A DNA stretch of 64,000 nucleotides from Methanomicrobia archaeon (lineage in GTDB: Archaea > Halobacteriota > Bog-38 > Methanoflorentales > Methanoflorentaceae). Location: contig JACTTZ010000006.1 of the NCBI GenBank assembly GCA_015660915.1, positions 1-64,000 of the forward strand, in the 5' to 3' direction. This document shows, one piece after another, positions 1 through 64,000 of the stretch. Each line of letters starts with the position of its first letter. The first letter of the stretch is position 1. Below the pieces are notes generated by a model. It saw nothing but the letters and a program-made list of their open reading frames with translations, did no database searches and was not told the origin of the DNA. The position numbers were made by a program, and so were the translations under genes.

Positions 1-300
1 GTGCTGGTTGATTCGATTGACTTCGGTGGCGCTCCAGGAGAGCTAAAGAAGCTTTCAATAGACGACGTCGACGAGAACCGTTACGCCGACCATCAATGCT
101 GGCAGACGTCAACACCACTTAATGACTTGAAAGAACGATGTGACGTGACCATCATTGCGTGCCAGCCGAAGAGTTGGCAGCAAATCGAATTTGGACTTAC
201 AGAAGAAGTTAGTGGATCAATTCCCAATGCTATGGAGCTAATCCAAAAGGAAGTAGAGGAATTTTATGAGCCCGTTTTGGAAGAGAGAAAAGAAATCTGA
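1..300 (+). CDS. frhD: Coenzyme F420 hydrogenase maturation protease (HyaD/FrhD-like), 5' truncated by window edge
   Basis: C-terminal part of a hydrogenase maturation peptidase (DVTIIACQPKSWQQIEFGLTEEV); overlaps frhG, as in frhADGB operons. Confidence 0.7.
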   Translation: MLVDSIDFGGAPGELKKLSIDDVDENRYADHQCWQTSTPLNDLKERCDVTIIACQPKSWQQIEFGLTEEVSGSIPNAMELIQKEVEEFYEPVLEERKEI

Positions 301-1129
301 CGCCGAAAACATCGCGGAGATGCAGACGGCCAGTCCTCCGGCTGCAGAAGCAAAGACTGACGCTGCTCCACCGGAGATAACAGTAAAGCCCGCAGAAGCG
401 GAGGCGGAGGTGAAAGAAATGGCTGCTGCAAAGCCGAAGGTGCTAACGGCAGTGATGAGTGGATGTACGGGATGTCTTATATCGCTAACCGATAACTACG
501 ACATTCTTCTTGATTTGCTCGACGCGATAGACTATCGTTATGAGACCACGCTTGCGGACGTACGACAGATCCCCGATGACCAAATGGATATTGCCATTGT
601 TCACGGTTCTATTTGTCTGCAAGACAAGAGACAGGTTGACGACATACGCAAGATTCGACAGAATTCGACATTTTTAGTCGCCATGGGCGGGTGTGCCGGC
701 TCAGGCTGCGTGACTCGATTCAGTGTAGGTGGACAATCGGCGACGCCATCGCACGAATCGTTCGTTCCAGTCGCGAATCTCGTCAAAGTTGATTTCGCAC
801 TTCCCGGATGCCCGACTGGTCCTGAGGTGATCGCTAACACGATACTCGCTGCGGTGGGTGCAGACCTAGAGTACTTGAAGCCCCTCGCCGAACTTGCGGG
901 ATTTGCGTGCGGCTGTGACTTATTGACGAAAATCATCGGAAACGGACTGTGCATCGGGTGTGGCACCTGTGCCATGGCATGCCCAACGCGGGCGATTGAC
1001 ATGGCCTACGGGCGCCCGCACGTCAACCAAGAGCTTTGTATAAAATGCGGAGCGTGCTATGCGCAATGTCCGAGGAGCTTCGAGCCGACGTTTGAAATGA
1101 TAGAGAAGCGCGTCATGGGGGTGGAGTGA
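266..1129 (+). CDS. frhG: Coenzyme F420-reducing hydrogenase, gamma subunit
   Basis: [NiFe] hydrogenase small-subunit motifs (SGCTGCLISL, GGCAGSGC, LPGCPTGPE) plus C-terminal 2x[4Fe-4S] ferredoxin motifs. Confidence 0.92.
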   Translation: MSPFWKREKKSDAENIAEMQTASPPAAEAKTDAAPPEITVKPAEAEAEVKEMAAAKPKVLTAVMSGCTGCLISLTDNYDILLDLLDAIDYRYETTLADVRQIPDDQMDIAIVHGSICLQDKRQVDDIRKIRQNSTFLVAMGGCAGSGCVTRFSVGGQSATPSHESFVPVANLVKVDFALPGCPTGPEVIANTILAAVGADLEYLKPLAELAGFACGCDLLTKIIGNGLCIGCGTCAMACPTRAIDMAYGRPHVNQELCIKCGACYAQCPRSFEPTFEMIEKRVMGVE

Positions 1130-1978
1130 ATGGTTCTAGGTAAGTACAGCGACATTATGACGGTTAAGACTACGGACAAAACTCTTCAGAAGTACTCACA
1201 AGACGGTGGCATAGCCAGCGCCCTTTTGATCCACGCGCTTGAAACCGGCGTGATTGAAGGCGCTATTGTCGCTATGCCGACCGACGAACCGTGGAATCCG
1301 GAGCCATACGTCGCCACTACGCCTGAGGAGATTGTCGCAGCGGCCGGCACAAAATACGTGTTGTGTCCACTCAACAACGCGCTGAAGATTGCGGCACGTG
1401 AGAATGGCCTCGATAAGATCGGGATGGTCGGAATGCATTGCCTGACCTATGCGGTCCGAAAGATGCAGCTCTATCCGTTTGGGGCGCGTCATCTGCCTAA
1501 TAAAATGGCATTGCTTATCGGCATATTCTGCACTGAGAACTTCAGCTATACGGGGATTAAAGCGATCGTCGAAGAGCTTCACAAGGTGAATATTGAACAC
1601 GTCCAAAAGATGGATGTTTCAAAGGGTAAGATGATCGTCACATCAAACATGGGCGAGCGGGTTGAAGTCCCGGTGAAACTTACCCATAATTACGTTCAGC
1701 CGGGATGCTATATATGTCCCGACCTGACGGCCCGGACCGCTGACATCTCGACAGGATCGATCGGCTCGCCTGACGGGTGGTCGACCGTAATGCCGCGTAC
1801 AAAAGTTGGAAAGGATCTGTTCCAAAGCGCCGTCGATATGGGCCTGTTCGAGACCAAGCCAATAGATCCCGGCAAGACCGGCATGGAAATGCTGACCAAG
1901 CTCGCGCAGAATAAGTGGGATCGCTCTGAGAAAACCAGGGCGGAAAGAGCGGAAATTGGGCTTCCAAATCCGTTCTAA
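1130..1978 (+). CDS. frhB: Coenzyme F420-reducing hydrogenase, beta subunit
   Basis: FrhB family (QDGGIASALLIHALE, GTKYVLCPLNNALK, CYICPDLTARTADISTGSIGS); immediately follows frhG. Confidence 0.93.
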   Translation: MVLGKYSDIMTVKTTDKTLQKYSQDGGIASALLIHALETGVIEGAIVAMPTDEPWNPEPYVATTPEEIVAAAGTKYVLCPLNNALKIAARENGLDKIGMVGMHCLTYAVRKMQLYPFGARHLPNKMALLIGIFCTENFSYTGIKAIVEELHKVNIEHVQKMDVSKGKMIVTSNMGERVEVPVKLTHNYVQPGCYICPDLTARTADISTGSIGSPDGWSTVMPRTKVGKDLFQSAVDMGLFETKPIDPGKTGMEMLTKLAQNKWDRSEKTRAERAEIGLPNPF

Positions 1979-1983
1979 CCCCC

Positions 1984-1999
1984 TCTTTTTTTATTTTTT
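1984..1999 (+). terminator. Oligo-T terminator after frhB
   Basis: tctttttttatttttt just after the frhB stop codon. Confidence 0.5.
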
Positions 2000-2065
2000 G
2001 CAAACTTTTATATTTTTTAAATTATAATACTAGTTAGTGGAATAGCCCCGCCGATAGGTAATCAA

Positions 2066-3283
2066 ATGGAGCTGCTAGCAGACGTGGGAGGAAAGCCCGG
2101 GGTCGATTGTCGCGGGTTTTGCAGTTACTGCTACTTTAAGAAGGTTAAAGAATTTAAGCCGTTTGGGTGCCGCTTCTGTTCGCCCCTCAGTGAGGGCTGC
2201 GACTACTGCGGAAGAGCGATTGCAGAGAAGTACGCGGGGTTTAAGCCGCTTTTGCGGGTAGCGCAAGATGTCCACGCCACGCTTAAGATGAGTGCAAGAG
2301 ACCCTGAAAAGGTCACGATAAGTGGTGGAGGGGATGTCAGCTGTTATCCAGACTTACTCGAGCTGGCCGAGTTGCTTTCTAGCCTTCAAGTCCCGATTCA
2401 TCTCGGATATACAAGCGGAAAAGGCTTCGACAGCCGGGAACCTGCAGAGCAGCTAGTCGATTGCAACGTGCGCGAAGTCTCGTTTACCGTTTTTGCAACT
2501 GACCCCGGTTTACGCAAACGCTACATGGGCGACCCCTCGCCCGAGGCATCGCTTGAATGTCTCTCAACCTTCTCGACGTGCTGTGACGTTTATGCCGCCG
2601 CGGTAATCGTGCCCGGAATCAATGACGGCGACATCCTCAGAAAAACGTGTGACGATCTCGAGGCTATGGGTGCACGGGGTCTTATCTTGATGCGGTTCGC
2701 GAATCACGCGAAGGAGGGGCTAATTCTTGGAAATGCGCCCATAATGCGCGACATTGAATCTCAGCCAATCGAGAGCTTCAAGGAACTAGTTAGCAGTATT
2801 AACGACCATTACAAGCTGCGAGTGACCGGTACCCCACTGTGGGACCCCGAAATCGGATCGCCCTTCTACGTGGCAGGCCATCCGGAAGCGCACCTGCCTA
2901 GGACTGAAAAGCACGCCACAGTGATCACGGGAGCCATAGCAGGGCCATATCTTAGTTCTATATTTGAGCGTATAGCGCCGAACGTTAACGTTGTGAGCAC
3001 CGAGAAAGAGATCGCTTGTCTCATCACGCTAGACGACATTCAAAAGCTGAAATTAAAGGAGATCGACGAGACGGTCATCATACCTGGCCGGGCAATGGTG
3101 CATGATAAGGCAGTTACAGAAGCGCTGCGAGCTGACGGAGTGTATCGAATCGTACGGCGCGGACCCGAACAACTTACGCTTGATGGCGAGATGAGCATCG
3201 GCCTGCAACGTGAAGAAGTCCTGCAACGTGAAGTAGAAGGTTTCACGGAATTGATACGCACGATCAATGCTGTAGGCACATAG
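2066..3283 (+). CDS. mmp10: Methanogenesis marker 10, radical SAM (MCR arginine methyltransferase family)
   Basis: Cys-rich N-terminus GVDCRGFCSYCYFKKVKEFKPFGCRFCSPLSEGCDYCGRA characteristic of Mmp10. Confidence 0.93.
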   Translation: MELLADVGGKPGVDCRGFCSYCYFKKVKEFKPFGCRFCSPLSEGCDYCGRAIAEKYAGFKPLLRVAQDVHATLKMSARDPEKVTISGGGDVSCYPDLLELAELLSSLQVPIHLGYTSGKGFDSREPAEQLVDCNVREVSFTVFATDPGLRKRYMGDPSPEASLECLSTFSTCCDVYAAAVIVPGINDGDILRKTCDDLEAMGARGLILMRFANHAKEGLILGNAPIMRDIESQPIESFKELVSSINDHYKLRVTGTPLWDPEIGSPFYVAGHPEAHLPRTEKHATVITGAIAGPYLSSIFERIAPNVNVVSTEKEIACLITLDDIQKLKLKEIDETVIIPGRAMVHDKAVTEALRADGVYRIVRRGPEQLTLDGEMSIGLQREEVLQREVEGFTELIRTINAVGT

Positions 3284-3332
3284 CAGCTGCGAAATAAGCA
3301 TCGCTTATACAGTGCTATTGAAGAGGCTGCAG

Positions 3333-4253
3333 CTAAAGAGCAAATCCTGCGACCGATTTCGTTTTGATTTTTAGGATTAGATAGTCACGCATATATGAGG
3401 GTCTTACTTCTGCTACGTCAGATAAAGTCGGACCTTCAATGAATTTGACATTTCGTACTTTTTCGCCGTACTGGTCGTACGGAAGCTTAATCCGCATACC
3501 GTCCAAATGCATCGTAATTGGCGTGGGGGAGAGGCTTTCACCAACTTCAGGAATTTGTTCTGTAATCTCGTCCATAAGGCGGAACGGACTTACCGATAGT
3601 GGGTCCTTTTCAAGCTCTTCGCGTCTTTCATCGAGCGCTTTGCTGATCTTTGCGACGATGCCATCTAAGATCGCGAACTCAAAATCGCGGTGAAATCCCT
3701 TAGCGCGTCGACCGATCCCCCCGATGTAGGCATATGCGTAGGGAACTGCGTCGCATTCTGGGCCTCCGGTTACTATTGTCGGAACGTCAAGATCCTCATA
3801 GAGCTGATATTTGACGTCCCTTATACAGCTTAGGAAATCGCCCAGAATAAACAGCGCTAAATCGTGCTCGTTTATCAGCCCGCGCTCGCTCTTGGTCAGC
3901 TGTGCCGCGCGCCGTCCCACCCCTCGAGCGAGGCCAATGATATTCGTCTTTGCTCCATTTCTTCGGAGATATTCTGCGACGTCGCACGTTGGGTGCGGCA
4001 TATGGTGATACGCAAGACTTGGTGCGACTACGGCGATTTCGGTGCCGATAAGAGGGGCTCTAGTGATCGTTCCCAAGAGTTCCGCTGCTTTTTCCTCTAC
4101 GGCGCTGATGTCATCAGCCGGTACGAGGATCAAGAGCACCACCTCGAGCTGCATGACGTTTTTTTGCAGAATGTGGCCGCCGAGGTCCTCAACAAGCTCC
4201 GTCAATTCGTCGTGGCGGTACACGCCGCCTGTGTACATGAGAGGCTCTAACAT
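3333..4253 (-). CDS. mmp7: Methanogenesis marker protein 7
   Basis: Full-length match to the Mmp7 family by recognition (YTGGVYRHDELTELVEDLGG, GGPECDAVPYAYAYIGGIGRRAKG). Confidence 0.88.
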   Translation of the reverse strand: MLEPLMYTGGVYRHDELTELVEDLGGHILQKNVMQLEVVLLILVPADDISAVEEKAAELLGTITRAPLIGTEIAVVAPSLAYHHMPHPTCDVAEYLRRNGAKTNIIGLARGVGRRAAQLTKSERGLINEHDLALFILGDFLSCIRDVKYQLYEDLDVPTIVTGGPECDAVPYAYAYIGGIGRRAKGFHRDFEFAILDGIVAKISKALDERREELEKDPLSVSPFRLMDEITEQIPEVGESLSPTPITMHLDGMRIKLPYDQYGEKVRNVKFIEGPTLSDVAEVRPSYMRDYLILKIKTKSVAGFAL

Positions 4254-4254
4254 C

Positions 4255-4818
4255 TTACGCTCCCGCCTCTTTGAGCAGTCTGCGCCCCTGATCGATCCAC
4301 TCCTCTTTGAGTGGCTCCTCCGACGCTATGAATAGAATGTAGCTACTGGTAATGTCGTGCTTGATGATCCGATAACCTTCTGGCGCGACGCGCCGTATTG
4401 AATCGATGACTTTGCGCCGCAACTCCGTGGCAGGTTCATAGACGGTTTCGTCAGGAATATCGTCGTCGGTCGCGACAAGCACCGTGTACCGGTCGAGCTG
4501 CAAGATGTTAGCCTTGCCATAACGCTCAATTAGTTTGTCAAGAAGATCGTTGACGTAGCGCTCGTTCTTGATGTCCAACTTCAATCCATCGTCCGTATGG
4601 GTCATCGTCGCGACGTCGGAGATCTTGACATCTGGAGGCGAGACCGCGAGCTTGCCGTACAAGATGAACACGGGCTCGTCAGGATCTATGTAAATCCTTA
4701 TGTTGGATAGCGATTGCGCGACGTCAAGGTCAGACAAGATCTCGGACGTGAGCTCCTCAATTAAGCGTGCCCCTTGGTTATCAGGGGACTCTACTGCCAC
4801 TTTTTCAGAATCTATCAT
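4255..4818 (-). CDS. mmp17: Methanogenesis marker protein 17
   Basis: Mmp17-like sequence (YDP..NI.IYIDPDEPVFILYG...); adjacent to mmp7. Confidence 0.8.
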   Translation of the reverse strand: MIDSEKVAVESPDNQGARLIEELTSEILSDLDVAQSLSNIRIYIDPDEPVFILYGKLAVSPPDVKISDVATMTHTDDGLKLDIKNERYVNDLLDKLIERYGKANILQLDRYTVLVATDDDIPDETVYEPATELRRKVIDSIRRVAPEGYRIIKHDITSSYILFIASEEPLKEEWIDQGRRLLKEAGA

Positions 4819-4885
4819 GTATATCTGCGGCTTCTTCGTGGTGGCTCATCGAGATGGAGAGCTGAGTCTCGCTTTGCCTCGGAAC

Positions 4886-6118
4886 TCATTCTACAAACCC
4901 GCTGGCAAGTAGCGCAGATCCGACAGCGCCGATGTACTGCGAGTACCTCGGTACTATAACGGTCGCTCCGAGCAAGTCTTGCATCGCTTCTACCAGCCCG
5001 CTAATAAGCGAGGTCCCGCCGACCATAATAACAGGCTCTACGATTTCTAATTCTTGCAGCTGTTGGTCAAAGACCTGTTCTGCCACGCTGTAACAGGCTG
5101 CACTCGCGACGTCTTCCTTGGTTGCGCCGAGCGAGAGAGCGTTCACGAGGCTTTGTGTTCCGAAAACGATGCAATAGCTGTTCATGGTCAACCGGGTATG
5201 ATCGCCTTGTGATGCCAAGGGACCCAGCTCACTGATATCGACGCCCAAGCGCCGCGCGGTCATATCGAGGAATCGGCCTGAAGCCCCGGCGCAAATGCCG
5301 CCCATAGTGAAGCTGCCTGGAATACCGTCGATAACTGAAATTGCCTTGTTGTCCATGCCGCCAATATCGATAACCGTGGCAGGCCCTTTCTGCTTCTCTG
5401 CGAGGTAAACCGCACCTTTCGAGTTGACGGTAAGCTCTTCCTGGACGAGCTCCGCTTTCATAGTCTCTCCGACGAGCAAGCGACCGTAACCCGTCGTTCC
5501 AAGCGCTTGAATTTCAGATTTGTCCACTCCCGCCATGGTCAGCGCAGTCGTGTACGCGAGTTCGGCACTCTTCAGCACTTCAGTAGTATCGACCCATCCA
5601 ACCCCGATAATCTCATTGTCTCGCATTATCACGGCTTTAGTGGTCGTTGAGCCTGAGTCTATGCCGGCAGTCAGTCCCGTCTGTTTTTCGCGAGCGAGCA
5701 GGGTTCGTCTGAGCGCGGTGGTGACAAGAGCCTCCATTCTCGTAAGAAGTGTTTCTGCGGTGGTCCGTTCTGTAAACGAGTAGCTAATCACCGGCAAATT
5801 GGCGCGCTCATGAATATAACGTCGCAATTCGCTGCGAGTTATCGCCCCTTCGGCGCATCGGAAGCACGTGGTTATAAATACCGCGTCGACGGGGAAACCA
5901 CCTTCGACTATAGATTTCGCGCGCGCTATCATGAGCTGCAGATCAGGACTAGCGACTTCCAATCCCCACTCTCTTACCGCGTCTTTGATCGCGTCAGTAT
6001 CAACTTCGGGATAGACTATCTCGGCATTTACGGCCTCAACAGCATTTTGAATTTCCTTTTGTATCCCGCTGTATTCAGATCCGCAGGAGAGGTGCGCTAT
6101 CCTTATTCTTCGCGTCAC
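4886..6118 (-). CDS. mmp15: Methanogenesis marker protein 15 (BcrA/BadF/HgdC-type ATPase)
   Basis: [28 protein letters not shown] phosphate-binding motif and [20 protein letters not shown]; cluster context. Confidence 0.88.
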
Positions 6119-6573
6119 GCGAGTACCTCCGCTTTGCGCGTCAGGGACTCGCAGAAGTCGCGAATCTTTCGCACGAATTCGCGAGCTTCATCATCACACG
6201 TTGGATAAGTGAGCTCCAGGCGGGGTATGTCTTTGTTACGAATGATATACTTGACGAGCTCATTAGTTCGCGCGCACCCCATACACCCAAATGAGTAATC
6301 AGCCTCGTGAACGATAATAGCAGCTTCAGCCTCTTCGATCAGGGGATCAAGAAGTGCCATCCGCCCGCGCACGCCAGAGGGAACGTCGACCGCGGCATAT
6401 TTGAGTCCTTTCTTCGGGTCTTCGGGTGTGACGTTTATGGGCGGGCTGTCTATTCCGACTTCTTTGATTTTCTGACGTATGACGCGCATCAGTGTAAGCG
6501 GTTCGTGACCGAACCTCGTGACTAGGTCAGATAGGATTAGACTATTTGACGGATATACGAGTATTTTAACCAT
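6115..6573 (-). CDS. mmp5: Methanogenesis marker protein 5
   Basis: Mmp5-like ([38 protein letters not shown]); overlaps mmp15 start. Confidence 0.85.
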
Positions 6574-7024
6574 TCACATCCTCTTTGGACTGTTCTTCAA
6601 TGATTTCGATGAACCGGCCGATCTTGAGCTTTTCGCGCTTTTTTTGTGCTTTGGCGTCCAATGGTTCATCGATGGTCTCTAACCCGTAGGAAATGCTCGG
6701 AAGAATGCCTGACTCCCGCTCGAGTTGGTGGAAGCCTGGTCGGGGGCCACCCCCTCGGACGGCGCGACACCGTCTTGAATCCCCTGGAGGAAACCCGCGA
6801 TCCTTAACGAAAATCCCTGACGGGTCGAGTCTCCTTAGTTCTTTTATGGTTTCATTGACTGCTTTTTCTGACCCAGTGACGATGAGTCCGAAGCACGTCT
6901 CCTTCACTATAGCATCTGTTGATAATTCATAGGCTCTTAGAGCCAGCTCACTGGGCAAGATCGGGCTTGAATCTGCAAGAACGACCATTTTTGTAATATC
7001 ATCTGATACCATTGCACCACTCAT
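6566..7024 (-). CDS. mmp6: Methanogenesis marker protein 6
   Basis: Mmp6-like (GIFVKDRGFPPGDSRRCRAVRGGGPRPGFHQLERE). Confidence 0.85.
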   Translation of the reverse strand: MSGAMVSDDITKMVVLADSSPILPSELALRAYELSTDAIVKETCFGLIVTGSEKAVNETIKELRRLDPSGIFVKDRGFPPGDSRRCRAVRGGGPRPGFHQLERESGILPSISYGLETIDEPLDAKAQKKREKLKIGRFIEIIEEQSKEDVNG

Positions 7025-7077
7025 TTCATTACGTACGTTTGTGAGCGATTATTAGTATAATTATCTAGCAATATAAA

Positions 7078-8598
7078 TCACAGAGCTTCGTTGACGTATA
7101 TCGTCTCATTTTCACGCACATTTTGAAGGGGCTTCGTGTCCAGAATTCTCCCAACAATATTGGTGCTATTGAACCGCTCACCAGTTGGCCCGTACTTTTC
7201 GTTATCCTCTAGACGGACCCCTATTAATCCTGCGTACTTGGAGGAGCGATTTGAAACACCAATTTCGGCGGCATTCACTTTTCCTATCGGCGTGTTTTCC
7301 GGCACAATGTCGAACTTCTCTGTGGTCTGCGCGCGGAACATAACAGTATTGCCATACTTTACGTACGTTTGCAGTGAACCGACTGGATTGTCTCTCAACC
7401 CCGCAACCGTCCTGATGTACGCTACGGTTTTAGGAGCCATATCTTCATAAAGCTCAATTTTAACGAGCTTATCGTGCGGAATTGCAAAGGTTTTCACACT
7501 TCTCGCTTTAAGAATGTCAACCGTGTTGAGGGGTGATTGGTGGACGACCACCGCATCATCGCCTTCATACCCTTCGCGTTCAAGACTGATGCCCAATCGA
7601 TTGACTTCTTCTTCTATTAGCGCGTAGCGCATTCCTAACAACATGATGCGCGTCGGATCGGTATAGACGCGCAACTTCTGCCCAGGCGTTGCGATTTTAA
7701 CGAGCTCTAGTCCCTCACTGACGTACCCGATAACTGAATGATTAGAATTTGACGGCGTCTCTCTTTTATAAATAAATACGTTCCCGCGGTCGTTTCCGGA
7801 CGTTCGGACTGTGATCGCGCCTTCACTCCTCGCATCGAGCATTTCAAACGGAGAAGATCGACCACGCAAGCGTGTGGACACGACATAGGTGTTCGTCACG
7901 CTATCCACTCGATAGCGGCCATCCTTGGCAAGAGCTAGAAAGTGTTCTACGCCCTCTGGAGCATCTCGTGATAGCGTCGCCTTGAAGTAGGTGTACACCT
8001 CCATCCCGGGCTCAAGCGTGATGTCAAGGTCAGACGTCGTGAACTTGTCTGTGACATACTCAAGTCGTTCAATCGGCTCGATCCTTTGAATTTCGTCACC
8101 ATTCTCAAGTTTCTCGAGAACACTCCTGCCTGCAACGGCTTTTCCTACTACAGTGTTTGTTCCATACGAGGCGCTATGTCTCTTTTTTATGAATGAAAGG
8201 TACGTGTTTGCCTGGTCAAACCCGCCAAGGCTGTACGTGATATCCCAGCGCTCGTATTCTCGTTCAGCCCGAGCGACCTGGAGGTCGCTCGGGACGGGAC
8301 CGGCTGATACTATCTGCGGCTGGGACCAATGGACATTGGCCCCTACAAACAAGTTATAAGTACGCAGCCACAGGCGTCGGCACGGCTCATTGATCTCAAT
8401 TCTGATCTCGCCTTTGTTTGTGTAAACGGCATATTCCTTGACGACGTCGAGTTTTTGCGCTTCTCTGCCCTTGATGATGCCCACGATGAGCCCATCGTCG
8501 TAGGGGGTGCCTGTATGCTCAAACGCATCGCGTAGCGTACGAATGGCTGCATCGAGCACAACCTGTTTTCCGTTAAGAACAATGGACTTTGCGCACAT
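7078..8598 (-). CDS. mmp3: Methanogenesis marker protein 3 (UPF0288, cyclophilin-like domains)
   Basis: Full-length Mmp3-like protein (VEHFLALAKDGRYRVDSVTNTYV, KIELYEDMAPKTVAYIRTVAGL). Confidence 0.9.
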   Translation of the reverse strand: MCAKSIVLNGKQVVLDAAIRTLRDAFEHTGTPYDDGLIVGIIKGREAQKLDVVKEYAVYTNKGEIRIEINEPCRRLWLRTYNLFVGANVHWSQPQIVSAGPVPSDLQVARAEREYERWDITYSLGGFDQANTYLSFIKKRHSASYGTNTVVGKAVAGRSVLEKLENGDEIQRIEPIERLEYVTDKFTTSDLDITLEPGMEVYTYFKATLSRDAPEGVEHFLALAKDGRYRVDSVTNTYVVSTRLRGRSSPFEMLDARSEGAITVRTSGNDRGNVFIYKRETPSNSNHSVIGYVSEGLELVKIATPGQKLRVYTDPTRIMLLGMRYALIEEEVNRLGISLEREGYEGDDAVVVHQSPLNTVDILKARSVKTFAIPHDKLVKIELYEDMAPKTVAYIRTVAGLRDNPVGSLQTYVKYGNTVMFRAQTTEKFDIVPENTPIGKVNAAEIGVSNRSSKYAGLIGVRLEDNEKYGPTGERFNSTNIVGRILDTKPLQNVRENETIYVNEAL

Positions 8599-8614
8599 GC
8601 CTGTTCGACATCCG

Positions 8615-10210
8615 TCAGGTAGCCGCTTTCTCGCTTTCTGTTAGCACATCAAGCACTTGTGCCGTCGGTCCGACGGAGATAATCTTGCCCCCGCGCATGA
8701 GGGCTGCCCTGTCGCAGACTTCCTTAACGAAATCGAGATCGTGCGAAACAATCATAAAAGTCTCGCCAATTTCCGTACGCGCCGTCAGAATTGAGTTTGA
8801 CACGTCTTTCTTGGTGATAGGATCCATCGTTCCTGTTGGTTCGTCGAGTATTACGAGGTTAGGCTCGCGAATCAGAACCTGTGCGAGAGCCACCCGATGT
8901 CGCTCTCCTTGGCTTAGCTCATCTGGCACTTTTGCAAGTATACTCTCGCTCTTCGTCTCACTAAACCCAGCCGCCATGAGAGTCTGTACCGCTTTGTGTT
9001 CCGACAATTCGGCCGGAAGTTCTAGGCCGATACTGCTCGTCAGGTTGTCCAAAACGTCGCGAAACGGGTAAAGGTCATATTCTTGATAGAGAATGCCGAT
9101 ATATGGCTTGGCCCTTCCTCGGTTGTCCGGACCGGGCAATGTCATGTCCACCCAGTCGTCGCCAACACGTACTAGGACCTCCCCGTTCGTTGGTTCGAGC
9201 ACGCCTGCGATAATCTTCGAAACACTTGTTTTTCCGGCTCCACTCAGTCCAATTAGCCCAAAAATTTCCCCTTCGTGGACATCAAAAGAAACCTTGCTCA
9301 CGGCTCTGATTACCCCGCGATCGAGTGTCACGTACTTCTTTTCTAGCTCTGCCACTCGTACTATCGTGTCGCCAGAAACGACCTCGTGTTTCTTGATTTC
9401 CCCCACGGTACTCAAAAACTGATCGATGACCTCTTTCGGGGCGCCTTCCTTAATGATTCTCCCATCTTCTAGCAATATTGCTCTATCAGCTATCGATTCA
9501 ATGTCTTCGGGAAGGTGGGAGGTGACAAGTACCGCCATGTCGTTCGTTTTGGCCTCATTTTGGATTACCTTATGGATGATCGCTGCTGTCTTCCGATCCA
9601 GAGTGCCGGTGGGCTCATCGGCGAGTAAGATGATCGGCGATTTTGCCAACTGACGGGCCAAAACAACCCTTTGTTTCTCCCCGCCGCTGAGATCGCGGGC
9701 CATGTGCATCATGCGATGTGATAGCTTCACCTTATCTATGAGCTCAGATGCTTTGTAAATTGCTTCAGAATCGCCGTACCCGCGGTCTGTGAAGTTCCTC
9801 ATGACATTTTCAATAGCGCGCTCGTCTCCATAGAGAGCAAAAGTACGTTGCAGCATTATTGCAACGCGGCTTCTAACGTCTCTTTGCACATCGCTCTCAG
9901 CATTAGCCCACGCGTCGAATCGGAACAACTGCATCGTTCTGGCACACACGGGACAGGGTTGCCCAACTCGACTCGGCACATCAACGTGTCGACAGTTTTG
10001 ACAATACGCCACGTTAAAATAGATCTTGCCGCTTGTTGGCTTGTACTCTTTCAGCCCTCGTATAGCGTGGAGCAAGACGGTCTTTCCAGCCCCACTTTTG
10101 CCAATAATTCCGAGTACTTCACCCTCATCTACTGTGAAATTGATGCCCCGTAAGATCTCAAATTCTCCGAACGTTTTGACCAGATTCTCAACTTCTATCA
10201 AGACGGCCAT
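8615..10210 (-). CDS. atwA: Methyl-coenzyme M reductase activation component A2 (double ABC ATPase)
   Basis: Two ABC cassettes ([40 protein letters not shown]) with a CxxC..CxxC insertion; mmp cluster context. Confidence 0.92.
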
Positions 10211-11061
10211 TAAAGCATTGCCTCCTTCGACCCCGTACCGTTATATCGGTTATTTGTAATAACGTTTATTAATATACCAGGCAAGAGCGTCAAATCTTTT
10301 ATAACAAGATCGGCTGCTTCGAAGAGCGTTGTGGGACGCTCCTCTTTCTGTTGTACCGTTAACACTCCAAGGTCCGCGGCTTTGAGTGCGGGAATATCGT
10401 TAATCCCATCGCCTACCATTACGACGTATCTATATTCTTTCTTTAGCTGGTAGACGAGCTGTTCCTTTGCGCTGGGAGTTGCGATGTCTCGAACGTTGTC
10501 ATATGGAATATCAATGCGATCAGCAAGTGCGTATAGCGTGTTTTTCGCATCACCTGAAGCTACGTATATGTCGCCTCCAGCTCGTTTTAGTTCATTAACA
10601 ACAGGAAGGGCTGACTCGAAGAGTTCACCGCAGGTAGCGAGAACGTAGGGTATCTGGCCTTGCTCGATATCAACGATTGCTGCACTGCCGGTGAAATCAG
10701 ACGCGCTGCAACTCTTGCTGACTTCTCTGACAACGTCGACTAAGTCCTTTACGCGACTCCTTTCATCCTGTGCGACGGCGTTTAGAACCTTCGTCTTTGC
10801 AACGGCGACGTTCGCGCAAACGACTACAAGATCCACGTTGTATTTACTCAAGAAATCGGCGATTGAAAGGTCAGTTGGGACGCCTTCTAAGTCCTTAGGA
10901 ATGTCCAACTGAAACACGGCGAGTACGTAGTCCTCACGCGTTCCTACGAAACTGAGCGATACTATCTGATGCAAGAAAGTGCCTTTCTCGATATCCTTAG
11001 CTACGCGATATTTCTCTAGAAGCGTTCCGGCGCAGTCGAATACAACGGCAAAATCTTTCAT
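10210..11061 (-). CDS. HAD-superfamily soluble P-type ATPase-like phosphatase (MCR-cluster associated)
   Basis: DCAGTLLEK motif I, GDGINDIPALKAADLGV motif IV; stop overlaps atwA start (TAATG). Start taken at MKDFAVVFDCAGT. Confidence 0.8.
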   Translation of the reverse strand: MKDFAVVFDCAGTLLEKYRVAKDIEKGTFLHQIVSLSFVGTREDYVLAVFQLDIPKDLEGVPTDLSIADFLSKYNVDLVVVCANVAVAKTKVLNAVAQDERSRVKDLVDVVREVSKSCSASDFTGSAAIVDIEQGQIPYVLATCGELFESALPVVNELKRAGGDIYVASGDAKNTLYALADRIDIPYDNVRDIATPSAKEQLVYQLKKEYRYVVMVGDGINDIPALKAADLGVLTVQQKEERPTTLFEAADLVIKDLTLLPGILINVITNNRYNGTGSKEAML

Positions 11062-11182
11062 TACTGCTACCCTGCGTTTTGCTTTCAACCGTGTGATAAA
11101 AAACGGCTATGTCGAGAGAAATGCGTGAAATGATAAATAAGATCAGAGCGCTCAGCAACTAACGAGCCCACATCAAGAGCGC

Positions 11183-11425
11183 TTACTTGCTTCCTTCGGG
11201 GGCAACATCATCCGAAACGATGATGATATCGCCAACACTTATGATTTTCGACCAAGGAACAATTGTTTCCCCTTTAAGCATTCCTTTTGAGACGTCGAGC
11301 GAAATCTCCTTGTTGTCCCAGTTGATGAGAACGTCTTTTACTTTTCCCACGTTGACCCCGCTTAGCGTCGAAACGTCTTTATGCAATACTCCACGCGTCA
11401 TTCTGACACCCCTTTGATATTGCAC
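11183..11425 (-). CDS. PRC-barrel domain protein
   Basis: GVNVGKVKDVLINWDNKEISLDVSKGMLKGETIVPWSKIISVGDIIIV. Confidence 0.8.
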   Translation of the reverse strand: MQYQRGVRMTRGVLHKDVSTLSGVNVGKVKDVLINWDNKEISLDVSKGMLKGETIVPWSKIISVGDIIIVSDDVAPEGSK

Positions 11426-11567
11426 GTCGTGTTATGTATAAAAAATGTTGCTTTGCGCGTCTTTTAATCAAGCATTACATTCTTCAGATCGGTGTCTCTG
11501 AGGTTCACGAGCCGTGCATCATTACACATATTTAACGAGCAGAGGCTTTTAAGTATAGCTGACAGCG

Positions 11568-13403
11568 TTAGCGCTGGCCCTGTCTCTTTTCGAGCTTCTC
11601 TGCGTCGATCACACCTTTTCCGCTGTCAACTGGGAGCTCCTGCTCTCTGATATTTAGCGGAGTTGCCTTATACCAGAAGCTGTTGAATAGCTCCTTTTCA
11701 ATAAAGATAAACTCAGAAATGTCCGTTTTAAACGCCGACTTATATATTACGTTATCCACGTCGCCAGTGTCGTAAATATAGCTCGTTCCAAGCAGTTTGT
11801 CATCATCGGATATAAAGATCCCCGCGCCAGTTTCCGATTCAAGATGCCGAATTTCAAAGTATTTTGTCAGCAGACGCGCTTCTTCGATATTGACGTTCTC
11901 GATAGGGGCGAGCAAACGATAGATAATCTTCGGCATCTCTCTATCTTTGATTAAGTTATAGAGCCGTTTTACTCCCATTCGAGTTTGTATGACGTTGAAT
12001 TCGTTCTTCGACCTATCGAGCATCTCGTAGAAAGCTTTGTAGACATTCTCCCGCTTCTTGATCACTTGTATCGTCTGTACGACTCGACCTGCCGTTAGCT
12101 CTTGTTCTCTGTACCGTAGCTCGATTCCTGAGTGCCACATGTCTTCCATCATCGAGTGCTGCGTTTCGACAAAGCTCTGCGTGTTCGTATAAATTGAATT
12201 ATAGAGCTCTGCGCCCTTGTCACTAAAGGAGTACAAGAGCACTTGCATTGCTTGTTGGTCAATGATGACACCGGTGCTGTGTACAATCTGAGGAATATGA
12301 CGGACGTCTGCGTATTGGGCGATGTCCTGTGCCGCTTGCAGATTATCCTTGTTAATTTCAGCCATCACAATAACGCTTATGCCTCGCTGCCGCGCGTCCT
12401 TTGGGATAAGTGGGGCCAAAACAGGCACAGCTTCACCCCTAATCCACAAGAATATCTCGTTTTGGGCCGTATTTATCAGCGAGGTGAAGTCTCGAACAAT
12501 CTCTTGGTAATCGGTAATAACGCGCGTGACCTCGACGGGCTTACCCGTCTCAATCTCCTGTATCCTAAAACGGGATTCTATCCCTCTTTCCCACAGTGTT
12601 TGAAACACGGAACTCTGGATTTCAATGAATCCGCTATTGTTTGACCACAGTGACGGGGTAAGTTCGACTGTCTCCAACTCGTCCAGATCCTTCTTAACGC
12701 CAGTGTACATGGCCTCCTTGCAGTCTGAAATGACGATCGCGATATTGCTCATCATTGGTGAGTGCCGTATGTTAAAACACGTCGAGAGTCGCTTCACGAC
12801 GTCGACGTTGCTTTGGGTAACCGGAAGCAGAATCCTCAGCTCTTCGATCTTGCATCTTCCAACGCTGTCAACAAAATAATCGCACAATACTTTAACCCAT
12901 CGAGGAAGCCAAAACTCGGTAGAGATGATCCAAAGCCTTTTCTCTGTCGCTTCGAACATCTCGAGACGCCTGTTTATGATGTCGTCTTTGTCATAGAGAA
13001 CAGAAAAGCCCTCTTCGATCGGGCACCATTCAAGAGGCAAGCCTTGCGCTTTTGTGCGTTCAACGTCCCATAGCTCCAATAGCTCATCTCGCGCATCGCT
13101 CAGGTGCTGCAACTTCGTGGTCTCTTTATCAATGGTAGGATTGATTAAGGGGGCTGGATAAGCTGCGAGGAACGTTTCCGGATTTGTCGATATATGCTTG
13201 GCAAGTCCTTTTTTCGACAGCTCCCGTAGGACGTCGTTCGAAGCGCGACTAGTAAGATGAAGCGATTCGGCTATTTCATTAGCAGTTCTTCGTCCGGCTT
13301 GTAACAGGTGAAGGTACACCTCTCCTGCTTCCTTGTCGAGACCGAACTCCGAAAAAAGAGCCAATATATCTGCAGGCATTTTGTTCTTGGGCACCCCCCT
13401 CAC
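11568..13403 (-). CDS. TrmB-family transcriptional regulator with three C-terminal TrmB/PLD-like sensor repeats
   Basis: N-terminal TrmB wHTH (FGLDKEAGEVYLHLLQAGRRTANEIAESL) followed by three repeats ending ...R.QE(I/L). Confidence 0.85.
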   Translation of the reverse strand: MRGVPKNKMPADILALFSEFGLDKEAGEVYLHLLQAGRRTANEIAESLHLTSRASNDVLRELSKKGLAKHISTNPETFLAAYPAPLINPTIDKETTKLQHLSDARDELLELWDVERTKAQGLPLEWCPIEEGFSVLYDKDDIINRRLEMFEATEKRLWIISTEFWLPRWVKVLCDYFVDSVGRCKIEELRILLPVTQSNVDVVKRLSTCFNIRHSPMMSNIAIVISDCKEAMYTGVKKDLDELETVELTPSLWSNNSGFIEIQSSVFQTLWERGIESRFRIQEIETGKPVEVTRVITDYQEIVRDFTSLINTAQNEIFLWIRGEAVPVLAPLIPKDARQRGISVIVMAEINKDNLQAAQDIAQYADVRHIPQIVHSTGVIIDQQAMQVLLYSFSDKGAELYNSIYTNTQSFVETQHSMMEDMWHSGIELRYREQELTAGRVVQTIQVIKKRENVYKAFYEMLDRSKNEFNVIQTRMGVKRLYNLIKDREMPKIIYRLLAPIENVNIEEARLLTKYFEIRHLESETGAGIFISDDDKLLGTSYIYDTGDVDNVIYKSAFKTDISEFIFIEKELFNSFWYKATPLNIREQELPVDSGKGVIDAEKLEKRQGQR

Positions 13404-13496
13404 CGCTTCGAGCGACGAGTTATGAAAACATCTTGGCTTGTACTCGTGAAGTCATTTGAACGCTGCTGCGACTGCATTTACGTGCTTGTTCGTCGT

Positions 13497-13913
13497 TCAG
13501 GCGATTCTTTTTCCTGCGTTTGGCCCTGGAGCAATGTCATAGACTTCCGTGACCTTTATTATTGCACAGCCCTTTGCGGGTAGTTTTTCACTTCGGCTCT
13601 TGATCTTCTGTTTCATCATCTCGTAATCAGGTCCTTCAGTCACGTAGTTAGCTACGCCCTTGACTTGATACCCTTCATAACCCTCCCACGAGGTAAGGGC
13701 AACGCTGGAATTTGGTTTCTTTAAGTTGTCGGCAGTTTTGTGCCAATGGTTGTCACCGATGAGAATGGTCTCGGAATCTTTTACGATGATGAATTGATTT
13801 GGTACCACATTTGGCACACCGGCATCACTCACCGTTGCGAACACTAAAGTCTTCACCGCATTTATGTTGTTGACTACCTTTTCTGGCAAGTTCGTCATTA
13901 TATGTACCTCCAT
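13497..13913 (-). CDS. Pyridoxamine 5'-phosphate oxidase family (FMN-binding split barrel) protein
   Basis: LVFATVSDAGVPNVVPNQFIIVKDSETILIGDNHWHKTADNLKKPNSSVAL. Confidence 0.85.
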   Translation of the reverse strand: MEVHIMTNLPEKVVNNINAVKTLVFATVSDAGVPNVVPNQFIIVKDSETILIGDNHWHKTADNLKKPNSSVALTSWEGYEGYQVKGVANYVTEGPDYEMMKQKIKSRSEKLPAKGCAIIKVTEVYDIAPGPNAGKRIA

Positions 13914-13966
13914 TTTGTTAATTATGAATAGAGCACTTGGCGATAATAAAAATCTTTCTCTGGCTC

Positions 13967-14116
13967 AGAGAGGGCCGAGCTGCCCCTCCAACTAACGGGT
14001 GGGAGGCTACACAGTCTGCTAATGCGCCATACAAAAGGATAGATGGGACTGAGATCGCAGCGCCTGGGCGAAGGATACGCCCCGTCGAGGAGACGAGAAG
14101 ACGAATAACCCTCTCT
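13967..14116. ncRNA. Candidate structured RNA (strand uncertain)
   Basis: Perfect 8-bp closing helix AGAGAGGG(13967-13974)/CCCTCTCT(14109-14116) enclosing four further perfect helices of 4-5 bp. Confidence 0.4.
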
Positions 14117-14189
14117 ACGGAGCTTGCGCCTCAGTTGCGGCTGCTTATTTAAAAAAGTGCATATTGCATCACTTACATATGTACACAAG

Positions 14190-14660
14190 ATGCTTAGAAC
14201 ATACGTACTTGACGCATCGGCATTTATTTATGGCGTTCAAGTCTCTGGCACCATATACACTGTTCCTGAGGTGACCCGCGAGTTGAGAAGCTCTGAAGCG
14301 GAAGTAGCGCTGCAAGAGTTTCTAAAAGAGGGACTGAAAATCGAACCCCCCGTAAAAAAGGATGTAGCCCTCGTTACGGAAAAGGCTAAGTCTACAGGTG
14401 ACTATCTCAGGCTGTCTCAAGCTGATATAGACTTGCTGGCTAAAGCACTCGAAGTAAGCGGCACGCTGGTTACGGATGATTATTCCATTCAAAATGTCGC
14501 TACGCGCCTCGGCATTGAGACACAACAGATCCAGCAGGCGCGCATCAGACGCGTGCTCAAATGGAGGCGCAGGTGCGTTGGATGTGGTCGGTTGTATGAG
14601 TCGGAAACGATCTGCCCTGTCTGTGGATCTGATGTAAAACTTAAGCCGATAACGCGGTAA
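14190..14660 (+). CDS. nob1: Nob1-type PIN-domain endonuclease with Zn ribbon
   Basis: YVLDASAFIYG PIN start, TDDYSIQNVA, C-terminal CVGCGRLYESETICPVCGSDV; TATTTAAA box ~40 nt upstream. Confidence 0.85.
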   Translation: MLRTYVLDASAFIYGVQVSGTIYTVPEVTRELRSSEAEVALQEFLKEGLKIEPPVKKDVALVTEKAKSTGDYLRLSQADIDLLAKALEVSGTLVTDDYSIQNVATRLGIETQQIQQARIRRVLKWRRRCVGCGRLYESETICPVCGSDVKLKPITR

Positions 14661-14688
14661 TTGCCGATGGCTGTAATGGAGTACTAAC

Positions 14689-15282
14689 ATGAACGATTTG
14701 AATGACCTCATAAGCAAGGCGCAAGAACTGCACGAGAAAGGGTTGCGTTCGGGCGAGATAGCTGACGAACTGAACATATCGCGAGAGACGGCAACGTGGC
14801 TTCTGACCCGCTCCGAGACCTCACGAGAGCCTGCGCCAAAGGACATATACGTAAATTGGAGTGAGATTGGGCAAAATGCAGAGCGGCTCAGGCTCGTTTC
14901 GCTCGCGCTAGTCGATATGATCTTGGAAACGGGCGATCCTGACGTGGTAGTCGGGGTTGCGTTAAGTGGCCTGCCTCTTGCCACGCTGGTCGCAGACGAA
15001 ATAGGAGCAGAACTTGCGGTATTTGTTCCTCAAAAGCAAAGGGGACCTCAGGATGACGGCATCAAGGGATCATTCAGTCAAAACTTTGCCGATATTGCGG
15101 GAAAAAGTTGTGCGATCGTAGATGACGTGATAACTACTGGCAGCACCGCAACCGAAATTGTCGAGGTCATCAAAGAGATGCAAGCAACGCCGCTCTCGGT
15201 CGCAGTTCTTATTAACAAGAAGGGAATCAGTCAAGTCCAGAATGTTCCGATAAGGTCGCTTGTTCAAATCACCATCTTCTGA
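14689..15282 (+). CDS. gfcR: HTH + phosphoribosyltransferase regulator (GfcR / orotate PRTase-like)
   Basis: N-terminal HTH (GLRSGEIADELNISRETATWLL) and PRPP loop CAIVDDVITTGSTATE. Confidence 0.82.
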   Translation: MNDLNDLISKAQELHEKGLRSGEIADELNISRETATWLLTRSETSREPAPKDIYVNWSEIGQNAERLRLVSLALVDMILETGDPDVVVGVALSGLPLATLVADEIGAELAVFVPQKQRGPQDDGIKGSFSQNFADIAGKSCAIVDDVITTGSTATEIVEVIKEMQATPLSVAVLINKKGISQVQNVPIRSLVQITIF

Positions 15283-15306
15283 TGGCTCAGACTCGCAGGG
15301 ATACAA

Positions 15307-18213
15307 TTGACAGCTTCCGAACTTGACGAAATTCGAGCAATTGAGCGCAAATGGCAGGACCGTTGGTTTCACGATAAGATATTTGAGCCAAAAAGCACGG
15401 GGTCGAAAAAGTACTTTTTGACGACACCGTATCCGTACACGAGCGGACCGCAGCACATAGGCCACACGCGGACGTATAATGTGGCCGACATTCACGCCCG
15501 GTTTATGAGAATGAACGGCCACAACGTCTTGTGGCCGATGGCGTGGCACATTACGGGGACCCCCATTCTCGCCATTAGCTCGTGCATAGAGCGTCGCGAG
15601 AACGCGACGATAGCACTTTATAAGAACTATATTCGACTTTATGAGGGAGACGAGTCGCGCGTAGAGAAGATCGTCAATTCGTTTGTCGATCCCTGGAATA
15701 TCGCGAACTATTTTGCAGCTAAGATCGTTCCGGATTTCCAGAAGATGGGGTTCTCCATAGACTGGTCTAGGCAGTTTACCACCGGAGACCCGATCTACAA
15801 TCAGTTCATTCGCTGGCAGTACGGTAAGCTGATGGAACTTGGGCTCATCGTCCGCGGACAGCACCCGGTACTCTTCTGCACGATCGATCAAAATGCCGTT
15901 GGCGAAGACGATATCGCCGGCGGCGACGTTGAGAAGATATCAATTGACGACTACGTTGGGATCAAGTTCTCGTTGGGTGACGCATATATCGTCACGGCAA
16001 CGTTACGTCCTGAAACGGTGTTTGCGGCGACAAATCTCTGGGTTGCTCCGAGCGCGACCTATGTCAAAGCCTACGTCGACGGCGAGACGTGGATTATCTC
16101 TCAGCAAAGCGCATCAAAGCTGCGCTATCAGCAGCGCGAAGTGACCATCGTTGAGGAGTTTCGCGGCACGGACCTCTTGGGGGCCCACTGCATCAGCCCC
16201 CTCGGACGCAAAATGACGATTCTCCCGGCGTCCTTCGTCGATGCCGATCACGGCACCGGAATCGTCATGAGCGTCCCCGCTCACGCGCCCTACGATTGGG
16301 CAGCGCTGAACGACCTGAAGCAGCAGCGGGATATAAGCGCGGATGTCGACCTCTATCACTTAGGCAGCGAAGTTGAAGCTATACAGCCGATCTCTCTTGT
16401 AAAAATTGACGGATATGGCGATTTTCCAGCCGTTGAACTATGCGAACGGTATGGCGTGCGATCGCAACATGACGATAAGACGCTAAGCCGCATTACAAAC
16501 CTACTCTATAGGGAAGAGTTCTATACTGGCGTTCTTAAGCAAACGGCGCAGCAATTTGAAGGCCGGCTTGTACGCGACGTAAAGCAGGATATCGTTGAGT
16601 TTCTCAAGGGCCAAAATGCCGCATCAACGATTTACGAGACTTCAGCAAAAGGACTCTGTCGATGCGGCGGTAGCGTGGTCGTCGCTATTGAGCCAGGCCA
16701 ATACTTTCTCAACTATGGCGACCCTCAGTGGAAAGAAAAGGCATTTGAATTGTTAGACCAGCTTAAAATTGTGCCCGAGGCGTATCGGGCACAATTCGTT
16801 CAGACGTTTCAGTGGCTCGATCAACGGCCGTGCGTGAGGCGGAGAGGTCTCGGCACGCAATTTCCATTCTCCAAAGAGCACTGGATCATTGAGCCACTCT
16901 CTGATTCCGTTATCTATATGGCGCTTTATACGGTCATCAAACACCTGCGCGAGTGCGACCCCGAGCGGCTCACGCCCGCTTCTTTTGACTATATTTTTCT
17001 CGGCAAGGGCGATCCGACCAATGTAAGCCAGCAGACAGGTCTGTCACCGGCGGTGCTCAGGGCGGCGCGAGACGAGTTCACGTATTGGTACCCCAACGAT
17101 CACCGGCATACCGCCGTCGCCCACATATCCAATCACTTGAGCTTCTTCTTGTTCCATCACGCGATACTCTTTCCTAAGACGTGTTGGCCGCGGCTCGTGA
17201 CCCTTAATGAGCTTCTGATTCGTGAAGGGGTGAAGATGTCGAAGAGCAAGGGCAACGTAATCCCCATAGCCACCGTTCCGGAGGTCTACAGCGCGGACCT
17301 CGTGAGGCTCAGTCTGGTTTCCATCGCTGATCTCAATTCAACTGTTGATTGGATGGAACAAGAAGTCGAGATGGTCAAAAAGAGGCTTCTGCGGTTTTGG
17401 TACTCAGCGAAGAGTGACGTCGAGGCTGGGCGGCCGGAGTATGACGAGGAGCTCTCTTTTGCGAGTAAATGGATTCTGGCAGCGACCAACGCCATGGTGT
17501 CAAGAGCTTCTGAAGCGGCTCATCAATTCTCATATAGGAAGTACGTAACGGAAGCGTTTTTTGAGCAGTTAAATCGGGTCGAAGAGTACAAATCGATGAT
17601 TTTAGACAATGACGAGCGGCGTCGCGTACTCTGGGACGTCACAGACGTATGGCTTCGGGTGCTGGCGCCGGTCGTTCCGCATATTGCTGAAGAATTGTGG
17701 GAGAGAATGCAAAACGTTGGCTACATCTCCTTGGCGGCATTCCCGCTCTATGATAACCTTCACGCTGAAACACTTGCGCAAAAGCGCTTCCTCGACGGCG
17801 TTATTGGCGACATCTCAAACATTCAAGCCGCTATAAGACGGGAAACCGAGTCAGTTTTTATCTATCTTGCAGCCGCGTGGAAGTACCAACTCTACGCAGT
17901 AGCAGAGGGGCTTGACGACCTCTCTATTAAAAAAATTATGGCTCGAGCCAAGGAAAACCCAGATCTGCGAACGCGTTTGAAAGAAATAGCTCAGATCGCG
18001 CCCGGTCTCGCAAAATCGTTCGCTCACGAACCCGCCTCTGACAGCACGCTGGGTTTTGAGGCTGAATCGGAAACTCTGCGTGCCGCTAAGGAGTACTTGA
18101 CTCGAAAATTTCGGAAACGTGTGTACATATGCGTAGAAAACTCCGAGACGTACGATCCTGCGAATCGTGCGAGGCGAGCGCTTCCGGCGAAACCGGCAAT
18201 CTACGTCGAATAG
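15307..18213 (+). CDS. leuS: Leucyl-tRNA synthetase
   Basis: HIGH-like QHIGHTRTYNVADIHARF, KMSKSKGNVIP, archaeal LeuRS length 968 aa; TTG start. Confidence 0.95.
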   Translation: MTASELDEIRAIERKWQDRWFHDKIFEPKSTGSKKYFLTTPYPYTSGPQHIGHTRTYNVADIHARFMRMNGHNVLWPMAWHITGTPILAISSCIERRENATIALYKNYIRLYEGDESRVEKIVNSFVDPWNIANYFAAKIVPDFQKMGFSIDWSRQFTTGDPIYNQFIRWQYGKLMELGLIVRGQHPVLFCTIDQNAVGEDDIAGGDVEKISIDDYVGIKFSLGDAYIVTATLRPETVFAATNLWVAPSATYVKAYVDGETWIISQQSASKLRYQQREVTIVEEFRGTDLLGAHCISPLGRKMTILPASFVDADHGTGIVMSVPAHAPYDWAALNDLKQQRDISADVDLYHLGSEVEAIQPISLVKIDGYGDFPAVELCERYGVRSQHDDKTLSRITNLLYREEFYTGVLKQTAQQFEGRLVRDVKQDIVEFLKGQNAASTIYETSAKGLCRCGGSVVVAIEPGQYFLNYGDPQWKEKAFELLDQLKIVPEAYRAQFVQTFQWLDQRPCVRRRGLGTQFPFSKEHWIIEPLSDSVIYMALYTVIKHLRECDPERLTPASFDYIFLGKGDPTNVSQQTGLSPAVLRAARDEFTYWYPNDHRHTAVAHISNHLSFFLFHHAILFPKTCWPRLVTLNELLIREGVKMSKSKGNVIPIATVPEVYSADLVRLSLVSIADLNSTVDWMEQEVEMVKKRLLRFWYSAKSDVEAGRPEYDEELSFASKWILAATNAMVSRASEAAHQFSYRKYVTEAFFEQLNRVEEYKSMILDNDERRRVLWDVTDVWLRVLAPVVPHIAEELWERMQNVGYISLAAFPLYDNLHAETLAQKRFLDGVIGDISNIQAAIRRETESVFIYLAAAWKYQLYAVAEGLDDLSIKKIMARAKENPDLRTRLKEIAQIAPGLAKSFAHEPASDSTLGFEAESETLRAAKEYLTRKFRKRVYICVENSETYDPANRARRALPAKPAIYVE

Positions 18214-18235
18214 GACGGATGAAGAGACGGATAAA

Positions 18236-18565
18236 TCAGGCGTCTTCGGTGCGTTTTACCGCTTCTTGAGCTTTTTTGGCCCGCTGTTTTGCCGTGTATC
18301 CGGTTGCTTTTTCCAGAAAGCAGCGGAACCGCGCATTCGTATTGATCATCAACGCGTCAGAAACGTCTTTCCTGGATTCAGTTTCGACGATTAACGTGTC
18401 ACTCACGCGTATCGTCAGCTTTCGTAGTGCCCCGTAGCTTAAAACGTATTCTTCGTCGCTTACGTTGATGTCTGCCCCAAAGCACGCTTTGAGCGCTTCT
18501 ACAATGCGCTCGTGGGCCCCCTTTTTGAATCCTCGTTTGAACGGAAATTCTTGGATTGTAATCAC
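18236..18565 (-). CDS. DUF5611-like conserved archaeal protein
   Basis: 109-aa basic protein resembling methanogen DUF5611 family. Confidence 0.55.
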   Translation of the reverse strand: MITIQEFPFKRGFKKGAHERIVEALKACFGADINVSDEEYVLSYGALRKLTIRVSDTLIVETESRKDVSDALMINTNARFRCFLEKATGYTAKQRAKKAQEAVKRTEDA

Positions 18566-18745
18566 GACCTAAATGATGATACTCGTAAGGGTCCTTTAAA
18601 AGCGTATTGTTTATATGCCTCCCGGATCGCAGCCGGATGGTGGCACTCAGCGATCAAGAGACGGGCTGTGGAACGGTTCGACAAAGTATTTAGTTGGTAA
18701 GGGGTTATTGTTCAGGGAGTGAGCAACTGTGGACGCTGATACATT

Positions 18746-19495
18746 ATGAAAGCCGGAACGACTGATAGCGAATACGTGAACATAATTGTTGAAGAAGGGG
18801 TGAGCTCAAAAAACCCTGTCATCCTCGAAGGATTCCCTGGGATCGGACTCGTCGGTAATATTGTGGCTACACAAATAGCATCGGAGCTCAAGATGAAGCA
18901 CATAGGAACCATCGAATCTCGCCTGTTTCCGCCGATTACGGTGCTCTTTGATGGACTCGCGTACGCCCCTGTTAGAATCTATGAAGACCCTCAAAATAAC
19001 TTCATCGTTGTATTATCAGATATTCTCATTCACCCGATGATTGCTTACGATATCGGGAAAACGGTTGTTAACTGGGCGCAGAGCCTGAACGCAAGGCTCA
19101 ACATACCCATTGCTGGCATCGCTACGATGCGCGAGCAACGCACCGTCTATGCTGCAGCAACTGGTGCCGAGCAACTAAATCTCGTGAAAGATAAAGCTGA
19201 GACTTTGGTTACCGGAAGTATCTCAGGTATTGCGGGCAGCATCATGAATGAGAGCCACATAAGTAAGCTACCGGCACTTTGTCTCTTGGGCGAAACCCAG
19301 GGCCCTACCCCTGATCCCCGCGCAGCGGCTCGTGTAATCGACGTGGTAAGCGACGTATTGCAGGTGGCTATCAGCACACAGAAGCTAATTGAGGAAGCGG
19401 ACCAGATCGAAACAGAGCTACACAAGCTTGCAGAACAGGTCCAAGGGGCGGAACTCGTCGAAACAAAAGGGCCAACTCAGGTCATGTACGGGTGA
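18746..19495 (+). CDS. PAC2-family proteasome assembly chaperone-like protein
   Basis: PVILEGFPGIGLVGNIVATQIASEL; PALCLLGETQGPTPDPRAA. Confidence 0.88.
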   Translation: MKAGTTDSEYVNIIVEEGVSSKNPVILEGFPGIGLVGNIVATQIASELKMKHIGTIESRLFPPITVLFDGLAYAPVRIYEDPQNNFIVVLSDILIHPMIAYDIGKTVVNWAQSLNARLNIPIAGIATMREQRTVYAAATGAEQLNLVKDKAETLVTGSISGIAGSIMNESHISKLPALCLLGETQGPTPDPRAAARVIDVVSDVLQVAISTQKLIEEADQIETELHKLAEQVQGAELVETKGPTQVMYG

Positions 19496-19500
19496 GCACA

Positions 19501-19892
19501 TGAGACATCTAGCTTTGACCGGAATTTCAAAAGAATCAATCGACGACCTTGTCACAAAGCGCGTTAGAACTTTTGAGTTGCGAAGCGCCCACAACATCCC
19601 CATTGTTTTTGAAGCTCACGTCGGTGACGAATTGTTTGTGACAGACACGAGTCGTCACGATCTTGCGATCGGCACGACTGGTATATTGGCCCGCGTACGC
19701 GATAAAACCATTTCAATGCACAAAGTCTCACACCGCATTGGCGACTTCTATGAAGAACGCGAACTCATGTCAGCCCGCGTTCAGCTTGAGCTGCGCGAGC
19801 ACACGTGTCGGCTGCGAGCTGTTGAGGACGAAGGTCCAGGGAAGCTCTTAGCAGTGGAGACCGCTGAAGTATGCCACTATGAAGGTCGGTGA
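19501..19892 (+). CDS. DUF473-like conserved methanogen protein
   Basis: LTGISKESIDDL..RTFELRSAHNIPIVFEAHVGDELFVT; overlaps/adjoins PAC2 gene. Confidence 0.6.
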
Positions 19893-20121
19893 AGTGATCT
19901 GGACCTAAACTGAAACAGTTCCAGGCAAGCTGAGACGCAGCGAAACGCTTTGTGATGCTTAGGGGCAAGGGCATGAGCGTCGAGATCGTGCGTACCAGTG
20001 CTTGTGGCATCACTGCTATAGGACGTTTAAACGGCGGGAGCTGCTAAAAATGCGACCGCGTTGCTTAATCGCCATTGTTTTAAGACACTATAAGTATGAG
20101 TTGCTAGCATGTGGAATAACG

Positions 20122-20196
20122 GGGCCCGTGGCTTAGTCAGGATATAGCACCGGCCTTCTAAGCCGGTGGTCGAGGGTTCAAATCCCCCCGGGTCCG
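20122..20196 (+). tRNA. tRNA-Arg (anticodon TCT)
   Basis: Acceptor GGGCCCG/CGGGTCC, anticodon arm CCGGC CTTCTAA GCCGG, T-arm GAGGGTTCAAATCCC(C). Confidence 0.95.
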
Positions 20197-20476
20197 CTTT
20201 TTCCTCTGCCGCAGCATCAAAAACGCGTCACGAAATAGTGCCCCCGCAGGTCACTGCAATTCTAAACACGAGCTTGCGAACCCATTGCAGCACGAATGCG
20301 ATAGTTCATCGTTCTAGCGTTTTCTGGTCTCAGGTGTCGCCTTCGCGCTCGTCAGCGGCTGGGAGGGCGATCTCATTTCAGGAGCGAACAACCGCAAAGA
20401 CTAAGCTCCAAGTCGATGAACGCCCGCTATAGCTATGGTGCGTGCGCAGTAAGCGTCGCGCTAATAGGGGGTAGTT

Positions 20477-21817
20477 ATGATCTTCAGTGCTGATGAAATA
20501 CTCGAGACGCTCAACATGATCCTTTATGAGCATCTCGACATACGGACGGTCACCGTAGGTGTGAACTTAATGGGCTGCGTGCGAGACGACCCCGAACGAA
20601 TGGCCCAGGCTGTGCACGATAAGATTGTATCAACAGCTAGCGATCTGTGCTCAGAAGCCGATCGCGCTGAAGCACGGTATTCTTTGCCCATTGTGAACAA
20701 GCGCATCTCGGTAACTCCTATTGGCTCTTTCCTCGACGTCCACCCGCAAGCTGGTCCGCTGATTGCACTTGCGATGGACCAAGCTGCGAGTGAATTAGGC
20801 GTTGACTTTATCGGTGGCTACTCAGCTTTAGTCCAAAAGGGCTTTACCGTTGGGACTGAGGCACTTGTTGATTCGATCCCGCAGGCGCTGCACACGACCG
20901 AAAAGGTTTGTGCTTCTGTAAACATCGCTACCACCAACGCAGGTATCAACATCGACGCCGCGTTTCGAATGGGTAGGATTATCAAGGAGCTGGCCCGTAT
21001 CGATCCGACGCTCTGCACGCGTCTGGTTACGTTTGCAAACGCGCCACCGGACAATCCTTTTATGGCAGGCGCCTTTCACGGCCCAGGCGAACCCGAATCG
21101 GTCCTGAACGTGGGCATATCGGGTCCTGGCGTCATAAGAGCGGTAGTCGAGAAAATGGGAGATTGTAACCTCACTGAGCTTGCCGAAGTCGTCAAACGGG
21201 CCGCGTTCAAGATCACGCGAGTTGGTGAACTAGTCGGAAAGGAGATAGCATCGCGAATAGATGTGGATTTTGGCATAGTTGACCTCTCGTTAGCGCCCAC
21301 CCCTCAGAAGGGGGATTCAGTGGCACAGATCATCGAAGCAATGGGTGTTGAGCGTTGCGGAGCCCCTGGAACGACTGCCGCACTTGCTATGCTCATCGAT
21401 GCTGTTAAGAAGGGAGGCGCGATGGCATCATCGCGGGTAGGGGGCCTTAGCGGGGCATTTATACCGGTTAGCGAAGATGCTGGCATGGCCGAGGCACTTA
21501 AAATTGGTGCTATCGGGCTGGAAAAACTCGAGGCAATGACCTCTGTGTGTTCGGTAGGCCTCGACATGGTGTGCATTCCTTTTGCTACTTCTGCAGAGTC
21601 GATTGCGGGAATTATTGCTGACGAGTGCGCGATTGGGGTCATCAACAACAAAACTACAGGCGTGCGGCTGATTCCCATCGGAAACGAAGGTGACTGGATT
21701 GAGTTCGGCGGACTGCTCGGGGCGGCGCCCGTGGTGCCGCTGAAGCCTTTCAGCTCGAAAAAGTTCATCGAGAGGGGTGGTTCGATTCCGGCGCCTCTCA
21801 CGAGCCTCACGAACTAA
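20477..21817 (+). CDS. PFL family protein (UPF0210 / DUF711)
   Basis: 446 aa UPF0210 hallmark sequence (DIRTVTVGVNLMGC, FIGGYSALVQKGFT, GISGPGVIRAVVE). Confidence 0.9.
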   Translation: MIFSADEILETLNMILYEHLDIRTVTVGVNLMGCVRDDPERMAQAVHDKIVSTASDLCSEADRAEARYSLPIVNKRISVTPIGSFLDVHPQAGPLIALAMDQAASELGVDFIGGYSALVQKGFTVGTEALVDSIPQALHTTEKVCASVNIATTNAGINIDAAFRMGRIIKELARIDPTLCTRLVTFANAPPDNPFMAGAFHGPGEPESVLNVGISGPGVIRAVVEKMGDCNLTELAEVVKRAAFKITRVGELVGKEIASRIDVDFGIVDLSLAPTPQKGDSVAQIIEAMGVERCGAPGTTAALAMLIDAVKKGGAMASSRVGGLSGAFIPVSEDAGMAEALKIGAIGLEKLEAMTSVCSVGLDMVCIPFATSAESIAGIIADECAIGVINNKTTGVRLIPIGNEGDWIEFGGLLGAAPVVPLKPFSSKKFIERGGSIPAPLTSLTN

Positions 21818-21896
21818 CACAAATAGTGTATTCTTTCCGCCAGCCCTTTGTAGTGATAGCTGCTTGCGGCGCCTGTTCGGTCACTAATCCGTTTAA

Positions 21897-21984
21897 CGGG
21901 CCCGCTGGGATTTGAACCCAGGTCCTTGGATTTCTCCGCTAAAGCTCCGAAGTCCAAGAGGATAGTCCACTACCCTACGAGCCC
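21897..21984 (-). tRNA. tRNA-Arg (anticodon TCG) with 15-nt intron at 37/38
   Basis: Acceptor GGGCTCG/CGGGCCC, T-arm CTGGG TTCAAAT CCCAG, anticodon arm TTGGA CTTCGG[AGCTTTAGCGGAGAA]A TCCAA. Confidence 0.9.
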
Positions 21985-22116
21985 CAGTTAGCCAAAGGAG
22001 TTTATTAGTATTGAAAGTAACTCGGAAAAATACAAATAAGGTGCGTTTCTTAACAGTTTACCGCATCTGAGCTTCTGACAGCCAAAACAAGCGCGTAAGT
22101 GTGCTGCGACCTTTTT

Positions 22117-23094
22117 ATGACGAACATCGAGACGCAGAGAAAGCTAGTCGAAATACTACGAATCCTCGACGAGAGCGACGAGGCGATCGGCGCACGGATG
22201 ATCGCCGCAAGCTTAGGTCAGCGAGGATATCCTATAGGAGAACGCGCCGTACGCCACTATCTGGTGCTGCTCGATTACAAAGGCTTTACGATCAAAATCG
22301 GGAACGCTGGAAGAATCATCACCGAAAAAGGCCTTAAGGAGCTAAATGAAGCAATAGTGGGCGATCGCGTCGGATTCGTCATAACCAGGATCGACGAGCT
22401 CGTTTACAAGACGAGTTTTGACCTTAAGCAGAGAAACGGTGATATTATAATCAATGTCGCGACCATCGACAAGAATGACTTCGATGTCGCAATAGAAGCA
22501 GCAGCCGAGACCGTCGACAGCGGATACACCGTCAGCCCGTACGTGCGCTTTCTGGAGGAGGGAGACAAGATCGGTGCTGTATTCGTCCCTTACGGATCAG
22601 CGGGACTCGTGACCATGTGCAGCATGACGGTCGATGGCATACTGATCAAGCACGGGATCCCGTCTAGCATCAAGTATGGCGGGCTGCTCGAGATCCAGAA
22701 CAGGCAGCCAGTCTGCTACACCGACCTCATCTCATACCAGGGAACTTCGCTCGATCCGATTCAAATATTCACTGCGCGACAGATGACCTCTATTTTGACT
22801 GCAGCACGGAGCGGGGAAGGCAAGGTACTCGCAAATGTCAGAACCGTGCCCGCCGTCGCCGCTGAAAAATCCATTGAACTGCTGCGCGACGCTAAGAAAG
22901 CAGGCATTGTCGGCTGGATCGAAACCCCCATTCAAGAAAGCTCGCCCGGAATCTGCGCAGAAAGTGACGTTGTCGAGATTAACAACTACGCCGGAGCAAA
23001 TCCAATGGCAGCTCTCTACGAGTTGGGAATATCCGTGAAGGTACATTCAATCTCAGCGCTTATGGACGTGAAACTCCTTAATCAACGGCTGTAA
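22117..23094 (+). CDS. nrpR: Nitrogen regulator NrpR (wHTH + one NrpR domain)
   Basis: HTH (ARMIAASLGQRGYPIGERAVRHYLVLLDYKGF) and NRD (KYGGLLEIQNRQPVCYTDLISYQGTSLDPIQIF); precedes glnA. Confidence 0.9.
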   Translation: MTNIETQRKLVEILRILDESDEAIGARMIAASLGQRGYPIGERAVRHYLVLLDYKGFTIKIGNAGRIITEKGLKELNEAIVGDRVGFVITRIDELVYKTSFDLKQRNGDIIINVATIDKNDFDVAIEAAAETVDSGYTVSPYVRFLEEGDKIGAVFVPYGSAGLVTMCSMTVDGILIKHGIPSSIKYGGLLEIQNRQPVCYTDLISYQGTSLDPIQIFTARQMTSILTAARSGEGKVLANVRTVPAVAAEKSIELLRDAKKAGIVGWIETPIQESSPGICAESDVVEINNYAGANPMAALYELGISVKVHSISALMDVKLLNQRL

Positions 23095-23180
23095 CGGCCG
23101 GCGACGTCGCCACGCGGTCGACGGTGCGGTATCGTGCCGCGATCCGCCCTGTCCGGCGAATTAGTGGCACGTTGGAAATA

Positions 23181-23188
23181 CTTATATT
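23181..23188 (+). promoter_or_regulatory. glnA TATA box
   Basis: cttatatt ~20-25 nt upstream of the putative NrpR operator. Confidence 0.5.
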
Positions 23189-23205
23189 GAATGACCGCCA
23201 AACGC

Positions 23206-23219
23206 GGAATGCATTTTCC
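23206..23219 (+). promoter_or_regulatory. NrpR operator, GGAA-N6-TTCC
   Basis: GGAATGCATTTTCC, exact match to the described NrpR consensus, between nrpR and glnA. Confidence 0.8.
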
Positions 23220-23249
23220 TACTACGAAATCATCAACAGGAGATCTTCC

Positions 23250-24581
23250 ATGGTAGAAGCGAAGGATAAAGATTACGTCTTAGCCCAAGTTGCAGAAAAT
23301 GGCATCAAATTCATTCGACTCTGGTTTACAGACATCCTTGGGACTCTGAAAAGCTTTGCGATCACAGACGACGAGCTCGAAGGGGCTCTCAATGAAGGAA
23401 TGGGTTTCGATGGCTCCTCAATCGCCGGGTATCAAACGATAGAGGAATCCGATATGATTGCGAAACCGGATCCGAGTACCTTTGCGATATTGCCTTGGCG
23501 GCCGAAGGAAAAGGGCGTTGCACGAGTCATATGCGACGTGCTCGAACCGTCTGGGAGGCCCTACGAGGGGGATCCCCGGTACGTCCTTAAAAGAAATCTG
23601 CAGCGAGCAGAGAAGAAAGGCCTCACGTTCTACATAGGGCCAGAACTTGAGTATTTCTATTTTGCGAACAGCCAATGCGCTGATATTATTGACACCGGCG
23701 GGTACTTCGATCTCACCCCACTGGATCAGGCGACTGATCTTCGGCGCGACACGATATTTGCGCTCCAAGACATGGGCATTCGCGTCGAATATAGCCACCA
23801 CGAAGTTGGCCCTAGCCAGCACGAGATTGATCTCCGATACACTGACGCTTTGACGATGTCCGACAGCGTTATGACGCACCGCCTTGTGGTGAAGGAGATA
23901 GCGCTGCGCGCAGGCTATTACGCCACTTTCATGCCCAAGCCTATTATCGGAGAGAACGGAAGCGGGATGCATACGCACCAATCGCTGTTTAGAGGAAAGA
24001 ATAACGCATTTTTCGACGCCAATGACGAGTACCATCTGTCGGAAATGGGTAAAGGATTCATTGCTGGGCAGTTAAAGCACGTCAACGAATTCTGCCTCGT
24101 CATGAGTCAATGGGTGAACTCATACAAGCGGCTGGTTCCCGGCTTTGAAGCGCCCGTTTACATTTCGTGGGCACGACGAAACAGATCGACGCTCATACGA
24201 GTTCCGATGTACAAGCCGGGGAACGAGCTCGCAACGAGAGTGGAACTGCGCTGTCCGGATCCGGCCTGTAATCCTTATCTCACCTTCGCCGTGATGCTGG
24301 CAAGCGGGTTGGACGGAATCGAAAAGGGCTACGAACTGCCTGAACCGGTTGAGAAGGATATCTACAAAATGACGCCTCAACAGCTTGCGGCACACGGAAT
24401 TGGCTCACTCCCCGAAAACTTGGGACTTGCCATAACGGAGACTGAGAATTCTGAACTCGTGCGCCGCACACTCGGCAATCACGTATTTGATCGCTTCATT
24501 CAACTTAAAAAGCAAGAGTGGGACGATTATCGGATACAAGTTTCGGAGTACGAGCTTCAACGGTACCTGCCAATTCTCTAA
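23250..24581 (+). CDS. glnA: Glutamine synthetase type I
   Basis: GMGFDGSSIAGYQTIEESDM, NGSGMHTHQSL; start set at MVEAKDKDYVLAQV. Confidence 0.96.
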   Translation: MVEAKDKDYVLAQVAENGIKFIRLWFTDILGTLKSFAITDDELEGALNEGMGFDGSSIAGYQTIEESDMIAKPDPSTFAILPWRPKEKGVARVICDVLEPSGRPYEGDPRYVLKRNLQRAEKKGLTFYIGPELEYFYFANSQCADIIDTGGYFDLTPLDQATDLRRDTIFALQDMGIRVEYSHHEVGPSQHEIDLRYTDALTMSDSVMTHRLVVKEIALRAGYYATFMPKPIIGENGSGMHTHQSLFRGKNNAFFDANDEYHLSEMGKGFIAGQLKHVNEFCLVMSQWVNSYKRLVPGFEAPVYISWARRNRSTLIRVPMYKPGNELATRVELRCPDPACNPYLTFAVMLASGLDGIEKGYELPEPVEKDIYKMTPQQLAAHGIGSLPENLGLAITETENSELVRRTLGNHVFDRFIQLKKQEWDDYRIQVSEYELQRYLPIL

Positions 24582-24635
24582 CGAGGTTCCGGGAAAGATA
24601 AGGTTACCACCCGGATCCGTCTTTCTTTGTACTCT

Positions 24636-25322
24636 CTATCGCACGAGATCGATCGGAACTATCTCTTCGTGAATTGCCGTCGACAGAACGACGCCTGCAG
24701 CCCCGAGGTCTTCAAGCTTGTCCAGCTCTTCAGTGTTCTTTATTCCGCCAGCGACGACAATCGGATGCCCTGAGACATCGATGACTCTCTCGATAAAATC
24801 AAAGTCCACGCCCTGCTTCGTTCCTACCAAGTTGATATTCAGCACAAGAAGTTCGCGGATCTTGTAGAGATTCATCCTTTCGACAACCTGAAGGGGGTTC
24901 CCGGAAAGTGCGGGATCGGGGGACATCACGCTTCCGTCCTTCACGTCTAGGCTTACTGCGACCCTCATCGACTGCGCTGCTCGAATTACATCGAGGCTTC
25001 CCGTTTCGGTGCCGATGATGGCAGTATCGCTAATTCGCTCAGCCTCTCGAACATCATCAAGCCGCCGAATCCCGATGTCAATGAGTGTGCTTGTGAGTGT
25101 GCCGAGGCGCTTGATAATAAGTGAATTGTTGCCCGTGCCGAGGATCCTATCCAGATCCGCTATGTACGTCCTCCTCGGCTTGATGATATCAATCACGTCC
25201 AACGGATCTGACGTCTTGCAGATCTTGCTATGGCGTTCAATAGGTTCGTATCGCTCTCGGTCGCCTTTATAGCCTTTTACGACAACCCCGCCTCGAATGT
25301 CCATCGCGAAGATAATCTCCAT
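24636..25322 (-). CDS. HisA/HisF-family TIM-barrel protein
   Basis: HisA-like (YIADLDRILGTGNNS, GHPIVVAGGIKNTEELDKLEDLGAAGVVLSTAIH). Confidence 0.8.
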   Translation of the reverse strand: MEIIFAMDIRGGVVVKGYKGDRERYEPIERHSKICKTSDPLDVIDIIKPRRTYIADLDRILGTGNNSLIIKRLGTLTSTLIDIGIRRLDDVREAERISDTAIIGTETGSLDVIRAAQSMRVAVSLDVKDGSVMSPDPALSGNPLQVVERMNLYKIRELLVLNINLVGTKQGVDFDFIERVIDVSGHPIVVAGGIKNTEELDKLEDLGAAGVVLSTAIHEEIVPIDLVR

Positions 25323-25468
25323 ATCCTCTCCTCATTAAGCATATCTCCGCAGGGGAAAAACGTATGGGTCTGGTTCGGCTTCGCAATAGGTGCACGGACT
25401 ACGCGGCGGCGGCACGCATCGAAACGTCCGCATGTCGCCGAAAGCACCGCTTGCCCGAACAAACCGGG

Positions 25469-26422
25469 TCAGAGTCGGGCCAAAAGCTCCTGTTTCTTGG
25501 ACGCGAACTCCTCGTCGGTGATGACTCCTTGCTCTTTAAGATCGGCCAGATCACCTAGCAATTTGCACGGGTCTGCGGCTTGCCCTTCTCCGCTCCGTCG
25601 TGCTTGGAATGCTTCGGTGAATCCAGCACCGATAATGGCAATTGGAATCGCAAAAGTGGCAATGCCCAAAAACATAGCAAAAACTGCCAAGAATTGCCCG
25701 AGCGGCGTCGTAGGCACCAGATCGCCGTAGCCAACGGTGGTTAGGGTCTGCGCTGCCCACCACCCGGCAGCAGGAATGCTTGAAAAATCACGCGGGTCTG
25801 AGGCGTGTTCAATAATGAACATTAAACTTGAAAACGTTATCAGCAAGATGAGGTCGATCGCTAGCGCAGTAACGAGTTCGTTTTTTTTCGCTTTCAGAAT
25901 ATCGGTGACGAACTTGAATACGCTAGAGTACGTGAGCAACTTGAGGATAATGAGCATTATCGCCGCGTTTATGAGTACGTCCTCTCCTGGAAAGAACGGC
26001 TTGGCATAAAAAGGCACAATGACAATCAGATTTACGAGCAGGGACGTTGTAAAAAGGCATTTGAGTCTGCCCTTGATCGGATCTCTAAACCGCGGATCTA
26101 CCGTGCACGACCACACACGGAGCAGCAGTTCGATGGTAAAAACCACGATTGCAAAGGCAAACACTGCGTTAAAGAGCTCGTGATACCTTTGGTAGATGTC
26201 GCTGTAGCTGGCTAGTATAATGACACCAACGAGTATCCAGATCAATGCCATCAAAAAGAAGCGTACGCGCGTAGCTGTGGAAACATCGCGATGACGCGCT
26301 GCAACGGCGCGGGCCTCGCCTACAGGCGTAGGCTGGAAGATCGTATGTACACGGCGCTTCAGTTCGTCATTCTGCTTGGACATGCCCGGCTTCGAGGTTC
26401 TGAATCGAAATAGTGCACCCAA
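25469..26422 (-). CDS. Voltage-gated-type K+ channel with C-terminal SHOCT domain
   Basis: Selectivity filter TLTTVGYGDLVPTTPLGQ; C-term LADLKEQGVITDEEFASKKQELLARL. Confidence 0.9.
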   Translation of the reverse strand: MGALFRFRTSKPGMSKQNDELKRRVHTIFQPTPVGEARAVAARHRDVSTATRVRFFLMALIWILVGVIILASYSDIYQRYHELFNAVFAFAIVVFTIELLLRVWSCTVDPRFRDPIKGRLKCLFTTSLLVNLIVIVPFYAKPFFPGEDVLINAAIMLIILKLLTYSSVFKFVTDILKAKKNELVTALAIDLILLITFSSLMFIIEHASDPRDFSSIPAAGWWAAQTLTTVGYGDLVPTTPLGQFLAVFAMFLGIATFAIPIAIIGAGFTEAFQARRSGEGQAADPCKLLGDLADLKEQGVITDEEFASKKQELLARL

Positions 26423-26664
26423 TAGTGAACGTCAATTTGCCTATAAATGCGTTGTGATCTTCCACGAGCGCTGTTCAGTGATTTGAAGTCGCGGGGCACG
26501 GCAACTTGTCGACACGTTCTACGTTCTAAGTTTTGTCAGCTGCTGGAAAAGTCAACCTTAAGGTTGGCATTCATTGACGAAAAGGGCGTCCGAGGAGGTA
26601 TTGCGGAGGTGAGAGCTGCAGGGGGGCCTCCTTGTTGATTCCGACTCTAGACTCCGACATGGAA

Positions 26665-26905
26665 GAAGATGTATCACTACTTTGAGTATCGAAATGCTGA
26701 GTTCTTGGAGCACTACCACAAACGGAGCAATGCCGAAACGACGTTCCATATGACAAAGAGCAAGTTTGGGCACGCGGCGAGAAGCAAGACCGAAGTGGTG
26801 CAGGTTAATGAGGTGTTGCTAAAAGTGTTTTATCACAACATCTGTGTGGTGATTCAACAGATGTGGGGGTTGGGGATAGAGCCGAATTTCTTCGGCTCGA
26901 GCTAA
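26665..26905 (+). mobile_element. Transposase C-terminal remnant (same family as 60870-62047)
   Basis: KKMYHYFEYRNAEFLEHYHKRSNAETTFHMTKSKFG...ICVVIQQMWGLGIEPNFFGSS nearly identical to the larger copy. Confidence 0.85.
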
Positions 26906-26983
26906 GGTAGGTTCTTGAACAATAACTTTTTGTATTTTCATTTGGCATTAATGCAGCGCTAAAACAATAGATAAAGCAGACAA

Positions 26984-28024
26984 ATGGAAGAATCAGAACC
27001 AATGGTAGAATTAGCCGGAGAATCTAGCGAATTAGACGCGTCGGAATGGTGGAGCTCTCATTTCGACTTCAACCTTTACAACCTGGAGAGAAAAGGTGAT
27101 AAGTACTATCTTAAGTCGCCTCGATTCGTAAAAAAAAGGGATAGCAAAGCAATACGGGAAGAGGATAAGAGCAAAGCAATATGGGAAGAAGCTAAAAACC
27201 TGCTTCCGGTAATTAAAGCCATTTCAAAAATACGAGGTTTGGGCGGCCAATCTATGAAGATTGGTAGCGAAGTTCGTAAAGAATGGGGAAGACCAGCTGA
27301 CGTTATCGTGGAGGGGGGACGGCCACACTTATTCATTTTTGGAGAATTGCTGTCTGGCAGAGGGAGATTTTGGAAGGAAGATGGCATAATCTATTTTAGA
27401 GGGCATGAAACAGGGCGGGTTGTAAACGAACACGACCAGATTATGCAGGAATTTATGCGGGATTTCGGAAACAACATACCGGATTTCGCTCTTAACATAC
27501 CGCAACTTGAATTTTTAGTGCAGCAGGCACGGCAGCTCGATAGCGACCTCAATCTACTTGAAAAATGCGTCGATGACCCATATGTATACGAGACGTTTTC
27601 CTATTTTGCAGGGGAGCCAAATTGGCTCAACCTCTGGAAGACTTATGAAATGATTAAATATTGTGTCGATAGAAACTTGGGTCATACATTTACGCGCGAA
27701 AAATGCGCGATAATAGACAATGGTTGGGCAGAAGAGCTAGAATTAGTGAATTTTGCGAACAGCGCAAATTACTATTTAGCGCAAGGAGACCCTCGTCACT
27801 CTCGCGCATATTATCTTAATAAAGAAAGGGAGACAGAAGAAAAGTTAAATCCTGCTCAGAAACAAAGTCATAGAGAGCGAAAGGCGAGGCGCGAGGCCGC
27901 TAACCCACCAATGAGTCTGCCTATGGCAGAAGAGCTCATCATACGAATCTTTCGACGATGGTGTAGATGGAGAGTCACCAATATGTGTTTGGAGAGCTAC
28001 CAGCACGTGATAGTCACCGTTTAA
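26984..28024 (+). CDS. Hypothetical protein, accessory
   Basis: 346-aa ORF with coding-like composition, flanked by transposase remnant and CAACAAAGCC repeats; family not recognised. Confidence 0.6.
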   Translation: MEESEPMVELAGESSELDASEWWSSHFDFNLYNLERKGDKYYLKSPRFVKKRDSKAIREEDKSKAIWEEAKNLLPVIKAISKIRGLGGQSMKIGSEVRKEWGRPADVIVEGGRPHLFIFGELLSGRGRFWKEDGIIYFRGHETGRVVNEHDQIMQEFMRDFGNNIPDFALNIPQLEFLVQQARQLDSDLNLLEKCVDDPYVYETFSYFAGEPNWLNLWKTYEMIKYCVDRNLGHTFTREKCAIIDNGWAEELELVNFANSANYYLAQGDPRHSRAYYLNKERETEEKLNPAQKQSHRERKARREAANPPMSLPMAEELIIRIFRRWCRWRVTNMCLESYQHVIVTV

Positions 28025-28031
28025 CGCGAGT

Positions 28032-28301
28032 CTACCTCATTTCAACTTTAAGGTGCGCTCTCCGCACCATCGCAGTCGTTTCCTCATCATCTAAAAGGTT
28101 TGGGAAATCCGCGGAATAATATTCCATATCAAAGCAGAAAAGCAACCCCATAAGCACCTCACGATCGGTGAGCGATACCGTAAGGTTGTAGTTAGTGAAA
28201 CTGTATTCTGAAATTCCTTTTGCCTCTTCCCATTCTTTTCCCATCCACTCGTCTAGTTCAATACAAAGTTTCTTAGCTTCGTTATCTTTGTTTCGTGTCA
28301 A
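28032..28301 (-). CDS. Small hypothetical protein
   Basis: 89-aa acidic ORF convergent with the 346-aa ORF. Confidence 0.5.
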   Translation of the reverse strand: MTRNKDNEAKKLCIELDEWMGKEWEEAKGISEYSFTNYNLTVSLTDREVLMGLLFCFDMEYYSADFPNLLDDEETTAMVRRAHLKVEMR

Positions 28302-28319
28302 AAAATCACCTCAAAAAAG

Positions 28320-28490
28320 TGTTGCAACAGTCGGGACTTTGTTGCAGAAGTAGGCGAGAGACTGGGGTTTTGCAACAAAGCCCCTGATTGAGGCTTTGTT
28401 GAAGAAGTGCTCGTGAAGCGCTACTTTTTCAACAGACGACTGACTTTTTCAACACGTGGCAGTTATTCAACAAAGCCCCTGATTGACCAA
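28320..28490. repeat. Intergenic CAACAAAGCC/GGCTTTGTTG repeat block (decayed IS end or MITE-like)
   Basis: Exact 19-bp direct repeat CAACAAAGCCCCTGATTGA at 28373-28391 and 28468-28486; inverted GGCTTTGTTG at 28392-28401. Confidence 0.7.
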
Positions 28491-28509
28491 CTTTTATATA
28501 GCATCAAAA

Positions 28510-28524
28510 CTAACTATAAGTTAG
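28510..28524 (+). promoter_or_regulatory. HSR1-type heat-shock operator CTAAC-N5-GTTAG
   Basis: CTAACTATAAGTTAG (arms extend to ACTAAC/GTTAGT) ~15-20 nt downstream of TATA-like tttatatag. Confidence 0.75.
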
Positions 28525-28543
28525 TGTTACGATCTATCAGACC

Positions 28544-29218
28544 GTGACACGCTACGAAACAGCAATGGACGAAGCAGCACTCCTTGACATTCTCGGCAAT
28601 GAAAATCGCCGCAATATCTTGAAACTCCTTTCACTGCGGCCTTTTTACGTGACTGAGATTTCAGAACGACTGCACGTGGCCCCGAAGGCGGTGATCAGTC
28701 ATCTCGGCATGCTCGAGCGGGCAGGGATTATCCAGTTCTTTGTCGATGAGCGACGCCGGAAGTACTTCCACATCGCGGATAACTTGCTGCTCGAGATTCA
28801 AATCTCGCCGTTTAGCTACGGAGTCGAATCCGCTAATGATGCACGCGACGAACCAACCGTTGCCGAGTTTCCAACTCCGATTGGCGAAATACAAATCAAA
28901 ACGAACAGTTTGGCCGACGTTGCGGAGACACTCGACAGCCTAAGGAGGGCTAATCGCGAGCTGATGGGGGCGCAGCGAAGGGTCCAAGAGTTGATCAATG
29001 AGGTCATGGAGCGCGGCGCAAGAAAGATTGACGCAATATCGCGCGACTTTGTTGAATATGACATCCTTTCGTTGCTGCTTACAGGGCCCAAGACGGCCAA
29101 TCAGCTGTCTGCGGGGCTCGCGATACCTGGCCAAATACTCGTAGAGCGGCTGCGTAACCTTGAAAAACGAGGGAAAATCAAAAGAATGGACGCCAGAACG
29201 TATTGGCTGGCGAGGTAA
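28544..29218 (+). CDS. ArsR-like wHTH regulator, HSR1-type heat-shock regulator
   Basis: wHTH DILGNENRRNILKLLSLRPFYVTEISERLHVAPKAVISHLGMLERAGI; gene order regulator-cdc48-hsp20. Confidence 0.8.
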   Translation: MTRYETAMDEAALLDILGNENRRNILKLLSLRPFYVTEISERLHVAPKAVISHLGMLERAGIIQFFVDERRRKYFHIADNLLLEIQISPFSYGVESANDARDEPTVAEFPTPIGEIQIKTNSLADVAETLDSLRRANRELMGAQRRVQELINEVMERGARKIDAISRDFVEYDILSLLLTGPKTANQLSAGLAIPGQILVERLRNLEKRGKIKRMDARTYWLAR

Positions 29219-29273
29219 GGACCGCAGAAGCTCATAAGCGTATCACGCAAGCAAAATAGGAGATAATCGAAAA

Positions 29274-31514
29274 ATGACAGAAGAAGTAACGCTGAAGGTC
29301 GTCGAGGCATATCATCGCGACGCTGGGAGAGGAATCGCCCGAATTGACATGGATACCATGCGACAACTCGGGCTCGTAAGCGGTGACATCATTGAGATAA
29401 CGGGCCACAACAGAGCAGCCGCAGTGGTGTGGCCCGCATATCCAGAGGACCGCGGTCTCGGCATCATCAGAATCGACGGCAACATTCGCGGCAACGCGCA
29501 CGTGGGCATCGACGACAAGGTCGTCGTTCGGAAGGCGAAATCGAATCCCGCCGTGAAAATCACACTCGCGCCGACGCAGCCAGTGCGTATCGTCGGCGGC
29601 GAGGACTATCTTATGCGATTCCTTGAAGGGCGTCCGGTACAGAAAGGGGAGATGCTCCGAGTCGAGATGCTGGGCAACCCGATAACCTTTGTTATTAATG
29701 CGACACAGCCGGCAGGCATCGTGATCGCCGGAAAGAGCACGCAGATAACGCTCAAAGAAAAGCCGACGGCGGCAGCCGAACGTTCCATCTCTCACGTGAC
29801 CTATGAGGATATCGGGGGCCTGAAACGAGAGCTCGGGCTGGTCCGAGAAATGATTGAGCTCCCGTTACGGCATCCTGAGCTGTTCCAGAAGCTCGGCATC
29901 GACCCGCCGAAAGGAGTCCTGCTCTACGGCCCGCCTGGAACCGGAAAGACGCTCATGGCGAAAGCCGTTGCGAACGAGACGGACGCTTATTTCATCAACA
30001 TTAGCGGGCCGGAGATTATGAGCAAGTTTTACGGTGAGAGCGAACAGCACCTGCGCGAGCTCTTCAAGGAAGGGTCGGACAACGCCCCCGCAATCATCTT
30101 CATCGATGAGCTTGACGCTATAGCGCCGAAGCGAAGCGAAGTAACAGGAGAGGTCGAGCGCCGCGTCGTTGCCCAGCTGCTCGCGTTGATGGACGGCCTC
30201 GAAGCGCGCGGACAAGTCGTGGTAATCGCTGCGACCAACCGTCCGGAAGGGCTCGACCCCGCGCTGCGGAGGCCCGGTCGGTTCGACAGGGAGATTGAAA
30301 TTGGCGTGCCCGATGCAGCTGGCCGCCTCCAGATATTGCAGGTCCACACGCGGGGCATGCCGATCGCTGACGACGTGAAGCTCGAGGACCTCGCCAGTAC
30401 GACGCACGGATTTGTCGGTGCTGACCTCGCCGCATTATCTAAGGAAGCTGCTATGCACGCGCTGCGGAAGATCCTTCCCGAGATTGACCTCGAACAAGAG
30501 ATCCCGCAAGAGGTACTCGACAAGCTCCAGGTCACCAAGGTGGACTTCGACAACGTCCAGAAAAACATCGAGCCTTCTGCGATGCGCGAGGTGTTCGTCG
30601 AGGCTCCGAACGTGAAATGGCAAGACGTCGGCGGTCTTGAAGCGCCCAAACAAGAGCTTAGAGAGGCCGTCGAGTGGCCGATAAAATTTGCTGACGCGTT
30701 TAGCAGCATAAACACCAGACCGCCGAAGGGGGTGTTGCTCTTCGGCCCTCCCGGTACGGGAAAGACGCTCCTCGCGAAGGCGGTCGCGACGGAAAGCGAA
30801 GCCAACTTCATCAGCATAAAAGGGCCTGAGCTGCTCAGCAAGTGGGTTGGCGAATCAGAAAAAGGCGTGCGCGAGACGTTTCGTCGCGCCAAGCAGGTCT
30901 CGCCTACCATCATTCTGTTTGACGAGCTCGACGCGGTCGCCCCAACCCGAGGGGCGAGTTCTGATTCACACGTGACAGAACGCGTCGTGAGCCAGCTGCT
31001 GACCGAGCTTGACGGTCTGGAGGAACTAAAGGACGTCGTGGTGATCGGAGCAACGAATCGTCCAGACATGGTAGATGTCGCGCTCATGCGGCCGGGAAGA
31101 CTCGACAGGCTCGTGTATATACCTCCACCAAACAGGTCGAGTCGCGAGCAAATATTTGCTATCCATCTTCGAGGAAAACCTCTAGCGGATGACGTCGACA
31201 TCGAGCAACTTGCCAGAGAGACCGAGGGCTACGTGGGTGCTGATATTGAAGCCATTTGCAGAGAGGCAGCCATGCTCGCTCTCCGAGACTTCATTAGGCC
31301 CGACATGACGCCTGAACAGGTGAAAGAGGGCGCGCCAACGATAAGGATAACGAAAGCACACCTGTACGCCGCCATCAATCGCGTCAAGCCAACGGCGTCG
31401 CGCGACATGCTCCACCAGTATGAGAAGATTGCAACGGAATTTGCAAAGTTCTCAGTTACGGAAGAAGAACCGAAGGAGAAGGCGGCGAAGCCTGAAGACG
31501 CAGGCTACGCGTGA
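29274..31514 (+). CDS. cdc48: CDC48/VCP-type AAA+ ATPase
   Basis: Two AAA modules ([34 protein letters not shown]) and N-domain. Confidence 0.97.
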
Positions 31515-31565
31515 GACTACAATGAGCACAATCAATAGCGTTAAGGAAGTAAAGGAGGCTTAGTT

Positions 31566-32054
31566 ATGGCAAAAAGGCGAAGGAATTTCTTCGATGACTT
31601 TTTCGGAGGAGGGTTCGAAGAGCTGATGGATCAGATGCTGCGAGACCTACAGGAAGGAAGGCAGCCGAAACCCTTCATTTACGGGTTCTCGATGACGCAG
31701 CATCCCGGCGAAGCGCCCGAAGTGCGAGAATTTGGGAATATACAGCCCTTAGGGAGGGGCATCAAGACGGAAGAGGAGAGAAAGCCTCTGATTGACGTTA
31801 TGGAAACGAAGGACGAAGTTCACGTCATCGCCGAGATGCCAGGGGTTGACCGAACGGACGTGCAGCTCGAGACGACCGAAAGCAGACTCGATATCACAGC
31901 CCAGAATGAGTCTCGAAAGTACAGTGAAAGCGTTGAGCTTCCGGTCAAGGTTGACCCGCACAGCGCGAAAGCAACCTATCGAAACGGTGTCCTTGAAGTT
32001 AAGTTAAAGCGCGTCCAACCCGAAGAAGAGAAGTCGCACATTAGCGTCGAATGA
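31566..32054 (+). CDS. Hsp20/alpha-crystallin small heat-shock protein
   Basis: DEVHVIAEMPGVDRTDVQLETTESRLDITA; YRNGVLEVKLKR. Confidence 0.92.
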   Translation: MAKRRRNFFDDFFGGGFEELMDQMLRDLQEGRQPKPFIYGFSMTQHPGEAPEVREFGNIQPLGRGIKTEEERKPLIDVMETKDEVHVIAEMPGVDRTDVQLETTESRLDITAQNESRKYSESVELPVKVDPHSAKATYRNGVLEVKLKRVQPEEEKSHISVE

Positions 32055-32069
32055 AGAGGCTTGCCCTCT

Positions 32070-32720
32070 TCACATTTTCTTTTTGATCGCGTTAGGTAGG
32101 GCGCTAACGTCGCGAAGCACCAAATCAGGCCCGGCACGGGTCAGCAATTGACGCGTTGCAAAGCCGCAGAGTACTGCAGCTGTTTTTGTTCCCGCTCTTT
32201 TCCCCATAAGGATATCCTCAACCATATCGCCAACGTAGAGCACCTCTGAAGCGGCGACGTGCGCGCGTTCTATTGCCATAAGCAAGGTTTCCGGTGCTGG
32301 CTTCCCGTGCTCGAATCCAACGTCGTCGCCAAACAGTGTCGTATCGAAGTGCGACTCAATTCCCTGTTCACTGATTTCACGGGTCACGCGTTCTCGGCTC
32401 CCGCTGGACACGAGGCCGAGCTTCAAGTTCATCTCTTTCAGTTCACGCAAGGCGCGGGTCGTTCCTTTATAGAGCACGCAGTCCTTCTGGTGGCTCGCAT
32501 AACAATTCATCCACGTCTCATCTGCGGCGGCCCAGTCGTCTTCGCGTATCCCCAGGTGCAGGTAGTAATCGTGGTAGTTCGGTCGGCTCTGTTCTCTGAA
32601 CTCCTTGAGGGTCACTTTCGGCAGGCCGAAGGCTTCCATGACGACTAGGTAGCTCTCGTATGTGGGGATGACTGAATTATAAAGCGTCCCATCCCAATCG
32701 AACATCACCGCTTTGAGCAC
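32070..32720 (-). CDS. HAD-family phosphatase (phosphoglycolate phosphatase-like)
   Basis: MFDWDGTLYNSVIPTYES; LVSSGSRERV; YVGDMVEDILMGKRAGTKTAAV. Confidence 0.88.
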   Translation of the reverse strand: MLKAVMFDWDGTLYNSVIPTYESYLVVMEAFGLPKVTLKEFREQSRPNYHDYYLHLGIREDDWAAADETWMNCYASHQKDCVLYKGTTRALRELKEMNLKLGLVSSGSRERVTREISEQGIESHFDTTLFGDDVGFEHGKPAPETLLMAIERAHVAASEVLYVGDMVEDILMGKRAGTKTAAVLCGFATRQLLTRAGPDLVLRDVSALPNAIKKKM

Positions 32721-32724
32721 GGGA

Positions 32725-33723
32725 TCACTCCTGCGCCGGCTTTTCGTTCAGGGTCGCAAAGCATTTCCATAGCGCTTTGTTGTCGTACTGAGTAAGCCGC
32801 TGTTCGGTGAGCTCTGTAAGCGTATTGTTCGCGAGTGCGTCATTTATTCGTGCTTCTGAAAGGCGCAGTATGTGAACGTTGTGCCGAACGCGCGCTTCAG
32901 GTGAGCGCTTGAGTTCTATAAGTGCGTCACGCGGACGGTGGCCCGCACAAAACGTGCAGTTACACGCCCATTCGTTGAGCCTGTTAGCTCGCACAAGCCT
33001 GCCTTGTGCTGTCAAGACTGAGCCGTACGCTAGTCCGGCGATAACGGCGCTAGAGCCGTCTGCTGACGTCACGTTCGCGTACGCAAGAAGCTCGAGTACG
33101 TTCAACGCGCTTCCTCCTGAGGCGTGAAATTGCGTTTCCGCAAACTCGCGTGAGAGTTGACGGTATGCACTGAGCACCTCAAACTGCCGTAACCGATCTT
33201 CCGTGCGGAATTTCGCCAGACGAGAAAACAGGCCAAATCCTGCAGAGAGCTTGGTCAAATCCGCGTTTAAAGCTCTTTCGAAAATATGAAGCGCATCTCG
33301 GTACGTGCCGACCTCGAAGCCCGCGTACAGCAAATCAGGCCGTTGAGCGTTCTCGCGAGCCCACAAAGCAGCTTCTAAGCTTGTTTCGATCGCCTTCAAG
33401 CGATCTGCTTCAGCGTTATTCCAGTACGGCGTTGTGAAATCGCCGTTTGCTGGCACGTTGAGGGTCATAAGTCCATCAGTCCTTTCGCTGATGAGTTTTT
33501 CCTGCAAAAGGAGCACCCTTTCTCTCGTTCGCAATTCGGGCTTTTTCGCATACGGCTGCGAGAAAAAGTTGCCGCTATGAATAAAATGGTGTGGTGTGCA
33601 CGCGCGATCGTGCGCGTACGCCTTGGCAAAGGTTGTGTTATCGAAGGACAAAACGACGGGGTCGCTCAGCCCACGCAGCTTCGGGACAAAAGTACGGTAG
33701 AATTGGAAAGACTTGATCGACAT
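32725..33723 (-). CDS. Divergent tRNA-guanine transglycosylase (TGT)-fold protein, DpdA-like
   Basis: Zn-site CNCTFC-x22-HN aligns with CSCPVC...HN of the ArcTGT in this window; HASGGSALNVLELLAYANVTSADGSSAVIAGLAYGSVLTAQGRL aligns with the TGT GCDLFDSAAYALYARAGRYLT region. Confidence 0.7.
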   Translation of the reverse strand: MSIKSFQFYRTFVPKLRGLSDPVVLSFDNTTFAKAYAHDRACTPHHFIHSGNFFSQPYAKKPELRTRERVLLLQEKLISERTDGLMTLNVPANGDFTTPYWNNAEADRLKAIETSLEAALWARENAQRPDLLYAGFEVGTYRDALHIFERALNADLTKLSAGFGLFSRLAKFRTEDRLRQFEVLSAYRQLSREFAETQFHASGGSALNVLELLAYANVTSADGSSAVIAGLAYGSVLTAQGRLVRANRLNEWACNCTFCAGHRPRDALIELKRSPEARVRHNVHILRLSEARINDALANNTLTELTEQRLTQYDNKALWKCFATLNEKPAQE

Positions 33724-33815
33724 TGTGTCTTTTTTGTGAGAAATAGATCCTCAAGGTTTCGGCGCACGGGTATAGCTTATATCTAGTTGGATTCATATAA
33801 AATTGGTGACGTTTC

Positions 33816-34043
33816 ATGCCAGATGGATTTATGGATTCGGAGCGAATACGCGAGATTGTACGATCAAGCAAAGACTATCTTCAGATAATCTACCAGAACG
33901 ACACGAAACTCATGTTGAAGGTACACAACGAGCCTGCTATTGAGGTCAAAGTTGAAGACGAAGGAACCACGGTTTCTGTTGATATCGTGGAACCAGAAAG
34001 ACTCGGCCAGTTGGTTCAACAGTTTCGAGACCTGATGGCGTGA
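33816..34043 (+). CDS. Small conserved-looking hypothetical protein
   Basis: 75 aa, start of a tandem of small + strand genes. Confidence 0.5.
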   Translation: MPDGFMDSERIREIVRSSKDYLQIIYQNDTKLMLKVHNEPAIEVKVEDEGTTVSVDIVEPERLGQLVQQFRDLMA

Positions 34044-34064
34044 GTGCAATAAGCGAGCGAAGAA

Positions 34065-34286
34065 ATGATTAACAATGCACTCTCAGCGCTGAAGACCTTC
34101 GGTGTTGCCGCGCGTGCGCTTGATGAGGAAGGTTTGACCATCGAAATACGCAGTCGAGGTAATCCCGCGGTTGCCATCGGGCGCAACGCACACTCACTCG
34201 TGCTGGACAAGGTCTACGGTCCAATAAAAGTGAGAAGCTTCAAAGAAGTTATCGAATTGGTTGGGAAACTGGCGGCCGGAACATAG
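34065..34286 (+). CDS. Small hypothetical protein
   Basis: 73 aa, 21 nt after the preceding ORF. Confidence 0.5.
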   Translation: MINNALSALKTFGVAARALDEEGLTIEIRSRGNPAVAIGRNAHSLVLDKVYGPIKVRSFKEVIELVGKLAAGT

Positions 34287-34315
34287 GAGGACATGTCACG
34301 AGACTAAGCGCTTTT

Positions 34316-34588
34316 TTGGTGTATTTCCTTGGGACACTGCTCGTAATCGCAGGGGTGTTCGTGCTTCTTTCGCAGCTAGGGATCCTCAACCTCCTTCTTA
34401 GTACTTTAAATATTCCTGTTATAGTTCTGTTTGCACTCGTTCTTATCATCGTCGGAATCGTTTTGATTCGGGGCGCAACACTGATCGGCTACAGTCCCAA
34501 TCACCAAAGAAAAGAGCGCAATGAGATAGACTATAAGGATGTTACCTACGAAGATACAGATTCGTGGGATTATGGCAAGCGATACTGA
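34316..34588 (+). CDS. Small two-TM membrane protein
   Basis: Hydrophobic segments VYFLGTLLVIAGVFVLLSQLGIL, IPVIVLFALVLIIVGIVLI. Confidence 0.6.
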   Translation: MVYFLGTLLVIAGVFVLLSQLGILNLLLSTLNIPVIVLFALVLIIVGIVLIRGATLIGYSPNHQRKERNEIDYKDVTYEDTDSWDYGKRY

Positions 34589-34608
34589 TCGCCCGTGTAT
34601 TGCGCGTT

Positions 34609-34980
34609 TCAAGACACGTTTATGATGTTCTCGTAGTACCTGATTTTGTCATTAATGACGCGTTCAAATTTCTTATACTCGCGTATTACGCCAATCCACA
34701 TGAGCCCGTAGCACAGGGCAATCGAAAGAAGAAGCGTTCCGCCGGCTAGTATGTAGTTATTGCTTCGCACGAGCAGGGCGTTGCCGTTCAGGTATTGTGC
34801 AGTCATTAGGACATAAACGGCGAGCAGAATACCCGCAACGCCACCCCACATCGATTTTATGTGCCATATATGGCGTTCGTGGCGTTTTTCCATTTTTCGA
34901 AGATCGAGCTCAAGAATTCGACTGTACACGTCGTGCTTGTTGACTTCGACATATCGATCGTGCGTGCGCTGCGTGCTCAT
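34609..34980 (-). CDS. Predicted membrane protein
   Basis: MSTQRTHDRYVEVNK... with two TM segments; ATGA-type overlap with the upstream repeat protein. Confidence 0.6.
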   Translation of the reverse strand: MSTQRTHDRYVEVNKHDVYSRILELDLRKMEKRHERHIWHIKSMWGGVAGILLAVYVLMTAQYLNGNALLVRSNNYILAGGTLLLSIALCYGLMWIGVIREYKKFERVINDKIRYYENIINVS

Positions 34981-35393
34981 ATCCTCCTGGTTGCGTAGTA
35001 GATGCCAACCATGAGCGCCACTGCGATAATTCCGACTATTGCTGCACCTATCAGTGTGGGATCGGCACCGCCACCTCCCGTTTGATTCGCTGAAGCCGTC
35101 GGGATTACTGTCAGCGATGGCGTCGCACTTGCCGTTGGCGATGGCGTCGCACTTGCCGTTGGCGATGGTGTCGCACTTGGCGATGGCGTCGCACTTGCCG
35201 TTGGCGATGGCGTCGCACTTGCCGTTGGCGATGGCGTCGCACTTGCCGTTGGCGATGGTGTCACACTTGCTAGAGCGGTTTGTTGTCCCTGCGAACAAAG
35301 CACTGTTGACGAAGCTATCGTCATAGAAATGAGCAAAAACAGCACTATAACGCGTGAGATGTGAATTCTAGGCCCCCCTGTGCTTAATGACAC
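34977..35393 (-). CDS. Cell-surface protein with Thr/Pro/Ser repeat stalk
   Basis: N-terminal signal segment, (TPSPTASA)n stalk, GGGG linker, C-terminal TM helix LIGAAIVGIIAVALMVGIYYATRRI. Confidence 0.75.
   Translation of the reverse strand: MSLSTGGPRIHISRVIVLFLLISMTIASSTVLCSQGQQTALASVTPSPTASATPSPTASATPSPTASATPSPSATPSPTASATPSPTASATPSLTVIPTASANQTGGGGADPTLIGAAIVGIIAVALMVGIYYATRRI
35112..35267. repeat. 24-bp in-frame tandem repeat (gatggcgtcgcacttgccgttggc)
   Basis: About 6 near-perfect units, one shortened to 18 bp. Confidence 0.9.
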
Positions 35394-35634
35394 CTATGGG
35401 TTTCTAACGTGAATATAAATAAGTTTTCTGCATCGGGGCACAAAAACTGCTGAATACGGCAGCGTCTATCAAACAAAAAAAATCTCGTTAAAAGAAAGCT
35501 TCCTGAGATTTTCGAGTTGGCTGCACCAAAAGCTCAACTTGCTAAGGAGGGGCTGAATTGTGTTTATGGGTTTTCGATCGCCTTAATTTGTAGAAACATA
35601 TGGTTTTAGTAGGGATCGAGAGGTTGTCGTCTCT

Positions 35635-35880
35635 GTGAGTGTACGGGCCGTTGGTTATGACCGAGAAACATCGACGCTAGAGATTGAGTTTTGTGATTCA
35701 AGCGTTTATCAGTATGCGCAAGTTTCCGAAGAAGTCTACAACGGTCTCATGAACTCGCCTGGATTCGACCTCGAAAACTCCGATCTGAAGTGTTTTAACG
35801 AGCACATCAAGGGGAAATACAAGCAGAAGATCGTTCGGAGGCCGCGCCTAAATCTTTTCAAAGGCATTTTGGAAACGTAA
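35635..35880 (+). CDS. KTSC domain protein
   Basis: VGYDRETSTLEIEFCDSSVYQYAQVSEEVYNGLMNS; GTG start. Confidence 0.85.
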   Translation: MSVRAVGYDRETSTLEIEFCDSSVYQYAQVSEEVYNGLMNSPGFDLENSDLKCFNEHIKGKYKQKIVRRPRLNLFKGILET

Positions 35881-35944
35881 CCCGATTGTGCTTAACTCTC
35901 GTTATCCGTTTGAAAATCTTCACTAGCTGACGATTTGTGACGCG

Positions 35945-37537
35945 CTACAAGAGTGTTTTCGTCATATACGGGCCTTCAAGACCATAGCCCTTGATTTTAT
36001 AGTAATCACGGACCCCCATTGCGCTATTTATTGCGATCCTGTGCATCCCAGCATCGGTTGCGATACGTTCAGCAGTTCGAAGCAGTTCAGTTCCAAATCC
36101 GCGATGTTGCCACTTTTTTTCGTGCCGCTCGCCTAGCATTGCCAAACTTCCGTATACGCGTAACTCTCTGACCAGCCCCGTTTCTGCGGTTATTTCGGGC
36201 CTGTGCGACTTGTACGGAAGACGTAGCCGTGCGAAACCGATAAGGGACTCCGTATCGCCAAGCAGGCCGACGCTTGAAATAAAGTACTCAACGCCCTTGC
36301 AGGCTCGATATTTTTCAACCCGTGTTTCGACTTCTTCCACTTGGTAAACGCCTCGAAGACCAACCTCTCGGCAACGTATGCAGCTGCAGTCGCCCCCGAG
36401 TTCGAGCAAGCGCCTCTTGGCCAGCTCCCGTAAGTTGCCCTTTTTGACGCCGCTTACGATTCGGTGAGCGGGGATATCTCTCTGCACGCGCTGCAGTCTC
36501 ACCCATACGGGGAGCAGCGCTTTGACTCGTGCAACCAGCTCAACGGCGTCGCGCAGATCAAAGGCGATGTAATCACCGCGCTTCCACAGCTCGTGCAAGG
36601 CCGTCCCCTCTGTGACAAGCGTCGGGTATATCTTAAGGTAGTCTGGACAAAACCGCCCGTCGGTGAACAACTCTCGAAACATTTTAAGATCAGATTCAAA
36701 ATCGGAGCCTGGCAGTCCAGGCATGATGTGGAACCCAACCTTCAACCCGCTATCGCGGCACGCCCGATTTGCTTCCACCGCATCGGCGACACTATGTCCT
36801 CGTTGGATGGTTGCCAGGATTTGATCGGAGGTACTCTGGAGGCCGAGCTCAACCTTGGTCCCTCCTAGCGACAGCATATCGTCGACGTGATGTTGTTTTG
36901 CAAAATCAGGCCGTGTTTCAAACGTCACTCCGACGTTTCTCGTTAGTGCGCGCGCATTTGCCGAGAAGACATCGCTTAAGTGATGAGAGTCAGCGGTGAG
37001 CGCTCGAGGGAAATCGTTCATCGCTTGTATGCACCGCCGTACAAACCACTCTTGATAATCGCGGGGACGCGCGGTGAACGTGCCCCCCATGACGATCAGT
37101 TCTGCCTTGTCAGTGGGATGTCCAATCTGGCGTAACTGGTTGAGACGGGCTTTAACTTGCCTGTAAGGGTCAAAGCCGTGTTGTATCGCACGCTTTGCTG
37201 CGGGCTCAAGACCGGTATAGCTTTGGGGCACGCTAAATTCAGGCCCCCCAGGACACGGCACACATTTGCCGTGAGGACACGGATAAGGGGAAGTCATAAC
37301 TGCGATGACTGCGACGCCTGAAGCTGTTCTCGTTGGCTTCCGTTGTAGCACGTCAGTCAGTTTGTATCGGATTTGGGCCTCTGCTGCCCCGTAGATTTGC
37401 GCGTTCGTCAGCAGCGAGGAAAAACGGTAGCGCCGCGCTATTTCCATTTTTGCCTGCTGCAAATTCTGACGTGTGACCTGGCCCTTGAGGATACCGTCGA
37501 TGATTTGTGCACAGCCGTCAGCGAGTTGCTGCTCCAT
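35945..37537 (-). CDS. elp3: Elp3 radical SAM/GNAT tRNA-U34 modification enzyme
   Basis: CPHGKCVPCPGG cluster motif and C-terminal acetyltransferase domain. Confidence 0.94.
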   Translation of the reverse strand: MEQQLADGCAQIIDGILKGQVTRQNLQQAKMEIARRYRFSSLLTNAQIYGAAEAQIRYKLTDVLQRKPTRTASGVAVIAVMTSPYPCPHGKCVPCPGGPEFSVPQSYTGLEPAAKRAIQHGFDPYRQVKARLNQLRQIGHPTDKAELIVMGGTFTARPRDYQEWFVRRCIQAMNDFPRALTADSHHLSDVFSANARALTRNVGVTFETRPDFAKQHHVDDMLSLGGTKVELGLQSTSDQILATIQRGHSVADAVEANRACRDSGLKVGFHIMPGLPGSDFESDLKMFRELFTDGRFCPDYLKIYPTLVTEGTALHELWKRGDYIAFDLRDAVELVARVKALLPVWVRLQRVQRDIPAHRIVSGVKKGNLRELAKRRLLELGGDCSCIRCREVGLRGVYQVEEVETRVEKYRACKGVEYFISSVGLLGDTESLIGFARLRLPYKSHRPEITAETGLVRELRVYGSLAMLGERHEKKWQHRGFGTELLRTAERIATDAGMHRIAINSAMGVRDYYKIKGYGLEGPYMTKTLL

Positions 37538-37639
37538 ATAATATCACTTAGGATTAACGCGGCGCGAGTATTAAATGCTCGGTCAGTGCAGCAGACTTCA
37601 CTCGAAGCGCCGATGCAAGAAAAAAGCCGTGAGCGACAA

Positions 37640-38191
37640 TCACGCGCCGACTGAGCTCCAGAGCTCCCGGTGAGCGAATCGACTAAGCTCCATTCGGACG
37701 GTGGGCTCAGGCGACTCGTCGGGGTATCCAGTAGGAAGCATGAGTACGGGACGAATGTCCAGCGGTATTTTCAATGAGCTTGAAACGCGTTTTTCGTCGA
37801 ACGCGCCTATCCAGCACGTTGCGACGCCCAACGCTTCCGCCGCGAGTTGTATATAGCAAGCAGCAATAGTGGCGTCTTGGACTGCGTAAAGCTCAGCACG
37901 TTGTCCATACGCTTTCCGCGACCGCGCTATATTGGCGCAACCGACGAGCACTACCGGGGCCATAGCGACAAAGAATTGTCCGTAAGCCGCCTCGGCAAGC
38001 ACGTGCTTCATATTGGGGTCGCGCACGACAATGAAGTCACGCGCCTGCAGGTTACCAGCAGAAGGCGCGAGCCGTGCTGCTGTGAGGAGCTTGTCCAGCA
38101 GCGCGTCGCTGATAGTCTCTCGCGCGTACCGTCTCACAGAGCGGCGCCTCTGCATGACGCCCGTTAATGTGTCGTAATCTGACGCTACCAT
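37640..38191 (-). CDS. Nitroreductase family protein
   Basis: MQRRRSVRRYARETISDALLDKLLTAARLAPSAGNLQ. Confidence 0.92.
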   Translation of the reverse strand: MVASDYDTLTGVMQRRRSVRRYARETISDALLDKLLTAARLAPSAGNLQARDFIVVRDPNMKHVLAEAAYGQFFVAMAPVVLVGCANIARSRKAYGQRAELYAVQDATIAACYIQLAAEALGVATCWIGAFDEKRVSSSLKIPLDIRPVLMLPTGYPDESPEPTVRMELSRFAHRELWSSVGA

Positions 38192-38246
38192 GGAAAAGGG
38201 TTATTAGACTAATGCATATTAATATACCCAAGCTTGGAGTGAGAAT

Positions 38247-38777
38247 ATGAGAATTTCGATGGATTTGGAGCTGCAAGACACGCCAGGCCAGCTCATATAC
38301 GTATTAACGCCCGTGTCTGACCTCGGCGGCAACGTCATGAGCGTCGTTCACCATCACGATAAGAAAACGTTTCGCAATACGGTGCCCGTTTCTGTGATTT
38401 TTGACGTCGAAGAACACAAGCTCGAAGAGCTTCAGAAACGACTTGAAAAGAACGGCGTAACGGTCGTGCGGATAGGTAAAATGAGGCTGCGCGCCAGGAC
38501 ACACATCTTGCTCATTGGGCACATTATTCATACTGACTTAAGGCACACGATCGATGAAATTGATGGCACGGGATTTGCTGAAGTTCAAGACCTTAGTCTA
38601 TCAATGCCTGCCATCGACGGTCCTTCGTCAGCCGTTGTCACGATAATGGCTACCGGAAACGAGGAACTGAAAAAGGCAGTCGAAATTCTCAAAGATATCG
38701 CTCAGCGTAAGGATCTGCTAGTTATCGTACCAATAGATGAGAGCGGAATATCCGGAGGTCTGAGCAATGCAGAATAG
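38247..38777 (+). CDS. ACT-domain amino-acid-binding protein
   Basis: LELQDTPGQLIYVLTPVSDLGGNVMSVVHHHD; overlaps hom. Confidence 0.85.
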   Translation: MRISMDLELQDTPGQLIYVLTPVSDLGGNVMSVVHHHDKKTFRNTVPVSVIFDVEEHKLEELQKRLEKNGVTVVRIGKMRLRARTHILLIGHIIHTDLRHTIDEIDGTGFAEVQDLSLSMPAIDGPSSAVVTIMATGNEELKKAVEILKDIAQRKDLLVIVPIDESGISGGLSNAE

Positions 38778-39741
38778 CACGTCTGTCTTTAAGCTCTCCA
38801 TTATTGGATTTGGTGCCGTAGGACAAGGAGTCGCAAAGGTCGTGCAAAACGTGCCTCAGTTAAAAGTCGTGGCCATCGCTGATTCAAAAGGGGTTGCGCT
38901 GATGCCTGATTTAGAGGACGTGCTTGCGCGTAAACGAGCGGGCCAGCCCATCGCGAATTCGGATCTAACGGCGCTCGACGTCATCCGAACTGTTGAACAC
39001 GACGTTGTCGTGGAGGTAACCCCTACGAATATCGATGACGGGGAGCCGGGCTTGACGCACGTGCGTGAAGCGCTTAAAAACAAGCGAAATGTTGTTACCT
39101 CAAACAAAGGCCCTCTGGTCGCCGCCTTTAGCGAGTTAACGCACCTTGCTCGTACACAGGGGGTGGCGCTGCGGTACGAGGCGACCGTTGGCGGCGCGAT
39201 GCCCATAATCAACCTCATACGCGACACTCTTGCGGGTGCTCGAGTGCTCGGCATACGGGGCGTGCTCAATGGCACGTGCAATTACATCCTCACTCGAATG
39301 GCCGAGGAGGCGCTCGATTACGATCAAGTCTTGAGCGAAGCGCAAGATATGGGTATAGCCGAGGCGGATCCAACATATGACGTGACTGGCATTGACACCG
39401 CCTGTAAGGTTGTCATATTGGCAAACGCATTTTTTGATCGTAACGCCACATTTGCTGACGTGAACGTAACCGGCATTGATCGGATCACGCAGGATGCGCT
39501 ACAACTTGCGCGGCAAAGAGGCTTTGTCGTGAAACTCATCGGCGACGTTCAGGAGCTCACGGTCTCTCCAAAGTTGATTCCGCTAAGACATCCGCTCAAC
39601 GTCAGCGGTACGCTCAACGCCGCTTCAATTCTAACCGATACGGCAGGCGAGATCACCGTCGCCGGAAAAGGCGCAGGCTCGATTGAGACGGCAAGTGCAA
39701 TATTGAGTGACGTTCTGAGTATAATGCGGAGCCGCGATTAA
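38767..39741 (+). CDS. hom: Homoserine dehydrogenase
   Basis: IIGFGAVGQGVAKVV, VGGAMPIINLIRDTLAGARVLGIRGVLNGTCNYIL. Confidence 0.95.
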   Translation: MQNSTSVFKLSIIGFGAVGQGVAKVVQNVPQLKVVAIADSKGVALMPDLEDVLARKRAGQPIANSDLTALDVIRTVEHDVVVEVTPTNIDDGEPGLTHVREALKNKRNVVTSNKGPLVAAFSELTHLARTQGVALRYEATVGGAMPIINLIRDTLAGARVLGIRGVLNGTCNYILTRMAEEALDYDQVLSEAQDMGIAEADPTYDVTGIDTACKVVILANAFFDRNATFADVNVTGIDRITQDALQLARQRGFVVKLIGDVQELTVSPKLIPLRHPLNVSGTLNAASILTDTAGEITVAGKGAGSIETASAILSDVLSIMRSRD

Positions 39742-39776
39742 TCGCTTCGCGATGCGTCGAGATTGCGCGCTGATGG

Positions 39777-40943
39777 TTACTTGTCACTCGGACTAGGCGA
39801 GCTGTGTTGCGCGACGGGCTGCTCTTGCCCCCTTTTTACGAGCGAAGAAATGGCGATGCCCGTCAGAGCGATTACGATAGCGCCGGCAACTGAAAACAGG
39901 AGCATTTGGAAGCCAGTGATAATCTCAATACTCCTCGAAGTCTGTATTATGAGAATGTCTGCGGGATTAAGCACTGGAACTGGCCTTCCTCCAAGTGCCA
40001 ATATAAGGATACTTGCGCTCCACAGGATCAGACCGGTCGATAATATGAAGAAGGGAAATTCCACGTATCGCCATGCGTGTTTTTCGTCGCTTAGATAAGC
40101 GTCGATTATCCGGCCGATAGTCGCGATGACCCCCGCTGCAACGAACCACCACACGCTGGTGTTAATAAAGACAGCTGCAGTGAACACGCCGCCATAAGCA
40201 GCGAAGTTCAGACTCAAGGTCGTGATAATGCCCTGTGCAGCTCCGATTATACCCAGTGCGAGGGCCACCATATAAGTCACGAACGAGATGTTGCCTCCGT
40301 AAAATGAAAACTTCACACTTTGAGCAACGCCTTCGAGAACGTCGTCGAGGCCAAGCCCTCGAAAGAGAAGATACACGCCGATGAATGCGCTTATCACAAT
40401 TAGCGCACCCTCAGGGTGCCCAACAAAAGAGAGTATGGCAAATAATAATAATATGAGTCCAACTGGTATGAAAATCGCGTTCGCAATCTTCGGATCCTCG
40501 AAGAGTTTTTTGATCGTGTAATATGTACTTTCGAGGCTTTCAGACTGACGCATGATCACGCGTTTCACGCCGTCGAGTTTTATACGGGATTGAACGATGG
40601 GGAGTATAAACTCGTCTTCTGCGCCGTCGGAGACGATGATGACGCTAGTCGCATTGACCTTGCTGAGGACACGGTCAAGCTGCTCGGAGAGGATCTGGTC
40701 TGATTTTAATCCGACATCTTCGTTGCCTGATATGGACGCGAGCTCCGCTTCGATCCCTTGTGACTTTAAATCATCATAAACGCGGATGCCTTCAAAAATG
40801 GCGTTTACGTCAGAATCTTCAGGGTCGCTCAGTCCGAGCTGTAATGCCGCGTTGACATTGTCAGCCCGTCCAATAATCGGGCCTTGAAGGTGGGCTTTTG
40901 ATCCCAGATCGTTGTCGCGATCAACGCATAAGACTAGTTTCAT
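39777..40943 (-). CDS. DUF373 membrane protein
   Basis: LVLCVDRDNDLGSKAHLQGPIIGRADNVNAALQLGLSDPEDSDVNAIF plus multiple TM helices. Confidence 0.88.
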   Translation of the reverse strand: MKLVLCVDRDNDLGSKAHLQGPIIGRADNVNAALQLGLSDPEDSDVNAIFEGIRVYDDLKSQGIEAELASISGNEDVGLKSDQILSEQLDRVLSKVNATSVIIVSDGAEDEFILPIVQSRIKLDGVKRVIMRQSESLESTYYTIKKLFEDPKIANAIFIPVGLILLLFAILSFVGHPEGALIVISAFIGVYLLFRGLGLDDVLEGVAQSVKFSFYGGNISFVTYMVALALGIIGAAQGIITTLSLNFAAYGGVFTAAVFINTSVWWFVAAGVIATIGRIIDAYLSDEKHAWRYVEFPFFILSTGLILWSASILILALGGRPVPVLNPADILIIQTSRSIEIITGFQMLLFSVAGAIVIALTGIAISSLVKRGQEQPVAQHSSPSPSDK

Positions 40944-40967
40944 TCTTGCCTGCAGGAAGTGCGAAGC

Positions 40968-41828
40968 CTATAGAAGACCGGAGCGCTGGAGAAGGAGAAG
41001 ATCATCTGTCTCGAGTTTTTGCCCGTCCTTAAACATTGCGTAAACTTCCTCTGCTCGTTTAAGCACGTCGACCTTCTCGCGGGACTCGCGAGCCTCTTTG
41101 GTCCGCTTTTTAAGACTCGATATGATCTTGTCGTAGTCTCTTAATTCCTTTTCCATTTTGATGTACTTCTGATGCTGCTCGTCAGCGCTCTCTTGCGCGC
41201 GCACAAACTCTTTGTGGGCGATGTCCGCTTCGGCACGAACCTTATCTGCTTCCTTGAAGCATTTGAGCATCTTTTCGTGGCACTCCTGCGCACGGTCTGC
41301 GTTATCCGTAAGCTGCTTGTGGAATTCGCTTGCTTCTTCCCGGAGTTGCCGTGCCTTTTCCAACGCTTCCTTGAGTTCAGTGTTGCTTTCAAGCTCGACC
41401 CGCTTCTTTCTGTACTCCTCCCAGAGGTGGGCGATATGATCCACAAGCTCGCGCTCTTTTTCCGTGCTTACAACTTCTGTCTGCTGCTTAAACTCAAGAT
41501 GGTCAATTTCGCGCTTGAGCTCGCTTAGCGAAAGCCCGCCTGCGACGCGAAACTTTCTCTTAATTTGGTCCGCTTTCGCGAGAAGGTTGTTCGCCGACTC
41601 ATTGAGGCTGTCTCGCTTTTCCTTATTCTCTGAAACGAGTTTGTTGAACTCATCTCGCTTGTCTTTGGACTGCTGCGCGCTGTCTATCAGTGCTCGGGTC
41701 TTCGCGTTCAACTCGTCACGTCTCGTGGCGAACTGACTTGCTTCTGCGTTAAGCCGGTTACGCTCAAGCTTCGAGACTTCGGCTTCCTTTTTTAGCAAGG
41801 CTTTCTTTTCTTGCAACTCTCTCAGCAT
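40968..41828 (-). CDS. Archaeal coiled-coil protein
   Basis: Almost entirely heptad/charged coiled coil; immediately downstream of and overlapping serB. Confidence 0.8.
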   Translation of the reverse strand: MLRELQEKKALLKKEAEVSKLERNRLNAEASQFATRRDELNAKTRALIDSAQQSKDKRDEFNKLVSENKEKRDSLNESANNLLAKADQIKRKFRVAGGLSLSELKREIDHLEFKQQTEVVSTEKERELVDHIAHLWEEYRKKRVELESNTELKEALEKARQLREEASEFHKQLTDNADRAQECHEKMLKCFKEADKVRAEADIAHKEFVRAQESADEQHQKYIKMEKELRDYDKIISSLKKRTKEARESREKVDVLKRAEEVYAMFKDGQKLETDDLLLLQRSGLL

Positions 41829-42510
41829 GCACTCCTCTCTTGAATATCGGCAGTATTAGGGTGAGATCCTTTTTCATGATGATGATGTCTGCAATATCGT
41901 ACAGAACTGGGCTTGCGTTGAATGCTATGGAAAACCCGGCAGCTTCAAACATTGAGATGTCGTTTGCGCCATCTCCGATCACAATGCAGTCCTCGGGGCG
42001 TATCCCCTCCTTCTTGGCAATCGCCTCGAGAGCCTCTTTTTTGGAGTTTTGGCGTACGAGCGGTCCTACAACTTCTCCTGTCAAAACTCCGTCCTTTATG
42101 ATGAGCTCATTGGCGATCAGACAATCAATTTCGAGTTCTTGAGCCACCCGTCGGGCAACGATGGTAAACCCTCCAGAAACCATTGCGATCTTGTACTCTT
42201 TCTTGAGCTCCCGTATGAGCTCTTTGGCCCCTTTCATGAGAGGGATATCTAAGGCGACTTTTTTGACCTCCGCTACCTTCAGACCTTTTAAGAGCTTTAC
42301 GCGTTCTCTCAAGGCCTCTTCAAAATCCATTTCCCCCCTCATAGCGCGCTTTGTGAGCGCCACCACAAGGTCTCCGACATTGGCCGCCTTCGCCAATTCA
42401 TCGATTGTTTCGCCATCGATGAGCGTGCCGTCCATATCGAAAACGATCAGTATTGCACTTCCGTTGCAAAATAATCTACCAAGCGGGGAATTGATAAGCT
42501 CCAAGCTCAT
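41764..42510 (-). CDS. serB: Phosphoserine phosphatase
   Basis: [55 protein letters not shown]. Confidence 0.9.
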
Positions 42511-43729
42511 GGCTGAAGCAGTATTCTACCTCCTGGTAGTTACTTTTAAACTCTACCACATCTTTTTTAACCTTTTCGGGTGCTTCGCCGTTAAGCACGC
42601 GTGCGACGAGTCCCGCTACAACTTTCATCTCCGACTCTTTCATTCCTAGTCGTGTTAGTTCTTGCGTTCCAAATCGAATCCCTGAAGGATTTTCTGGAGC
42701 ATTATGATCGTCCCACGGTAGTAGATTTTTGTTAGCAATGATGTTCGCCTTTTCGAGAGCAACCGCCAAAGCACTTGCGCGCCCCACGTCTAGTACGATC
42801 TGATGAGATTCTGTGAACCCTTTGTCAGGACACAGCACGTTGAATCCGAGGTTGTAGAGCGCCGCACCGAGCGTCTGAGCATTCTCGATCGTCTGCTGCG
42901 CGTACGCTTTCCCGAATTCAAGCATTTCAACGAGTGTGACCGCTAGACCCGCAATGTGATGGAGGTGGTGATTGCTTACGGTTCCCGGAAACACCGCATC
43001 GTCGATCGCGTCGGCCAGCGCGCGCGTCGAAAAGATTATGCCGCCTTGAGGCCCAGGAAACGTCTTGTGCGTTGAACCGGTCATCACGTCAACTCCCTCG
43101 TCGAGAGGGTCCTGAAACTGCTCGCCTGCAATGAGGCCGAGCACGTGCGCGGAATCGTACACGATTGCGGCGCCGACTTCACGTGCGGCATCGCACGCTT
43201 CTTTGATTGGGTGGGGGAAGAGAAACAAGCTCGCCCCAAAGAGTATAATTTTGGGCTTCTTTTCATAAATCGTAGCGATCATCGCGTCGCTGTCGATATT
43301 CATCTCTTCGTAGTCAAAGGGATGTTTGACAATTCTAAGGTGGCGGATGCCCGCAACGGACTTCGTCCCGTGGCTTATGTGGCCACCGTGTGAGGTGTCA
43401 AGCGCCATTAACGCATCATTCAGATTTGAAAGGGCAAAAAACGCAGCGATATTCGCGTTTACGCCGGAGACGGGTTGGACGTTGACGTGCTCAGCCTTGA
43501 AGAGTTTGAGCGAAAGGTCGATGGCGTGCTGCTCCACCTCGTCGATATACTTGACGCCTTGGTAGTACCGCTGGCCGACCTTGCCTTCGGCGTATCGGTG
43601 GCCAAAATCAGATGCCAAAAGTTGGCGCACGGCAGGACTGGTAATATTTTCACTCGCGATTAAAGGGAGGGACTCGCTGAACCACTTATGATGTGCCCTC
43701 ACCGATCGCGTTATGTCCTCGACGTGCAT
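42476..43729 (-). CDS. glyA: Serine hydroxymethyltransferase
   Basis: [40 protein letters not shown]. Confidence 0.95.
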
Positions 43730-43847
43730 GGCATCTAGACATTATGCGTGCCTATAATAAACCTTTCTCAGCTAGGCAACCCACAGCAAGATCGAATTCG
43801 ATTTTAAAGACGCCAAAAGACGTTACTATTTATATCCCGCATTTGAT

Positions 43848-45533
43848 ATGTACGCTGCAGAGGTCAGTGTCGAAAGCTCCAAGGTGTTCGCGATGAAACC
43901 TTTCCGCAAATCTCTGCTCATCTTTCTTGCGGCCGCCACACTGCTCGTCGTCGTTTATAGCTTGGTCTTCCTCTTCTTGATGGCCAGTGCTGAAGGCAGG
44001 TCTTATACAATAGTCGACGCCGTCTACTGGGTAATCGCGACGATGACCACGCAAGGTCTAGGAGACATCGTCTTTGTGAGCAGTGCTGGCAGGATGTTTG
44101 CAGTGCTTGTGATGCTTACCGGAATCATCCTCTTCTTTGCAATCCTGATCCCTCTCGTCGTCACGCCCGTGCTACAGAGCGTTCGGGGATCGGTGCCGAC
44201 GAAGTCGAAGGCCCAGGATCACGTTTTGATCGTAGGCTATAATACTATGGCAGAAGCGATTATCGAAGATTTTGAAGAGCGGGGGTTACCGTATCTCGTT
44301 GTTCACGACGACAGGGAAGTGGTTGAGGCCCTGGTCGAACGAAAGATCCCGTGCATATTGGGGGATCCCGCCGATGAAGTGACTCTGCGAAACGCTCAGA
44401 TAGAGCGCGCACATAAGGTCGTTCTAAATCAGAGCGATGAGAAGAATGCCATTGTCGCGCTGGCGGCAAAGAAGCTTACACGAGCGGATATCATTGGTCT
44501 TGTTGACGACATGTCGAATGCCGTATACTTGCTCTATGCGGGTGCTGACAAAGTCGTATCGCCTAAACAGCTCCTTGGCATCGATATTGGCCACAAGGCC
44601 GCAATGCCGATTACGCACCGGCTTGTTGGCACAACTCCCTTGATCGGCTCTTTGCGGATTTTTGAGCTTCCAATTCTTGGAGAGAGCGGTATCAACGGGT
44701 TATCGATCGAAGAAGCCAAGATACGTGAGCGAACCGGTGCCACAGTTATAGGCATGTGGAAGCGCTCAAAACTCACCTTCAATCCAGCGGCCTCTGAAAT
44801 CATCACGGACACCACAGTGCTTTTGCTCATCGGCACAAAAAAGCAACTCGATGCGGCAAAGGAACTCTCAATGTGTCGGCTTGATGGCACGTACTGCGCG
44901 ATCAGGGGGCACTATATCGTCGCAGGGTACGGCGACGTCGGAAAACGGGCATCCAAGGTGCTGCGGTCAAACGGTATTGAACACATCATCATCGATAAGC
45001 ACCAAGGTGACGTGGTTGGAAGCTCCGCCGATATGACAATCCTTAGGCAAGCAGGGATTACCGAAGCATCTACACTTCTCGTCACGGTCAATAATGACCT
45101 GGATGCAATCTATACAACATTAGTCGCACGAAAACTTAACCCTCAGATTGACATTATCTGCCGCGCAGTGCGCCCGCGAGCAGTTGAAAAGTTGTATCAA
45201 GCGGGAGCAGACTATGTAGTGTCCCAGTCCGTTGTAGCTGGCCAAGTCTTGCTGAAATTTGTCGATCCCCGACCGCGTGGCACGCAACTACGGGAGGTCC
45301 TGCTCTCAGAGGACATGAAGGTTGTTGAATATCCTCCTGGTCCGTCACTCGTAGGCAGAAGCCTCGAGGACCTTAAGATACGATCACGCACAGGGTGCAC
45401 CGTTATCGCTGTCACTGCCAGTGGAGCAACCATACCAAACCCCGATCCGCATCAAGTTATCCCCGAAGACTCTTTTCTCACCGTCATCGGTACGCGAGAA
45501 CAGATACGTGAATTCAAGCGTGTCTTCGGATAG
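43848..45533 (+). CDS. K+ channel with two TrkA-N/TrkA-C (RCK) modules
   Basis: Pore TMTTQGLGDIVF; two RCK domains (HVLIVGYNTMAEAIIEDF; HYIVAGYGDVGKRASKVL). Confidence 0.88.
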   Translation: MYAAEVSVESSKVFAMKPFRKSLLIFLAAATLLVVVYSLVFLFLMASAEGRSYTIVDAVYWVIATMTTQGLGDIVFVSSAGRMFAVLVMLTGIILFFAILIPLVVTPVLQSVRGSVPTKSKAQDHVLIVGYNTMAEAIIEDFEERGLPYLVVHDDREVVEALVERKIPCILGDPADEVTLRNAQIERAHKVVLNQSDEKNAIVALAAKKLTRADIIGLVDDMSNAVYLLYAGADKVVSPKQLLGIDIGHKAAMPITHRLVGTTPLIGSLRIFELPILGESGINGLSIEEAKIRERTGATVIGMWKRSKLTFNPAASEIITDTTVLLLIGTKKQLDAAKELSMCRLDGTYCAIRGHYIVAGYGDVGKRASKVLRSNGIEHIIIDKHQGDVVGSSADMTILRQAGITEASTLLVTVNNDLDAIYTTLVARKLNPQIDIICRAVRPRAVEKLYQAGADYVVSQSVVAGQVLLKFVDPRPRGTQLREVLLSEDMKVVEYPPGPSLVGRSLEDLKIRSRTGCTVIAVTASGATIPNPDPHQVIPEDSFLTVIGTREQIREFKRVFG

Positions 45534-45665
45534 CTCTTTTGTGGACTCTATCGCAACGATCTCAGCACCGTTGCTAAACAAAGCCGCTAGCTTCATGCAG
45601 ACTCAGATCTATGGTCTGCTAACGTGAGGAAACGGGTCAACCTGAACAGTCCACCTACTTGCACG

Positions 45666-45848
45666 CTAGTGGCGTCGTAGCCACGCAGCGACGAAGGATA
45701 TGACGAACAGTATGACGAATATTACCACCACAAGCAAAACAGCACTCCACGCGATCCCAGCTATGCCAGACAGCCCGAGCAAGCCAGCAACAACTGCAAT
45801 TATCAGAAAAATAATTGCCCAGTAGATCAAAGAGCCACGCCAAGCCAT
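45666..45848 (-). CDS. DUF1328-like small membrane protein
   Basis: 60 aa, YWAIIFLIIAVVAGLLGLSGIAGIAWSAVLLVVVIFVILFVIS. Confidence 0.85.
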   Translation of the reverse strand: MAWRGSLIYWAIIFLIIAVVAGLLGLSGIAGIAWSAVLLVVVIFVILFVISFVAAWLRRH

Positions 45849-45956
45849 TGTTCCACCTCCACTGTTAAATCTTCGAAATCGTATATAAGCATTTTCTTAT
45901 CGCTCTTTTGTCAAACGACCGCGCTAGAAGCGAAGAATAGAAGATTCGCCAGCGGA

Positions 45957-46976
45957 TTACGGTACAAGCGGTACGCCATAACTGAACTCTTCAAACTCGA
46001 GGACATACTCCCACAACATCTGATCGATGCAAGTCGCTGTGAATGACGCGCTGTTTTGAGAGAGCGAGAACTCTTTGATTTCTGCTACCACCTCGCGATC
46101 GCATCTCCAGCAGTTATGCGGTCCCCGCCGTGTACCCCCTCCAACGGGATCACAGATGACCGTGGCAGTCTCGTGCGTCCCTTTCAGGACTTCCACTGCG
46201 GACCATAACCACGGGGGCCTATAAAGGCCCTTTTTCCAAAGCGCCTCAACCAGAGTGCCCTTTTGTACGTTGCATACGTTCAACGAGATGGTGTCTGCGT
46301 GCGGGGCAGCGTCGCGAACGGATCGAAGGGCATCTTCCAAGGCTTCCCGTTCTGTCAGAAAAGGCGGCTTGAGCAGCAGATAAGCCTTAACCGTGAAGCC
46401 GTTAGCGTGCGCGGCTTCAGATGCCCTGACAAAATCGCGAAACGAAAACCCTTTGTTAATGTAGTTGTTTCGGATGCAGTCATTTGACGTTTCAAGGCCG
46501 ATAGCAACTTCAACGTGTTCGTTGATTCGAAAGATATCATCACAGATCTCAGGCGTGACGAATTCTGGCCGACTCTCAACGATAACCTTTGGCGTGCCCT
46601 TCAACTCAGACAGGATCGCGTCTCGCACGTCGATCGGCACCTCGCTTTGATCAAGAAAACTGCCTGAAGTAAAGATTTTTACGATCTTAAACGCCTTGCC
46701 GTAATGGGCTATTACTTCGTGGAATTGCTTTTGAATATCGGAGGCTTGCGCGTCAGGATTCGAGTCGATAATATAGCCGCACATAGTGCAGCCTTCGCGA
46801 CGGGCCCAAGAGCACCCTTTGGTCGTAAGAACCACCGTAAGGGAAGGCACGACGTCGCCGTTAAGCAGATCCCAGCCGGTCCAGGCAAATCGCGCATTGC
46901 CACGTGTGCGGCGGCCGTTCGTCTCTCGTCCAGACGTTCGCGGCACGCGCTTCCGAGCTCTATACTGTTTTTTCAT
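45957..46976 (-). CDS. Radical SAM archaeosine-forming enzyme (RaSEA family)
   Basis: CSWARREGCTMCGYIIDS motif; start at MKKQYRARKRVPR overlaps arcS stop. Confidence 0.85.
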   Translation of the reverse strand: MKKQYRARKRVPRTSGRETNGRRTRGNARFAWTGWDLLNGDVVPSLTVVLTTKGCSWARREGCTMCGYIIDSNPDAQASDIQKQFHEVIAHYGKAFKIVKIFTSGSFLDQSEVPIDVRDAILSELKGTPKVIVESRPEFVTPEICDDIFRINEHVEVAIGLETSNDCIRNNYINKGFSFRDFVRASEAAHANGFTVKAYLLLKPPFLTEREALEDALRSVRDAAPHADTISLNVCNVQKGTLVEALWKKGLYRPPWLWSAVEVLKGTHETATVICDPVGGGTRRGPHNCWRCDREVVAEIKEFSLSQNSASFTATCIDQMLWEYVLEFEEFSYGVPLVP

Positions 46977-48658
46977 CGCGACCCCATGTGCCGCACAACA
47001 ACAGCGCCACCTCTTTTTGACGCTTGCATCTCCCAACCGCTCATCAGAGCTCTTCCGACTGCAATAACGCGATCGTTCACGACGATAACCTCATCGAAAG
47101 GCCGTATGCCCGGGTCGGCACTGAGCACACCGATCGCAAAAACCGTTCCTTTTGGTTGAAAGTCATCGATCTGCACGCAATAGCTACCTTCACGTGCGCG
47201 CAGATACCGTCCAGCGCCTTCGATCGTTAGGGCAAGGGTCTGGTACGTGCCAGTGATAGTCGCAATGCGCCGTCCGCGGTCCGAGGCATAGTAGGTCGGA
47301 AAAAGCCCGCGGATTTTTGGAATCTCTGGGAAGATAGCCTCTGACGCGTGCGGGCCAAATTGAAAGTCAGCGAGATCCCGTATGTAATCAAACCGCAAAT
47401 CGCGCCGCGCCGGAGAACACGCATCAATAAGCTCGTGAGCGACCGCGCTTAAGCGCTGGAGGGACGCAGAACTGAGGATGTTCTCATCGTTGACGGTATG
47501 AACGACCTCGATTCCCAATGAAGCAGCGGCAGCATCACAGATCTGTCGATAGGGACCACTCACGTGTGCAACGACGCTTTCAAAGGCATTGGTCGAAAGG
47601 TAGTGAGTGAGGCGCTCGGTCACCCACTCTCTCTCGTCGCACGTCCACGTGCCGGTGACCGGTATGTCGTAATTGCTTGCAGGGTACATAATCTCGAGGC
47701 TGCGTGGAACAACGCCGATGGGCGATGTGATTATGGCCTCGTTAAGATACTGGCGCAGCTTGTCGAGACGTGCGAGGATAATCCTGTGAGACCGCGAGCG
47801 AGAGTACGGTTTTCGCGCAGAACACGGAAGCAGAAGGAGGATGCCATCTCTTCTCCGAAGGCGCTCGATGACGCGCTCACTAAACCGGCGTACGTCAGGC
47901 CTGTTCAGAGATTCTTGGGAACACGCGAGCAGCGTGGCCTTCCGCACGATCGGCGACCGCCGCTCAAAGTAACTGTACTCGTTGTCGAGCAATCGCAAAA
48001 GCGCCGTTAGTCCGGGGGCTGCTCTGCATCTCCCCTCCACAAGCTCCCGCAGAGTTCCGCGTTCGACATTCTCGGCTATCTTATTGAGCTCCGCTTTGAG
48101 GGCTTTTTTGTTGTGGTCAGATGCTAACGTCACCCTGTGCTCGAACGAGAGTTCCGACATGGTGGCGCCATTGCAGGCGTTGCAGAAACAGGGCCGGCGC
48201 GAAACCTCGTCAAAACGCCGTTCGCCGTCGGCATCGAGAAAGTACCCTTCGCGTGCCTTAACCTCTGCCATCACGGTATCAACAAGATCAACGCCCGCGT
48301 ACACCAGCAAGCTCACGTTCGTTGGCGTTGCCAACGCCGGCACGTAAAGCGCTGAATCAGGATTTGCTAATGCTCTAGCTTCCAAGAGCGCCTTGGTCAG
48401 CCCTCGTGGATCATCGCGGAATCGCGCTGCGCCTGCGAGGACGACGACATCTGCATCGACTTGTTCGGCGCTCGTTCCTTCTTGAGCAGCGATGACCGTT
48501 ACGTCGATTTCAGCTTTGTGAATCGTCAGTTCCTTTAGGAACTGAAGTTCTTCCTTAGACTCGAAGCTATGAGGCGTAAGGAGCTCTTCGCCTCGCCAGC
48601 TGAGCTTTCCTAAGCGGGCAGCACCGTCCCGGTGTGTTACCTCGAACAAGCGCGTCAT
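46973..48658 (-). CDS. arcS: Archaeosine synthase ArcS (TGT-derived with PUA domain)
   Basis: LLLLPCSARKPYSRSRSH (DUF5591), C-terminal PUA region; between arcTGT and RaSEA. Confidence 0.88.
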   Translation of the reverse strand: MTRLFEVTHRDGAARLGKLSWRGEELLTPHSFESKEELQFLKELTIHKAEIDVTVIAAQEGTSAEQVDADVVVLAGAARFRDDPRGLTKALLEARALANPDSALYVPALATPTNVSLLVYAGVDLVDTVMAEVKAREGYFLDADGERRFDEVSRRPCFCNACNGATMSELSFEHRVTLASDHNKKALKAELNKIAENVERGTLRELVEGRCRAAPGLTALLRLLDNEYSYFERRSPIVRKATLLACSQESLNRPDVRRFSERVIERLRRRDGILLLLPCSARKPYSRSRSHRIILARLDKLRQYLNEAIITSPIGVVPRSLEIMYPASNYDIPVTGTWTCDEREWVTERLTHYLSTNAFESVVAHVSGPYRQICDAAAASLGIEVVHTVNDENILSSASLQRLSAVAHELIDACSPARRDLRFDYIRDLADFQFGPHASEAIFPEIPKIRGLFPTYYASDRGRRIATITGTYQTLALTIEGAGRYLRAREGSYCVQIDDFQPKGTVFAIGVLSADPGIRPFDEVIVVNDRVIAVGRALMSGWEMQASKRGGAVVVRHMGSR

Positions 48659-48664
48659 GTTCCC

Positions 48665-50101
48665 TCACAAGGGTAAGAGCGTTGCGTAAGAGCTTAGCTC
48701 GACAAGGTCCTCGCGATTCCACCTATCATCATACGCGAAGGTTGCTTCAAGGTTTTTGGATCTGATTAGCTCTATCAGATTTCTTACAGCAGATTTGGTC
48801 GAGGCGTGATCTGGAGCGGGGACTTCAGACTGGCCGATAGGATACGTTTCTGCGAGCTCTTGCGGATAAGGACCAAAAGGGGCCTTCATTAGTAGGGTCG
48901 TATCAAATTCCTGTTCCATGTCTCGGGTCTTCTTCCTGTTTGTCGTAATGAGCACTCGGCCGGTCAGTTCAAGGTTGTTAAGCTTTTTTGAGAAGCGCGC
49001 TACGTCCGGCCGTTCGGCAGACTCCGTGCTCGTGTAGAGAAAAGAACACTTTAGCGGTTCGATGGCTTCAAAGGACGCGCAGCTTTTTTGGATCGTTCGC
49101 AGGGCTTGCAAAAGCGCGGGATACCGGCACCGCCTTTCAACCAGCTCCCAGAGTTGCCCGTCAACTATCGCTTGCTTTATCGTTTTAAGCTCAGCAAATG
49201 ACACCCAAAGGTTATGCTCGGCAAGTTCCCGTTCCGTTAGCTTGGGGTCTCCAGCTGCGCATACTGGACATGAACACGGCAAATAAGCTAAGTCGCTGAG
49301 TTGGTGAGTGCCGCTTGCCGTCAGATAGCGCCCGGCTCTCGCGTAGAGTGCGTAGGCGGCTGAGTCGAACAGGTCGCAGCCTAACGCTACTGCGAGAGCG
49401 AACATCATGGGATGTCCAGCGCCAAACAGATGAACGGGCTTGTTCAACGCCAATCCTGCCTTGCAAGCCATAATAACGTTGCTCAGATCAGAATACCGAT
49501 AGGATTCCATAAGCGGAACGACCGCACCGATAGGGTAGACGTCGGCATCAAGCGTGCTGAGCAGCCGCGCGTGCTGTTCTCTCAAGTCGAGGTGCGTCGA
49601 CCCTTGGATAGGCGCTGCTAAGAGCATTTCGGCTCCACAGCACGTCATAGCCTCCCGAATCCGCTCCAGCGTCACGTTGAGTTCTCTGAGTGCCCGTTCA
49701 AACGGAACGTCAGGGGGGGTAGGTATATCAATTGGAGTTCCGATGTCTGATCCTATGTCGCGCTGGAAAGCCACTATCTCTTCTGAGCGAACTTCTATGC
49801 TCCCATAGGTGGAGAGTTGAAATGATCCCGAATCAGTCATAATCGGCCCGTCAAATCCGAGCAACTGGTGGATACCTCCCGAGAGCGCCGCTTCCTTTAA
49901 ACGGGTATTCCGGTAGACGATATACGCGTTTGTTATGAGCGCTACGGCCCCAAACTGACGCATCTCATCAGGTGCAACGAGCGCCGCGTTCGGGTTTACA
50001 ACCGGCAGCAGGGCCGGCGTTTCGATCGGTCCATGCGGCGTCGTTAGCTTGCCAATACGCCCGAATACGTCTTTGTGCGTTATTTCAAATCGATCAGGCA
50101 T
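48665..50101 (-). CDS. tgtA: Archaeal tRNA-guanine(15) transglycosylase
   Basis: MTDSGSFQLSTYG, HLFGAGHPMMFALAVALGCDLFDSAAYALYARAGRY, CSCPVC Zn site. Confidence 0.95.
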   Translation of the reverse strand: MPDRFEITHKDVFGRIGKLTTPHGPIETPALLPVVNPNAALVAPDEMRQFGAVALITNAYIVYRNTRLKEAALSGGIHQLLGFDGPIMTDSGSFQLSTYGSIEVRSEEIVAFQRDIGSDIGTPIDIPTPPDVPFERALRELNVTLERIREAMTCCGAEMLLAAPIQGSTHLDLREQHARLLSTLDADVYPIGAVVPLMESYRYSDLSNVIMACKAGLALNKPVHLFGAGHPMMFALAVALGCDLFDSAAYALYARAGRYLTASGTHQLSDLAYLPCSCPVCAAGDPKLTERELAEHNLWVSFAELKTIKQAIVDGQLWELVERRCRYPALLQALRTIQKSCASFEAIEPLKCSFLYTSTESAERPDVARFSKKLNNLELTGRVLITTNRKKTRDMEQEFDTTLLMKAPFGPYPQELAETYPIGQSEVPAPDHASTKSAVRNLIELIRSKNLEATFAYDDRWNREDLVELSSYATLLPL

Positions 50102-50672
50102 CGCCACCTCGTGGCATGACGATGATCTCCCTGATGCGGGCATCGAAAAAGTTGTTCATGTGTGCTGGACGTATCACTACGGCAGTGTCAGAACCACTGC
50201 CCGTGCCACCGACGGCGATAACGTCTTCAATAGGTATTGCGCCGGCATCAGCTGCCATGATCGTGATCTCCACGCACACTTTGAGTCCGTGTCCGAGGAG
50301 GGAGCGGAGAGCTTCTGCGATGGTCTCAACGCGTGAAATGCCGCCGAACTTCCGAGAAATACTCCTTTCAACTCCTGAAAGCACGTGAGATTGGGTCAAT
50401 ACCGTGACTCCTTGCCTTTCGAGCATCGTTCGTTTTTCCGCGTCAAAACGCTGTGTGCCCTCTTGACTAAAGCCCGTATGGTGCGTGACAACGATCAGCT
50501 CTGCTTTGTTTTCGAGCGCAGCTGCAAATTTCACCGCGGTGGCACCTGTCGTGCTAGCTACGATAACGCGCTCGAGGCCGCTCCGGGCGATGTAGGCCGT
50601 GACGGCGTCGATGACATCGTCCGTGTTTTGAGGGCCGGGCCTCTCCAGATAAATAATTTGTTCTTTTCGCAT
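50094..50672 (-). CDS. Pyruvate kinase alpha/beta-domain protein
   Basis: VIVASTTGATAVKFAAALENKAELIVVTHHTGF; IAVGGTGSGSDTAVVIRPAHMNNFFD. Confidence 0.85.
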   Translation of the reverse strand: MRKEQIIYLERPGPQNTDDVIDAVTAYIARSGLERVIVASTTGATAVKFAAALENKAELIVVTHHTGFSQEGTQRFDAEKRTMLERQGVTVLTQSHVLSGVERSISRKFGGISRVETIAEALRSLLGHGLKVCVEITIMAADAGAIPIEDVIAVGGTGSGSDTAVVIRPAHMNNFFDARIREIIVMPRGGDA

Positions 50673-50712
50673 TGCGCATCCATCTCTTAAGCCCACAAAG
50701 AGAAGCTCAGCG

Positions 50713-51282
50713 TCAGGACCCGCGGGTTTTCACCACATCTTTGAGGATTCCGAGCGTCTCTCTCGAGAACATATCGGCAATATCTCGTCCGATTGTCAGG
50801 CTTTCGTCTGGTTCGATGCCGAATGAGGTTAGGCTTGTGATAGCGACACCTTTAGGCGTGCCGCTTGTTGTGACGTTAATCCCAAGATGCATCTTCTCGC
50901 TGGCTATGCTTGCCGTCGCAATGCTCACGGTGAGCTTTTCGTCTGCAATGTAGAGATCATCACCAGATCTCGTCGTCTCAATGCCGTACATGTTGAGTAC
51001 GGCTTGCGCGGAAATAACGAGTAATCGCTGTAATAGGTAGGATATGAACATGTTTCCAGGACTATCAAAGCGTTCAACAATGAGGTGGAGCACATCGTCG
51101 CCGGTTATTTTCATTTTTCCGCGAATATCCTCGCAGTCTTTCATGCGTTCTTCCGAGACGTCCATGCCACCCCGAAAAACGACAATGCAATCGCCGAGTA
51201 TGCCGTAGTGTTTGTAACCCCACAATGGTTCTATTTGCGATCCATCGTAAAATACGGGATCTTCTATGACCTCAACGAGCAT
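50713..51282 (-). CDS. DUF366 family protein
   Basis: LWGYKHYGILGDCIVVFRGGMDVSEERMKDCEDIRGKMKITGDDVLHLIVERFDSP. Confidence 0.82.
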   Translation of the reverse strand: MLVEVIEDPVFYDGSQIEPLWGYKHYGILGDCIVVFRGGMDVSEERMKDCEDIRGKMKITGDDVLHLIVERFDSPGNMFISYLLQRLLVISAQAVLNMYGIETTRSGDDLYIADEKLTVSIATASIASEKMHLGINVTTSGTPKGVAITSLTSFGIEPDESLTIGRDIADMFSRETLGILKDVVKTRGS

Positions 51283-51363
51283 ACCTCATAGTCTTTTTCT
51301 GCACTTAAATAGTAATGGTTGCAAGGTTAACAGATATAAGACTTCGAAACAAACCTAGTTGTA

Positions 51364-52101
51364 GTGAAGATTATTGGCTTTTCGTCTCTGAATAAGACGC
51401 TACTGGCATACCCCTCGATGGAGCTGCTGCCGCTCGCACATAATCTGTCGCTTGGGGTAGGACGGCGAACCTGTATCGGCAGGTGGCAGGCTGGCGTCTA
51501 TCATCCGTGCGATAGCGTAGAAATCCCGGCGTGCGGGAGCTGCCGGGAGTTTAACGCCTGCGCAATCTGCACCGGGACGTGCTTGAAGGACGAAAAAACG
51601 TGTTTAGAGGAGCATGCGGTATACATCGCCATGTTCAGGCCCGACATTTTCAAGATCGGTGTAACGAAAGCCAGCCGCCTAACTGACCGGCTGCGAGAGC
51701 AAGGTGCCGACGTCGCTGCAGTAGCGGACTATATCTCAGATGGCGAACTAGCTCGAAGGCGCGAGCGTGAACTGCAGAAGCGTTACGGGATCAACGGGAC
51801 CGTCCGCCATTCGCAAAAAATGCACGTTGACACTGAACTCGATTGGACAGCGTGGGAAGCAATGAAAGCTAAGATGGACGTTCACGATGAGATTAAGCTC
51901 CGCTATTTTGATTTGCCGCTCTGGATGCGGCCCTTGCCGGTGAAAGATATGCTCCTGGGCCGCGTCATTGGCGTAAAGGGGCGGCTCGTCGTCTTAGAAA
52001 AAGATGGGACTCTTTACGGCTTTGACCTCAATCACATCCTAGGCGCTGAGATATTTCCGATTAGAAGCTCAAAGAGGCAAATAGCGCTAAACACGTCCTG
52101 A
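51364..52101 (+). CDS. DUF2797 family protein
   Basis: HAVYIAMFRPDIFKIGVTKASRLTDRLREQGAD (GIY-YIG-like) with upstream Cys motifs; GTG start. Confidence 0.82.
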   Translation: MKIIGFSSLNKTLLAYPSMELLPLAHNLSLGVGRRTCIGRWQAGVYHPCDSVEIPACGSCREFNACAICTGTCLKDEKTCLEEHAVYIAMFRPDIFKIGVTKASRLTDRLREQGADVAAVADYISDGELARRRERELQKRYGINGTVRHSQKMHVDTELDWTAWEAMKAKMDVHDEIKLRYFDLPLWMRPLPVKDMLLGRVIGVKGRLVVLEKDGTLYGFDLNHILGAEIFPIRSSKRQIALNTS

Positions 52102-52200
52102 AGTCACTCTTTCAGATTCAATTGCTCGTAGTTTTTCGCTGTATCACAACCTCGTGCTGTTTTAATCATCGGGACATGCTGTTTTTGACAAGTTGATGGG

Positions 52201-52335
52201 CTGCTCGTAGAGGTGGTCACAGAAAAGCTGTGATTAAGCCGCCTGCCATTTTTACCCGCTCAGGGACGAAAGCAATAGCCTCGCCTGAGGACGTTCTCTC
52301 CAACGTCGCTGCAAAGGTCAGCAGCTAAGTCAAAT
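52201..52335. ncRNA. Candidate structured RNA between convergent genes
   Basis: Four consecutive perfect hairpins: TCACAG/CTGTGA, CTCAGG/CCTGAG, GACG/CGTC, GCTGC/GCAGC. Confidence 0.3.
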
Positions 52336-52410
52336 TCACGCTAATGAATTCTAGAGCTGTAGGTGTACCGCTGAATTGTCTCTCTACCGATCGATAATGA
52401 CGATTCCAGC

Positions 52411-52974
52411 TTATTCTGGCTGGAAGTCATCCAGTGAATACTGGAGCAAAGAGGGGGGGTACGTTATGTGGGCGCCCTCAACTTTTGCAAATGGGGTAAG
52501 TTCGTGAGTCGCCGAACGAGAAGCGTTCAAAATATGCACAACCGTCCATCCAAGCGCCAAAAGATAGTCTGCGATAATCCGACGATGGCAACGCGTCCAA
52601 AGGACTTCAGCGCACATTAAGGCGACGGTTTTTTGTGTGGCAAGGGAGGTGACTTCAGTCAAGGCGTCAGAAAAAGCGTCAGTTAGCGCATAATCCGCAT
52701 AGTTCTTGAAACTTTTCACCCTCCACGCAGTGTTTGGCGAATCTGTCGACGTCTGCGGTCTGAAACCCCCAAGTGCTTCTCCCATCCAGCAATATTGAAT
52801 ATTTGACCGCGGTAGCTCATATTCAAGCACTTCCTTGTTGAAGTGAGGATTAGCGAGTGAGTGCGGATGGCTGCGCACGTCGATTACCGTTCGAACGGCA
52901 TAATGCGATAAAACCGAAATGAATTCCTGTTGCGATCGATTCGAATGCCCCACGGAGTAGATCACCATCATCAA
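52411..52974 (-). CDS. DUF488 family protein
   Basis: IYSVGHSNRSQQEFISVLSHYAVRTVIDVRSHPHSLANPHFN; LMCAEVLWTRCHRRIIADYL. Confidence 0.92.
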   Translation of the reverse strand: MMMVIYSVGHSNRSQQEFISVLSHYAVRTVIDVRSHPHSLANPHFNKEVLEYELPRSNIQYCWMGEALGGFRPQTSTDSPNTAWRVKSFKNYADYALTDAFSDALTEVTSLATQKTVALMCAEVLWTRCHRRIIADYLLALGWTVVHILNASRSATHELTPFAKVEGAHITYPPSLLQYSLDDFQPE

Positions 52975-53242
52975 GCTCCGCCTGTACTACTAGTTGTGCG
53001 ATAAAGATTCTTTGCATTTGCTCTTAAGGAGCCTGCATTCATTGACAGGATAGACTGCAGATCACGCGTAAATCAGTCGCACAACCAGCTTGGAAGCTCG
53101 CAAATCTTATATCAGTGGCGCGCTCATCAGTTGTACGAAATATCAACGGCTTCTAAACCCACGGAATAAGTAGTGAAAGCCTCTCTGCGGCGGCCACGCT
53201 TGTCTGCGGCAGAAGTCGTGAGGTGCGAAATGGGAGTTGCGT

Positions 53243-53467
53243 ATGAAGGTGCCAAACACCGAATTTAACAGGAAGAATTGCATTTGTGATAAAGGCGATT
53301 GTCTGACGTACACTGAGAACGCGCTAACTGATACGCTTTTTTGTGCTATCGGTAAAAGTCCGAAAAATCCACGACGCGTCAGATGTCCATGTGGCGTGTG
53401 TCCCGTATTGGCAATGTTTGACCTCGGCGATGCCTACTACTGTATAGAAGGCGCAGCTAAAGAGTAG
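53243..53467 (+). CDS. DUF2769-like Cys-rich protein
   Basis: Eight-Cys small protein CICDKGDCLTY...LFCAIG..RRVRCPCGVCPVLAMFDLGDAYYCIEG. Confidence 0.75.
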   Translation: MKVPNTEFNRKNCICDKGDCLTYTENALTDTLFCAIGKSPKNPRRVRCPCGVCPVLAMFDLGDAYYCIEGAAKE

Positions 53468-53487
53468 CGAAGCTTTTTTAACGCCAA

Positions 53488-53961
53488 ATGTCGCCGGATA
53501 CAGCGCGGAGCGATCAGCCCTTGATCGACTCCAAAAAGAGATCTGTCGAAGAGAGAAATCGGGCAATTGTGCTGCGTAACTTTCGAGCATTCGATTCAGG
53601 CGATTTGCGGACGCTCGAAGAGACAACTGCGCCGAGTTTTGTCGATCATAACCCTCTGGAGGGTCAGTTGCCGGGTGTCAAGGGCACGACGCAAGCCAGT
53701 GCGATCTATCGTACGGCCTTTCCTGATGCAAAAATCTTCGTCGAGGACACGATCGCAGAGGCTGATAAGGTGGTCATCCGATGGTCAGGATACGCGACAC
53801 ACAAGGGGCCTTTCTTAGATGTCGCTGCCACTAACAAACGGGTGACTCTGCAAGGAATCACCATTTTCCGCGTCGTGAAGGGGAGAGTCGCGGAGCAGTG
53901 GGGCGAGCTTAACTTGTTAAGTATCCTGCGACAGCTTGGTGCCTTTAGTCTTGACCGGTGA
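53488..53961 (+). CDS. SnoaL-like ester cyclase family protein
   Basis: SFVDHNPLEGQLPGVKG...DAKIFVEDTIAEADKVVIRWSGYATHKGPF. Confidence 0.88.
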   Translation: MSPDTARSDQPLIDSKKRSVEERNRAIVLRNFRAFDSGDLRTLEETTAPSFVDHNPLEGQLPGVKGTTQASAIYRTAFPDAKIFVEDTIAEADKVVIRWSGYATHKGPFLDVAATNKRVTLQGITIFRVVKGRVAEQWGELNLLSILRQLGAFSLDR

Positions 53962-54133
53962 TTGCAGGAGTAACGCGCGATAGAAGCGGTAATCCTGACT
54001 GCAATAGAGAGAACAGCTATATCACCTCCACCACTAACTTCGGTAACACACTTCGTGGAGGGAGTTTAGATGACAGTCGAAGAAAACAAACGATTAATGA
54101 AAACGTTAGATGTCGCGTGTTGCTTCTAAATAG

Positions 54134-54790
54134 CTACCGTTGAATTTGGGCTAAGCGAACTCCCATGTCAAAAGCTTTTTGACAATCTTTTGGAAATTCT
54201 TCTGTTCGTCTCTTTGCTTTCTCTTGGACATCAAATAATGTTGACTCATACTTAGAATAATCATCAAATTGATAGGTATCGGTAACAAACAGCGATTCCG
54301 ATTCCCCGAAGATCCTCTTCATTACCATTTCAACAATATTGAGAGACTGATCATAGCCCATCAGTTTCATCCGGTCTTCTTTCGCACCCATCGTGTAAAT
54401 TAAACCCGTCTTGATCCTCCTCTTAAAAAGCGTTGAGTGGTTTGGATCATACACCAAGTACGGGAATATCAGCCGTTCCATGAAGGATCTCATCTCGCCG
54501 GTCGCTGTTCCTAGGTAGATGGGAGAGCCCAAGATAATGGCATGAGCTTCCTCAGCTTTTTTGAGAATTGGTGTCAAATCATCGTTTACGGCGCACCTGC
54601 CATAGCTCTCGCCATTTTTCAATTTGCAGGCAAAACAACTAATGCAGCCTTTAAAATTGAGTTTATAAAGATGAACGAGTTCGGTCTCTGCTCCCTGTGA
54701 AGCTGCTCCTTCAAGCGCATTATTCAATAAGGTTGCGGTATTGCATTTAGTTCTCGGACTTCCGTTTATTGCTAAAACTTTCACAGACAT
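54134..54790 (-). CDS. NADPH-dependent FMN reductase / flavodoxin-family iron-sulfur protein
   Basis: VLAINGSPRTKCNTATLLNNAL; CISCFACKLKNGESYGRCAVNDDLTPIL. Confidence 0.9.
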   Translation of the reverse strand: MSVKVLAINGSPRTKCNTATLLNNALEGAASQGAETELVHLYKLNFKGCISCFACKLKNGESYGRCAVNDDLTPILKKAEEAHAIILGSPIYLGTATGEMRSFMERLIFPYLVYDPNHSTLFKRRIKTGLIYTMGAKEDRMKLMGYDQSLNIVEMVMKRIFGESESLFVTDTYQFDDYSKYESTLFDVQEKAKRRTEEFPKDCQKAFDMGVRLAQIQR

Positions 54791-54992
54791 TGCGTCTCCC
54801 TCATAATGATTTAGCGTTTTGTTTATACGAGCGTGTGTGTCTGAACATTGACTTAAACTCACACGCCGTGCTTTTTGCAGATGTTACGCCGCCTCAAAAG
54901 GGTGTTTGAAAGCCACTATCCCAAAAAGCTTGATCGTTAATCTGAAGGACGTAACAAAAATACTAAGTAGGGGGTGACTGCACCTAGCAAGG

Positions 54993-55469
54993 ATGAAAAC
55001 CATCGACATCGTCAAGCTGCTCATATCTCTCGCCGTGCCTTTGTTGACCGGTTTCGGATCTACGGTGTTCACGATCAACTCAATCCCCACATGGTATGCT
55101 TCGCTGAACAAGCCTTGGTTCAGCCCTCCAAACGTGGTATTCGCTCCGGTCTGGACGACCTTATACATACTGATGGGCGTGGCGTTGTTCCTCATATGGC
55201 GTTCACCGCGAAATCGTACGAGGGATACAGGGATCGCCCTTTTTGCAGCACAGCTTGCAGTGAACGTTATCTGGACGTTCGCGTTTTTTGGACTGCAAAA
55301 TACACTCTACGGCTTGCTTAGCATTATCCCGCTTTGGATTTTGATTGCTGCTACTATCTACCAGTTCTACAAAGTTGAAAGGTGGGCCTCATACCTTTTG
55401 GTGCCTTACATTGCGTGGGTGAGCATCGCCACTGCCCTGAATGCGGCGGTCTACCTGCTGAACCGCTGA
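54993..55469 (+). CDS. TspO/MBR family protein
   Basis: WYASLNKPWFSPPNVVFAPVWTTLYILMGVALFLIWR; five TM helices. Confidence 0.93.
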   Translation: MKTIDIVKLLISLAVPLLTGFGSTVFTINSIPTWYASLNKPWFSPPNVVFAPVWTTLYILMGVALFLIWRSPRNRTRDTGIALFAAQLAVNVIWTFAFFGLQNTLYGLLSIIPLWILIAATIYQFYKVERWASYLLVPYIAWVSIATALNAAVYLLNR

Positions 55470-55736
55470 AGAAACCCTTGAGCCAGATTAAAGAAGAAAA
55501 AGATGCTATTTTTTTAATAGACTCCGTCTCAGCGAGGCGGAGGTCATTTAGGTTCACGCCAGTTTTGGTCTTTGAACAGCTATTGTTCCCCTAAGACGCA
55601 ACTTAGCGTTTTGAACAAGTGAGTCACTCGGCTACGCATTCAGCGCGTCATTTCAAATTGCGGCACATTTTGTCTTGATCTCAGTTGTTAAGACAGTTGC
55701 AACACTACACCCTAGCGTCGATATGCATCGACCTGC

Positions 55737-55807
55737 GCCGATATGGCGGAACGGCTACGCAGCCGCCTGCAGAGCGGCTCATCCCGGTTCGATTCCGGGT
55801 GTCGGCT
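55737..55807 (+). tRNA. tRNA-Cys (anticodon GCA)
   Basis: Acceptor GCCGATA/TGTCGGC, anticodon arm GCCGC CTGCAGA GCGGC, T-arm CCCGG TTCGATT CCGGG, discriminator T. Confidence 0.95.
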
Positions 55808-55939
55808 TCGTGATTTCGCGACTGTTTATCCCAGGGGCAGCAACTCAAACTCTCGAAGTGGTACAATGACAGAGGGCGAGTCAATCGGGGATATGTTGTT
55901 CCGGAAGTGCAGTTAACCACTCGTTATTGGGGGGGCTTG

Positions 55940-56935
55940 ATGAAAGACACGGGAAGCGACTTCTGGGGAGGGAAAAGATGCTTGGTAACTGGGGGATATG
56001 GCTTTGGCGGTTCCCATTTGTGTCAGCAACTATTAGAAAAAGGAGCCAGAGTTTATGTGCTGGATCGCGAGACTCCAACTAATTCGTATTTGGTACTAAC
56101 GGGACTGGCCAGTAGCATTCATTATATTTGCGGGGACGTGAGAGACCTAGAACTTCTTAAAATCAGTCTCGAACGCTTTGAGATTGATACGGTCTTTCAT
56201 CTTGCCGCTCAACCGGTCGTGCCAATCAGCAATGTCCATCCGTATGAGGTACTTTCTGTAAACGTCATGGGAACATACTCTGTTTTGGAAGCAGTCAGAA
56301 ATTCTACATGTGCTAAAAATCTAGTCTTTGCTTCCAGCGGAGCATTTTATGGTACGACCACCCAGCATGAGCCAATTAGCGAAGATTCCCCCCCTCTTGT
56401 AGCTGCAAATATTTATACTCCGTCTAAAGTTGCTGGTGACATCGCTGTCCGGTGCTATGCAAAAACCTACGGAATGAAGGCAGCAGTATGTCGCTTCATT
56501 AACACCTACGGACCGGGAAATACTAATTTTAGCACAATCGTTCCTACGGCCATTGCCAATATTATTACCGATCGTCCTTTTGATTTTGGAGCACGAGATG
56601 ATGGTACCTCAACCTTCGATTATCTTAACATTCGGGATATGACTAGAGGTTATTTGGCAGTGGCAGAAAATATGGACGTCGCCTCCGGCGAAGCTTTCAA
56701 TTTCGGCGGGGGGTACCCTATATCAGTCAGGGATCTAGTTCAATTGATTAGCCGTCTCTACGATGGGCAAGAGAGAGAACCAGCGTTTCACGGTCCGAAA
56801 AAAGCCACTCCAACATTCAAACGTTTGGACACTAACAAAGCCCGTAGGGTATTAGGATGGCAAACATCTATTTCGCTGGAAGATGGATTAAAGGAAACCA
56901 TCGATTGGTACAAGCGTTTTTGGACAGAGCTATGA
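55940..56935 (+). CDS. NAD-dependent epimerase/dehydratase (extended SDR)
   Basis: CLVTGGYGFGGSHLCQQLLEKGARVYVLD; active-site YTPSKVAGD. Confidence 0.92.
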   Translation: MKDTGSDFWGGKRCLVTGGYGFGGSHLCQQLLEKGARVYVLDRETPTNSYLVLTGLASSIHYICGDVRDLELLKISLERFEIDTVFHLAAQPVVPISNVHPYEVLSVNVMGTYSVLEAVRNSTCAKNLVFASSGAFYGTTTQHEPISEDSPPLVAANIYTPSKVAGDIAVRCYAKTYGMKAAVCRFINTYGPGNTNFSTIVPTAIANIITDRPFDFGARDDGTSTFDYLNIRDMTRGYLAVAENMDVASGEAFNFGGGYPISVRDLVQLISRLYDGQEREPAFHGPKKATPTFKRLDTNKARRVLGWQTSISLEDGLKETIDWYKRFWTEL

Positions 56936-57073
56936 ATTAGTAATCGGCAAATCACCATTGATCTGCTGGACAATCAACATTTGAGGAGTAAGTATACCCT
57001 TCCCGCAGCGCATAACATTAGCGTCGTATTTTGTGCGTGTTTAGCTTCATTGACGCTTTTGGAGGACTAACTA

Positions 57074-58270
57074 ATGAAATACGATTTTGACCGCGTATAT
57101 GACAGAAGCAATACCAATTGCATCAAATGGGATACCGTCAAAGCGATATTTGGTCGCGATGACGTCATTCCGATGTGGGTTGCCGATATGGATTTTCCAG
57201 TTGCCCAACCGATTGTTGAGGCGCTGAAGAAGCGCGCGGAGCACGAGTTTTATGGGTATACTCAGCCGGGTCCCAGTGTCACCGAAGCTGTTGTTGACCG
57301 TATGCAGCGGAAGTTCAAATGGAGAATCCAGCCGGAATGGGTAGTTTTTACCCCTGGTGTTATTCCCGCGCTTCATGCGGCGGTCAGAGCTCTTGCCCGT
57401 CCGGGCGACGAAATCATCCTGCAACCACCGGTATACTATCCCTTTTTCTCGGCAGTGACGTCCAGCGGATGTCACATCGTGAATAACGAACTAAAACTGA
57501 TAGACGGCTGCTATGAGATGGATTATGCAGGCCTTGAAGGCAATTTCCAGCCCAGAGCTGGTATGGGTCCCTCCCCTAGCCGAACAAAGGCTATCCTCTT
57601 GAGCAACCCACACAACCCAGTAGGGCGTTTGTGGAACAAGGAGGAACTGAGCCGGCTGGGGGAGATTGTCATCAGCCACGGAGCCAAAGTTATCTCCGAT
57701 GAAATCCATTGCGAACTACTCTTCAATGGATGCGTACACACTCCTTTTGCCTCAATTTCACCGGAGTTTGAACAGAACTGTGTGGTCTGCATGGCACCTA
57801 GCAAGACCTTTAATCTCGCCGGGCTCAAGGCGTCTTCCATTATCATCCCCAACGAGAGACTTAGGAATGATTTCGTAAACGCTAAAACTGGTATACAGCC
57901 AGGGCCGAACATTTTTGGTTTGACGGCGCTTGAAGCCGCTTACCGTTTCGGGGACGAGTGGCTGGAACAGCTTCTTCCTTATCTGCAGGGCAACCTTAAC
58001 TTTGCGACTGAATACTTTGAGAAGAACATACCGAAAATCAAAGTCATCAAGCCGCATGGGACTTATCTTGTCTGGCTTGACTGCCGGGAACTGGGAATGG
58101 ACAGCATGGCATTAAGGAGCTTTATGCGGGGGAAGGCCAGAGTAGGTTTTGATGACGGCTTTGTCTTCGGTGCTGGCGGAGCAGGATTCCAGAGAATGAA
58201 CATTGCTTGCCCTCGGGCTGTTCTGGAGGAAGCATTGAGCAGAATCGAAGCAGCGGTGGGCAGTCTGTAA
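57074..58270 (+). CDS. MalY/PatB-type PLP-dependent C-S lyase/aminotransferase
   Basis: DVIPMWVADMDFPVAQPIVEAL; MAPSKTFNLAGLKAS. Confidence 0.93.
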   Translation: MKYDFDRVYDRSNTNCIKWDTVKAIFGRDDVIPMWVADMDFPVAQPIVEALKKRAEHEFYGYTQPGPSVTEAVVDRMQRKFKWRIQPEWVVFTPGVIPALHAAVRALARPGDEIILQPPVYYPFFSAVTSSGCHIVNNELKLIDGCYEMDYAGLEGNFQPRAGMGPSPSRTKAILLSNPHNPVGRLWNKEELSRLGEIVISHGAKVISDEIHCELLFNGCVHTPFASISPEFEQNCVVCMAPSKTFNLAGLKASSIIIPNERLRNDFVNAKTGIQPGPNIFGLTALEAAYRFGDEWLEQLLPYLQGNLNFATEYFEKNIPKIKVIKPHGTYLVWLDCRELGMDSMALRSFMRGKARVGFDDGFVFGAGGAGFQRMNIACPRAVLEEALSRIEAAVGSL

Positions 58271-58303
58271 TCTCCGGCTGCTGGCGGCTGGTCAAAGGCA
58301 TTA

Positions 58304-59311
58304 ATGGGGGCACAAACGGTGGACGAGAGCGCGGAGACGAAAGCTTTTCTTATTGCAGAGGGAGGTGTGGATATTGATGAGCGTATACTTGGGCGCATTA
58401 CAACCCCTGCTTCGGGCCCGGGTGCCGGCCTCACGTCGTTCTTTTTGCTATTTAACGGTCACCGTGTGCGCTTGGGCATAAAACACGGTTCTCGGCTTAA
58501 GGCATCGCTTGAAGGGAATGAAGTAGTTATCCGCGACCACGAAAAAGAGATCGTTCGCGGATCTCTCGAAGATGCCATCGCTCATTGCCCCGGACAAGCG
58601 TACATCACCGTAAGCGAGGTATGCATATTCGACTGCCAGTACTGCCCAGTGCCGCTTCTTAGAGGTTCGGTAAAGAGCCAGAGTGATGTTGAGATGGCGA
58701 TTTCGCGAATTCTTGCCGATCCAACCCTCGCAAGCAAGCTAAAGGCTATCGCATTAACCTCCGGTGTCGAAAAGTCAGCGCAACACGAAGCCGAGCGGAT
58801 CGCAGCTATCGTTCACACCCTGAGAGAGAAATACGATCTGCCGATCGGCGTATCCGTTTATCCAACACCAAATTCAACTAAGTTGTTGAAAGATGCCGGA
58901 GCTGACGAAATTAAGTACAACGTCGAAACAATGGATCGTCAACTCTTTGAGCAGATGTGCCCTGGGCTCTCACTCGACTTCATTTTGAAGGCTCTAAAAG
59001 ACGCAGTAGAGATTTTCGGCCGAAACAAAGTGTTTTCCAATATCCTCGTTGGCTTGGGAGAGGATGATCTCTCAATTATCAACGGCATGTGCGAACTGAT
59101 CAAAATAGGTGTGATACCTATACTAAGAGCCGTTGTTGAGCATCCTTTGCGAGCAGAGACGGGCATGCGACGACCTGATGCAGAGCGCCTTTTGCGACTA
59201 GCGCGAAAAGAGCGTAAACTCCTCGACAAGTATGGCCTGCGAGCTGACATAGCAAAGACGATGTGCGCCCCGTGCACAGGCTGTGATCTGATGCCTCACC
59301 GGGACGTTTAA
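58304..59311 (+). CDS. Biotin-synthase-related radical SAM protein
   Basis: CIFDCQYCPVPLL CxxxCxxC motif and C-terminal CAPCTGCDLMPHRDV. Confidence 0.82.
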   Translation: MGAQTVDESAETKAFLIAEGGVDIDERILGRITTPASGPGAGLTSFFLLFNGHRVRLGIKHGSRLKASLEGNEVVIRDHEKEIVRGSLEDAIAHCPGQAYITVSEVCIFDCQYCPVPLLRGSVKSQSDVEMAISRILADPTLASKLKAIALTSGVEKSAQHEAERIAAIVHTLREKYDLPIGVSVYPTPNSTKLLKDAGADEIKYNVETMDRQLFEQMCPGLSLDFILKALKDAVEIFGRNKVFSNILVGLGEDDLSIINGMCELIKIGVIPILRAVVEHPLRAETGMRRPDAERLLRLARKERKLLDKYGLRADIAKTMCAPCTGCDLMPHRDV

Positions 59312-59764
59312 CACCGGCTGGTGTGCATATTTTTTGCGTCGTTTCGCAGTGACAAATCCCGCATAAGCGGCTGACAAGATTCGACTTTTTTCCGCTGAGG
59401 CTTTTTTTTGATGATTTGCGATTGTGGTTGTTATCCACTGACGCCAGAGAATCGGTCTGTCTAGGTCTTACGCAGTACTAACGTCGCGCGGCCCCTAAAG
59501 AAGCCCTTGAAAAGATGCTTGGGACGGGTGTATAGCGCCGCAATAACTCTTAGGCTTTGTTGCATAACCCCCGTCTGTTGCAAAAGTAAAGGTTGTGTTG
59601 CAAAAGTCTACGCGGGTTGGGGTTCTGTTAAACCAAACGTTGTTAATCCTAGGTTGTTGAGAAAAGGTTGGCGGAAAATTGTTTTTCTGTAACAATTGCA
59701 CGTTACATAGGATTATGTTATCGCAATATGGGATAACTTGCATTGTATTTGTAGAGGGAGTAAT

Positions 59765-60553
59765 ATGACGCTAAGTATCATTATTAGAAGCCCAGATGGC
59801 ATTGTACTCGCCACTGAAAGCAGAAGTTTGACGGAAGTGACTTTGCCAAACGGTTCGAAATGCCCAATTAGCTTTGATGAAACCAAGAAACTCCTAACGT
59901 TTGACGAACCCCACAACTTTGTAGCTGCTGTCACGACCGGGCTTGGAGGAATAGGGAATAGGTCTGTTTATAATTTCGTACCAGATTTTGAAGCAACAAT
60001 CGCTTCAGAAGGTCGTATGCCGGTTGACGAGTTCTCCGAAAAAATGTCCAACTTCTTCATGAAGGAATGGGAGAGGCGGCCACCAGAAATGAAAGACTGG
60101 AAAGGCCCGTCGATATCTTTTCTCGCGGCGGGTTTCAACGAAGGGGATGCATATCCTCACACTTACAAAATAGATATTCCTTCTGAACCGAAACCCGTTG
60201 AATTGCCCCAGATAGACATAACTTGGGGAGGTGAAGGAGAGCTAGTCAACAGACTGATAAAAGGTTATGACCCCAACCTTCCAAAACGATTGTCAGACGC
60301 TTGGTCGTTAACTGAAGAACAAGTGAAAGCTATGCCAGAAATCGCGCAACCGCTTTCTCTACAGTTCCCGTTGCCAGTGATGGGATTGCAAGGCTACATT
60401 GACTTAGCGGTATTGCTTCTCCGCACCACGATAGAAACTCAGCGACTAGCACTCTACGTAAGGGGGTGTGGCGGCCCTATCGACATGGCTACAATAACGC
60501 GAGGAGACGGGCTTTGCTTCGTTCGACTTAATGACGAAGACGAGATTTGCTAA
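59765..60553 (+). CDS. Stand-alone proteasome-beta-like Ntn-hydrolase
   Basis: MTLSIIIRSPDGIVLATESR and IDMATITRGDG align with the proteasome beta N-terminus (Thr1, Glu17) and the IDVAVITRKDG C-terminal strand. Confidence 0.7.
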   Translation: MTLSIIIRSPDGIVLATESRSLTEVTLPNGSKCPISFDETKKLLTFDEPHNFVAAVTTGLGGIGNRSVYNFVPDFEATIASEGRMPVDEFSEKMSNFFMKEWERRPPEMKDWKGPSISFLAAGFNEGDAYPHTYKIDIPSEPKPVELPQIDITWGGEGELVNRLIKGYDPNLPKRLSDAWSLTEEQVKAMPEIAQPLSLQFPLPVMGLQGYIDLAVLLLRTTIETQRLALYVRGCGGPIDMATITRGDGLCFVRLNDEDEIC

Positions 60554-60738
60554 CTGCGGAGACTAAAAAATTGTCCTGAGGTACCGTGTTTCGGCCCTTC
60601 AGTTTGCGAGCGAACGCGCTTTATATATTCCTCAATTGCTTTGTAGTCGCTTTCCGTAATTTCTTCGCCGTCTAAGAAGTATTTGTCAACGCTCTTTTTC
60701 TCAAGCACGTGGGTGCTATTTTCTATCTTACTTTCCAT
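60550..60738 (-). CDS. Small hypothetical protein
   Basis: 62-aa charged ORF convergent and 4 nt overlapping with the proteasome-like gene. Confidence 0.45.
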   Translation of the reverse strand: MESKIENSTHVLEKKSVDKYFLDGEEITESDYKAIEEYIKRVRSQTEGPKHGTSGQFFSLRS

Positions 60739-60869
60739 TCTAAATTAACCGATTGCTAGGTAAACGTTTAATCGGACGTACGACGATTATCAGTTCTTTG
60801 TCGCGTATTTCTAGCTGCCAATCTAATGAATCATCACTCGTCAGGTTCAAAGCTCGGAAGGAAAGGGGT

Positions 60870-62047
60870 TTGAGCATAGCAAAGACCTGCAAAATCACCA
60901 AGAGCGGCAACAGTTGGATAGTTCCCTCTCAGTCAAACGGAACCACATACGACGTAGAATTCTCAGAATTTGACCATAAACAGTCTTGCACTTGCCCTGA
61001 TTACCAATACCGGAAAATCAAGTGCAAGCATATCTTCGCGGTTGTGTTAATCGTCACTGAAGAGATTGACAGCTACGGAACGGTCACGCAGACTGTTACA
61101 AAGCGGGTAAGCTACGCGCAGAATTGGCAAGCCTACGACCAAGCGCAAATACACCAGAAAGAGCTTTTTATGGGCTTGCTCCGAGACTTAACAAGTTCTA
61201 TTCCGCAGCCGGAGTACACGTTTGGAAGGCCGAAGTTGCCATTAGCCGATATGGTGTTTGCGTCTGCTTTGAAGGTCTTCTCAACCTTTTCGCTAAGGCG
61301 GTTTACCACTGACATGCAAATAGCAAAGGAGAGAGGTTTGATTGAGAGAGTGCCCTACTACACGACTGTTGCGCGGTATATGGAGAATTCAGAGCTAACA
61401 CCCATCATCAAAGACCTTATCGCCATGACAAGCCTCGCTTTAGCCTCAGTTGAAAACGACTTCACTATTGACAGCTCAGGATTCGGAACTTCGAGGTTTG
61501 TCAAGTGGTTCGACCACAAATACGGCAAAGACAAAGACGTTAGGACGTGGGTAAAAGCGCACGTAGCTTGCGGGGTTAAGACAAACATCGTTACTGCTGT
61601 CGAGTTGACAATGGGTAACGAGCATGATTCAAAGTTTCTGCCGGAACTGGTGACTCAGACAGCTCAGAACTTTACGTCAAAGAAGTGTCCGGAGATAAGG
61701 CGTATTCTTCGAGAGCCAATTTAGAATTGATAAACGAGCTGGGCGCTGTGCCTTACATCCCATTTAAAAAGGGAACCACAGGCCGAGCGAAGAACGCGCC
61801 AACGTGGAAGAAGATGTATCACTACTTCGAATTCAGAAACGAGGAATTCCTAGAGCACTACCACAAGCGGAGCAATGCAGAGACGACGTTTCATATGATA
61901 AAGAGCAAGTCTGGGGATTCAGTACGCAGTAAGACGGAAGTGGCTCAGGCTAATGAAGTCTTACTGAAAGTGCTGTGCCACAACATCTGCGTGGTAATAC
62001 AGGAGATGTTTGAGTTGGGCATTGAACCCAACTTTTTTTCTTCTTAA
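60870..62047 (+). mobile_element. SWIM Zn-finger DDE transposase in two frames (60870-61724 and 61685-62047)
   Basis: SWIM motif CTCPDYQYRKIKCKH; DDE-like IDSSGFGTSRFVKWFDHKYGK...; the second frame carries SGDKAYSSRANLELI and the C-terminus. Confidence 0.85.
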
Positions 62048-62125
62048 GGGTGGGTGTTTGGTTCGGCAGCCAGAGCTTTTTGTAAGAGCACTGTTAATAA
62101 CCACTCTTCTGGAAGGCGATAACCT

Positions 62126-62407
62126 ATGAATCAGAGCGAGCTGTTTAAAGAAGTTCTTGAGAATATTAGGAAAGAGATTAAATCCCAAAATGATGAGATA
62201 ATAAAAATCGCAGAGCGTGTTGGAGATAAAGAGAGAAAGAAGATAGGAGACCGTATTAGCATCGACAGCGACATCGCTGACGGCTTCAAGAACATCGTTT
62301 CCAACATCGACCGGCTAGAACAGATGATAAGCGCGGTAAACCAGAGAGTTTTTGAGGTAAACCAGAGAGTTACTGAATTGGCGAAGCATACTTACCCCTA
62401 TGTATGA
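62126..62407 (+). CDS. Small coiled-coil hypothetical protein
   Basis: 93 aa, heptad-like, ends with tandem VNQRVFEVNQRVTEL. Confidence 0.55.
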   Translation: MNQSELFKEVLENIRKEIKSQNDEIIKIAERVGDKERKKIGDRISIDSDIADGFKNIVSNIDRLEQMISAVNQRVFEVNQRVTELAKHTYPYV

Positions 62408-62471
62408 GTGTGTTACACGTTTGTGGTTGTGACGGTAAGAACCTAACCAGAAATTTGGGGGGGGTGAGGAA

Positions 62472-62633
62472 TTGGTCAATGAAGATGAATTTAAGGTATT
62501 AGAAAACCGTGTGGAAGAGCTTGAAAGACTTTTTGAAGAACTCCATCAGCAAATGACACCCGATAAGATAGGAAAATTGGTTGAGAAATACGTGAAAGAA
62601 TATGCTAAGCTTCCAGAAGGAGCTAGGAGTTAA
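62472..62633 (+). CDS. Short coiled-coil protein, TTG start (absent from the ORF track)
   Basis: LVNEDEFKVLENRVEELERLFEELHQQMTPDKIGKLVEKYVKEYAKLPEGARS; strong RBS ggggggtgagga. Confidence 0.5.
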   Translation: MVNEDEFKVLENRVEELERLFEELHQQMTPDKIGKLVEKYVKEYAKLPEGARS

Positions 62634-62784
62634 CGAGTCGTATACGCTTATTATTTTCTGCTTTACTCCTTAACTTAACGAATCTTTGTTACCAACCGAT
62701 TCACCTCAGCCACTTTTCACCGATTCAGCAACCGCAGATTCAGCACTAGTTTCGAGTGGGTTCACTGGAGATTCAACAAAGCCG

Positions 62785-62829
62785 CAACAAAAGATGTTTG
62801 AGTTGGGGATTGAGCCGAGTTTCTTTGGT
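62785..62829 (+). mobile_element. Third transposase scar (C-terminal 15 codons)
   Basis: caacaaaagatgtttgagttggggattgagccgagtttctttggt encodes QQKMFELGIEPSFFG, matching IQEMFELGIEPNFFS of the larger copy. Confidence 0.75.
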
Positions 62830-62923
62830 CTTACGCCCGCTTTGAATGCCGACTTGTAAGCAAGACTACCGAAAGATATTTTTCTTTTCACATATTATAT
62901 TATAAAACAGGGACGTGGCGACG

Positions 62924-63214
62924 ATGGCAGGTATAATCAATAGTCGTGGCAATTCTTTTACTGGTGGTGACGATTATTTTCAAGGTGGCAATGCATCTGT
63001 AAATGGCAACTATTTTTCGGCAAGAGACGATGTTATTCTTGTGGATTCCTCCGCCTTAACAGCCTGCGCCTTACCTACCTTTATAAGAAGCGGAGAAACT
63101 CTACCTCCAGAAATACTCCCGGATGTAAGTAAAGAGAAGCCACTACTCTTCGAAATAGATATCATACGTGTTGTTTCGGCTGAGCCGTTAATAGACCAAA
63201 TAAAACGACGTTGA
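62924..63214 (+). CDS. Hypothetical protein with Gly/Asn-rich N-terminus
   Basis: MAGIINSRGNSFTGGDDYFQGGNASVNGNYFSARDDVILVDSS; abuts the next gene. Confidence 0.55.
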   Translation: MAGIINSRGNSFTGGDDYFQGGNASVNGNYFSARDDVILVDSSALTACALPTFIRSGETLPPEILPDVSKEKPLLFEIDIIRVVSAEPLIDQIKRR

Positions 63215-63234
63215 AGGCGTTTAGATGGGTAATA

Positions 63235-63999
63235 ATGGTTAATATTGACCCTTGCGACGCCTGCGACGCAAAAGACAAGTGTTCAGCAGTTTTTGATGAA
63301 ATTGACAATACTAAGGAAATTGAACAGGGCGACATACTCCTTTTGCCTTATATTTATCCTATAGGACGTATCGAATTTGCAGAAGATAAGCCCGAGGGTA
63401 AGCTCAAAGCATGGATACAAAAATGGAATGCTGTGGTGCTAAGTCACTCTAGCACTTTGGCACAAAACAAGTTAGACCTCGTGCTTCTCTGTCCTATATG
63501 GGGGGTAAGCAGTTTCTATGCAAATCGCGTCGAGCGGCTTAAACTAGATGATGAATATGCCAAAAAAATTTTTAAAGACGGTAAATTTGATAGAGAAAAC
63601 TTCAAAAATAAAACAGATAGTCTACTTAGTGAAGCGACTATAGGTACTCAATATGGTTACAGTATTCTAAAAAAGACACCTCCGTGCGACAAATATCAAA
63701 AAGGCTTAGCTCCGATGCTTGTTGATTTTACTAATGCTTATTCACTTCCTGTAGATTTAATAAAGCGTTACGTAGAAAAATCTCAAGACAAGCCTAAGAG
63801 GCTTAGGTTGACATGCGAGTATAGAATTGATTTGGTAAGCAGGTTCAACTATTTCTTGCAAAGGACTGTGGCGCCAAGAGATGAACTTAGTTTTCCAGAT
63901 ATGAAGCAAAATGACATTGATTATCCACGAATAGATACGATGCTCGATAAAGTGGCTGAGGCTTCAGAAAAAAAAGAAAAGAAAACGGGTGAAAGCTGA
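63235..63999 (+). CDS. Hypothetical protein, possible SH3-barrel/PemK-like N-terminal fold
   Basis: IEQGDILLLPYIYPIGRIEF...WNAVVLSHSSTLAQNKLDLVLLCPI resembles MazF/PemK strand pattern; weak. Confidence 0.4.
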   Translation: MVNIDPCDACDAKDKCSAVFDEIDNTKEIEQGDILLLPYIYPIGRIEFAEDKPEGKLKAWIQKWNAVVLSHSSTLAQNKLDLVLLCPIWGVSSFYANRVERLKLDDEYAKKIFKDGKFDRENFKNKTDSLLSEATIGTQYGYSILKKTPPCDKYQKGLAPMLVDFTNAYSLPVDLIKRYVEKSQDKPKRLRLTCEYRIDLVSRFNYFLQRTVAPRDELSFPDMKQNDIDYPRIDTMLDKVAEASEKKEKKTGES

Positions 64000-64000
64000 C

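Follow-up and report, generated by a model that had tools for sequence, protein, structure and literature searches.

Twenty-two families of proteasome-like proteins were described in 2021, with few functional clues in the excerpts of the survey used here (Fuchs, Alva and Lupas 2021, PMC8665760). Group II of that survey comprises the Proteasome homologs with Multiple Insertions (PMI). According to these excerpts, an insertion between helices H3 and H4 is a trait of PMI-2 to PMI-6, and a long pore-loop insertion after H2 is found in PMI-3 and PMI-4 only.

Three-component toxin-antitoxin systems that include a Zn protease have also been predicted; in these, COG2856-Xre proteins occur with RelE or PIN (Makarova 2009, PMC2701414). 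There, as in the PMI loci, a protease gene stands beside exchangeable type II toxins. In contrast, the COG2856 protein is a metalloprotease that is unrelated to Ntn proteins and in many cases joined to an Xre repressor, whereas the third component gene of the PMI loci encodes a proteasome-like protein. No description of a link between PMI or other proteasome-like proteins and toxin-antitoxin systems was found in the open-access literature.

The gene studied here lies in the window, a stretch of 64,000 nucleotides on contig C24 of a host genome of 27 contigs and 2.04 Mb (G000). Based on its H3/H4 insertion, the absent propeptide and the taxonomic spread of its relatives, its product fits the uncharacterised PMI group, matched on the described traits and not on published PMI sequences. 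In common with the PMI proteins as excerpted, it has the Thr/Ser1-Asp/Glu17-Lys33 set of residues, no propeptide and the H3/H4 insertion, and both sets are spread over bacteria, Euryarchaeota and phages. The family is already described; transposon carriage of the gene and the toxin operons found with its relatives appear to be new. The excerpts of Fuchs et al. (2021), which mention neither, describe no genomic context that hints at a function.

Sequence and fold of the peptidase

The PMI-type, proteasome-beta-like Ntn protein (262 aa) is encoded on the plus strand at 59765-60553, with the ATG at 59765 and the stop codon at 60551-60553. Its N-terminus reads MTLSIIIRSPDGIVLATESR and its C-terminal motif GGPIDMATITRGDG. 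An earlier, sequence-only reading had placed Thr at position 1 and Glu at position 17 and had likened the C-terminal motif to that of the beta subunit. The alignment agrees on each point, as Thr2, Glu18 and GGPIDMATITRGDG all match proteasome beta, and the propeptide that it had reported missing is indeed absent from the ORF. Its doubt about Lys33 was misplaced: all 72 of 72 relatives have Lys42 (in TKKL), which lines up with the catalytic Lys of psmB and had been overlooked because the S2-S3 hairpin is about 8 residues longer. Aligned to psmB of the host genome, residues 2, 18 and 42 correspond to Thr1, Glu17 and Lys33, the predicted catalytic residues. Residue 2 is Thr or Ser and residue 18 Asp or Glu in all 72 rows of the same alignment, and Gly59, by our reading of the psmB alignment the putative counterpart of the oxyanion Gly47, is kept in 71 of them. 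Of the 88 relatives whose N-terminus is intact, 61 have Thr and 27 Ser at residue 2, 85 have Asp and 3 Glu at residue 18, and all have Ser at residue 19. The start codon immediately precedes this Thr or Ser in the relatives inspected. The secondary residues of proteasome beta, Ser129, Asp166 and Ser169, are apparently without conservation in the PMI family, as read from the alignment.

An AF2 model of the protein (built with 72 relatives; mean pLDDT 93.1, pTM 0.89) has the proteasome-beta Ntn fold that the sequence-only reading had anticipated. Foldseek against the PDB returned the Thermoplasma beta subunit 1pma as the top match (E 5e-10), and the best 50 matches were all proteasome structures. 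Profile comparison by hhalign of the family with psmB of the host genome gave a probability of 93% (E 2.5e-7), as against 0.1% for a control comparison with an unrelated transposase. In the model, the insertion between H3 (159-166) and H4 (208-227) spans about residues 167-207 and contains the extra helices 172-180 and 184-197. The region after H2 measures about 12 residues (105-116), within a range of 7-39 across the aligned region of the family. The protein shares with PsmB the fold, the order of the catalytic residues and the C-terminal GG.ID.A.ITR.DG strand; it differs in lacking a propeptide and an alpha partner, in its extra helices, its longer S2-S3 hairpin and its mobile context, and apparently in not keeping the positions of Asp166 and Ser169.

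Single-protein searches with the window protein alone gave no match in Pfam, PADLOC, NCBIfam, plasmids or genome_contigs, and the PF00227 and psmB models did not match it either. At the family level, PHROG 5990 (function unknown) matches 69 of the 72 members, and the archaeal proteasome beta model matches 21 of the 72 weakly. The host genome encodes psmA on contig C10 and psmB on contig C7. As a stand-alone Ntn protein it therefore differs from the housekeeping 20S proteasome, as had been claimed, and the possibility raised with that claim, an ordinary psmB in its housekeeping context, does not agree with a gene that lies in a transposon while psmA and psmB lie elsewhere. A further proteasome-like protein of 271 aa in the host genome (contig C18, locus L169, 4865-5680) scores just above the PF00227 cut-off with its N-terminal part only and is not a PMI protein.

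PMI relatives were found in two genomes of the same genus and in a few others of the phylum. A profile built from six such relatives retrieved 87 related stretches in bacteria and archaea, of which 80 were kept, and 14 in viral contigs. PMI genes were sparse in about 800 further genomes from two phyla (10 of 396 and 14 of 400). A third PMI-like gene of the host genome (contig C13, locus L168, 5767-6693; 308 aa, GTG-Thr start) lies a few kb from terminase-like genes, probably in a provirus. In the tailed-virus locus L095, a PMI gene (7965-8771) is the sole plus-strand gene among portal-like and capsid-like genes on the minus strand, a placement typical of a moron gene. A motif near it resembling a terminal inverted repeat (TIR) has no partner end and is probably a chance match.

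Transposon E1 and candidate partners of the peptidase

The peptidase gene is cargo of a transposon, E1, which occupies 59553-64000 on the plus strand of the window and ends at 64678 of contig C24; the last 678 of its 5,126 bp fall beyond the window. Both ends carry the TIR GGCTTTGTTGCA, as GGCTTTGTTGCATAA at 59553 and GCAACAAAGCC at 64678, and they are flanked by a 9-bp target duplication, TAACTCTTA, at 59544-59552 and contig positions 64679-64687. Three exact copies of TAACTCTTA occur in a 19-kb stretch against 0.15 expected, all at element junctions. This upholds the earlier claim of a mobile gene. The claim that inverted motifs bound it stands in part: GGCTTTGTTG at 59553 and CAACAAAGCC at 62774 belong to a motif with five copies in the window against 0.13 expected, and 59553 is the left end, but 62774-62783 is not the right end, as no duplication lies there and the true end is at 64678. 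Behind the internal CAACAAAGCC (62774-62783) comes a stray duplicate of the 3' end of the transposase gene (62792-62827), and the two are likely the scar of recombination between element copies.

Between these ends, the left terminal region (59553-59749, plus strand) is 90% identical to that of a sister element on contig C4, E3, and this identity ceases 15 bp upstream of the peptidase start codon. The convergent 62-aa ORF on the minus strand (60553-60738), which had been listed as an associated gene, was absent from every fetched locus when recurring neighbours were searched for; it has no relatives there and is left out of the proposed system. A minus-strand remnant at 60764-60859 (32 aa, 84% identity) is what is left of a MazE/AbrB-like gene of 64 aa, of which E3 has an intact copy. 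The SWIM-finger transposase reported beside the peptidase gene was confirmed by its SWIM and DDE_Tnp_1 domains. Its gene (60777-62047, plus strand) is split by a frameshift between 61685 and 61721 into frames 60777-61721 and 61685-62044, and is 83% identical to the E3 transposase gene at the nucleotide level. We take the E1 family to resemble the IS903 group of the IS5 family; the transposase itself matched PF01609 (DDE_Tnp_1), a domain common to several IS families. The two have in common a TIR starting with GGCTTTGTTG, the 9-bp duplication and a DDE_Tnp_1 transposase, and the E1 family differs by its N-terminal SWIM zinc finger and multi-gene cargo.

The E3 paralogue of the peptidase is 39-40% identical to the window protein (38.9% by global alignment). 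Nucleotide identity between E1 and E3 amounts to 89-90% in the terminal 200 bp and 74-91% in the transposase, and falls to about 50% in the peptidase gene, recovering to 82-91% beyond it. As the drop is confined to this gene, the cargo has either had a different history from its carrier or evolved much faster. That the E1 peptidase was replaced by one of a different lineage was considered in view of this drop and of the PMI tree, which places the E1 peptidase beside bacterial sequences. An AU test did not reject E1 and E3 in one clade (p 0.38), so that fast divergence stays possible, and replacement was not adopted. Both peptidases fall into one subfamily of 14 rows (support 99/99), which includes L199 and L200, with the order PMI, small ORF, PemK, and L206, with PMI, small ORF, ParE.

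No Pfam toxin or antitoxin adjoins the window PMI gene. The likely candidates for its partners are the products of two plus-strand genes downstream (62924-63999): a 96-aa protein (62924-63214) as a possible middle, antitoxin-like gene, and a 254-aa protein (63235-63999) of what we call the SQSCDL family (QGDI...SQSCDL). The Helarchaeota locus L017 has a homologue of the latter in third place behind PMI (second-round E 6.8e-19). The 254-aa product has no Pfam domain and no PDB match, and AF2 gave no usable model (pLDDT 33); its consideration as a MazF relative went back to motif likeness only and was dropped on these grounds. The SQSCDL family also stands behind another conserved three-gene head in archaeal relatives. 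In the archaeal three-gene operons L183-L188, SQSCDL is third and the first gene, which presumably resembles TIGR04255, occupies the place that PMI has in L017. In another genus, a weak relative of the SQSCDL family adjoins a decayed transposase of the E1 type (L134, contig C49 of genome G038).

Toxin operons of the relatives and the proposed role

In other organisms a layout recurs in which PMI is followed by a small ORF (76-141 aa) and a toxin. Counting Pfam toxins in same-strand ORFs within 1.3 kb downstream of PMI, 18 of 65 loci had one, compared with 0 of 61 upstream (Fisher p 2.2e-6), in the same loci in which the pattern had first been spotted. The downstream toxins were PIN (10), PemK/MazF (3), Fic (2), ParE-like (2) and ParE (1), with at least eight of the PIN loci belonging to one acidobacterial clade; an additional Fic toxin stands behind PMI in a viral contig. 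With toxin models built from these same loci, 20 toxins were counted in 86 kb of downstream sequence as against one elsewhere in 1.7 Mb of strand. Fresh genomes, considered on the downstream side, had PIN, PemK or ParE in 4 of 20 new loci. The middle ORF was traced in 18 of 20 toxin loci; it starts between -55 and +68 nt from the PMI stop codon, and in most of these 18 loci its own stop codon has a 4-nt overlap with the start of the toxin gene. Middle proteins are variable in their N-terminal part, which is often rich in Pro and Ser, and several have, by eye and without a Pfam match, an antitoxin-like C-terminus.

The toxin behind PMI is exchangeable. The PMI proteins of L017, L018 and L023 are 66-69% identical and are followed by an SQSCDL-family protein, a PIN and a MazF toxin, respectively; on the PMI tree at least 13 toxin state changes are required, and at least seven among toxin-bearing rows. 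Clustering across the fetched loci yielded no family-wide conserved neighbour because the toxins differ in fold. No recognised toxin lies downstream in 47 of the 65 loci, including actinobacterial, Roseomonas-type and Caldisericum lineages, and a HEPN toxin suggested by eye in L039 was not confirmed.

We regard the window gene as a transposon-borne, PMI-type proteasome homologue that may serve as the peptidase of a toxin-antitoxin module and act on its middle product, a reading to which we give a probability of about one half; for the window copy, the module role is inferred from its relatives. More generally, PMI proteins are proposed to be dedicated toxin-antitoxin peptidases, probably independent of ATP, and the position of PMI genes directly ahead of toxin-antitoxin pairs suggests that some cells switch such toxins on or off with a proteasome-like enzyme. 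Removal of the initiator Met would free Thr1 as the nucleophile. The substrate would be a protein without a tight fold or with none at all, with the antitoxin-like middle product as the most likely candidate, and is probably already unfolded given that no unfoldase gene accompanies the PMI gene in the elements read. Its processing would set the level of free toxin, with phage infection or loss of the element as possible triggers. Somewhat more tentative is the full three-gene scheme, in which a fixed PMI peptidase would act on an unstable antitoxin without an ATPase, the toxin (PIN, MazF, ParE, Fic and possibly SQSCDL) would be freely exchanged, and transposons and phages would spread the module.

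The peptidase might instead be passive or independent cargo, engaged for example in stress proteolysis or virion processing, with neighbours that reflect a pile-up of mobile genes. This would suit the solitary PMI gene among the capsid-like and portal-like genes of L095, the PMI-like gene near a terminase-like gene in the host genome (L168), the absence of toxins from most PMI loci and the lack of a telling context in the excerpts of Fuchs et al. (2021, PMC8665760). We consider it unlikely, as it does not account for the strict direction and tight downstream spacing with no toxins upstream, nor for the 13 or more state changes and the toxin swaps behind closely related PMI proteins.

Slightly less probable still is a specific protein ligase or transpeptidase, or a chaperone-like antitoxin partner, that modifies or holds the middle protein. 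Connectase, which also lacks a propeptide, has a conserved Ntn site and works as a ligase in monomeric form, and H3/H4 insertions, of which the window protein is predicted to have one, could block double-ring assembly according to the excerpts of the same survey (Fuchs et al. 2021). Against this reading, no common recognition motif was seen in the middle proteins. The identical fold and the Thr1/Glu17/Lys33 set would also suit an ordinary psmB or HslV copy captured by the transposon, which is already largely refuted and very improbable: the protein has no PF00227 or NCBIfam match and belongs to a separate family with its own insertion, and psmA and psmB lie on other contigs.

With this recurrent and directional operon, in which toxins are swapped, the PMI group acquires for the first time a role that is concrete and testable. 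Were PMI to process antitoxins, it would be an instance of a proteasome relative that specialises in controlling toxins, and would bear on the old question of whether one early task of the family was to degrade disordered proteins without ATP.

Sister elements and stacked insertions

Nine-bp duplications were found at E1, E2 and E3. E2 (contig C24, 64688-70146) abuts E1 and is closed by the third copy of TAACTCTTA; its SWIM-DDE transposase is intact, and it also encodes an EVE-domain protein and an N6-methylase whose N-terminus is of the HsdR type. E3 (contig C4, 45595-49134; duplication GACGTGAGT) carries, besides the PMI paralogue, an intact 407-aa transposase, the MazE/AbrB-like gene and a 151-aa gene, whose homologue in E1 (36% identity) lies beyond the window, at the right end of that element. 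This second cargo gene common to both elements (contig C24, 64022-64543; L008, 5955-6407; 36% identity) encodes an EPWNEY motif; among 197 genomes of the phylum, 35 have relatives of it. Another member of this element family, flanked by the duplication CCGGATCGA, lies in the sister genome G006; it has a methylase gene and a Panacea/ParE-like pair, and the Panacea and ParE Pfam matches of the pair lie under the curated cut-offs. The restriction-modification and toxin-antitoxin genes of these sister elements lend weight to the possible link with defence that had been suggested for the mobile element.

Head-to-tail stacking at a single target is seen in this family, with identical 9-bp duplications for neighbouring elements. 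The stack to which E1 belongs (contig C24, 59544-70155; window 59544-64000) shows TAACTCTTA three times. Elsewhere in the window, CCTGATTGA occurs twice around an 86-bp mini-element (28383-28486), with the end of another element directly before it, at 28382. A left end for that element was not found; upstream of 28382 lies a decayed C-terminal transposase fragment (26648-26896; 80% identity, one stop codon). At L159 (1045-7810), three copies of CCGGATCGA flank an 86-bp mini-element and an element of 6.65 kb.
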